DNA from: Candidatus Pullichristensenella excrementigallinarum
Lineage (GTDB): Bacteria > Bacillota > Clostridia > Christensenellales > Aristaeellaceae
DNA: 37,197 bases
Direction of reading: 5' to 3'
NCBI GenBank assembly: GCA_018714825.1
Contig: DVMU01000184.1
Coordinates: 1-37,197, forward strand
In this document: piece by piece, positions 1-37,197 of the stretch
Layout: every line of letters starts with the position of its first letter
Numbering within the stretch: position 1 is the first letter of the stretch
The notes under the pieces: generated by a model
What the model was told of the DNA's origin: nothing
Seen by the model: the letters and a program-made list of their open reading frames with translations, nothing else
The model's database searches: none
Translations under genes and position numbers: made by a program

Positions 1-1
1 G

Positions 2-328
2 ACCGGCGACGCAACCTCCACAGCCACCACCGCAGGCGGCGGCCTTTCGATGGTCATCATTCTGGTGGCGTTTGTCGCGATCTTCTATTTCATGCTGATC
101 CGTCCGCAGAGAAAGAAGGATAAAAAGGTCAAGGAGATGCTCAACGCGCTCAAGGCGGGCGATCGCATCTGCACCATCGGCGGCATCTACGGCACCATCG
201 CCCAGATCAAGGACGACACCGTCACCCTGCTTGTGGGCGCGGACAAGACGCAGATGGTCATGGCCCGTTGGGCCATCCGCAGCGTGGAAGACGCTCCCGT
301 GGAAAACGATTCCGAGCCGCAGGTCTGA
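2..328 (+). CDS. yajC: Preprotein translocase subunit YajC (5' partial; frame open to window start)
   Basis: Frame is open from base 2 (TGDATSTATTAGGGLSMVIILVAFVAIFYFMLIRPQRKKDKKVKEML); hydrophobic TM followed by the YajC signature FYFMLIRPQRKK..K...ML..L..GD.I.T.GG.YG.I. Confidence 0.93.
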   Translation, partial: TGDATSTATTAGGGLSMVIILVAFVAIFYFMLIRPQRKKDKKVKEMLNALKAGDRICTIGGIYGTIAQIKDDTVTLLVGADKTQMVMARWAIRSVEDAPVENDSEPQV

Positions 329-368
329 CCTGCGTCCCGAAGGGGTTTCTCTGCACGAAGCATTCCAA

Positions 369-408
369 AAACAGCCGGAAGCGACAAAGTCGCTCCCGGC
401 TGTTTTTT
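369..408. terminator. Intrinsic terminator, probably bidirectional, between convergent yajC and yitT-like genes
   Basis: ACAGCCGG-aa-GCGAC-aaa-GTCGC-tc-CCGGCTGT followed by TTTTTT; A-tract on the 5' side provides a T-tract on the minus strand. Confidence 0.9.
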
Positions 409-429
409 GTGTCCATGCGCCTTTTTCCA

Positions 430-1290
430 TCAATCCGTAGGCTTATGATAAAACCGCCCTTGGAACTGATCCGTCTTGAGCACGTTGATAAACGCGTGCT
501 CGTCGATGCTCTTGACCTTGGAAAGCACCGGCCGGATCTCTTCGGAAGAGACTACGGAATACACCATTGTCCGCTCCTTTTGTTCATAAAGTCCCGTCCC
601 GCGAAACAGGGTCGCGCCGTGGTGCGTGGATTGCGCGATTGCCGAATAAATTTCTTCCGGCTTTTGGGTAATGATGAACAGCGTGTGTTTCTGATAGCGC
701 TTATACAGCCCGTGCAGCGCCTGGGTATAGGTAAACTGGTAAATGATGGAATACAGCGCCTTTTCCCATCCGAACAGCGCGCCCGCGACGCCCAGCATCA
801 CCACATTGCCCATCAGGATATAGTGAAAAGCGTCCCTCTCATATTTCTGCGAAACATACATCGCGATGAAATCGGTTCCTCCGGAAGTCGCGTCCGCGTG
901 CAGGCACAAGCTCACCGCGAATGCTCCCAGCAAACCGCCAAACACGCAGGAAAGCATGGGTTCGGAAGTAATGGAAATGCGGGGCAACAAGTCGGTCATA
1001 AGGCTCGAAAGGGCGATAACCAGGCAGGAAAGCAGCGTAAACTTTTTGCCGATATAGCGAAATCCCACATACGCGGGCACCGCATTGAGCAACACGTTGA
1101 ACAGCGTATAGGGCAACTGTATCCCCGCGAAATCGCCGAACACCTTCTGCAGCAGCAGCGACAGGCCGCTCGCGCCGCCGGGATACAATTCCGCCGCATG
1201 TACGAATGTATTGATGTTGACCGCCATGAGGAACGAGCCTATGACGACCAGCAAAATCCGCCTGCAATCGCTCTTCCATTCAAATTTCAT
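430..1290 (-). CDS. YitT family (DUF2179-containing) membrane protein
   Basis: MKFEWKSDCRRILLVVIGSFLMAVNINTFVHAAELYPGGASGLSLLLQKV..., multiple TMs and C-terminal YSVVSSEEIRPVLSKVKSIDEHAFINV typical of the DUF2179 domain; start chosen at MKFEW rather than the ORF-track start. Confidence 0.85.
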   Translation of the reverse strand: MKFEWKSDCRRILLVVIGSFLMAVNINTFVHAAELYPGGASGLSLLLQKVFGDFAGIQLPYTLFNVLLNAVPAYVGFRYIGKKFTLLSCLVIALSSLMTDLLPRISITSEPMLSCVFGGLLGAFAVSLCLHADATSGGTDFIAMYVSQKYERDAFHYILMGNVVMLGVAGALFGWEKALYSIIYQFTYTQALHGLYKRYQKHTLFIITQKPEEIYSAIAQSTHHGATLFRGTGLYEQKERTMVYSVVSSEEIRPVLSKVKSIDEHAFINVLKTDQFQGRFYHKPTD

Positions 1291-1822
1291 GCTGTTCCTC
1301 CCTGCTGATCTCCACATAGCGCGGCTGCCGCCCGATCGCGGGCAGGTATTTTTCGAAAAACTCCGCGCTTTCCATGGCGATTGTGGCCGTGTTCACGCAC
1401 GGATGAAACGCCAGACGCGGAAGTTCCAAAAGACTTCTGTCTATGGCCAGACGGACACGCTTTTCGGGATCAAACAAGAGCCCCATGGGGCTGATGGCCC
1501 CGGGAAGCGTGCGCATCATCTCCATGAGTTTGTCCGCCGGAGCAAAACTCAGCCGCGAAGAATCCAGCTGCCGGGAAACCTCGGCGGTGCGAAATTGCGC
1601 GCGCGGATGGATCAAAAGCAGATGATAGGCGCTTGCATTCCGCGGCGTGAGGAACAGATTCTTCGGAACCACCGCGCAAAGTGCCTTTGCCGGCGCGTCG
1701 CAATCCTCTATGGTATGAACCGGCGCGTGTTCGACCATTTCGAATCGCACGCCGATTTCCTTCAGCCTTGCCAGCACCTGTTCGCGCACCCGCGCAGGGT
1801 CGTACGCCGTCTGTCCGCTCAT
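1280..1822 (-). CDS. YbaK/ProX-like prolyl-tRNA deacylase-domain protein
   Basis: FEMVEHAPVHTIEDCDAPAKALCAVVPKNLFLTPRNASAYHLLLIHPRAQFRTAEVSRQLDSSRLSFAPADKLMEMMRTLPGAISPMGLLFDP; start at MSGQT gives an ATGA overlap with the upstream dnaI-like stop. Confidence 0.85.
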   Translation of the reverse strand: MSGQTAYDPARVREQVLARLKEIGVRFEMVEHAPVHTIEDCDAPAKALCAVVPKNLFLTPRNASAYHLLLIHPRAQFRTAEVSRQLDSSRLSFAPADKLMEMMRTLPGAISPMGLLFDPEKRVRLAIDRSLLELPRLAFHPCVNTATIAMESAEFFEKYLPAIGRQPRYVEISREEQHEI

Positions 1823-2787
1823 AGGGTTCTGAGATCCTTTCCTTCCAGGCGAATGCATACGCCCGCCGTCTTGTCAAACAATCTGGAAGCCACGCGCTCC
1901 CCGTATCGCTCCATGATCTGGGTGCGATTGAGATTGGTGGCGAGGAAGGTGTGCTGTCCGCGCGTCATGCGCTCGTTGAGCAGCGTAAAGAGGTATTCGA
2001 TGGTAATGTTGCGCATGATCGGCTCGGTTCCCAAATCATCGATCAGCAGCAGCGGCGCTTCCAGCATATCCCGGAAGCCTTCCGCTTCCAAATCGCTTCC
2101 CACATGCTGCTTGCGCATTCTCTCAAACATCTGGTACGCGGTCACATTCAGCGCCGCAAATCCGCGCCTGGTGACCCGTTCATACACGCAATTGAGCAGG
2201 AATGTCTTCCCCAATCCTCCAGCGCCCAACAAAAGGACGTTTTTCCAGCGCGTTTCAGGGAATCCGTCCGCATATTCTTCGCACATCCTGCGCGCGCCCA
2301 GGAGCAGAAGCCTCTGGTTGTTCTCCTCGGGAATGCGGCTCTCCTCAAACGTCTCGAAGGTCTGCCGCACAATCGCGGGATTCTCTCCCGCGCGCATCTG
2401 TGAAAGCCGCCGTTCAAAGCAGGCGCAAAACCGGGCGGGCGCGTCGCCGACATAGCCCGTATCCCGGCACAGCGGGCAGCGATACGCCATTTCCAGATAA
2501 TTTTCTTTGAGGCCCAGGCGCTGCAGGCGGAAGCGAATCTCGGCGTTGATCGCGCGGCCGCGTTCCCGCATTTCCTCCGCAATGGCGCGCAGGCGCGCCT
2601 CGTCCCGAACGCCCATGGATTTGCGCATGGCGCCCACGGCCGTCGCAACGGCCTCCTCGCGCAGCCGGCGAATTTCCGGATCGAGGCGATAGGCCTCTTC
2701 CTCCCGTCGCCTGAGCGCATCGGCATTTTCGCGGCGCCGGGCCGCATACTCCTCCAGAAGTCCGCGAATCTGCTCGGCTCGGGTCAT
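1819..2787 (-). CDS. dnaI: DnaI/DnaC-type helicase loader ATPase
   Basis: Walker A GAGGLGKTFLLNCV, Walker B LLLIDDLGTE, N-terminal CPLCRDTGYVG...FCACFERR Zn-ribbon-like motif, TFLATNLNRTQIMERYGERVASRLFD. Confidence 0.88.
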   Translation of the reverse strand: MTRAEQIRGLLEEYAARRRENADALRRREEEAYRLDPEIRRLREEAVATAVGAMRKSMGVRDEARLRAIAEEMRERGRAINAEIRFRLQRLGLKENYLEMAYRCPLCRDTGYVGDAPARFCACFERRLSQMRAGENPAIVRQTFETFEESRIPEENNQRLLLLGARRMCEEYADGFPETRWKNVLLLGAGGLGKTFLLNCVYERVTRRGFAALNVTAYQMFERMRKQHVGSDLEAEGFRDMLEAPLLLIDDLGTEPIMRNITIEYLFTLLNERMTRGQHTFLATNLNRTQIMERYGERVASRLFDKTAGVCIRLEGKDLRTL

Positions 2788-4211
2788 TTTTGCCCTCCTC
2801 CGTATTCCTTGAGTACGTCAAAATAGAAATCCTTTTCCGATTCCTCCTCCGTATACACGCGCTGCTCGTAACGGAGCGCGGGATTGTCCCCGCGCGTCGC
2901 GCCCTTGGAGGGGACGTATGCCCGCGCCGCTTCGGGGGTGGAAATTCCCGCCTTCTCCCATTCCAAAAGCTGGCGGTCGATTGCGGCCATGGGACGACCC
3001 TTTTCGCGGCTCATCTGCGCGGCCAGGCGAATCATCTCCTCGGAAAAGCGCGTTTTCCAGCCCTCGAGCATCTCGTTATCTTCCAGGCGCGGCCGCCTTT
3101 CCGAACCGGCGAGTTTGAGGATTTCCACGACTTCGCCGCTGAGCCTGCGCTGGCGCTGCACATAGGCTTCCGCTTCGTCCGCCCGAAAAAGCCCCAGGCC
3201 TTCCCATTGCTGGAGGATGCGGTCCAGATCCGCAAACTGATGCTTATCCTTCAGATTCTGACAGGCGGCGGCAAGCTCGATCGTGCGCTTTTCAAAGCCC
3301 CGCGCCAGATATTCCTCATAGCTTTTGAGCGTCGCAGGCGTGGGAAGCGCCTTGCTGCCCAATTGGGAAAGCACGTCTTTGAGCGCCTCAAAATGCTCGC
3401 CGGAACGGTTCCTCGCGGATTCCAGAACCTTGTCCAGATACGCAAAGGAAGGCTTCATCGCCTTGACCGTCTCCGCGCAGGCCGCCAGCAATTCCTCCTT
3501 GGAACATCCCCATTCGTGGACCCATTTGTCCGCAAGCCTGAGTTCGTCCTTGGTGGGCCTGCGCCTTTGGGAGAATTGCTTGAGGACCGCATCCGCCGCC
3601 TGATAGCTGCCGTCCTCCCAGGCGATCATTCGCTCCACATCTTCCAGAGATTTTACGCCCCGTTCCGCCCATTCCAGCGCGATCTGATCGAGCTTTTTGA
3701 GCGTCCCGCGCACATTGGTTCGCGAATACTTGAGATTTTTCAGCCCGTATTCCACCAACCGCACAGCCGCGTCCTTTTCGTAGCCCATCACCAGCACCCA
3801 GTCGTTGGCGATTTTGATCTCGCCATGGATCAGATTCGACCCGAAAAGCGCCTGCAGCGCGGCATTGAAATCGCGAAACTCATAGTATTGCCTTTCCATA
3901 GGTTCGGGCGCGGACATGGCGCGCATGGGCAAAAAGGCATAGGAAGGGGGCTTGTCGCTCAATCGCTTGACAAGCCCCTGCCTCTCCCAATAGCGAAAGG
4001 CTTCGGCCACCGTCTCCTCGTCGATCTTCAGCGCGCGCGCCAAATCCTCCTGTCCCTGCGCGAGCTGCGGATATTGACAAAGCATCCGTGCGTACAAATA
4101 CACGCGCAGATAGTCCTCCGGCGCCATGGGCAGGTATTCCAGCAGGAACATATTTTCAATGGGCGTGACGTCGTACATCGCGCTCTCGCGGTCAAACGAG
4201 CAAAACGGCAT
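2784..4211 (-). CDS. DnaD-domain replication initiation/restart protein
   Basis: MFLLEYLPMAPEDYLRVYLYARMLCQYPQLAQGQEDLARALKIDEETVAEAFRYWERQGLVKR plus repeated DnaD/DnaB_2-like domains (RRPTKDELRLADKWVHEWGCSKEELLAACAETVKAMKPSFAYLDKVLES); start at MPFCSF preceded by GGGAGGG; ATGA overlap with dnaI. Confidence 0.82.
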   Translation of the reverse strand: MPFCSFDRESAMYDVTPIENMFLLEYLPMAPEDYLRVYLYARMLCQYPQLAQGQEDLARALKIDEETVAEAFRYWERQGLVKRLSDKPPSYAFLPMRAMSAPEPMERQYYEFRDFNAALQALFGSNLIHGEIKIANDWVLVMGYEKDAAVRLVEYGLKNLKYSRTNVRGTLKKLDQIALEWAERGVKSLEDVERMIAWEDGSYQAADAVLKQFSQRRRPTKDELRLADKWVHEWGCSKEELLAACAETVKAMKPSFAYLDKVLESARNRSGEHFEALKDVLSQLGSKALPTPATLKSYEEYLARGFEKRTIELAAACQNLKDKHQFADLDRILQQWEGLGLFRADEAEAYVQRQRRLSGEVVEILKLAGSERRPRLEDNEMLEGWKTRFSEEMIRLAAQMSREKGRPMAAIDRQLLEWEKAGISTPEAARAYVPSKGATRGDNPALRYEQRVYTEEESEKDFYFDVLKEYGGGQK

Positions 4212-4238
4212 GGCGATAAATCCCTCCCGAATGTTCCT

Positions 4239-4267
4239 ATCATACCACAAAACCCGGGGGATTACAA
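4239..4267 (-). promoter_or_regulatory. SigA-type promoter for the DnaD-dnaI-proX-like-yitT operon
   Basis: Minus strand TTGTAA-17 bp-TATGAT (TTACAA at 4262-4267, ATCATA at 4239-4244). Confidence 0.6.
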
Positions 4268-4331
4268 TTGCGCGGGGGGAAAGATTTGTTTCTCCTATAT
4301 TCCTTGCAGAAAAACTTTCCCCAAACCTCCA

Positions 4332-4360
4332 TTGACAGAATCAGGCGCATTCGCTATAAT
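4332..4360 (+). promoter_or_regulatory. Perfect-consensus SigA promoter for the T-box/leuA transcript
   Basis: TTGACA (4332-4337)-17 bp-TATAAT (4355-4360). Confidence 0.9.
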
Positions 4361-4366
4361 GATACA

Positions 4367-4590
4367 TACTGCGAAGATGGGGAAAAAGACGCCCGTTTGC
4401 GCGCAAAGAGATCCGGCGGTAGGTGCGAGCCGGAGGCGCGGCGGCGTGTATCGCTCGCCCCGGAGCTTCCCGCGTGACAAGCGCGGGACGGTTTGCCGCG
4501 TTATAGGCCGAGAGATCGCCGGGATGCGGCGAAATTGGGTGGTACCGTGAGGAAGTTCCTCGCCCCATAGTTGGGGCGGGTTTTTTTGTA
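4367..4590 (+). ncRNA. T-box riboswitch leader, probably Leu-specific (candidate CTC specifier at 4454-4456), ending in an intrinsic terminator
   Basis: Stem I elements AGAGATCCGGCGGTAGGTGCGAGCCGG, post-specifier GCCCCGGAGCTTCC, canonical T-box TGGGTGGTACCGTG at about 4536-4549, terminator CGCCCCatagtTGGGGCGGGTTTTTTT, upstream of leuA. Confidence 0.92.
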
Positions 4591-4632
4591 GTTTGGCGCA
4601 AACGACCAATGGAACATGCAAGGAGCATTGCG

Positions 4633-6309
4633 ATGAAGAAATATGTGCCGTGTCCGCAGGTAACGCTTCCGGACCGACAGTGGCCCTCCAACCACATTGA
4701 GAAACCGCCGATTTGGTGCTCGGTGGATCTTCGCGATGGAAACCAGGCGCTGGTGGAACCGATGAACATCGAAGAGAAAATCGAGATGTTCAAACTGCTT
4801 GTGCGCATGGGGTTCAAGGAGATCGAGGTCGGCTTTCCCTCCGCCTCGCAGACCGAATTTGACGCCACGCGCGCGCTGATCGAGCAAAACCTCATTCCGG
4901 ACGATGTGCGCATCCAGGTTCTTACCCAGGCGCGCGAACATCTGATTCGCCGCACCTATGAGGCGATCGAGGGCGCAAAAAACGTAATTGTGCATCTGTA
5001 TACCAACGTCTCGCCCATGTTTCAAAAGGCGGTTTACAAGACCACGCGCAAGGGCATTGTGGACATCGCCGTGCGAGAAATTGAACTTTTGCGCATGTTG
5101 GCGGAGATGCGGGAAGACGGCGGCGAGGGCATCACCTTCGAATACTCGGCCGAAGCGTTTTCCGAAGCTGAACCGCGGCTTGCAATGCTGGTCTTGACCA
5201 ATGTGGTCGAGCATTTCGGCGCCACTCCGGAAAAAAAGCTCATTCTCAATCTTCCCTCGACCGTGCAAAAGACCTTGCCCAACGAATTTGCCGATCGCAT
5301 CGAATATGTGCATCGCTTCCTCCCCGGGCGCGAGAACGTAATTCTCTCCGTGCATCCGCACAATGACCAGGGCACCGGCATTGCCGAAGCGGAATTGGCG
5401 CTGCTCGCGGGCGCGGAGCGCGTGGAAGGCACGCTCTTTGGCAACGGCGAACGAACGGGAAATGTGGATTTGGTGACGCTTGGGCTCAATCTCGCCACGC
5501 GCGGCATCCGTCCGGGGCTGAACTTTAAGCATCTGGATCGCATCCGCGCCACTTACGAACGCTGCACGCGGATGTTTGTTCATGAGCGTTCGCCCTACGC
5601 GGGCGAACTGGTCTTCACCGCCTTCTCCGGCTCGCATCAAGACGCGATCCGCAAGGGCTTCTCCTATCGCGCGGAACATCCCAACCAGCCCTGGCAGGTG
5701 CCCTACCTGCTGATCGATCCCAAGGATATCGGCCGCAGCTACGAGCCGATCATCCGCATCAACTCGCAGTCCGGCAAGGGCGGCGCGGCCTATGTGCTGC
5801 AAAACCGCTTCGGGTACAATCTCCCCAAGTCCATGCATCCCGATTTCGGCCGTCTGGTCAAACAGGAGGCCGACCGCTATGGGGCGGAGCTTCCCCCGGA
5901 AAGGCTGTTGCATCTGTTCTTGCGGGAATATTCCGCCATCAATCGTCCCTACGCGCTTGTGAACCATTCCATCTCCTCGCGCGGCGCGCAGGCGCACTCC
6001 GTGGTGCGCTTTGAGGGCACGTTGCGGCATTTCGGGGAAGAAAGCCAGATCGCGGGAGAAGGCAACGGCCCGATCGACGCATTCTTTTCCGCCATGCAGC
6101 AGGCCCATATCGAGGGTTTCCGCTTTGTGTCCTATCACGAACACGCGATCTCTTCCGGTTCGGACGCCAAGGCCTGCGCCTATATTGAGCTGGAATATCA
6201 CGATACGCACGTCTTCGGCGTGGGCATTCACCCGAACGTATCCGTGGCCTCGATCCGCGGCGTATTGAGCGCCATCAACCGCGCGCTGATCCAAAGCGGG
6301 GAGGCCTGA
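4633..6309 (+). CDS. leuA: 2-isopropylmalate synthase (long LeuA form)
   Basis: MKKYVPCPQVTLPDRQWPSNHIEKPPIWCSVDLRDGNQALVEPMN...; LSVHPHNDQGTGIAEAELALLAGAERVEGTLFGNGERTGNVDLVTL; AAGGAG upstream of ATG 4633. Confidence 0.96.
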   Translation: MKKYVPCPQVTLPDRQWPSNHIEKPPIWCSVDLRDGNQALVEPMNIEEKIEMFKLLVRMGFKEIEVGFPSASQTEFDATRALIEQNLIPDDVRIQVLTQAREHLIRRTYEAIEGAKNVIVHLYTNVSPMFQKAVYKTTRKGIVDIAVREIELLRMLAEMREDGGEGITFEYSAEAFSEAEPRLAMLVLTNVVEHFGATPEKKLILNLPSTVQKTLPNEFADRIEYVHRFLPGRENVILSVHPHNDQGTGIAEAELALLAGAERVEGTLFGNGERTGNVDLVTLGLNLATRGIRPGLNFKHLDRIRATYERCTRMFVHERSPYAGELVFTAFSGSHQDAIRKGFSYRAEHPNQPWQVPYLLIDPKDIGRSYEPIIRINSQSGKGGAAYVLQNRFGYNLPKSMHPDFGRLVKQEADRYGAELPPERLLHLFLREYSAINRPYALVNHSISSRGAQAHSVVRFEGTLRHFGEESQIAGEGNGPIDAFFSAMQQAHIEGFRFVSYHEHAISSGSDAKACAYIELEYHDTHVFGVGIHPNVSVASIRGVLSAINRALIQSGEA

Positions 6310-6355
6310 ATGTTCGGCGCCGGAAAGGGCAGGAATATGCGCCCCGTCCCTCGTC

Positions 6356-6631
6356 CTATCGGGATTCTTTGGGAAAATACTCCTTATCCTTCCAATACCA
6401 CCACCGGAGCTTTTCCGGATCGGGGGATGGATTTTCGGCATAGTACACCGCCAGACGAAATACATACAGCTGGCATCGATCTTCCATAAAGCCCTTTTTC
6501 GCGCAATCCAGCCGATACAATTCTTCCGGATCGCGGCCCGCGAGGTCCGCGATCTTTTCGATGCCGATTGCGAGAAGATCCCGCTCGATGTTCGGGCCCA
6601 CTCCCGGAATTTTTCGCAATTCCGTTTTCAA
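6356..6631 (-). CDS. Helix-hairpin-helix protein, Cdd1 (pathogenicity locus)-like family
   Basis: MKTELRKIPGVGPNIERDLLAIGIEKIADLAGRDPEELYRLDCAKKGFMEDRCQLYVFRLAVYYA; TTG start with AAAGGAGG upstream. Confidence 0.82.
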   Translation of the reverse strand: MKTELRKIPGVGPNIERDLLAIGIEKIADLAGRDPEELYRLDCAKKGFMEDRCQLYVFRLAVYYAENPSPDPEKLRWWYWKDKEYFPKESR

Positions 6632-6761
6632 TTTTCCGTTCCCTCCTTTCGCGCAGTATAGCGCATCCTCTCTTGTTTTGCAAGCCCGCCTTTTCCGCGC
6701 CGCCTTTCAGGCATGTTTTCCCTTTTTCGCGCACAAAATGGTTCAGCATGGTAGGGAGGGG

Positions 6762-8015
6762 ATGTCTATGAAGCCGCGCAGGAGGATTGCGCTTTTGATG
6801 CTGGTTGTATGGCTTTTGAGCGGGATTTCGTCCATGGCGGAACCCGTAATCGACTTTTCCACACCTGCGCCGGAGGAACAGAGCGCCCCCTCCGCCGCGC
6901 CCAAGATCTCCGAGGCGCCGCTTCTGACCAATCCGCCGATCTCTCTGGATTGCGGCGCGGCCCTGTTGGTCGAAATCCAGAGCGGCCAAATTCTCTTTGA
7001 GCAAAACGCGGATACTCCGCGCTCCGTCGCTTCGATCACCAAAATCATGACCATTCTGCTGACCCTGGAAGCGATCCATTCCGGCCGCATCGATTTGGAG
7101 GACGAAATCACCGTCTCCCCGCAGGCGGCGGGCATGGGCGGTTCGCAGGTGCTGCTGGACATCGGCGAAACCCAGAACATCTCCGTGCTTCTCAAAAGCG
7201 TCATCGTCGGTTCCGCAAACGACGCGGCCGTGGCGCTGGCGGAAACCATCTACGGTTCGGAAGAATTGTTTGTCCAGCGCATGAACGAACGCGCCGCGGA
7301 ATTGGGAATGGAAAACACCGTCTTTGTCAACTGCACGGGCCTGCCTGCCGAGGGTCAGCACACCACCGCGCGCGACGTGGCGATCATGGCCATGGCGATG
7401 TTCTCGGATTCGCTGTACTATGAATATTCCGGAATTTGGCTCGATGAGGTCGATCATCACGACGGCCGCGTGACCCAATTGACCAATACCAACAAGCTCA
7501 TTCGCCTCTATGACGGCTGCGACGGGGGGAAGACCGGTTCCACCGACGAAGCGGGCTATTGCATCGCAGCCACAGCCAAGCGGGGCGACATGCGCCTGAT
7601 CGCCGTGGTTTTGGGGGCCCCCACAGGCACGCAGCGTTTCGACCTTGCCGCGGATATGCTCGATTACGGCTTTGCCAACTATCGCCTCTATCCCGTCGCC
7701 CAGCGCGGCGTGAAGATCCGGGGCGAGTTGCCGGTCGTCGGCGGCAGCGCGGAGGGCGTTCCCCTGGCGCTGGACGGCGATCTGACGCTCCTGATCGAAA
7801 AGGGCGGCGAAGAATCCATCGCGCTGACCCCGGACCTTCCCGAATCCATCGAGGCTCCGGTATCCGCAGGGCAGCAGGTCGGCAGCGTGAACGTACTTGA
7901 GGACGGCCGCGTCATCGCGCGCATTCCCGTGGTCGCGATTGCGGACGTCTCCGCCCAGGGGCTAAGGAACGCCCTGCGGCGCATCTGGGAAAATTGGCTT
8001 GCCACGCGGCATTGA
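6762..8015 (+). CDS. D-alanyl-D-alanine carboxypeptidase (DacF-like, peptidase S11) with signal peptide
   Basis: SVASITKIMTILLTLEAI (SxxK), SANDAAVALAE (SxN), DGGKTGSTDEAGYC (KTG); ORF track start extended upstream, SD GGGAGGGG before ATG 6762. Confidence 0.93.
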   Translation: MSMKPRRRIALLMLVVWLLSGISSMAEPVIDFSTPAPEEQSAPSAAPKISEAPLLTNPPISLDCGAALLVEIQSGQILFEQNADTPRSVASITKIMTILLTLEAIHSGRIDLEDEITVSPQAAGMGGSQVLLDIGETQNISVLLKSVIVGSANDAAVALAETIYGSEELFVQRMNERAAELGMENTVFVNCTGLPAEGQHTTARDVAIMAMAMFSDSLYYEYSGIWLDEVDHHDGRVTQLTNTNKLIRLYDGCDGGKTGSTDEAGYCIAATAKRGDMRLIAVVLGAPTGTQRFDLAADMLDYGFANYRLYPVAQRGVKIRGELPVVGGSAEGVPLALDGDLTLLIEKGGEESIALTPDLPESIEAPVSAGQQVGSVNVLEDGRVIARIPVVAIADVSAQGLRNALRRIWENWLATRH

Positions 8016-8040
8016 GAAACATCCCGGATTGTGCTACAAT
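8012..8040 (+). promoter_or_regulatory. Putative SigA promoter of addA
   Basis: TTGAGA (8012-8017)-17 bp-TACAAT (8035-8040); -35 overlaps the upstream stop codon. Confidence 0.65.
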
Positions 8041-8066
8041 AGGGCCAGCAACGCGGGGAGGATACT

Positions 8067-11000
8067 ATGCAGTTTACCAAAGAACAGCAGCGGGCGATCG
8101 ATGCCCGGGGAGAAAACCTGCTTTTGTCGGCGGCGGCGGGTTCGGGAAAGACCTCCGTTCTGGTGGAACGCATTCTCTCGCTCATCCGGGAAGGCGCGGA
8201 TGTGGACAGGATGCTGGTGGTCACCTTCACCCGCGCCGCGGCCCAGGACATGCGCAAGAAGCTGACCTCGCGGCTTTCCCGGAGAGCCGCCGAGGGAGAT
8301 TCGCGCTGCCGCGAACAACTTCTGCGCTTAGATCGCGCCTGCATTTCAACTTTGCACGGTTTCTGCGCGGAATTCCTGCGCGCAAATTTTGAGGCCGCGG
8401 GGGTGGACCCCTCCTTCCGCGTATTGGACGATGTGGAGGATGCGCGCCTGCTCGACGAGGCGCTGGATCAGGCGCTGGAAGAAGCCTATTCGGAAGATGA
8501 CGAGGCCCTGCGCGCTCTGGATGACGGCCGCGGCCCCAAGCGCGTGCGCGAACTCGCGCGGGATCTGTATGCGTTTTTGTGCGAGCGGCCGGAACCGGAA
8601 GCGTGGCTTGCCTCGTTTGCAGACCCGGCTGAGGAAATTTTGGAACGCTGGAAGCAGGAAATTCTCCGCTCGGCGCAACTTTCCGTGCGCAAGGCGCTTT
8701 TGCATTCGTCCCTGGCCTCCTCCACGCCCGGCTGCCCTGCGCACTATGTCGCGGCGCTGGAAATCGACCAGGAAGCGCTGATGCGCCTGTTGGCGCTGGA
8801 GGACTATGAACAGCTTCGCCTGGCCTTGCGGGAATTCAAGCAGGCGCGCCCCTCCGGCCGCATCAAGGATGTGGACGCGGCGGTCATGGATCGCGTCAAA
8901 TGGCTGCGCAGCGCGGCGGCGCGCGCCCTTTCTTCGGCCAAGATCCTGGATCTTCCGCTTGAGCAGGCGCGCGCGGACATGCGTTCCCTCATGCCGGAGA
9001 TCCGGCGTCTTGGAAAAATCGCGCTGGACGTGGGCCGGGCGCACGATCTGCGAAAGGCCGAGCGTTCCGGGCTTTCCTATGCGGATTTGGAGCGTTATAC
9101 TTTGCGCGCCCTGCAAAAAGAAGAGGTCGCTTCCCTCGCGCGCGAACAATACGACCATGTGTTCGTGGACGAATATCAGGATGTCTCCGATGTGCAGCAG
9201 GCCCTGATCGAGCGGGTTTCCCGGGGGGACAACCTGTTCCTCGTGGGCGATGTCAAGCAGTCCATCTATCGCTTTCGCCAGGCCGAACCGGGAATATTTT
9301 TAAATTGTTACCACCGCTTTCAGGAGGGAAACGGCGGAAAGCTTTTGCCCCTTACAAAGAACTTCCGTTCCAAAGCGCCGATTCTCGATCTGGTCAATGC
9401 GGTCTTTGAACGCGCGATGATCGGAGGAGACGCCGAAATCGTCTATGACGATCTCGCCCGGCTGCATCTGGGGCTTGCGCCCGAAGAGGGATTGCCCGTT
9501 CCGGAAATTCACATCCTCGATGAGTCCCTCTGCGCTGGCGATACGGAGGAAATGGACGAAGAAATCCTCGAAATGGGGCGTTCCCAGCGAGAGGCCCTGA
9601 TCATCGCCGAGCGCATTCATTCCCTGATGGCCGAAGATCCCGATCTGCGCTATCGGGACATCGCGATTCTGACCCGCGCAAAGCAATCGGCGTTTTCGCA
9701 GATCGTGCCGGTTTTGCTCTCGGAGGGAATCCCCGCCTATGCCGAAGGGGTCGCCGGGTATTATGACGCATTGGAAATCCGCATAGCGCTCTCGCTTCTT
9801 CGGCTTTTGGACAATCCCCGCAGTGACGTGGAATTGATCGGGGTTCTGCGCTCCGGCGCGGTGGGGCTGGATGTGGAAGACCTGGCGCAGATCCGCATTT
9901 TTTCCCGCGACACTGCGTTTGTGGACGCGGCCCGGCTCTATGCCCAAGAAGGGGCGGAACCGCTTCGCGGCAAGCTGCGGGACTTTTTTGCGCGGTTTTC
10001 CTCCTGGCAAGTCCGCAAAGAAGTCTTGCCGCTGGGCGAATTTGTGCGCCTGGTACTGGATGAAAGCGGCCTTTATTCGATCCTGGGCGTGCTTCCCGGC
10101 GGAGCCCGCCGCCAGGCGAATCTGGAACGCCTGATCAAGCAGGCGGCGGATTTTGATCGCCTGCGTTCGGGAAGCCTGACGCGCTTTTTGCTACACGCCC
10201 AATATCTGGAACAGCGGGGCGATGCGGACGGTGCGACGGTCCTTGGGGAAAACGACGATGTGGTTCGCCTGATGACCATTCACAAAAGCAAAGGTCTGGA
10301 ATTTCCGGTGGTCATCGGCGCGCTCACCGCCCGCTCCTTCCGCAGTCGCCGCGGGGAAGACAATCTTCTGGCCCACCGCGATTTGGGAATCGGGATGCTG
10401 TACGTCGATCCGAAGCTTCGAACCCGGCGCTCCACCCTGCCGTTCGAGGCCATCCGCGAGCGCAGGCGGCGCGAAGACGCGGCGGAAGAACTCCGCCTTC
10501 TCTATGTGCTCCTCACGCGGGCAAAGTCGCGGCTGATTCTCACCGGAAGCGTGCGCAATTACGAGACCGAGCAGGCCGTTGCCCGCGCTTCCCAGGCCCG
10601 CGTGGGCATGGCGGACAGCCACCTGCAGGTGGTTCTGGGCGCGTTGCTCACCGCCGTGGACGAGGGATGCGCTCCCCGCGCGCACATCCTCTGCCATTCG
10701 CCCGCCGCTCTTCGCGCCAGCGCGCCCGCCCGGCAGACGCAAGAGGGGTTGGCGCTGTTTGACAACATCCTCTCCTCCCCGGATACGCCCGAGAGCCGCG
10801 CGCTTCGCGAGGCCATGCTCTGGCAATACCCCGACGCCCTTTCGGTGCGCCGGCCGCTGAAGCTCACCGCTTCCGGCCTCCTGCGCGAATTGGAAGGGCC
10901 GGAGGAGATCCCCCCGCTGGAGCCCCGGCCTCGCTTTCTTTCCGAAGAGGGAGCCATGACCGGCGCCGAACGCGGAAGCGCCTACCATCGCGCGCTGCAG

Positions 11001-11492
11001 GCAATGGATCTGGCCGCGCTGCGCGGGCGCGAAGGCGCCGCGCTGCGGGAAGAAATCGTTCGCCAGCTGGACTCCATGCAGAAAAAAAACCTCCTCGAAA
11101 GACAGCAGGCCGCCGCGATCTCGCCGGCCAAACTCGCCCGCTTTTTTGCGCAGGATCCGGGAAATCGGATGCTGCAGGCACAGACAATCCGGCGAGAATG
11201 GCCGTTTAACGTGATGTTGCGCGTTTCGGAGGCGCTGGAATCCGAGGCGGAAGATCCCTTTCAAGATGCGGAATTGCTCGTACAGGGCACGATCGATTGC
11301 TGCTTCCTCGAAGAAGGCGAATGGATCTTGCTCGATTACAAGACCGACGGCGCAAGCGATTTGGAAGGTCTGAAGCGGCACTACGCGCGGCAGTTGGGCA
11401 TATACGCGCTCGCGCTGGAGCGCATTACGGGAATTCGCGTGCGTTCCAAAGGGCTTTGCCTGCTCTCCTCGGGAAAGACGCTATGGCTGTGA
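8067..11492 (+). CDS. addA: ATP-dependent helicase/nuclease subunit AddA
   Basis: N-term MQFTKEQQRAIDARGENLLLSAAAGSGKTSVLVERIL, VDEYQDVSDVQQALI, MTIHKSKGLEFPVV, C-terminal RecB-family nuclease motif WILLDYKTD. Confidence 0.94.
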   Translation: MQFTKEQQRAIDARGENLLLSAAAGSGKTSVLVERILSLIREGADVDRMLVVTFTRAAAQDMRKKLTSRLSRRAAEGDSRCREQLLRLDRACISTLHGFCAEFLRANFEAAGVDPSFRVLDDVEDARLLDEALDQALEEAYSEDDEALRALDDGRGPKRVRELARDLYAFLCERPEPEAWLASFADPAEEILERWKQEILRSAQLSVRKALLHSSLASSTPGCPAHYVAALEIDQEALMRLLALEDYEQLRLALREFKQARPSGRIKDVDAAVMDRVKWLRSAAARALSSAKILDLPLEQARADMRSLMPEIRRLGKIALDVGRAHDLRKAERSGLSYADLERYTLRALQKEEVASLAREQYDHVFVDEYQDVSDVQQALIERVSRGDNLFLVGDVKQSIYRFRQAEPGIFLNCYHRFQEGNGGKLLPLTKNFRSKAPILDLVNAVFERAMIGGDAEIVYDDLARLHLGLAPEEGLPVPEIHILDESLCAGDTEEMDEEILEMGRSQREALIIAERIHSLMAEDPDLRYRDIAILTRAKQSAFSQIVPVLLSEGIPAYAEGVAGYYDALEIRIALSLLRLLDNPRSDVELIGVLRSGAVGLDVEDLAQIRIFSRDTAFVDAARLYAQEGAEPLRGKLRDFFARFSSWQVRKEVLPLGEFVRLVLDESGLYSILGVLPGGARRQANLERLIKQAADFDRLRSGSLTRFLLHAQYLEQRGDADGATVLGENDDVVRLMTIHKSKGLEFPVVIGALTARSFRSRRGEDNLLAHRDLGIGMLYVDPKLRTRRSTLPFEAIRERRRREDAAEELRLLYVLLTRAKSRLILTGSVRNYETEQAVARASQARVGMADSHLQVVLGALLTAVDEGCAPRAHILCHSPAALRASAPARQTQEGLALFDNILSSPDTPESRALREAMLWQYPDALSVRRPLKLTASGLLRELEGPEEIPPLEPRPRFLSEEGAMTGAERGSAYHRALQAMDLAALRGREGAALREEIVRQLDSMQKKNLLERQQAAAISPAKLARFFAQDPGNRMLQAQTIRREWPFNVMLRVSEALESEAEDPFQDAELLVQGTIDCCFLEEGEWILLDYKTDGASDLEGLKRHYARQLGIYALALERITGIRVRSKGLCLLSSGKTLWL

Positions 11493-11500
11493 GGGAAATT

Positions 11501-11908
11501 ATGAAAATTTTGATTGTAGACGGACAAGGCGGAGGAATTGGAAAGTTGCTCATTCAGGCCATTCGCGCCGCGCTGCCCGAAGCGGAAATTACCGCCGTGG
11601 GCACCAACGCGCTGGCCACTGCGGCCATGCTGCGCGCGGGCGCGGCGCGGGGCGCGACCGGGGAAAACGCGGTGCGCGTCCAATCCCGGCGGGTAGACGC
11701 GATCGTCGGGCCGGTGGGAATCGTCGTCGCGGACGCGCTGCTGGGCGAAGTCACGCCCGCCATGGCGCTGGCCATCGGTCAAAGTCCGGCCATGAAGATC
11801 CTGATTCCGGTCAATCAGTGCGAAAACTATATCGTGGGCGTTCCGGATTTGCAGCTCCCGGCGCTGGTTTCCCAGGCCGTGGAGCGCTTGCAGTCCCTTT
11901 CGCAGTAA
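11501..11908 (+). CDS. DUF3842 family protein
   Basis: MKILIVDGQGGGIGKLLIQAIRAALPEAEITAVGTNALATAAMLRAGAARGATGENAV...GPVGIVVADALLGEVTPAMA, sequence pattern recalled for DUF3842. Confidence 0.75.
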   Translation: MKILIVDGQGGGIGKLLIQAIRAALPEAEITAVGTNALATAAMLRAGAARGATGENAVRVQSRRVDAIVGPVGIVVADALLGEVTPAMALAIGQSPAMKILIPVNQCENYIVGVPDLQLPALVSQAVERLQSLSQ

Positions 11909-11923
11909 ACTTCGGCAAGGGAT

Positions 11924-11976
11924 CGAAAAAAACGGCTGTCTGGCGAAAGGCTCAGCGGTTCGAACCCGCCGTTTCG
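11924..11976 (+). ncRNA. Candidate structured leader (three-way junction) upstream of dpaA
   Basis: AAACGGC...GCCGTTT perfect 7-bp closing stem (11929-11936 region with 11968-11974) enclosing CTGGC-GAAA-GGCTCAG and GGTTCGAACC helices. Confidence 0.4.
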
Positions 11977-11988
11977 CTCTCGCATAGG

Positions 11989-12018
11989 ATACCCCATCGG
12001 AAGGTGGGGTGTTTTTTT
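11989..12018 (+). terminator. Terminator-like hairpin overlapping the dpaA SD region
   Basis: ATACCCCA-TCGGAAGG-TGGGGTGT followed by TTTTTTT; ATG of dpaA is at 12020. Confidence 0.75.
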
Positions 12019-12019
12019 C

Positions 12020-12820
12020 ATGGATATTTTGGTCCTCGGCGGAGACCGCCGCTTTACCATACTGACAAAAATGCTCGTCGCGCGCGGATTGCACGCGCGT
12101 TGGGTGGGCGATGCGGAAGAGGGCGTGCCCCTCGCGCCTTTGGAGGCTGTCGGACGGGCGGAAATGATCGTTCTCAATTCGCCGTTAAAGCTGGCCGGCG
12201 TCAGCTGGGAAGATGTCCTCAAAGAGGCGCAGCCCGGCACGCAATTTATCTTCTGCGGCCCGCAGCCCATGCCTGCCGGAGCGGAAGGAATCGACCTTTC
12301 GCAGGATGAGACCTTCCTGCGCCGCAACGCGCGCCTCACTGCGGAAGGCGCGATCTTTTCGGCCGCGGGCGTGCTCGAATCGGCGCTGATGGATTGCCGG
12401 GTCCTCGTGATCGGTTGGGGCCGCATCGGCCGAGCCTTGGCCGAAAAGCTGCTGGCACTGGGCGCGAAAGTCACCGTGGCCTCGCGTTCCGAACGGAACC
12501 GGCGCGCCGCGATGCTTCTGGGCGCGCAGGCCGTAGATACATCCGAACTCTCCGGAGCGCTTCCGGGCCATCAGGTCGTATTTTCCACGCCCGCCGTTCC
12601 CGTCCTCGGGCGCGGAGAGCTCTCTCGCCTGGATCCTGAATGCCTGGTCATCGATTTGTCCAGCGCGCCCTATGGAGTGGATCTCAGCGCGGCGCGGGAA
12701 AAAAACATCCGCGCCTGGCGCGAACCGGGCCTTCCGGGGCGCTACTGTCCCGAAAGCGCGGCGCGCGTGCTGCTCTCGCACATTTTGGACCTTCGCAAGG
12801 GAGGCGTTCGCCATGACTGA
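12020..12820 (+). CDS. dpaA: Dipicolinate synthase subunit A (SpoVFA)
   Basis: MDILVLGGDRRFTILTKMLVARGL..., VLVIGWGRIGRALAEKLLALGAKVTVASR, C-terminal WREPGLPGRYCPESAARVLLSHIL. Confidence 0.9.
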   Translation: MDILVLGGDRRFTILTKMLVARGLHARWVGDAEEGVPLAPLEAVGRAEMIVLNSPLKLAGVSWEDVLKEAQPGTQFIFCGPQPMPAGAEGIDLSQDETFLRRNARLTAEGAIFSAAGVLESALMDCRVLVIGWGRIGRALAEKLLALGAKVTVASRSERNRRAAMLLGAQAVDTSELSGALPGHQVVFSTPAVPVLGRGELSRLDPECLVIDLSSAPYGVDLSAAREKNIRAWREPGLPGRYCPESAARVLLSHILDLRKGGVRHD

Positions 12821-13394
12821 TCTCAAGGGAGCCCGCGTGGGAATCGCCATGACCGGCTCGTTCTGCACCTTCCAGAGCGCGTTTTCGGCCTTTGAAGCGC
12901 TCAAGGCCGCGGGCGCGGATCTGTATCCCATTCAATCGGAAAACGCCTATTGCCTGGACACCCGTTTCGGCGCCGCCCAGCAAATGCGTCAACGGCTGGA
13001 GGACATCGCGGGGCGCGAAATCTGGCACACGCTGCAACAGGTCGAGCCGATCGGCCCCAAGAAGCTCCTGGATCTCCTGGTCATCGCTCCCTGCACGGGC
13101 AACACCCTCGCCAAGCTCGCCAACGCCATCGCGGACACCAGCGTCACCATGGCCGCAAAATCGCATCTGCGCAATTCGCGTCCGGTGCTCATCGGCATCT
13201 CCTCCAACGACGGCCTCGCGCGTTCCGCGCGCAATCTTGGCGCGCTCTTAGCAGAGAAGCACTTTTTCTTCGTTCCCTTCCGGCAAGACGACTGCAACGG
13301 CAAGCCTTTCTCCCTGGTCGCGGATTTGACATTGCTTCCCGAAGCGGCCTCCCTGGCGCTGGAGGGAAAACAGATGCAGCCGATTCTGCGTTAG
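12813..13394 (+). CDS. dpaB: Dipicolinate synthase subunit B (SpoVFB, flavoprotein fold)
   Basis: MTDLKGARVGIAMTGSFCTFQSAFSAFEALKAAGADLYPIQSENAYCLDTRFG...LLDLLVIAPCTGNTLAKLANAIADTSVTMAAKSHLRN; overlaps dpaA by 8 bp. Confidence 0.93.
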   Translation: MTDLKGARVGIAMTGSFCTFQSAFSAFEALKAAGADLYPIQSENAYCLDTRFGAAQQMRQRLEDIAGREIWHTLQQVEPIGPKKLLDLLVIAPCTGNTLAKLANAIADTSVTMAAKSHLRNSRPVLIGISSNDGLARSARNLGALLAEKHFFFVPFRQDDCNGKPFSLVADLTLLPEAASLALEGKQMQPILR

Positions 13395-14143
13395 CGTGCG
13401 CCATCAGATGGATCAAAGGCCCAGCCGAATTCGCCGTGATAGATCATTTGCCGGGTCATGCCGCCGTCCGCCACCAGTTCCTGCCCGGTGATGAACCCCG
13501 CGCGCTCGCTGAGCAAAAACAAGATCGCCTCTACAATGTCCCGCGGCGTTCCAATGCGCCCTACGGGCTGCTGCCGATGATCGGCCGGGGTGTTTTGCAA
13601 GCCGTCTCCCGTCTCGATCCAGCCGGGCAAAACGGCGTTGACCCGCACCCGGCCCGCCAGGCTCATCGCCATGGCGTGCGTCAGGGCGGAAATCGCGCCC
13701 TTGGCGGCGGTATAACTTTCGGTGTCCGGCTGCGACATGCGCGCGCGGCTCGAAGAAAGGTTGACCACCGCCGCGCCGGGCCGAAAATGGTCGCGGAACC
13801 TGCGCGTCAGTTCATAGGGCGCGCAGGCCCCGACCTTGAGCACATAGAGAAATTCCTCCCAGGAGCAATCCGAAACAAGCCCGGCGCGCGAAAGGCAGGC
13901 ATTGTTGATCAGGAAATCGACCCCGCTGAAACGCGCGATCACCTGATCGGCAAAGTCCGCCAGCGCCGCAGGATCGGCGATATCGCCCCGCGCCGCGAAA
14001 TCGCAGGCATAGTCGATTTCCTCCAAATCCATCTGCGCAACGCGCGCGCCGCGCGAAAGCAGCTCTTGGGCGACGGCGCGCCCGATTCCCCGCGCGCCTC
14101 CGGTCAAAACGCAGATCTTTCCGGCAAATTCGTTCTGTTGCAT
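13391..14143 (-). CDS. SDR family oxidoreductase
   Basis: GKICVLTGGARGIGRAVAQEL (TGxxxGIG), NNACLSRAG, SSSRARMSQPDTESYTAAKGAI (S-Y-K), PGWIETGD; start MQQNEF with GGAGGGGAAG. Confidence 0.92.
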   Translation of the reverse strand: MQQNEFAGKICVLTGGARGIGRAVAQELLSRGARVAQMDLEEIDYACDFAARGDIADPAALADFADQVIARFSGVDFLINNACLSRAGLVSDCSWEEFLYVLKVGACAPYELTRRFRDHFRPGAAVVNLSSSRARMSQPDTESYTAAKGAISALTHAMAMSLAGRVRVNAVLPGWIETGDGLQNTPADHRQQPVGRIGTPRDIVEAILFLLSERAGFITGQELVADGGMTRQMIYHGEFGWAFDPSDGAR

Positions 14144-14201
14144 TTCTTCCCCTCCATAAAATTTCGCCGCCCCTTGCGGAGCGGCGACGCTTTTCGGTTC
14201 T

Positions 14202-15743
14202 CTATTTTGCAAATTCCACAGACCGCGTCTCGCGGATGACGTTGACCTTGATCTGTCCCGGATATTCCATCTCGCTCTCGATCTTTTTGACGATCTCCTT
14301 GGCGAGAACAAGCGTTCCGGCATCGTTGACATCCTCGGGCTTGACGATGATGCGCACCTCGCGGCCGGACTGGATCGCATAGCAGGTTTCCACGCCATCG
14401 AAGGAATAGGCGATGGACTCGAGCTTCTCCAGGCGCTTGATGTAGTTCTCCAGCGATTCGCGCCGCGCGCCCGGACGGGCGGCGGAGATGGCGTCGGCAG
14501 CCTGCACCAACACGGCCTCGACCGACTGGGGCTCCACGTCGTTGTGGTGCGCCATGATGCAGTTGATCACATGGTCGTTCTCGCGGAACTTCTTGGCCAA
14601 TTCCGCACCGATGCTCACATGCGTGCCCTCGACTTCGTGATCGATGGCCTTGCCGATGTCGTGCAGAAGTCCCGCACGCTTGGCAACCTGCACATCCGCG
14701 CCCAATTCCGCGGCCATCGCGCCGGCCAGATGGCTGACCTCGATGGAGTGCTTGAGCACGTTCTGGCCGTAGCTGGTGCGATACCGCATCCTGCCCAGCA
14801 ACTTGACCAGTTCCGGATGAATGGAATGGAGATTGGTTTCAAAGATCGCCTGTTCTCCCGCCTCCCGGATCTGCTGATCGACTTCCTTGCGGGCCTTCTC
14901 CACCATTTCCTCAATGCGAGCGGGATGGATGCGCCCATCCATGATCAGTTTTTCCAGCGCAATGCGCGCGATCTCTCGCCGCACCGGATCAAAGGCCGAA
15001 ATGATGACGGCTTCGGGCGTATCGTCGATGATCAGGTCCACGCCGGTCGCGGTTTCCAGGGTACGGATGTTGCGCCCTTCGCGGCCGATGATGCGGCCCT
15101 TCATATCGTCGTTGGGAAGCGCGACGACGCTGACCGTCGTCTCCGCCACATGATCCGCAGCGCACTTCTGGATCGCCATGGCGATGATGTTGCGCGCCTT
15201 CTTGTCCGCTTCTTCCTTGGCGCGGCCCTCGATCTCGCGCACCATCACGGCCGCGTCGTGATAGGCGTCCTTCTGTACCCTGGAAATCAGGATATTCTTG
15301 GCGTCCTCCATGGACAGGCTGGCGATGCGCTGCAATTCCTTTTCCTGCTTGGAATGCATTTCCTGCGCCTCTTGTTCCAGCCGTTCGACATTGGCGTATT
15401 TCTCATTGAGCGCTTCCTCGCGCGCCTCGAGATTGTCGAATTTCTTGTCCATCGCCTCTTCGCGCTGCGTCACCCTGCGCTCCAGTCGCGTCACCTCACT
15501 GCGGCGGTCGCGCACTTCCTTATCCAATTCGCTTTTGAGGCGAATGACCTCTTCCTTGGCCTCAAGCAAGGCCTCCTTTTTCTTATCTTCCGCCTTACGG
15601 GTCGCGTCTTCGAGCATATTGCGAACGAACTCTTCCGTCTGCCCGATTTTCTTTTCCATTGCGTTTTTGCGGTAAAGGTACCCTCCCGCAAGGCCGATGC
15701 CCAACGCCACGATCGCGATGAGCAAATAGACCAAAAACTGCAA
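14202..15743 (-). CDS. rny: Ribonuclease Y
   Basis: N-terminal TM plus long coiled coil; KH segment [54 protein letters not shown] domain [19 protein letters not shown]-term [20 protein letters not shown]. Confidence 0.97.
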
Positions 15744-15966
15744 GCGCCTGTTCCCTCCCTTTCCAAAAATTGATTAAAATCACACGGAAACGGCAAGGGC
15801 CAAGCGCACCAAAACAGCTATGAAAATCGACAGTTCAAGACATCGCCTATACCAAACAAGACCGCTCAAGCGGTGTTGTTATCCAGTACCGATCGTTTCC
15901 GATCGGGAATCTATCGTCAATCATCGGCCTTTGCCGCGAGCATACGATTGCCGTACGCATTCTTCT
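15744..15966 (-). ncRNA. Long structured 5' UTR of rny
   Basis: Promoter lies about 225 bp upstream of the rny ATG; leader contains GCGTACG-GCAAT-CGTATGC (15940-15958), CCGATCG-GAAA-CGATCGG (15889-15906) and ACCGC-TTGA-GCGGT (15861-15874) hairpins. Confidence 0.55.
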
Positions 15967-15971
15967 TATCT

Positions 15972-16000
15972 ATTGTAGACGCTTACAGGCAACTTGTCAA
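15972..16000 (-). promoter_or_regulatory. SigA promoter of rny
   Basis: Minus strand TTGACA-17 bp-TACAAT. Confidence 0.85.
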
Positions 16001-16076
16001 GCGCAGTTTGCCAAAGAACTGTTCATGAAATGTGACATTTTTTGTGCGTCCTGTCATATCTTTCAGATGCTCGCGC

Positions 16077-16643
16077 TCAGCGCGGCTTCGCGGCGTAACA
16101 GACACTTCTGCGCTGCGCCGTCATCACAAAATATCCGTCCGCTTCCCGAACCGTAACGCCGCCAAAGACGCTTGCGAGCTTGTTCGCGTACCAATTCCGC
16201 CGCTTGACCACCAAGGTCATTTCCCCGCCCAATTTGAGGCGGTTAAATCCCTTGAGAATAAATCCCTTGGCCACCTGAAAATCCGTCTGATATGGCGGAT
16301 TGGAGAGGATGCTGTCAAATCCGGCTTCCGGAATCCCGGAAAATCCCTCGGATTGGTAGACGCGCACCCCGGCAACTCCGTTTCTGCGCGCATTTTCCCG
16401 CGCGATTTCCACCGCCAACGGGTCGCAGTCCGCCATCACCACATTTTCCTCCCCTGCGATCTTTGCTGCCAACACGCCCACTGCGCCCCATCCGCATCCC
16501 AGATCAAGCACACGCATTCCCGGAAGAATGCGCGTCTGTTCCAGCATGGCGCGCGTGCCGCGGTCCAATCCGCGCGGCGAAAACAATCCCTCGTCCGTTT
16601 CAAATTCCAAATGAAACCCCAACGCGTCCACCCACACCGTCAT
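16077..16643 (-). CDS. Class I SAM-dependent methyltransferase (RsmC/RlmG-like small-domain type)
   Basis: MRVLDLGCGWGAVGVLAAK, DCDPLAVEIARENARRNG, SILSNPPYQTD. Confidence 0.88.
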   Translation of the reverse strand: MTVWVDALGFHLEFETDEGLFSPRGLDRGTRAMLEQTRILPGMRVLDLGCGWGAVGVLAAKIAGEENVVMADCDPLAVEIARENARRNGVAGVRVYQSEGFSGIPEAGFDSILSNPPYQTDFQVAKGFILKGFNRLKLGGEMTLVVKRRNWYANKLASVFGGVTVREADGYFVMTAQRRSVCYAAKPR

Positions 16644-16736
16644 CGCGCCGTCTCCTTTTCCCGAATCTCCGCTGCTCCGCTTTTATTATAGCATAATCCG
16701 CAGGAAATTTGGGAAAAATTGACGCGGAGGATGCCT

Positions 16737-17303
16737 ATGATCGTGACGCTTGCGGCGGCGTTGGCCGCGGGATTTTATCTGGTAAACGTGCCCGTGAAAG
16801 TCGCGTTTTTTCTGCGCGCGGGCACGGGCGCTGGCTTTGGCGTGGGAATCTCTGCCTTTGAGGGACGCTTCGCCCTGTGCCAAGCTGAAAGGCGCCTGCA
16901 AAAAAAGCACGTCGCGTCCAAAAAAGCCCGGCGCGCTTCCGGAAAAACGCCCGCCGATGCGCAAAAAATCATCCAGAGCGTGAAATTATACGCCCCCGCG
17001 GCGCGCCTTGCGCTGCGCCACACGCGCCTGGAACTTCTCAGCGCCAACGCGCGCCTGTCCTTTTCGGACGCCGCGCACACCGCGCTTCTCACGGGAAGCC
17101 TGCGCGCGCTGCTGGAAATCGTGGGCGCGTGTTTTTCCGCGCCCACCGACGCCCGCATAGAGCCGGATTTTTCCGGAGCCTCTACCTATATGGAAGTGCG
17201 CGGAATCGCTTCCATCGAATTGGGGTATATTATTCTCACCGCATCAAAGGCTTTAAACAGGAGGGTTTCAAAATGGATCGACATCCGATTGAAGGCATCA
17301 TGA
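16737..17303 (+). CDS. DUF2953-like membrane-anchored protein
   Basis: N-terminal TM; C-terminal ...YMEVRGIASIELGYIILTASKALNR; position immediately upstream of GerW; SD GCGGAGG 6 nt before ATG 16737. Confidence 0.6.
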   Translation: MIVTLAAALAAGFYLVNVPVKVAFFLRAGTGAGFGVGISAFEGRFALCQAERRLQKKHVASKKARRASGKTPADAQKIIQSVKLYAPAARLALRHTRLELLSANARLSFSDAAHTALLTGSLRALLEIVGACFSAPTDARIEPDFSGASTYMEVRGIASIELGYIILTASKALNRRVSKWIDIRLKAS

Positions 17304-17707
17304 CCGCCACCATGGAAAACATCCGGGACATGGTGGATGTCAGCACCGTGGTCGGCGAACCCATCGCTGCGCCGGACGGTTCCACGGTCATTCCCGTCAG
17401 CCGCCTCAGCTTCGGCTTCGTCGCCGGAGGCGGAGAATACCCGGGATCGCGCAAAATCGAGACTCCCGCGCAATCCCCATTCGCCGGAGGCGCGGGCGCG
17501 GGCGTGAGCGTGCATCCCATGGGTTTCATCGTACTCACCCAGGGGCAGGCGCGCCTGCTGCCGGCGCAGCCCTATACGCCGCTGGATCGCGCTATCGAGC
17601 TGTTGCCGCAGCTCATGGCGGAGATTCGCGACGCACTGAAAAACCGGAACGCGAAAAAATGCGCTTCCGAAGCTCCCGACGCCCCTTCCCCCTCTCCGGA
17701 AGGCTGA
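17273..17707 (+). CDS. GerW family sporulation protein (YtfJ-like)
   Basis: MDRHPIEGIMTATMENIRDMVDVSTVVGEPIAAPDGSTVIPVSRLSFGFVAGGGEY...GAGAGVSVHPMGFIVL. Confidence 0.93.
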   Translation: MDRHPIEGIMTATMENIRDMVDVSTVVGEPIAAPDGSTVIPVSRLSFGFVAGGGEYPGSRKIETPAQSPFAGGAGAGVSVHPMGFIVLTQGQARLLPAQPYTPLDRAIELLPQLMAEIRDALKNRNAKKCASEAPDAPSPSPEG

Positions 17708-17794
17708 TTGTTCCCCCAAAATCCGTCTTGGCGGATCGCCGGGAAGGCAAGCGGAGGATTCCCCGCAAAACCCCTCTTTTATCTGCGCGTCGGA

Positions 17795-18000
17795 AAAGTG
17801 TTTTGACCCGCTCCATGATAATTCGCGGATTTTCATGGAAGAGGGCTGCGGAAATCTGAAAATTGCACGATTTTCCGGGCGGTTTCCTGGCCGGAGGAAT
17901 TGTTTTCCTCCGCCGGCGCTCAGGAAAAACCGGGCGCGACGTACATGCCGCCGCGCTCGATTTTGCAATGGTCTGCCCACAGAGCTTTTTCGAGAGTCTG
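17795..18000 (+). repeat. Dispersed structured intergenic element, copy A
   Basis: Shares CGCTCCATGA..A...GCGGATTTTC, CGGGCGGTTTCCTG, GCGCGACGTRCAYGCCGCCGCGCTCGATTT and CACAGRGCTYTYTCGA with the reverse complement of 27535-27705. Confidence 0.75.
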
Positions 18001-18021
18001 CTCTTTTATTTCGTTTTTGTC

Positions 18022-18050
18022 TTGACGATGTTAAATTTTCGGAATATAAT
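18022..18050 (+). promoter_or_regulatory. SigA promoter of the MFS gene
   Basis: TTGACG (18022-18027)-17 bp-TATAAT (18045-18050). Confidence 0.8.
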
Positions 18051-18083
18051 GAGACAGGACGCAAAGAAAAGAGGGACTTCCCC

Positions 18084-19310
18084 ATGAAAAAACACCCTCG
18101 ATATCAGGAATGGCTGCTGCTTGCGGCAATCTTCTTTTTCTGGTTTTCCTGTTACACCTATCCCTCCTTCTTTTCCGCCTATGTGGTCAATGTGCTCCAG
18201 GCGCCGGAAGTCACGGCGGGGCTGATCCTGGGGAGCTACGGTTTTATGCAGATGCTCCTGCGCATTCCGTTGGGCGTGGTTTCGGACGTTCTGCAAAAGC
18301 GCAAGGCCTTCGTTCTGATCGGCTTTGCGGCTTCCTTAGCGTCTTCCGCGGGACTGACGATTCTGGATCTTTCCCTGGGGGAGGGCGCGATCCCAACATG
18401 GATCCACATTGCGGCGATGCTCTTTCGCGGGCTCTCAGGTGTCGCGGCTTCGACATGGGTGACGCTCTCGGTGATGTACTCCTCCAATTTCCAAAAAGAG
18501 GAGATGCCCTCGGCCATGAGTCGCCTGATGGTGCCGCAATACGGTTCGCAAATCTTCGCCATGCTGCTCGGCTCGCACGTCGCGGGACGTTTCGGAGAAT
18601 GGACGGCCTTTGCCCTGGCGTCCGGGGCGGGCCTGTTGGGGCTTATCCTCGCCGCGATGGTCAAGGAGAACTGTCCGCAAAAAGAGCGCATGTCTCTGAA
18701 ATCCTTTTTCACCGTAGCCAAGGATCGGGATCTGTTCATAGGAACCGTGCTGGCTACGCTTTTGCGCGTGATCTGCTGGGGAACGGTGCTGGGTTTTTTG
18801 TCCACTTGGGCGCAGAATGCCGCCGGATTTACCACCGAGCAATTGGGATATCTCTCGGTGATGTACCTGCTTCCCAACACCATCATGGCCAGGTTCAGCG
18901 GCCCGGTCTTTTCCAAGCGCTTTGGGCGGCGCAACGTGTTGGCCGCGGGCTTTCTGATTCTGGCGATCGCCTGTTCATTGTATCCGTTCTCCCGTTCCCT
19001 GTGGCCTCTGATGGCGACGCAAACGGTCTTCGGCATGGGCATGGGTCTGATTTTGCCGCTGACGCTTTCCGCCTCAGTGGAAAATATTCCTCCGGAGCGC
19101 CGAGGCGTCTCCATGGGCATCTATCAGGCCGTGTACGGGGCGGGGATGTCCCTGGGGCCCGTGTTGGCGGGCTGGATCATCTCCTTGGCCACGACGCAGC
19201 TGGGCGGATATGTGATCAACTTTTATTTCAACGCGGTTCTTTCCGCGTTCGGCGCGGCGCTTTCCCTTCTCCTTTTGCGAAGCGAAAAAAATGACAATCC
19301 CCGGGCTTAG
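18084..19310 (+). CDS. MFS transporter
   Basis: 12-TM-like pattern; LGVVSDVLQKRKAFVLIG after TM2; ARFSGPVFSKRFGRRNVLAAG; PPERRGVSMGIYQAVYGAGMSLGPVLAG. Confidence 0.9.
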   Translation: MKKHPRYQEWLLLAAIFFFWFSCYTYPSFFSAYVVNVLQAPEVTAGLILGSYGFMQMLLRIPLGVVSDVLQKRKAFVLIGFAASLASSAGLTILDLSLGEGAIPTWIHIAAMLFRGLSGVAASTWVTLSVMYSSNFQKEEMPSAMSRLMVPQYGSQIFAMLLGSHVAGRFGEWTAFALASGAGLLGLILAAMVKENCPQKERMSLKSFFTVAKDRDLFIGTVLATLLRVICWGTVLGFLSTWAQNAAGFTTEQLGYLSVMYLLPNTIMARFSGPVFSKRFGRRNVLAAGFLILAIACSLYPFSRSLWPLMATQTVFGMGMGLILPLTLSASVENIPPERRGVSMGIYQAVYGAGMSLGPVLAGWIISLATTQLGGYVINFYFNAVLSAFGAALSLLLLRSEKNDNPRA

Positions 19311-19332
19311 CGATTAAATTTTTCTCGAATGG

Positions 19333-19361
19333 TTTACGTTGCTTTCAAAAAGTGTTATATT
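19333..19361 (+). promoter_or_regulatory. Putative promoter of the LCP-family gene
   Basis: TTTACG-17 bp-TATATT. Confidence 0.45.
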
Positions 19362-19434
19362 TTTTTCGGAGTGCAACCGGAAAGGCTCTTCCTGCGTCCA
19401 AAGACCAAATACAATCAACGGTGGTGTACGAAAG

Positions 19435-20421
19435 ATGTTGAAAACCCTGCGATCCGTGATGGCAATTCTCCTGGCCGTATCTTTGCTTGCAAGCTGCGCG
19501 TTTGCTACCTCCGCGACGATCGATGAAGAGGGATACCTTGAGGAAATCCTGTTGGAAGACGGCGAACAGCTCGATCAGTATACTGAAGAGGTCGATGAAT
19601 CCCTGCAGGCCTCTCTGGACAAGATCAACAGTATGCAGAACATTCTCTTGGTGGGCATCGACGCGCGCCCGGGTCAATCGACCGGTCGTTCGGATACGAT
19701 GATCATCGTGACGGTGGATACGGAGCGCAACACCATCAAAATGATGAGCCTGATGCGTGACATCTACTGCCCGATCCCCGGCCATGGCAATAACCGGCTC
19801 AACGCCGCGTATGTCTTCGGTGGCCCGGAGCTTTTGATGCAGACCATCGAACAGGATTTTAAAATTGAGATTGACAATTATGTGACGGTCAATTTCTCGA
19901 TGCTTGCCAACATCATAGACCAAATCGGCGGCATCACGCTCACAGTGGAAAGCGAATATTATATGGATCGCATCAACGCCGTAATCAAGGAGGACAACAA
20001 GGTTCTGGGCATCGACGTCAATGATGGCCTCCTCACCCAGCCCGGCGAGCAGGTGATGACCGGCAAGCAGGCGCAGGCCTACGCCCGCTATCGGTACGGA
20101 ACCAAGGACGGCGATTTCGGCCGCACCAACCGTCAACGCGAGGTCATTCAGAAGATCTTTGAAAAGCTCACCGATCTTTCGCTGATTGAGCTTGCCACCC
20201 TTGCAGCAGCCAATTATGAAAATGTCTATACCAACCTTACCCTGCAGGACATCACGCTCCTGGCGCCCGCCATGCTCTCTTTGAAGGATGCGAACTTTGA
20301 AGAATTGCGCATCCCCGTGGACGGCGGCTACCAGTTCAAGACGATCGACGGCATGTCGATTATTCTCTGCGATGCGCAAAAGACCTGGGATGCCATCGCC
20401 GACTTCCTGTTGGAGGAATAA
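19435..20421 (+). CDS. LytR-CpsA-Psr (LCP) family protein with possible lipobox
   Basis: ILLVGIDARPGQSTGRSDTMIIVTVDTERNTIKMMSLMRDIYCPIPGHGNNRLNAAYVFGGPELLMQTIEQDF, YARYRYGTKDGDFGRTNRQREVI; N-term LLAVSLLASCAFA. Confidence 0.92.
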   Translation: MLKTLRSVMAILLAVSLLASCAFATSATIDEEGYLEEILLEDGEQLDQYTEEVDESLQASLDKINSMQNILLVGIDARPGQSTGRSDTMIIVTVDTERNTIKMMSLMRDIYCPIPGHGNNRLNAAYVFGGPELLMQTIEQDFKIEIDNYVTVNFSMLANIIDQIGGITLTVESEYYMDRINAVIKEDNKVLGIDVNDGLLTQPGEQVMTGKQAQAYARYRYGTKDGDFGRTNRQREVIQKIFEKLTDLSLIELATLAAANYENVYTNLTLQDITLLAPAMLSLKDANFEELRIPVDGGYQFKTIDGMSIILCDAQKTWDAIADFLLEE

Positions 20422-20464
20422 ATAATTTCTCCCGTTTGGGCATTGGCTGAAAAAAAGGGAGAGG

Positions 20465-21055
20465 ATGATCCGCCGCTTGTGGAAATGCTTGGGCATTCTC
20501 GCGCTAATCGGGTTTTTCTGCGGATGCGGAGTGATGGCGCTGGTCGCCGTGGCTTCCGGTCGCAGGCGAACAACCCGGCCCGCGGACTGCATGATCGTTC
20601 TGGGCTGCCGCGTGCGGCCGGACGCGACGCTTTCAACTTCGCTGCTCTATCGCCTGGAAGCCGCGTTGGAGGGGTATAAATCCGGCTTGGCTCCTCTCCT
20701 CCTGCTCAGCGGAGGCCGGGGAAAAGACGAACCCGTTGCGGAGGCGCACGCCATGCGCGATTGGCTGTTGCAAAGCGGCGTTCCGCAACAGGCGCTTATC
20801 GTGGAAGCGCGCTCTTCCAACACGCGGGAAAATCTCTCCTTTTCCCAAGAAATTATGCGCAAACGCGGCTTGGAACGCGCGATTGTGGTCACCAACAATT
20901 TCCATCTTGAACGCGCGCTGTGGATTTGCCGCGATTTGGGCATGGACGTCACAGGCTTTCCCGCCCGGGAACCTCTGGGGCCGAAGGCGTATTTTTACAA
21001 TCACTTTCACGAGTCCGGAAGCTGGGTTCTGTATTATTTAAAAAAATGGTTTTGA
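20465..21055 (+). CDS. YdcF/ElyC/SanA (DUF218) family protein
   Basis: CMIVLGCRVRPDATLSTSLLYRLEAALEGYKSG...LLLSGGRGKDEPVAEAHAMRDWLLQSGVPQQALIVEARSSNTRENL...VVTNNFHLERA. Confidence 0.92.
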   Translation: MIRRLWKCLGILALIGFFCGCGVMALVAVASGRRRTTRPADCMIVLGCRVRPDATLSTSLLYRLEAALEGYKSGLAPLLLLSGGRGKDEPVAEAHAMRDWLLQSGVPQQALIVEARSSNTRENLSFSQEIMRKRGLERAIVVTNNFHLERALWICRDLGMDVTGFPAREPLGPKAYFYNHFHESGSWVLYYLKKWF

Positions 21056-21060
21056 GTTTT

Positions 21061-21095
21061 TCCGGACGTCGGGAATTGCCCGCGTCCGGATTTTT
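21061..21095 (+). terminator. Intrinsic terminator after the ydcF-like gene
   Basis: TCCGGACG-T-CGGG-AATTG-CCCG-CGTCCGGA followed by TTTTT. Confidence 0.9.
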
Positions 21096-21192
21096 ATTCA
21101 TTTTTACAGGATAGCGTTCCCTTCTCTGGCGCCGTTTCCACAGCAACGGTCGTAAACCTTCCGTCCGCCAGCAATTCTTTATGAAATCTGCC

Positions 21193-21221
21193 TTGACACA
21201 ATCCGCAATTTCGTCTATAAT
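21193..21221 (+). promoter_or_regulatory. Perfect-consensus SigA promoter of the rpmH operon
   Basis: TTGACA (21193-21198)-17 bp-TATAAT (21216-21221); about 227 nt leader before rpmH. Confidence 0.9.
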
Positions 21222-21454
21222 GACAAGGCTGTATCTTTGGATATGTCCGCTTTTTTGAGCAGGTCCGCATGGGCAAAAAATCTGAAGAAGCGAGTATTTG
21301 CGCGGGAACGGCGGAAGCAGGCGGGTTGGAATTGCCGTTTTGCTGCAACGCCGAGGCAGTCGCCGCGAAAACCTCGAAGAGCGGATTTTTGCGCGCCCCA
21401 TGGACAGGCTCTGAGCGATCAAGGCATAATCTACCATCAAAGGAGTTGTTTTTC

Positions 21455-21589
21455 ATGTTCCGCACCTATCAGCCCAAAACCCGTCAGCGCTCCAAGGTTC
21501 ATGGTTTCCGCGCCCGCATGAAGACCAAGGCGGGACGCAGGGTGCTCAAAGCCCGTCGTCTGCGCGGCCGCAAGCGCCTGACCGTCTAA
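21455..21589 (+). CDS. rpmH: 50S ribosomal protein L34
   Basis: [51 protein letters not shown] upstream. Confidence 0.98.
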
Positions 21590-21593
21590 GGCC

Positions 21594-21977
21594 ATGCAGG
21601 AAGGGAAGGTCGGCAATTTCCGCTTCCCGCGAAAGTTTCGACTGGGCAGGAATCGCAATTATCGGTATGTCTACCGCAAGGGAATCACGCATCCCTCCCG
21701 CAATCTGATGCTGGTCTATCTGCGCGGCAGGGAATTGAAGATCGGGTTCTCCGTTTCCTCCAAGGTCGGCAATGCCGTGACGCGCAACCGCATCCGGCGT
21801 TGTCTGCGGGAGGACGCGCGGCAGATCCGTCCAGGTCTTAAGCCCGGAAAGTACATCTTCGTGGCGCGTCGCGGCGCCAAAGAGGTTCCACATCAACAGC
21901 TTACGCGAGAGATGCTTCAACTCGTCTCTCGCGCACAGTTGTTGAAGGAGGCTCCTCCCTCAACCGAACGCCCCTAA
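21594..21977 (+). CDS. rnpA: Ribonuclease P protein component
   Basis: [16 protein letters not shown]...[27 protein letters not shown]; adjacent to rpmH. Confidence 0.95.
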
Positions 21978-21988
21978 GGAGGCGGCGA

Positions 21989-22219
21989 ATGCGTTTTGTT
22001 TTGACGCTCCCCAAGCGCGCAATGCTTGCGGCCATTCGCTTCTACCGGCGGTACATTTCCCCCGGCCTGCCCCCCAGCTGCCGTTTTTCTCCGACCTGCT
22101 CGGAATACGCAATGGAAGCCATTGAAAAATACGGCGCTGTCAAGGGCGGATATTTGGCCGTTCGCCGGATTCTCAAGTGCCATCCCTTTCACAAGGGCGG
22201 GTACGATCCCGTTCCCTGA
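21989..22219 (+). CDS. yidD: Membrane protein insertion efficiency factor YidD
   Basis: [63 protein letters not shown]. Confidence 0.97.
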
Positions 22220-22298
22220 TGAATGGAGAACTGTTTTCTCTTCGCTCGACCCCGGATGCTCGCGGCGTCCAACGAACTTGCAGGGGGTTATTCCATCG

Positions 22299-23297
22299 AT
22301 GACAGGTTTTTTTGAGTCGATCCTTACTTGGATCTTTGGCTGGGTTCAGAATTACGGCTGGTCCGTTGTGATCTTCACGCTGGTCATCCGGTTGATTCTC
22401 ATGCCCTTGGATTTCAAGAGCAAAAAGAGCATGCGCGCCATGACCAAGCTCCAGCCCAAGATGCAGGAGTTGCAAAAGAAGTACGGCAAGGATAAGGAAA
22501 AATACAACCAGAAAGTCCAGGATCTGTATCGGCGCGAAAAGATCAGCCCCATGTCGGGTTGTCTTCCCATGCTGATTCAGCTTCCTCTGCTGTTTATCAT
22601 GTTCGGCGCTATGCGCAGCCTGGCCAACAAGCAGATGATGGATATGTTGATCGGAATCAAGGATGCCGTCGAAGGAGCCGTTGGCGCGGACGGCGTTCTC
22701 ACCACCGCCCAGGCCGCGGATATCGCTTCGCGCGTTCCGCTGCAGAGCTGGCTGTGGATCAAAAACGTCTTCCAGCCCGATTCGTTCATGAGCTCCATCC
22801 TCCCCACTTCCGCCAGCGCGCTCAACGCGGTTTCCCATGCGGAATTGGAATCCGTAAAGGCGTTTTTGTCCACCGAGAATTACGCCCTGATTGCCGCGCA
22901 GTTGGGCGCGAACGATTTCATTCGCATCCCGCTCAATTTGATCTTCTTCCAACCGACTCTCGTGCTCCCCAATTCGCTTGACGCGCTCTTTTCCAGCGCG
23001 AACGGGCTGTTTATCCTGCCCCTGTTCGCGGCGTTGAGCCAATTCTTTATGACCAAACTCACCAGTCCCAAAACCGAGCCCGGCCAGGAGCCGCAGCCCG
23101 GCAACATGAATAGCGGCCTGATGAAATGGCTGTTCCCGCTGATGTCCCTGTGGTTCTGCGCGGGATACAACGCGGCGTTCGCCATCTACTGGTGTATCGG
23201 CAACGTGATCGCCATCTTCCAGCAGTACTTCATCAATCTCTACTTTGACCGCAAGGACAAGCTGGCCGAGCTTACCGACGGCCAGCCCAATACCTGA
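22299..23297 (+). CDS. yidC: Membrane protein insertase YidC/OxaA
   Basis: VQNYGWSVVIFTLVIRLILMPLDFKSKKSMRAMTKLQPKMQELQKKYGKDKEKYNQKVQDLYRREKISPMSGCLPMLIQLPLLF. Confidence 0.96.
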   Translation: MTGFFESILTWIFGWVQNYGWSVVIFTLVIRLILMPLDFKSKKSMRAMTKLQPKMQELQKKYGKDKEKYNQKVQDLYRREKISPMSGCLPMLIQLPLLFIMFGAMRSLANKQMMDMLIGIKDAVEGAVGADGVLTTAQAADIASRVPLQSWLWIKNVFQPDSFMSSILPTSASALNAVSHAELESVKAFLSTENYALIAAQLGANDFIRIPLNLIFFQPTLVLPNSLDALFSSANGLFILPLFAALSQFFMTKLTSPKTEPGQEPQPGNMNSGLMKWLFPLMSLWFCAGYNAAFAIYWCIGNVIAIFQQYFINLYFDRKDKLAELTDGQPNT

Positions 23298-23315
23298 CAA
23301 GGAGGCAATCTGGCC

Positions 23316-24233
23316 TTGAAATGCATAGAAAGCAGCGGTAAAACCGTCAAAGACGCCATCAACAACGGCGTCAAAGAACTCGGCTGCGATCCGAGCGATG
23401 TGGAAATCGAAATTCTGGAAATGGGCAGCCCTGGGCTGTTCGGCATGTTCGGGAAACTCGCCAAGGTCAAACTGACCCTGAAGGAATCGGATGATTCCTT
23501 TGAAATTGAGATGCCGACCATGTCCCTGGACCAACCTTCTCAGCGCAAGGCAGCCAAGAAATCCAAACCTGCCAAGGCTCCGGAAAAATCGGCCCGCCCG
23601 GAGAAGCCTGCGCGCGAGTCTGCCCCGGAACCCGCCAACGTCGCTGCGGAATCCTCTGAGGAATCCTCCAAGCCGCGCAAATCCAAGCCGCGCCCCCGCA
23701 AAGAGAATCGTGAACCGGCGGCGGAAATCGTTCCCGCTCCTCTCGAGCCGGAACAGCCGTTTGTAGAAACCCCGCTTGAGCAGCTCACGCCTGATGCCCG
23801 ACAGGCCCTCTCTTTCCTCAGCGGCCTTACCGAGCGCATGGGCGTGCCCTGTGAAATTAAGGTCTGTGAAAGCAGCGACCATCTGCGGATGCAGCTTTTT
23901 GGACAAAATATGAGCATCCTGATCGGTCGCCGGGGCGAGACGTTGGACGCTTTGCAGTATCTGACCAGCCTCAATGTCAATCGCGGCCGCGAAGAGTATC
24001 TGCGCGTTTCTCTGGATACCGAAGGTTATCGCGCAAAGCGCGAGGAAGCGCTTCGCAAATTGGCCGTGCGCATGGCGGGACGCGCCCGGAAGACGGGCAA
24101 ACGCGTGGCGCTGGAGCCGATGAATCCTTACGAGCGGCGCATCCTGCATTCTGCTTTGCAGGGAAATCCGGATGTTACCACGCATTCCGAGGGAGAAGAG
24201 CCCTATCGCCGGGTGATTATCACCTTGAAATAA
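23316..24233 (+). CDS. jag: Jag/KhpB family RNA-binding protein (Jag-N, KH, R3H)
   Basis: MKCIESSGKTVKDAINNGVKELGCDPSDVEIEILEMGSPGLFGMFGKLAKV; KH NMSILIGRRGETLDALQYLTSLNVNR; R3H LALEPMNPYERRILHSALQGNPDVTTHSEGEEPYRRVII; TTG start. Confidence 0.95.
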   Translation: MKCIESSGKTVKDAINNGVKELGCDPSDVEIEILEMGSPGLFGMFGKLAKVKLTLKESDDSFEIEMPTMSLDQPSQRKAAKKSKPAKAPEKSARPEKPARESAPEPANVAAESSEESSKPRKSKPRPRKENREPAAEIVPAPLEPEQPFVETPLEQLTPDARQALSFLSGLTERMGVPCEIKVCESSDHLRMQLFGQNMSILIGRRGETLDALQYLTSLNVNRGREEYLRVSLDTEGYRAKREEALRKLAVRMAGRARKTGKRVALEPMNPYERRILHSALQGNPDVTTHSEGEEPYRRVIITLK

Positions 24234-24245
24234 TCCCGTTCATCT

Positions 24246-24280
24246 AAAATCCCCTTCCCGCTAGGCGGAAAGGGGATTTT
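24246..24280. terminator. Bidirectional intrinsic terminator after jag
   Basis: AAAATCCCCTT-CCCGCTAGGCGG-AAGGGGATTTT. Confidence 0.92.
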
Positions 24281-24360
24281 ATCTTCCAATTTTCTCTCTG
24301 TTCTGAAATCTCCAACCCTTCCTGCAGGCCTCCAGACCAAAAGAGCTCTCTAGAGGGAAT

Positions 24361-24663
24361 CTATTTTTCGCGTTCCTCCTTTTCTCGGCAGGCAGATTCA
24401 CGTCTCTTTCTGGGAGCAATTCCCTCTCCAGGTTGGATCAGGCCTTTCTGGCGGATAATCTCGCAGATGGGGTCCAGTTTCATATCGCACAAAATCGCAA
24501 ATCGCAGAATCGTACTAAAGCGCACATCTCCCTTTCCCTTCTCCAAATCCCGATAGCGGCGATCCGTAATGCCGACTTTCTCCGCCATTCCTTCCTGTGT
24601 CATACACAAGTCTTCCCGCCGCACGCGCATTTCCCGTCCAACGATCTCTTGTATCTCTCCCAT
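24361..24663 (-). CDS. XRE-type helix-turn-helix transcriptional regulator
   Basis: MRVRREDLCMTQEGMAEKVGITDRRYRDLEKGKGDVRFSTILRFAILCDMKLDPIC; start at MGEIQ with GAAGGGAG upstream. Confidence 0.85.
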   Translation of the reverse strand: MGEIQEIVGREMRVRREDLCMTQEGMAEKVGITDRRYRDLEKGKGDVRFSTILRFAILCDMKLDPICEIIRQKGLIQPGEGIAPRKRRESACREKEEREK

Positions 24664-24724
24664 GGTCCGAAACTCCCTTCGCACTCTTCTAATAGGATTC
24701 TATAAAATGCATATTCTTGCGTAA

Positions 24725-24740
24725 AGGAATTATCATTCCT
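24725..24740. promoter_or_regulatory. Candidate operator in the divergent XRE/copA intergenic region
   Basis: Perfect inverted repeat AGGAAT-TATC-ATTCCT. Confidence 0.4.
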
Positions 24741-24989
24741 GATTATTTAAATCTTTTATAAATTCTACATTCTATATATTAATATATATTAGTATATATC
24801 AATATGGTTTTCCGTTCCATGTATGCAGAAAATTTTCTCTTTATAATCTCTAACTTCCTATTTCCAAAGAAAAATTGTTCTCATAGAATTTTTTTAGTTT
24901 TTACCTTTTTGCGATTTCCTAGTTTTTTAGTCGGGTATAAATTATTGGATGGTTCCCACCCTAGATACTATCTATTGAGAGGTGATCAT

Positions 24990-27488
24990 ATGTTATTTCG
25001 CGTGACAGGCATGACATGCGCAGCGTGTTCCGCCCATGTGGAAAAGAGCGTTCGGCAGCTTCCCGGCGTCAAAGAAGTGGCGGTAAACCTATTGTCCAAT
25101 TCTATGCGCGTGGAATTCGATGCAAGCGTGACCAGCGTGGAGGACATCATCCGCGCCGTGGAATCCGGCGGCTATGGCGCTGCTCCCGAACAGGCGCAAC
25201 AGGCTGCGCCCGCTCCATCCAAAGATCAGACCGAGCAAAAGATCCGCGCCCGTCTGATTGCCTCGGTCATCCTGTTAATCCCGCTGATGTACGTCGCCAT
25301 GGGCCACATGCTCGGCCTTCCGTTGCCCGCCGTGTTGCATCGCCCTCTGGTTTCCGGGCTTTTGCAATGGATCATCGCCCTGCCGATCCTCTATCTCAAT
25401 CGCTCGCTTTGGGAAAACGGCTTTAAGGCGCTGTTTCATCGTGCGCCGAACATGAACAGCCTTATTTCCATCGGCGCCGCGGCGGGGCTCTTGTACAGCC
25501 TGTGGCAAATGTTCCTGCTTGCCGCGAACCCGGAGACTTCCAGCGGCATGACGGAATTCTATTTTGAATCTGCCGCCATGATTCTCACGCTCATCACCGT
25601 GGGCAAGTATCTGGAAGCGCGTGCGAAAGGCCGCGCCACGGATGCGATTTCCAAGCTTGTAGATCTTGCGCCCAAGCGTGCAACCGTGGAGCGAAACGGT
25701 CGGGAAGTCGAAATCGACGCCAAGGATCTGCGCGTGGGCGACATCGTCGTTGTGCGCGAAGGGCTTTCCATTCCTACGGACGGCGAGGTGCTCTCCGGCC
25801 ACGGTTCTGTCGATCAATCCATGCTCACCGGAGAAAGCGTTCCGGTCGATGTGGCTGAGGGATCGCAGGTCGTGGGCGGCTGCATCAACCGTTCGGGATA
25901 TTTCCGCTTCCGCGCCACCAAGGTCGGCGAAGATACGGCCCTTTCCAAAATTGTCCGCCTTGTGGAAGAAGCCGGCGCTTCCAAAGCGCCCATTTCGCGT
26001 TTGGCCGACCGGGTCAGCGGCGTATTTGTCCCGGTGGTAATCGGCATTGCTCTGCTCACTGCTGTGATCTGGTTGCTCCTTGGCGATTCCGCACACGCCC
26101 TCAAGGCGGCGATATCCGTATTGGTTATTTCCTGCCCCTGCGCGCTGGGATTGGCCACGCCGACCGCCATCATGGTCGGAACCGGCAAGGGCGCGGAATT
26201 GGGCATCATGATCAAGACCGCCGCCGCCCTCGAAGCCGCGCACGCGGTAAACATGGTTGCCTTCGACAAGACTGGCACGCTCACCGAAGGTCGGATGCGC
26301 GTCACCCAGGTCTATGCCCGGGATAAGGCCCTTGCGGTACGCCTGACTGCGGCCGTAGAGGCACTTTCTACCCACCCCATTGCAAAAGCGATTGCCGAAT
26401 GTTCGCCGAGCGTCCCCGAAGCATCCGAGTATGAGACCCTGCCCGGACGCGGCGTACAGGCAAAAGTTGAGGGAAAATTGGTCCAAGTCGGCAGTTCTTC
26501 CTGGCTCCAGATTCCTGCCGATGCCGCAAAATGGGCGGATCAGCGCGCGCAGGATGGGCAAACGGTAATGTTCTCCACGATCGATGGAGAATTTCTCGGC
26601 GCCTTTGCCCTGGCCGACACGCTGCGTGAGGGCGGCAAACAGGCCATTCGCCGCCTCAAGGCGTTAGGCGTGGAAAGCGCTATGCTCACCGGAGACGGAG
26701 AAAAAACCGCCCAGGCCATCGCCCACAGCGCAGGTGTCAGCCGGGTCTTCGCCAAGCTCCTTCCCGAAGACAAAGCCCGTTCTATTTCGCAGATGCAGTC
26801 GGAAGGCAAGAATGTGATGATGGTGGGAGACGGCATCAACGATGCGCCCGCGCTGACCACCGCCAATTTGGGCGTCGCCATCGGTCGCGGCACGGATGTC
26901 GCCATCGAATCCGCGGATATCGTTCTCGTGCGGGACGATCCGGAACTGGCGGCAGGCGTCATTGAACTGGGACGCGCGGTCATCCGCAATATTCGGGAAA
27001 ACTTGTTCTGGGCATTCTTCTACAATACTATCGGGATTCCCATCGCGGCGGGAGCGCTTTCGTTCCTTGGCATTGATCTCAATCCCATGTTCGCGGCGGC
27101 AGCCATGAGTTTAAGTTCTCTCTGCGTGGTGACCAACGCCCTCCGCCTGAAGCGCTTCCGCCTGCGCCCCCTCGCTCCCCAAAGCGCAGAGGAATCGCCC
27201 TCTCCTGCTCTCCATGTCGATCTGGTTTCCCCCGCCGGGAACTCCGTTCCCGACGACACCCAAACATCCATTAAAAAGGAGGTTTCCCCTATGAAAATTA
27301 CCCTGGTCATTGACGGCATGATGTGCCAGCACTGCGTCGCCCATGTGACAAAGGCGCTTTCCGCCTTCGATCCGCAGGTCAACGTATCTCTGGAAGAGAA
27401 GACCGCCACACTCAACACCGATGCGGATCCTTCCGCGCTCCAAAAGGCGGTGGAGGAAGCCGGCTATACCGTCACGGAAATCCGCTGA
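24990..27488 (+). CDS. copA: Copper-translocating P1B-type ATPase (CopA) with N-terminal HMA domain and C-terminal CopZ-like HMA domain
   Basis: FRVTGMTCAACSAHVEKSV, TGES, SCPCALGLATPTAIMVGTGKGAELG, DKTGTLTEG, STHPIAKAI, MVGDGINDAPAL; C-term MKITLVIDGMMCQHCVAHVTKAL; SD GAGGTG before ATG 24990. Confidence 0.94.
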   Translation: MLFRVTGMTCAACSAHVEKSVRQLPGVKEVAVNLLSNSMRVEFDASVTSVEDIIRAVESGGYGAAPEQAQQAAPAPSKDQTEQKIRARLIASVILLIPLMYVAMGHMLGLPLPAVLHRPLVSGLLQWIIALPILYLNRSLWENGFKALFHRAPNMNSLISIGAAAGLLYSLWQMFLLAANPETSSGMTEFYFESAAMILTLITVGKYLEARAKGRATDAISKLVDLAPKRATVERNGREVEIDAKDLRVGDIVVVREGLSIPTDGEVLSGHGSVDQSMLTGESVPVDVAEGSQVVGGCINRSGYFRFRATKVGEDTALSKIVRLVEEAGASKAPISRLADRVSGVFVPVVIGIALLTAVIWLLLGDSAHALKAAISVLVISCPCALGLATPTAIMVGTGKGAELGIMIKTAAALEAAHAVNMVAFDKTGTLTEGRMRVTQVYARDKALAVRLTAAVEALSTHPIAKAIAECSPSVPEASEYETLPGRGVQAKVEGKLVQVGSSSWLQIPADAAKWADQRAQDGQTVMFSTIDGEFLGAFALADTLREGGKQAIRRLKALGVESAMLTGDGEKTAQAIAHSAGVSRVFAKLLPEDKARSISQMQSEGKNVMMVGDGINDAPALTTANLGVAIGRGTDVAIESADIVLVRDDPELAAGVIELGRAVIRNIRENLFWAFFYNTIGIPIAAGALSFLGIDLNPMFAAAAMSLSSLCVVTNALRLKRFRLRPLAPQSAEESPSPALHVDLVSPAGNSVPDDTQTSIKKEVSPMKITLVIDGMMCQHCVAHVTKALSAFDPQVNVSLEEKTATLNTDADPSALQKAVEEAGYTVTEIR
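27291..27488 (+). CDS. Possible internal CopZ-like copper chaperone ORF, in frame within copA
   Basis: AAAGGAGG (27276-27282) 8 nt before ATG 27291; encodes MKITLVIDGMMCQHCVAHVTKALSAFDPQVNVSLEEKTATLNTDADPSALQKAVEEAGYTVTEIR, a complete HMA domain. Confidence 0.55.
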   Translation: MKITLVIDGMMCQHCVAHVTKALSAFDPQVNVSLEEKTATLNTDADPSALQKAVEEAGYTVTEIR

Positions 27489-27505
27489 TCCTTCCTTTCC
27501 AAAAG

Positions 27506-27531
27506 GGGGCGGGCGTGAACGCGCCCGCCCC
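27506..27531. repeat. GC-rich perfect inverted repeat flanking element copy B (also possible weak terminator)
   Basis: GGGGCGGGCG-TGAACG-CGCCCGCCCC. Confidence 0.7.
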
Positions 27532-27534
27532 AAA

Positions 27535-27705
27535 CTGTCGAGAGAGCCCTGTGAAGAGAGTCCCTCCAAATCGAGCGCGGCGGCGTGCACGTCGCGCTCG
27601 ATTTTTCCGGGCACAAGCGAAGGAAAAAAACAGTTCCTTCGCTTCGTTCAGGAAATCGCTCGGAAAATCCGCAGGTTTTCATGGAGCGTGTTAAAAACCC
27701 TTTTT
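27535..27705 (-). repeat. Dispersed structured intergenic element, copy B (inverted relative to copy A)
   Basis: Reverse complement aligns with 17795-18000; hairpins AAGCGAAGGAA...TTCCTTCGCTT (27615-27644) and AAATCGAGCGCG...CGCGCTCGATTT (27568-27604). Confidence 0.75.
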
Positions 27706-27716
27706 GGCATGCAAAA

Positions 27717-27741
27717 GGGCGGCCGCAAATGCGCCCGCCCC
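27717..27741. repeat. Second GC-rich hairpin flanking copy B; shares GCGCCCGCCCCA with the hairpin at 27506-27531
   Basis: GGGCGGccGCaaatGCgCCCGCCCC; direct repeat GCGCCCGCCCCA at 27521-27532 and 27731-27742. Confidence 0.6.
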
Positions 27742-27757
27742 ACATACTTTCCTTCTC

Positions 27758-30700
27758 TTACAACACGCGCCGTCCCCACGAGAATACGCGATTGTAGTAG
27801 CCCGACCCGATCTCGCTGATGACAACTTTGCCCGCGCCGGAGGAAGCATGGATAAACTTTCCGCTTCCCAGATAGATGCCGACGTGATCGCTCAAATCGT
27901 TATCGGAAATCGTATTTAAGCACACGATATCCCCTCGTTTCAGATTTGAGACTCCTTCAACCTTTTTCCCTGCATTGTAGCCCTGATTCTGTGCCGAATG
28001 TGCGAGGGATACGCCAACTTTCCCATAACAATAACGGGTATAACCGGAGCAGTCAAAAGAGGAGGTTCCTGTCGCACCAAACACATACGGCTTTCCGAGC
28101 TGTTGCTGCGCGACATAGATCACATATTCAATCTTCTCCGAGTTCGTCGGGTTGGGCGGCAACTCGTCCATATCCGATCCCACATCCCCTGCACCCGAAC
28201 TACTTCCGGACGCGTCGGCCGCCGTTCCGGTATTTTTCGGCGCGCTGTTGGAATAGAGGGCCTGCAGCGTCTTGGAATCTGCCGTTCCGGTCGCGCTGAG
28301 TCCCGCCGCAGCCTGGAACAGTTTTACAGCGGAAGTGGTGATGCTTCCATATTCTCCATCCACACTGCTGGACTTGCTGAGATAGCCCTTGTAGTACAAG
28401 CGCGTCTGCAACCGCTGCACATTGGTGCCCGTACTGCCGCTGCTCAAGTTCAGCGAGAGCAACGGGGAAGCCGGCGCGTTTCCGCTCATCAGCACGCGGA
28501 TGGTATGGATATCCGCCTTACCCGTCTCCTGCAACCCGCTGACCGCTGCCTGGAAGCGTCGAACCGCCGTCTCGGTAAGCGAGCTATAATTGCCCGCGGG
28601 TTCTCCGTCAAAGTATCCATAGGCCTCGAGAATCTTTTGCAGGGCCAACACGGAGCTCCCGGAATCTCCGGAAGAGAGCTCGGGATACGATTCGCTGCTC
28701 AGGTGTTCCACCAACATGTAGCCGCGCGCGTCTCCCTTGCCCACATAGGCCCATTTCGAGTTGACCGCGTATACCGCGACCTCCGTTCCCTGCGGAATGG
28801 TCGTGCTGACCGCCCCTGTGGATTCGGAAGCATATACCGGAGCGGAGGGATAAATCACTGTGGCATACCCTTGTACCACACCAGGCTTCAATTCCGAATT
28901 GAGCGTCAATCCTGCCACCAAGCAGAAACCGTAATTGCCATTCAATTCAATCATGGCCCAGGTGGAATTCGCCTGCACGACATTGACCTGCGTTCCATAG
29001 GGCAGCGTGTACTTCTTGATGGTACTGGTGCTGGTCCCCGTATAGACGTCCAGTCCGTCTTTCGCCGTCACCGTGGCAGGAATGCAATCCTCCGGCGAGA
29101 CGGATACCGTCGGCGAGGGTTCCACTTCCACGCGCTGGAGCTTGGTCACATCGCAGAAACCGTAATTTCCATCCAGGCTCACCAGCGCCCATGTGCTGGT
29201 ATACTGATGCACCGTGACAACCGTGCCCTTCGAAAGCACGCCGATCTTGTTATTGCCCGTCGGGTCGCCATAGGTGTAGATGTCTTCCGTCGCCTGTGCC
29301 GAGAAATTGGCGTCTACCGGCGTTTCTTCCGTCGCGGACGGCGTGGGCGTCGGGGTCGGTTGCCCGGAAATCCCCTCCGTCGGGGCCAGGTTCTGGCGGA
29401 AGCAGAAGCCGTAATATCCCGCAATGGAGATATAGGCCCAACTCTCATTGTACAGAAGAACCGTCACTTCCGTTCCGGCCGGAAGCGTCCCCATCTTGGA
29501 GCCGGAAGTGCTGGGCTTTTTATAGACCACTGTGTTCTGGTTGGTCAACGCGGTAAACGTCGCAGTAACCGCTTCTCCGTCCGAGGGAATCGGAATCGTC
29601 GCGGAGGGAATCTGGGGCGTCGCGGTCGCGGTAGGATCCGTGGATCGCTCCAGCACGGTCACGTCGCAATATCCATATGCGCCGTCGATGCTCACCAGCG
29701 CCCAGACGCTCGTATACTCATGCACATACACCTGCGTCCCCTTGGAAAGCACGCCGATGCGCTTGCTCCCTACCGAATCCGAATACGCATAGGTCGCCTT
29801 GGTCACCTGCGCGTAAAAATCGCCCTTGGTGGCTTCCTCTTCGCGCTCAAGCTTTGAAACCTCACAGTATCCGTACGCGCCGTCGATGCTCACCAGCGCC
29901 CACACGTCCGTGTACTGATGCACATACACCCGCGTCCCCTTAGAGAGAATGCCGATGCGCTTGCTCCCTACCGAATCCGAATACGCGTACATCGATTTGG
30001 TAACTCGCGCGTAGAAGTTGCCTTCCGTGGCTTCCTCACTCGAATCGGCGGCATTGTCTTTCGAAGGCATGGGCGTGGCCGTCGCCGTTGAAGTCACCGG
30101 CGCCAACACGCTCACGTCGCAATACCCGTACGCGCCGTCCACGCTCACCAGGGCCCAGACGCTGGTATACTCATGCACATACACCTGCGTTCCCTTGGGA
30201 AGCGTGCCGATGCGCTTGCTCCCTACCGAATCCGAATACGCATAGGTCGCCTTGGTCACCTGCGCGTAGAAATTTCCCTCCGTGGCCTTCTCCGGCACGG
30301 GCGTGGCCGTGGCCGTATTCTGCCCGGGAAGCGCCAGATTTTTCTCCGGAGTATAGGCAAGATACCCGTCCGCCTCGACAATCGCCCAGCCATTGTCCGA
30401 TCCGAAATAATTCAGCGTCCATCCCTTTTTGAGCGATACGGAGGCGCTGGAAGTATTGGGCTTTTCATAGGCCTTTGCGCCGGAAACCGCCACCACGACC
30501 TTTTGAGAATACGCGGTGACTTCCGCCAAACTCGAGGCCTTGCAAAAGCCGCTCTTCCCGGTCGGCCTGTATGTAATGGCGCAGACGCCGCTCTTCGCCG
30601 CGGTGACCACCACCACGTCTCCTTTGGAAAGCGTCGCAATTTTCTTGGTCAGGTACATGTCCGAATAGACCGCCATGGAATCCGACGTGACGATGGCCGA

Positions 30701-30805
30701 CAAACTCGCCGCGAACGCGACTGTCGGCAAACTCATCAGCACCAGGGCCGTCACCAATAAAATTGGAATTAGCCGCCGGATCAGTCCGGATCGTTCAATT
30801 CGCAT
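27758..30805 (-). CDS. Secreted multi-SH3, peptidoglycan-binding, NlpC/P60 cell-wall hydrolase
   Basis: Signal peptide MRIERSGLIRRLIPILLVTALVLMSLPTVAFA; repeated SH3-like units; two PG_binding_1 domains (SGDSGSSVLALQKILEAYGYFDGEPAGNYSSLTETAVRRFQ, SGSTGTNVQRLQTRLYYKGYLSKSSSVDGEYGSITTSAVKLFQ); NlpC/P60 FDCSGYTRYCYGKVG...DHVGIYLGSGKFIHASS. Confidence 0.93.
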   Translation of the reverse strand: MRIERSGLIRRLIPILLVTALVLMSLPTVAFAASLSAIVTSDSMAVYSDMYLTKKIATLSKGDVVVVTAAKSGVCAITYRPTGKSGFCKASSLAEVTAYSQKVVVAVSGAKAYEKPNTSSASVSLKKGWTLNYFGSDNGWAIVEADGYLAYTPEKNLALPGQNTATATPVPEKATEGNFYAQVTKATYAYSDSVGSKRIGTLPKGTQVYVHEYTSVWALVSVDGAYGYCDVSVLAPVTSTATATPMPSKDNAADSSEEATEGNFYARVTKSMYAYSDSVGSKRIGILSKGTRVYVHQYTDVWALVSIDGAYGYCEVSKLEREEEATKGDFYAQVTKATYAYSDSVGSKRIGVLSKGTQVYVHEYTSVWALVSIDGAYGYCDVTVLERSTDPTATATPQIPSATIPIPSDGEAVTATFTALTNQNTVVYKKPSTSGSKMGTLPAGTEVTVLLYNESWAYISIAGYYGFCFRQNLAPTEGISGQPTPTPTPSATEETPVDANFSAQATEDIYTYGDPTGNNKIGVLSKGTVVTVHQYTSTWALVSLDGNYGFCDVTKLQRVEVEPSPTVSVSPEDCIPATVTAKDGLDVYTGTSTSTIKKYTLPYGTQVNVVQANSTWAMIELNGNYGFCLVAGLTLNSELKPGVVQGYATVIYPSAPVYASESTGAVSTTIPQGTEVAVYAVNSKWAYVGKGDARGYMLVEHLSSESYPELSSGDSGSSVLALQKILEAYGYFDGEPAGNYSSLTETAVRRFQAAVSGLQETGKADIHTIRVLMSGNAPASPLLSLNLSSGSTGTNVQRLQTRLYYKGYLSKSSSVDGEYGSITTSAVKLFQAAAGLSATGTADSKTLQALYSNSAPKNTGTAADASGSSSGAGDVGSDMDELPPNPTNSEKIEYVIYVAQQQLGKPYVFGATGTSSFDCSGYTRYCYGKVGVSLAHSAQNQGYNAGKKVEGVSNLKRGDIVCLNTISDNDLSDHVGIYLGSGKFIHASSGAGKVVISEIGSGYYNRVFSWGRRVL
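29650..30290 (-). repeat. Tandem SH3-encoding repeat units within the NlpC/P60 gene
   Basis: Three near-identical units encoding ...FYA[QR]VTK[AS][TM]YAYSDSVGSKRIG[TIV]L[PS]KGT[QR]VYVH[EQ]YT[SD]VWALVS[VI]DGAYGYC[DE]V; identical GATGCGCTTGCTCCCTACCGAATCCGAATACGC blocks on the + strand in all three. Confidence 0.88.
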
Positions 30806-30871
30806 TTCCGTATCTCCTTTGAAATGATTGCGCACACTTGCGCGCGAAGAAAATTCATGGGTTCGAAGCAA

Positions 30872-30903
30872 ATGCGTCGTTATTTTTATTAAATACGACG
30901 CAT
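30872..30903. promoter_or_regulatory. Large inverted repeat in the upstream region of the NlpC/P60 gene
   Basis: ATGCGTCGT-(T)-ATTT...AAAT-ACGACGCAT; 13-bp stem with one bulged T. Confidence 0.55.
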
Positions 30904-30977
30904 ACCGCAATATTCCTTCATATTCAGAATGTTAAATGTGTATTTAAATCTAGAATTTCGAAATACTTTTGAAATAT

Positions 30978-31754
30978 TTAGGCGTTTGCCCGCCTATAAA
31001 AGGCCCTTGCGACCTCTTGCATCAACCTCTCCGCTTCCGGAACGATGGTCTGTTCGCACAACATGCACAACACAAAGGGCCTCTTTGCGAATACAATTCC
31101 CACATCATGGGTAATTCCGCCATCTTCTCCGGTTTTGTGCGCAATGCGCACGCCATCCTGTTTCAAAAAGAAGGGGATTTTGCCGTTTAATTGCTGATCG
31201 GAAAGAATTTGTAACATTTCTTCACTCGCGCGCGGAGAAACGATTCGGGCAAAATACATCTCCTCCAAGATCTGCCCCATGTCCCGAGCCGTCACGGTAT
31301 TCTGCAATCCCCGCTCGGCGGCTTCCGCATCAAAAAGCTTTCTGCGCAGTCGCGAACCCTGCGCGCCGAGGCTGGAAAGCGTGGCATTGACCGCCTCCAT
31401 CCCCAATCGATCGATCAGCAAATTGGTTGCCGTATTGTCGGAGAGGATAATCATCAACACCGCCAAATCCCGCATAGAAATCTTCAAACCGGCCTGCAGG
31501 TAATTCAGCGCGCCGCAGGAGGGCATCTTGTCCTCTTCCCGAAGCACGAATTCCTCTCCAAAATCCACAAGCCCTTCCTCCCGCTGGCGAAATGCCTCGA
31601 TGAGAATGGGCAGCTTGATCACGCTGGCAGCCACAACGGGCGTCTGTGCCTGAAATTCCAGGGCAGGGGACGCTCCGTCGAGCGGACGATAGTAGAGAGA
31701 GATCTTCCCGGGCAATTTTTCCAAAGATTCGAGAATCTCCCGATCGCCTTGCAT
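30978..31754 (-). CDS. Class A beta-lactamase-like serine hydrolase
   Basis: VVAASVIKLPILIEAF (SxxK), LSDNTATNLLIDRLG (SDN), IAHKTGEDGG (KTG); start MQGDREIL. Confidence 0.85.
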   Translation of the reverse strand: MQGDREILESLEKLPGKISLYYRPLDGASPALEFQAQTPVVAASVIKLPILIEAFRQREEGLVDFGEEFVLREEDKMPSCGALNYLQAGLKISMRDLAVLMIILSDNTATNLLIDRLGMEAVNATLSSLGAQGSRLRRKLFDAEAAERGLQNTVTARDMGQILEEMYFARIVSPRASEEMLQILSDQQLNGKIPFFLKQDGVRIAHKTGEDGGITHDVGIVFAKRPFVLCMLCEQTIVPEAERLMQEVARAFYRRANA

Positions 31755-31758
31755 GATT

Positions 31759-33354
31759 CTATTCCTCCAAAGAGACAAATTCAATGCCGTTAAACGCGTC
31801 GTTTTGGCGCGTTCCGGACAGGCCCGCCATTGAGCGCGTGGAAAGCACGGTTCCGGTACGGAACAAAAGGCCCATGATCGGCAGCTTGTCCACGATATAC
31901 ATCTGCAAATCGCTGTACGCCTGCTTGAGCTCCTCCTCGGTCGCCGCGGTCAGCGTGCGCGCCAGGATTTGATCCATTTCATTGGTGTGCGAACCGGAAT
32001 AATTGACCGCGCCGCCATCGGCGAACAGAGGCGTCATCAAAGGTACCTCGCTCAAATTGACCCCGATCAGCGCCAAATCGAAATTCCCATTCCGAATGCA
32101 GGAACCTACTTCGCTCTGGCTCAGGGTATAAACCGTCGTATGAATGCCCACAGCCTCCAGATTGCGCGCGATCTGCTCAATGGCATTTTGGCGGATGGTG
32201 GAGGTCGGCTCGTTGTAGGTCACAATGGTGATCGACAAATCCTTGAGCATCCCATCTTCCAGCTGGTTGAGGTAGGCATCGCCGGTCAAATCCTCCCAGC
32301 CCACCTCGTTGAGAAGTTGCAGCGCCCGCTCCGGGCTGTAATAGTACACGGCGCTCTGGCTCTCATAGAGCCAGGTATCGGGAAGAATGGGCACCTCGGT
32401 TTGCAGCGCCATATCCAAATAGGCGTTGCTGGCCAGAGTCGATCGGTCGATGGCGTACATCACCGCCTTTCGAACGCGCACATCGGAAAGCGGAGAACTG
32501 TCGCTCAAATTGGGGATGAGCATCTCATAGGTAATGGTCGGATAATCCGTAGCGATGATATTGGAAAGTTTTCGGGTAAACGCCGCCTTGGACGAGCGCG
32601 TGGAAAGACAGTCCACGCGGCCGGTGGTCAGCGCCTCAATCGCGTCGCCGGTGGTATAATAGCGCAAAAAGACAATGCTGGAAATCTCCGGCTGCGTCTT
32701 CCACCAAAGCGGATTGCGCTCCAGCCGAATCGAAATGTTGGTATTATAGTTGATATACCAATAAGGCCCGGTACCGCGCGGGATCGCATCCCCCATCGAA
32801 GTGCGCTCCACGACCGGAAAGGTCATGGCGTAGAGCGTGATCATCCCTTCATAGCGCCCGATCACCTCCAGGGTATAGGCGTCCACCGCGGTCATGGATT
32901 CGACCAGGCTCAGGCGGGCATAGTAGGGATTCGTCTCCCCTGCCGCAAGAAAATTCTCATAGCTCGCCACCACATCTCCGGCCACAAGCTCGTATCCGTT
33001 GTGAAACTGGATGCCGCTGCGCAATTGAAAGGTCCATTTTTTCCCGTCGTTGGTCCAGCTGTCGGCCAGCAGAGGAACGGGTTTCTGTTCGCTGTCGAGT
33101 TCCACAACGGATTCAAACACCATGGCGTTGACGCTGATCAGATCGCGCTCCGTGCACCAAAAGGGGTTGAGCAGCGCCCCATCCGAAGCGACATAGGCCA
33201 CCGTCAAATCCGCCTGCAAGGCATCCGGCGCGTTCGCGGCCAGGTATTCATAAGAATCCTCCACAAACATAGCAAGGCCGCCGGCGGGAAACAGCGCAAG
33301 ACAAAGCGCCAACGCCACGGCCAATCCTCTAGAGAATCTTCGCGTATCTTTCAT
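31759..33354 (-). CDS. ABC transporter family 5 solute-binding protein (peptide/nickel-type), orphan
   Basis: LLADSWTNDGKKWTFQLRSGIQFHNGYELVAGDVVASYE; VRVRKAVMYAIDRSTLA; signal peptide without obvious lipobox Cys. Confidence 0.88.
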   Translation of the reverse strand: MKDTRRFSRGLAVALALCLALFPAGGLAMFVEDSYEYLAANAPDALQADLTVAYVASDGALLNPFWCTERDLISVNAMVFESVVELDSEQKPVPLLADSWTNDGKKWTFQLRSGIQFHNGYELVAGDVVASYENFLAAGETNPYYARLSLVESMTAVDAYTLEVIGRYEGMITLYAMTFPVVERTSMGDAIPRGTGPYWYINYNTNISIRLERNPLWWKTQPEISSIVFLRYYTTGDAIEALTTGRVDCLSTRSSKAAFTRKLSNIIATDYPTITYEMLIPNLSDSSPLSDVRVRKAVMYAIDRSTLASNAYLDMALQTEVPILPDTWLYESQSAVYYYSPERALQLLNEVGWEDLTGDAYLNQLEDGMLKDLSITIVTYNEPTSTIRQNAIEQIARNLEAVGIHTTVYTLSQSEVGSCIRNGNFDLALIGVNLSEVPLMTPLFADGGAVNYSGSHTNEMDQILARTLTAATEEELKQAYSDLQMYIVDKLPIMGLLFRTGTVLSTRSMAGLSGTRQNDAFNGIEFVSLEE

Positions 33355-33910
33355 AATTGGCAAGCACCCTGTTTACATATGTATTGGTCGCAGGATAGGA
33401 AATGGTGGCCAATGTCGTTCCGTCCGGGCTGAACGCGGGGTCCTGCAGCCAGCGATCCACATTGCCCTGTCCGGCGTGATAGGCGGCCGAGGCGCATTTC
33501 TTATCCTCTCCGTATCGATCCATCAAAAAGCGCAAGTACCAGCAACCGTATCGGATATTGGTCGCCGGGTCAAACAGATTTTCCACTGCGAACGTCTCGT
33601 CGAATTTCCCCGCGATCCATTCGCCGGTGGAGGGCAGAATCTGCATCAATCCCCTGGCGTCATCCTTGGAAATCGCCTGCGGATTAAAGCTCGATTCCGA
33701 AAAGATCACTGCGGCGACATAGGCGGGTTCCAGCTGGAACTGGGCCGCATACGTCTGAATCTCTTCTTCGTATTTCAGGGGCAGCGGGCGCGCTTCCAAC
33801 AGATGCCTTCCCACCAGGATTCCAATGACAACAACCAGCAACGCGCAAACGACCGCTGCAAAGCGCCGTCTCGCACGTTTGCGCCGCCTTCTTCTTGTAT
33901 CTCTCGCCAA
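33329..33910 (-). CDS. Lytic transglycosylase (SLT domain), membrane anchored
   Basis: N-terminal TM; VAAVIFSESSFNPQAISKDDARGLMQILPSTGEWIAGKF, NIRYGCWYLRFLMDRYGEDKKCASAAYHAGQGNVDRWL; TTG start with GGAGG. Confidence 0.9.
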   Translation of the reverse strand: MARDTRRRRRKRARRRFAAVVCALLVVVIGILVGRHLLEARPLPLKYEEEIQTYAAQFQLEPAYVAAVIFSESSFNPQAISKDDARGLMQILPSTGEWIAGKFDETFAVENLFDPATNIRYGCWYLRFLMDRYGEDKKCASAAYHAGQGNVDRWLQDPAFSPDGTTLATISYPATNTYVNRVLANYERYAKIL

Positions 33911-33914
33911 TGTC

Positions 33915-34535
33915 TTAGCCTCCGGCCCTCTTCAGCGCCTGCTGGTAGAGCGAATTGAGCTCCGCCTGCGTCTTTTCTATGGAGCGTTCCGTAGAAATCG
34001 TATAGGTCGCCCGCTTCTGCTTTTCCTCTGCGGGCATCTGGCTCTGCACACGGGCCATGGCATCCTCGCGCTCAATGTGATCGCGCATCATCACGCGCGC
34101 CAGTTGCGTCTCCAGATTGGCCGCGAGCACCCATGTCTCGTCGCAGAGCGCGTCCATTCCCGTCTCAAACAGCAGCGGCACATCCAGCACCACAATCTTT
34201 ACGCCCTGCTTGGCCGCCTCGTCGATCTGCTGAATCATGCGTCTCTGGATGCGCGGATGCAGGATTTTCTCCAGCGCGCGGCGGTCCTTCTCATTCGAAA
34301 AGGTCTTCTCTCCCATTGCCTTTCGATCGAGGCATCCCTCCGGCGTGAAGACCTCCTCTCCGAAGGTTTCTTGAATTTCCCGGAGCGTCTCGGGATCGGT
34401 GGAAGTCAATTCATGCGAAATCGCGTCCGCGTCCACATGCATTGCTCCCAAAGTCGCAAGATATTTTGCGGCTTCGGATTTCCCGGAGCCGATTCCCCCC
34501 GTCACTCCAACGATGTACGGTTTATTTGCAAGCAC
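33915..34535 (-). CDS. coaE: Dephospho-CoA kinase
   Basis: YIVGVTGGIGSGKSEAAKYLATLGAMHVDADAISHEL; VVLDVPLLFETGMDALCDETWVL; GTG start overlapping polA end. Confidence 0.95.
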   Translation of the reverse strand: MLANKPYIVGVTGGIGSGKSEAAKYLATLGAMHVDADAISHELTSTDPETLREIQETFGEEVFTPEGCLDRKAMGEKTFSNEKDRRALEKILHPRIQRRMIQQIDEAAKQGVKIVVLDVPLLFETGMDALCDETWVLAANLETQLARVMMRDHIEREDAMARVQSQMPAEEKQKRATYTISTERSIEKTQAELNSLYQQALKRAGG

Positions 34536-37098
34536 GCCAATCCCTCCCCATGGATAGATCGATCTTCAGCGGCACATCCAGCGCAAGCACACCCTCCATG
34601 CACTCTATGAGCAGCCTCCTGACCCGGTCACACTCCTCTTCCGGAGCCTCCACAATCAATTCATCATGCACCTGCAAAATCAGCCTGCTTGCCAGGCCCT
34701 GTTCCCGCAGCGCCCGTTCCACGCGAATCATCGCCATTTTGATGATGTCCGCGGCCGTTCCCTGAATGGGGCTGTTCATGGCGCAGCGCTCGCCAAAGGC
34801 GCGCACATTGTAGTTCCCGCTTTTGAGTTCCGGGAGATACCGCCTGCGCCCCAGAAGCGTCTCGACATACCCCTGCTGCTTTCCCAACGCGACCATGCGT
34901 TCCATATACTGCTTCACACCGGGGTACTTTTGGAAATAACGCTCGATGAAGTCCCTTGCCTCCTGCCTCGTGGAGGAGATATTCTTTGCCAGCGTGAAAT
35001 CGGAAATGCCGTAGACGATTCCGAAATTGACCGCCTTGGCTGCCGATCGCATGGCGGGCGTCACCTCGTCCAGCGGAACGGAATAGACCTCCGCCGCGGT
35101 GCGCGCGTGAATGTCCTGTCCCTCCCGGAAGGCCTCGAGCATGGTTTCATCCGCGGACATATGCGCCAATACGCGCAGTTCGATCTGCGAATAGTCCGCG
35201 TCCACGAGCATCTTTCCTTCCGAGGCGACAAACGCCCGTCGAATCTGCCTTCCCAATTCCGTGCGCACGGGGATGTTCTGCAAATTCGGTTCCAGGGAAC
35301 TGATTCGCCCGGTCGCGGTGGAAACCTGGTCAAAGAGCGTGTGTACCCGGCCGTCCTTGTCCATCAGGCGCAGCAACGCGTCCACATAGGTGCTCTCCAG
35401 CTTGGTATACTTCCGGTACTCCAGAATCTTTCCGCAAATCGGATATTTTTCCGCCAGCGATTCCAGAACCTCCGCGCTGGTGGTGCGATAGCCGCGATTG
35501 GTCTTTTTTCCCGCGGGAAGCCCCATGCGGTCATACAACAGCTCCGAAAGCTGCTTGGGCGATTTGAGGTTGACCTTTTCTCCCGCCATGGCGTAAATTT
35601 CTTCCTCGAGCTGGGCAATGCGCACGCGATAGCCCTTTCCCAATTCGCGCAGCGCCTCCGCGTCAATGGCAAATCCCTCTTTTTCCATCCCCAACAAAAC
35701 GCGCTCCAGGGGAAGCTCAATCTGCGCGTACACCTTCCAAAGCCCGTCCGCCTGCAGCTTTTCCCGCTGCCAATCGCAGAGCTTTTTCATCGAACGCGCC
35801 GCCGATTCCTCCCGCCATTCCATCCCCGCTTCCTGCACAAGCGCCTTTAATTGGAAGGAAGGCGTCTGCGGATTGAGCGCATAGGCGGCCAGCATACAAT
35901 CGAAATCCTTTTCCTCCAGCGCCACGCCCAACGCCTTGGCGTTGTACAGGTATAGGGGCAAATCCGATCGCAGGATTTCTCCGCACGCCCGCAAAGCCTC
36001 CTCGGCCCGCAAACCGGGCGTAAGGAGATCTCCGCCTCCCAACGGCGCATAGATCCCGCCCGTGTCAAAGGCCGCGCTAAAATCCTGCCCGATACAAATC
36101 GCCGCCCAATGCGCCGCTTGAGAGAGAGCCCTCACGGCCTCTTCCAGTTCCTCCAGGCTTTCTGCCCGGCGAACGTCTCCCGAGTTCTCTTCATCGGAGG
36201 AAGCGGCGGGCGCCTTCTCCTCCCGCGTCGCGGTTCCGCAGAGCGATTGGAGCTTCCTCGCCGCCTGATTCATTCCCAGTTCGCGCAGAAGCGGCAGCGC
36301 ACCGGAAAAATCGGAAATTTTCCAGCGGTCGTATTCCCAAGGCAATGCCGCGTCGCGCACAATTTCGGAAAGCCGCTTGCTCAATTCCGCCTGCGCGCCG
36401 AATTCTTCCAAACGCTCGCGCAACTTGCCCTTCTGTTCCCCGACATGCCTCAGCGTCTCTTCCAGAGAACCATACTGGGCAATGAGCTTGACGGCCGTCT
36501 TCTCTCCCACTCCCGGAACGCCCGGGATGTTGTCGGACGCATCCCCCATCAGCCCCTTGACGTCAATCAGCTGCCGGGGCGAAAGCCCGTAATGCGCATA
36601 AATCCATTGCGGCGTCACGCGCTCGGTTTCGGCAATGCCGCGCTTGGTATAGAGAATCGTGGTGTTTTCTCCTGCGAGCTGGAACGAATCCCGATCTCCC
36701 GTCACCAAAATCGCCTGCACGCCGTGCTCCTCGCACTGCTGCGAAATCGTGCCCAGCACATCGTCCGCTTCCAGGCCTTCCTGTTCCATCAGCGCAATCC
36801 CCATGCGCCGCACCAATTCGCGAATAATCGGGTCTTGCCTGCGCAGATCCTCCGGCATGGGTTTGCGGTTAGCCTTATATCCCGCATACAGATCCGAACG
36901 AAACGTATGCTTGCTCACATCAAAAGCCACTGCCATCGCGTCCGGCTGCTCTTCTTCCAACACTTTTAAAAGCATCATCATAAATCCGTGTACCGCGTTG
37001 GTCGGCGTACCGTCCGGCGCAGTCATCGGTGTCTGAAGCGCATGAAACGCGCGATACATCAAACTATATCCATCCAGGAGCACGAGCGTTTCCGCCAT
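34522..37098 (-). CDS. polA: DNA polymerase I
   Basis: 5'-3' exonuclease domain (LLDGYSLMYRAFHAL...VTGDRDSFQLAGENTTILYTKRG); polymerase motifs VDADYSQIELRVLAHMS, KAVNFGIVYGISDFTLA, LQVHDELIVEAPEEE. Confidence 0.97.
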   Translation of the reverse strand: MAETLVLLDGYSLMYRAFHALQTPMTAPDGTPTNAVHGFMMMLLKVLEEEQPDAMAVAFDVSKHTFRSDLYAGYKANRKPMPEDLRRQDPIIRELVRRMGIALMEQEGLEADDVLGTISQQCEEHGVQAILVTGDRDSFQLAGENTTILYTKRGIAETERVTPQWIYAHYGLSPRQLIDVKGLMGDASDNIPGVPGVGEKTAVKLIAQYGSLEETLRHVGEQKGKLRERLEEFGAQAELSKRLSEIVRDAALPWEYDRWKISDFSGALPLLRELGMNQAARKLQSLCGTATREEKAPAASSDEENSGDVRRAESLEELEEAVRALSQAAHWAAICIGQDFSAAFDTGGIYAPLGGGDLLTPGLRAEEALRACGEILRSDLPLYLYNAKALGVALEEKDFDCMLAAYALNPQTPSFQLKALVQEAGMEWREESAARSMKKLCDWQREKLQADGLWKVYAQIELPLERVLLGMEKEGFAIDAEALRELGKGYRVRIAQLEEEIYAMAGEKVNLKSPKQLSELLYDRMGLPAGKKTNRGYRTTSAEVLESLAEKYPICGKILEYRKYTKLESTYVDALLRLMDKDGRVHTLFDQVSTATGRISSLEPNLQNIPVRTELGRQIRRAFVASEGKMLVDADYSQIELRVLAHMSADETMLEAFREGQDIHARTAAEVYSVPLDEVTPAMRSAAKAVNFGIVYGISDFTLAKNISSTRQEARDFIERYFQKYPGVKQYMERMVALGKQQGYVETLLGRRRYLPELKSGNYNVRAFGERCAMNSPIQGTAADIIKMAMIRVERALREQGLASRLILQVHDELIVEAPEEECDRVRRLLIECMEGVLALDVPLKIDLSMGRDWRACK

Positions 37099-37197
37099 TC
37101 GCAAACCCTCCCAAATTAACTTTTCTCATTGTATATCATTTTGTCCGGAAACGCAATCACTATCCGGGAACGGCATTGTGAAGAATTGTCGGCGGTT

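Follow-up and report, generated by a model that had tools for sequence, protein, structure and literature searches.

Two copies of a structured element in the window

The window analysed here (37,197 nt) is one entire contig of a draft genome (2.18 Mb, 225 contigs, 92% complete). It holds two copies of a short, non-coding element of about 220 bp. Copy A lies between a Spore_YtfJ-domain gene (gerW-like, 17129-17707) and an MFS gene (18084-19310), and copy B lies on the opposite strand, with an NlpC/P60-SH3 gene on one side and a heavy-metal P-type ATPase gene on the other. An earlier note, made from the sequence of the window, had placed copy A at 17795-18000. The element is real and slightly longer than this (218 bp), and all of the sequence blocks quoted in that note are found in copies A and B. 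The features of the two copies are as follows.

17774..17782, + strand: left flanking direct repeat of copy A, CTCTTTTAT, 9 bp, without a hairpin (exact repeat abutting the element)
17783..18000, + strand: copy A, whole element (alignment of about 30 copies and profile scan; exact ends from the flanking repeats)
17785..17811, + strand: P0, left-end hairpin with the left terminal repeat, degenerate in copy A, consensus GCGTGTCAAAAAAGGATTTTGACACGC (sequence and consensus DNA fold)
17813..17838, + strand: P1, near-perfect palindrome CCATGATAATTCGCGGATTTTCATGG (sequence and consensus DNA fold)
17850..17887, + strand: P2, two-part hairpin with the conserved bulge CCGGGCG (14 covarying pairs)
17902..17930, + strand: P3, hairpin, consensus GTTTTTCC...GGAAAAAC (8 covarying pairs)
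17931..17959, + strand: P4, hairpin with the conserved loop NCGYRCANGYCGN (8 covarying pairs, 98% paired)
17978..18000, + strand: right end with the terminal repeat CACAGAGCTTTTTCGAGAGTCTG (like the right end of the IS1182 element)
18001..18009, + strand: right flanking direct repeat of copy A, CTCTTTTAT (exact repeat abutting the element)
27507..27532, - strand: right-side terminator hairpin of copy B, one copy of the target duplication (repeat family D19)
about 27533..27714, ends approximate, - strand: copy B, whole apart from an internal deletion of about 40 bp (comparison with copy A and genome search)
27572..27600, - strand: P4 hairpin of copy B (sequence)
27717..27742, - strand: left-side terminator hairpin of copy B, the other copy of the target duplication (85% identical to 27507-27532)

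The aligned copies of the element start with CTGCGTGTCAAAA and end with TTTTTCGACAGTCTG, which together form an imperfect terminal inverted repeat. The right end CACAGAGCTTTTTCGAGAGTCTG occurs at 20 places in the genome at up to three mismatches, compared with none for the control. The consensus DNA fold places P0, P1 and P2 in a row (z = -8.6), and P1 is absent in some genera.

Copy B is about 182 bp long and is flanked by a 26-bp hairpin duplicated at 85% identity. The block of about 40 bp that had been noted in copy A is indeed absent from copy B. It sits between two copies of GGATTTTC (the P1 3' arm and the P2 inner 3' arm), and copy B has therefore probably lost it by deletion between short direct repeats. 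No inverted repeat in the window is longer than the one made up by the right halves of the two copies (78 nt, 76%). Their arrangement as an inverted couple about 10 kb apart, which the earlier note had singled out, carries no special meaning; they are two of about 60 dispersed copies. Two further features were observed in the window. A good sigma-70-like promoter (TTGACG, 17 nt, TATAAT) lies at 18022-18050, 3' of copy A and 5' of the MFS gene, and 193-nt imperfect direct repeats (repeated cell-wall-binding modules) lie at 29134-30292, within the minus-strand NlpC/P60 gene.

Copy number, covariation and gene context

The repetition is far beyond chance: a genome search with copy A yields dozens of matches that are 77-87% identical, with E values as low as 1e-60, and the P4 loop motif CGCGACGTRCRYGCCGYCGCGC is present at 58 places in the genome, compared with three for the reversed control. 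Over the searches with copies A and B, the dozens of matches range from 75 to 87% identity. A profile search identifies about 60 non-redundant segments (E < 1e-10). The family therefore has at least about 60 members in this genome, a count that is a lower bound, with many copies at contig ends and each of the searches scoring no more than 40 candidates.

Within the same bacterial family, a covariance model built on helices P2-P4 detects the element in 32 of 100 genomes, representing 23 of 50 genera. Over the order, other families included, a second model detects it in 19 of 297 genomes, representing 17 of 125 genera; one locus in that set (L345) shows an exact 36-bp duplication containing a hairpin. 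No copies were found in two genomes of the same genus (G003 and G005), one of which (G005) carries several IS1182 fragments, and the presence of the element varies between close species. The consensus has no match in plasmid and phage collections. Several loci hold a partial copy (positions 1-179) joined in tandem to a full one across a common junction, CGCGCCCCTGCGTGTC. These tandem composites, in which the first copy is cut at position 179 within P4, were seen at G000:C160, C98, C120, C143, C155, C210 and C17, and possibly reflect either the movement of a single composite unit or several independent insertions into P4.

In an alignment of 70 copies from 19 genomes, which was fitted to the covariance model and so favours the structure somewhat, 96.9% of cells pair, compared with 71.2% after shuffling, and all 30 of the 30 pairs change on both sides. 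Double-changed cells number 495 against 124.6 ± 10.6 in shuffled alignments, with far lower counts in slid versions. A model-free MAFFT alignment (A1) gives ten double-changed pairs against 1.2. This strong covariation upholds the suggestion of the earlier note that structure is under selection, insofar as the helices covary; rewriting of arms by template switching could contribute. The first of the two hairpins described there (17886-17917) is only partly paired in most copies, overlaps the supported helix P3 and is not a family-wide covarying helix; the covariation is real, but it resides in P2, P3 and P4. The second hairpin, with a nearly invariant loop, corresponds to P4, the helix that carries eight covarying pairs and the widespread loop motif.

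All 26 of the scored left genes in this genome point into the element, with 18 convergent, seven same-direction and no divergent pairs, and the relatives contribute 16 convergent, 15 same-direction and eight opposite pairs, with none clearly divergent. These calls were made with a simple codon-usage score and may be wrong in single cases. There is no clearly divergent pair around any scored copy, and the element is therefore found at gene 3' ends.

Duplicated terminator hairpins and an IS1182-family transposase

Among the 27 complete, well-flanked copies in this genome, 16 are flanked by a direct repeat that scores beyond the 99th percentile of controls with swapped partners. At these 16 sites the repeat unit is a whole intrinsic-terminator stem-loop; for example, GCCCCGCCTTCCGAAAGGAGGCGGGG stands at both sides of the element at L019 and AGGAACCGTTTGCGCGGTTCCT at both sides at L018. 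In a similar test across many genera, 43 of 78 copies likewise exceed the 99th percentile of controls, and about 45%, including copy A, have no significant duplication. In this 78-copy set the length of the duplication tracks the length of the hairpin (r = 0.95), and the stem extends to the edges of the duplication (median of 0 and 1 unpaired nt). Element ends abut a stable hairpin in 84-88% of cases in this genome, compared with 40-52% at control positions 60 nt away. No T-tract bias was detected beside the duplicated hairpins (3.7 T on the right versus 3.7 A on the left).

At one locus (L255, G004:C165), one flanking hairpin copy is the exact reverse complement of the other, a pattern that may be a sign that such hairpins invert as DNA, after or during insertion. 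The loops of the flanking hairpin copies are in opposite orientation at L255, L014 and L081. A separate, diverged copy (L144, G022:C111) is flanked by the repeat CAAAGGCCGCCATCGCGGCTT, and one of the two instances extends into a coding sequence at its 3' end.

A site with an exact 27-bp duplication (L251) was compared with genomes that may retain the empty state. In the congeneric genome G052, a single hairpin stands after the orthologous upstream gene and the element is missing; no element follows the orthologous gene in G090. No allelic empty site was found among these comparisons, which are at gene level since the intergenic sequence is unalignable between species. The comparison favours insertion in a supportive sense only.

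This genome contains one IS1182-family transposase gene, which is cut by a contig start (G000:C1:1-1380, locus L138). Its product scores 433.9 bits against NCBIfam NF033551 (cut-off 270) and has the Pfam domains DUF772 and DDE_Tnp_1_6. The end of this insertion sequence (IS), CAGGGCTTTGTCAGTGGTCTG, is followed directly by a terminator hairpin, AATCGCGGCGGATATTCCGCCGCGATT. Full-length relatives are about 1.5 kb long, with ends CAGACCRTYGACAAAG and CTTTGTCARYGGTCTG, and exact hairpin duplications of 22-33 bp surround the relatives at L171, L178, L179, L180 and L182. The IS end abuts a hairpin in all 23 of the 23 cases with enough flank. The element has its right end and its target rule in common with the IS1182 relatives. 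At the left, its likeness to the IS end of this genome is only partial, and in other genera (G018 and G320) the element ends are near-identical to IS ends.

Co-occurrence of element and transposase is partial, several many-copy genomes having no detected transposase; the genomes concerned are drafts, and multicopy ISs often go missing from draft assemblies. Co-occurrence was unusable as proof of the partnership, being only partial. The likeness of the IS ends, the abutting hairpin and the duplicated hairpins of the relatives lead us to infer that the element is MITE-like and is moved by a hairpin-duplicating subgroup of IS1182 transposases. Of the classes offered in the earlier note, the REP/MITE-like one has support from the inverted repeats at the termini, the duplicated target sites, the contexts of insertion and a partner transposase.

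Proposed transposition model, alternatives and known systems

The interpretation that we consider quite probable is that the element is a non-autonomous, MITE-like DNA transposon mobilized by a hairpin-recognizing IS1182 subgroup that duplicates whole terminator stem-loops. An IS1182-family transposase would mobilize the element through its terminal inverted repeats and would join the two 3' ends of the element to the 5' feet of an intrinsic-terminator stem-loop, which would probably be extruded as a cruciform. Fill-in of the gaps would then duplicate the entire stem-loop, leaving the element between two terminator copies, and a terminator on each side would mean little harm to the neighbours. 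The body would be a chain of DNA hairpins, P0 to P4, in which pairing is kept rather than most of the sequence, with the loop NCGYRCANGYCGN and the bulge CCGGGCG conserved alongside it, and the internal hairpins may act as DNA structures that are recognized during transposition. More tentatively, the family might be read by shape in both element and target, the body being conserved as a chain of DNA hairpins, with stems swapped wholesale between genomes around one loop and one bulge that are fixed over an order, and the target being any terminator hairpin, which is duplicated in full.

A repeated structured RNA, spreading as DNA with its core conserved for the function of a transcript (a 3' UTR element or small RNA), would also account for the very strong covariation, the conserved unpaired motifs and the copies at gene 3' ends. 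The element moreover follows transcription in 22 of 30 pooled same-direction cases (p = 0.016), a modest bias that leaves an RNA effect with some scope. Orientation was dropped as a strong sign of RNA function, the ratio being 7:0 in this genome and only 15:8 in the relatives. The mismatch spectrum speaks against a transcript: in 1,840 cells of the element there are 20 G.U and 28 A.C pairs (18 and 26 with each genome counted once), whereas the RNase P RNA of 25 same-family genomes has 155 G.U and 26 A.C pairs in 1,783 cells (Fisher p = 3e-9 for the contrast), although the RNase P helices were predicted by a G.U-accepting method, which tilts that count somewhat towards G.U. Even when the element is scored by this method, it has 19 G.U and 24 A.C pairs. 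Consensus pairs also differ between genomes nearly always on both sides (219 double-sided versus 10 single-sided differences). No Rfam family matches at the gathering score in the window and 20 relatives. Covarying helices, as expected of an RNA family, are present, but wobble-tolerant, strand-specific pairing and a curated Rfam match are not. A functional RNA is therefore rather unlikely, and the element is probably not a small RNA, as the earlier note had allowed. Because the mismatch spectrum is strand-symmetric, with no excess of G.U over A.C, it points to complementarity kept in DNA rather than RNA. Its source may be either hairpins that are recognized as DNA or one arm rewritten from the other by template switching; the symmetry alone does not show recognition of DNA hairpins, as template switching could produce it.

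Mobilization by some transposase outside the IS1182 subgroup described above would fit the partial co-occurrence and the left ends that differ from the IS ends in this genome. The common right end, the unusual hairpin-duplicating rule shared with the IS1182 relatives and the near-identical ends in genera such as those of G018 and G320 make it improbable. It is scarcely credible that the repeat is immobile and that the paired hairpins beside it arose by local duplication of terminators or as assembly artefacts. The draft is in 225 contigs with many copies at contig ends, which would fit this reading, but the duplications abut the element ends, vary by site and recur in many genomes, some with few contigs, and swapped-partner controls have no such duplications.

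The preferred reading, that of a MITE-like transposon with an IS1182-type partner, makes a proposed and rarely seen mode of transposition testable, the duplication being seen at dozens of sites in many genera for both an insertion sequence and a miniature element. A transposon that lands in and copies terminators could reach a high copy number at little cost, and its insertion alters the 3' ends of many genes. The absence of a wobble excess also provides a simple test of DNA-level versus RNA-level covariation, which matters for the mining of genomes for new RNAs.

The element is real, mobile, widespread and conserved in structure, and it is apparently undescribed: no description of this repeat or of a hairpin-duplicating IS1182 subgroup was found in the literature covered, ISfinder and most subscription papers being outside its scope. 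Structured intergenic repeats of the ERIC type are dispersed and have a foldable body. In integron attC sites the stem sequence is free to vary, and what is conserved is the DNA hairpin together with certain unpaired bases; the comparison concerns the way of working only. The element has terminal repeats and target duplications, and attC sites have neither. The element is far longer than REP/BIME sequences (20-40 bp hairpin, GTAG-type foot, linked to a Y1 transposase, RAYT) and has target duplications. The pneumococcal repeats BOX, RUP and SPRITE are like it in having many dispersed copies and a foldable body and in being sometimes nested (PMC10969869). The element itself gave no match by sequence or in Rfam. 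It is flanked by duplicated terminator hairpins, which are not reported for BOX, RUP, SPRITE and ERIC in the literature covered. Bacterial MITEs in general, according to the same review (PMC10969869), are likewise short, non-coding, intergenic and high in copy number, with terminal inverted repeats and target duplications. The target duplication of the element is instead variable and consists of a whole terminator hairpin, its helices covary across many genera and it is not an internally deleted IS.

In targeting, the element resembles IS1272/TnSha1 of staphylococci, which have an IS1182-family transposase and stem-loop targets, often terminators, without sequence preference (PMC4923244, PMC5678879). 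Stem-loop replacement was described for IS1272 by Wan et al. (PMC5678879), and Furi et al. reported terminators as targets, with the stem-loop partly deleted and no duplication (PMC4923244). There the stem-loop is deleted or replaced, there is no target duplication and no miniature partner is described, whereas here the whole stem-loop is duplicated, exactly so at L171, L178, L179, L180, L182 and many element copies. Wan et al. also set out a hypothetical pathway b, in which a cruciform is attacked at its 5' feet and the stem-loop would be duplicated in its entirety (PMC5678879), and the hairpin-duplicated sites are what this pathway predicts. The element is thus a variant that combines a MITE with IS1182-type hairpin targeting and not a new class.
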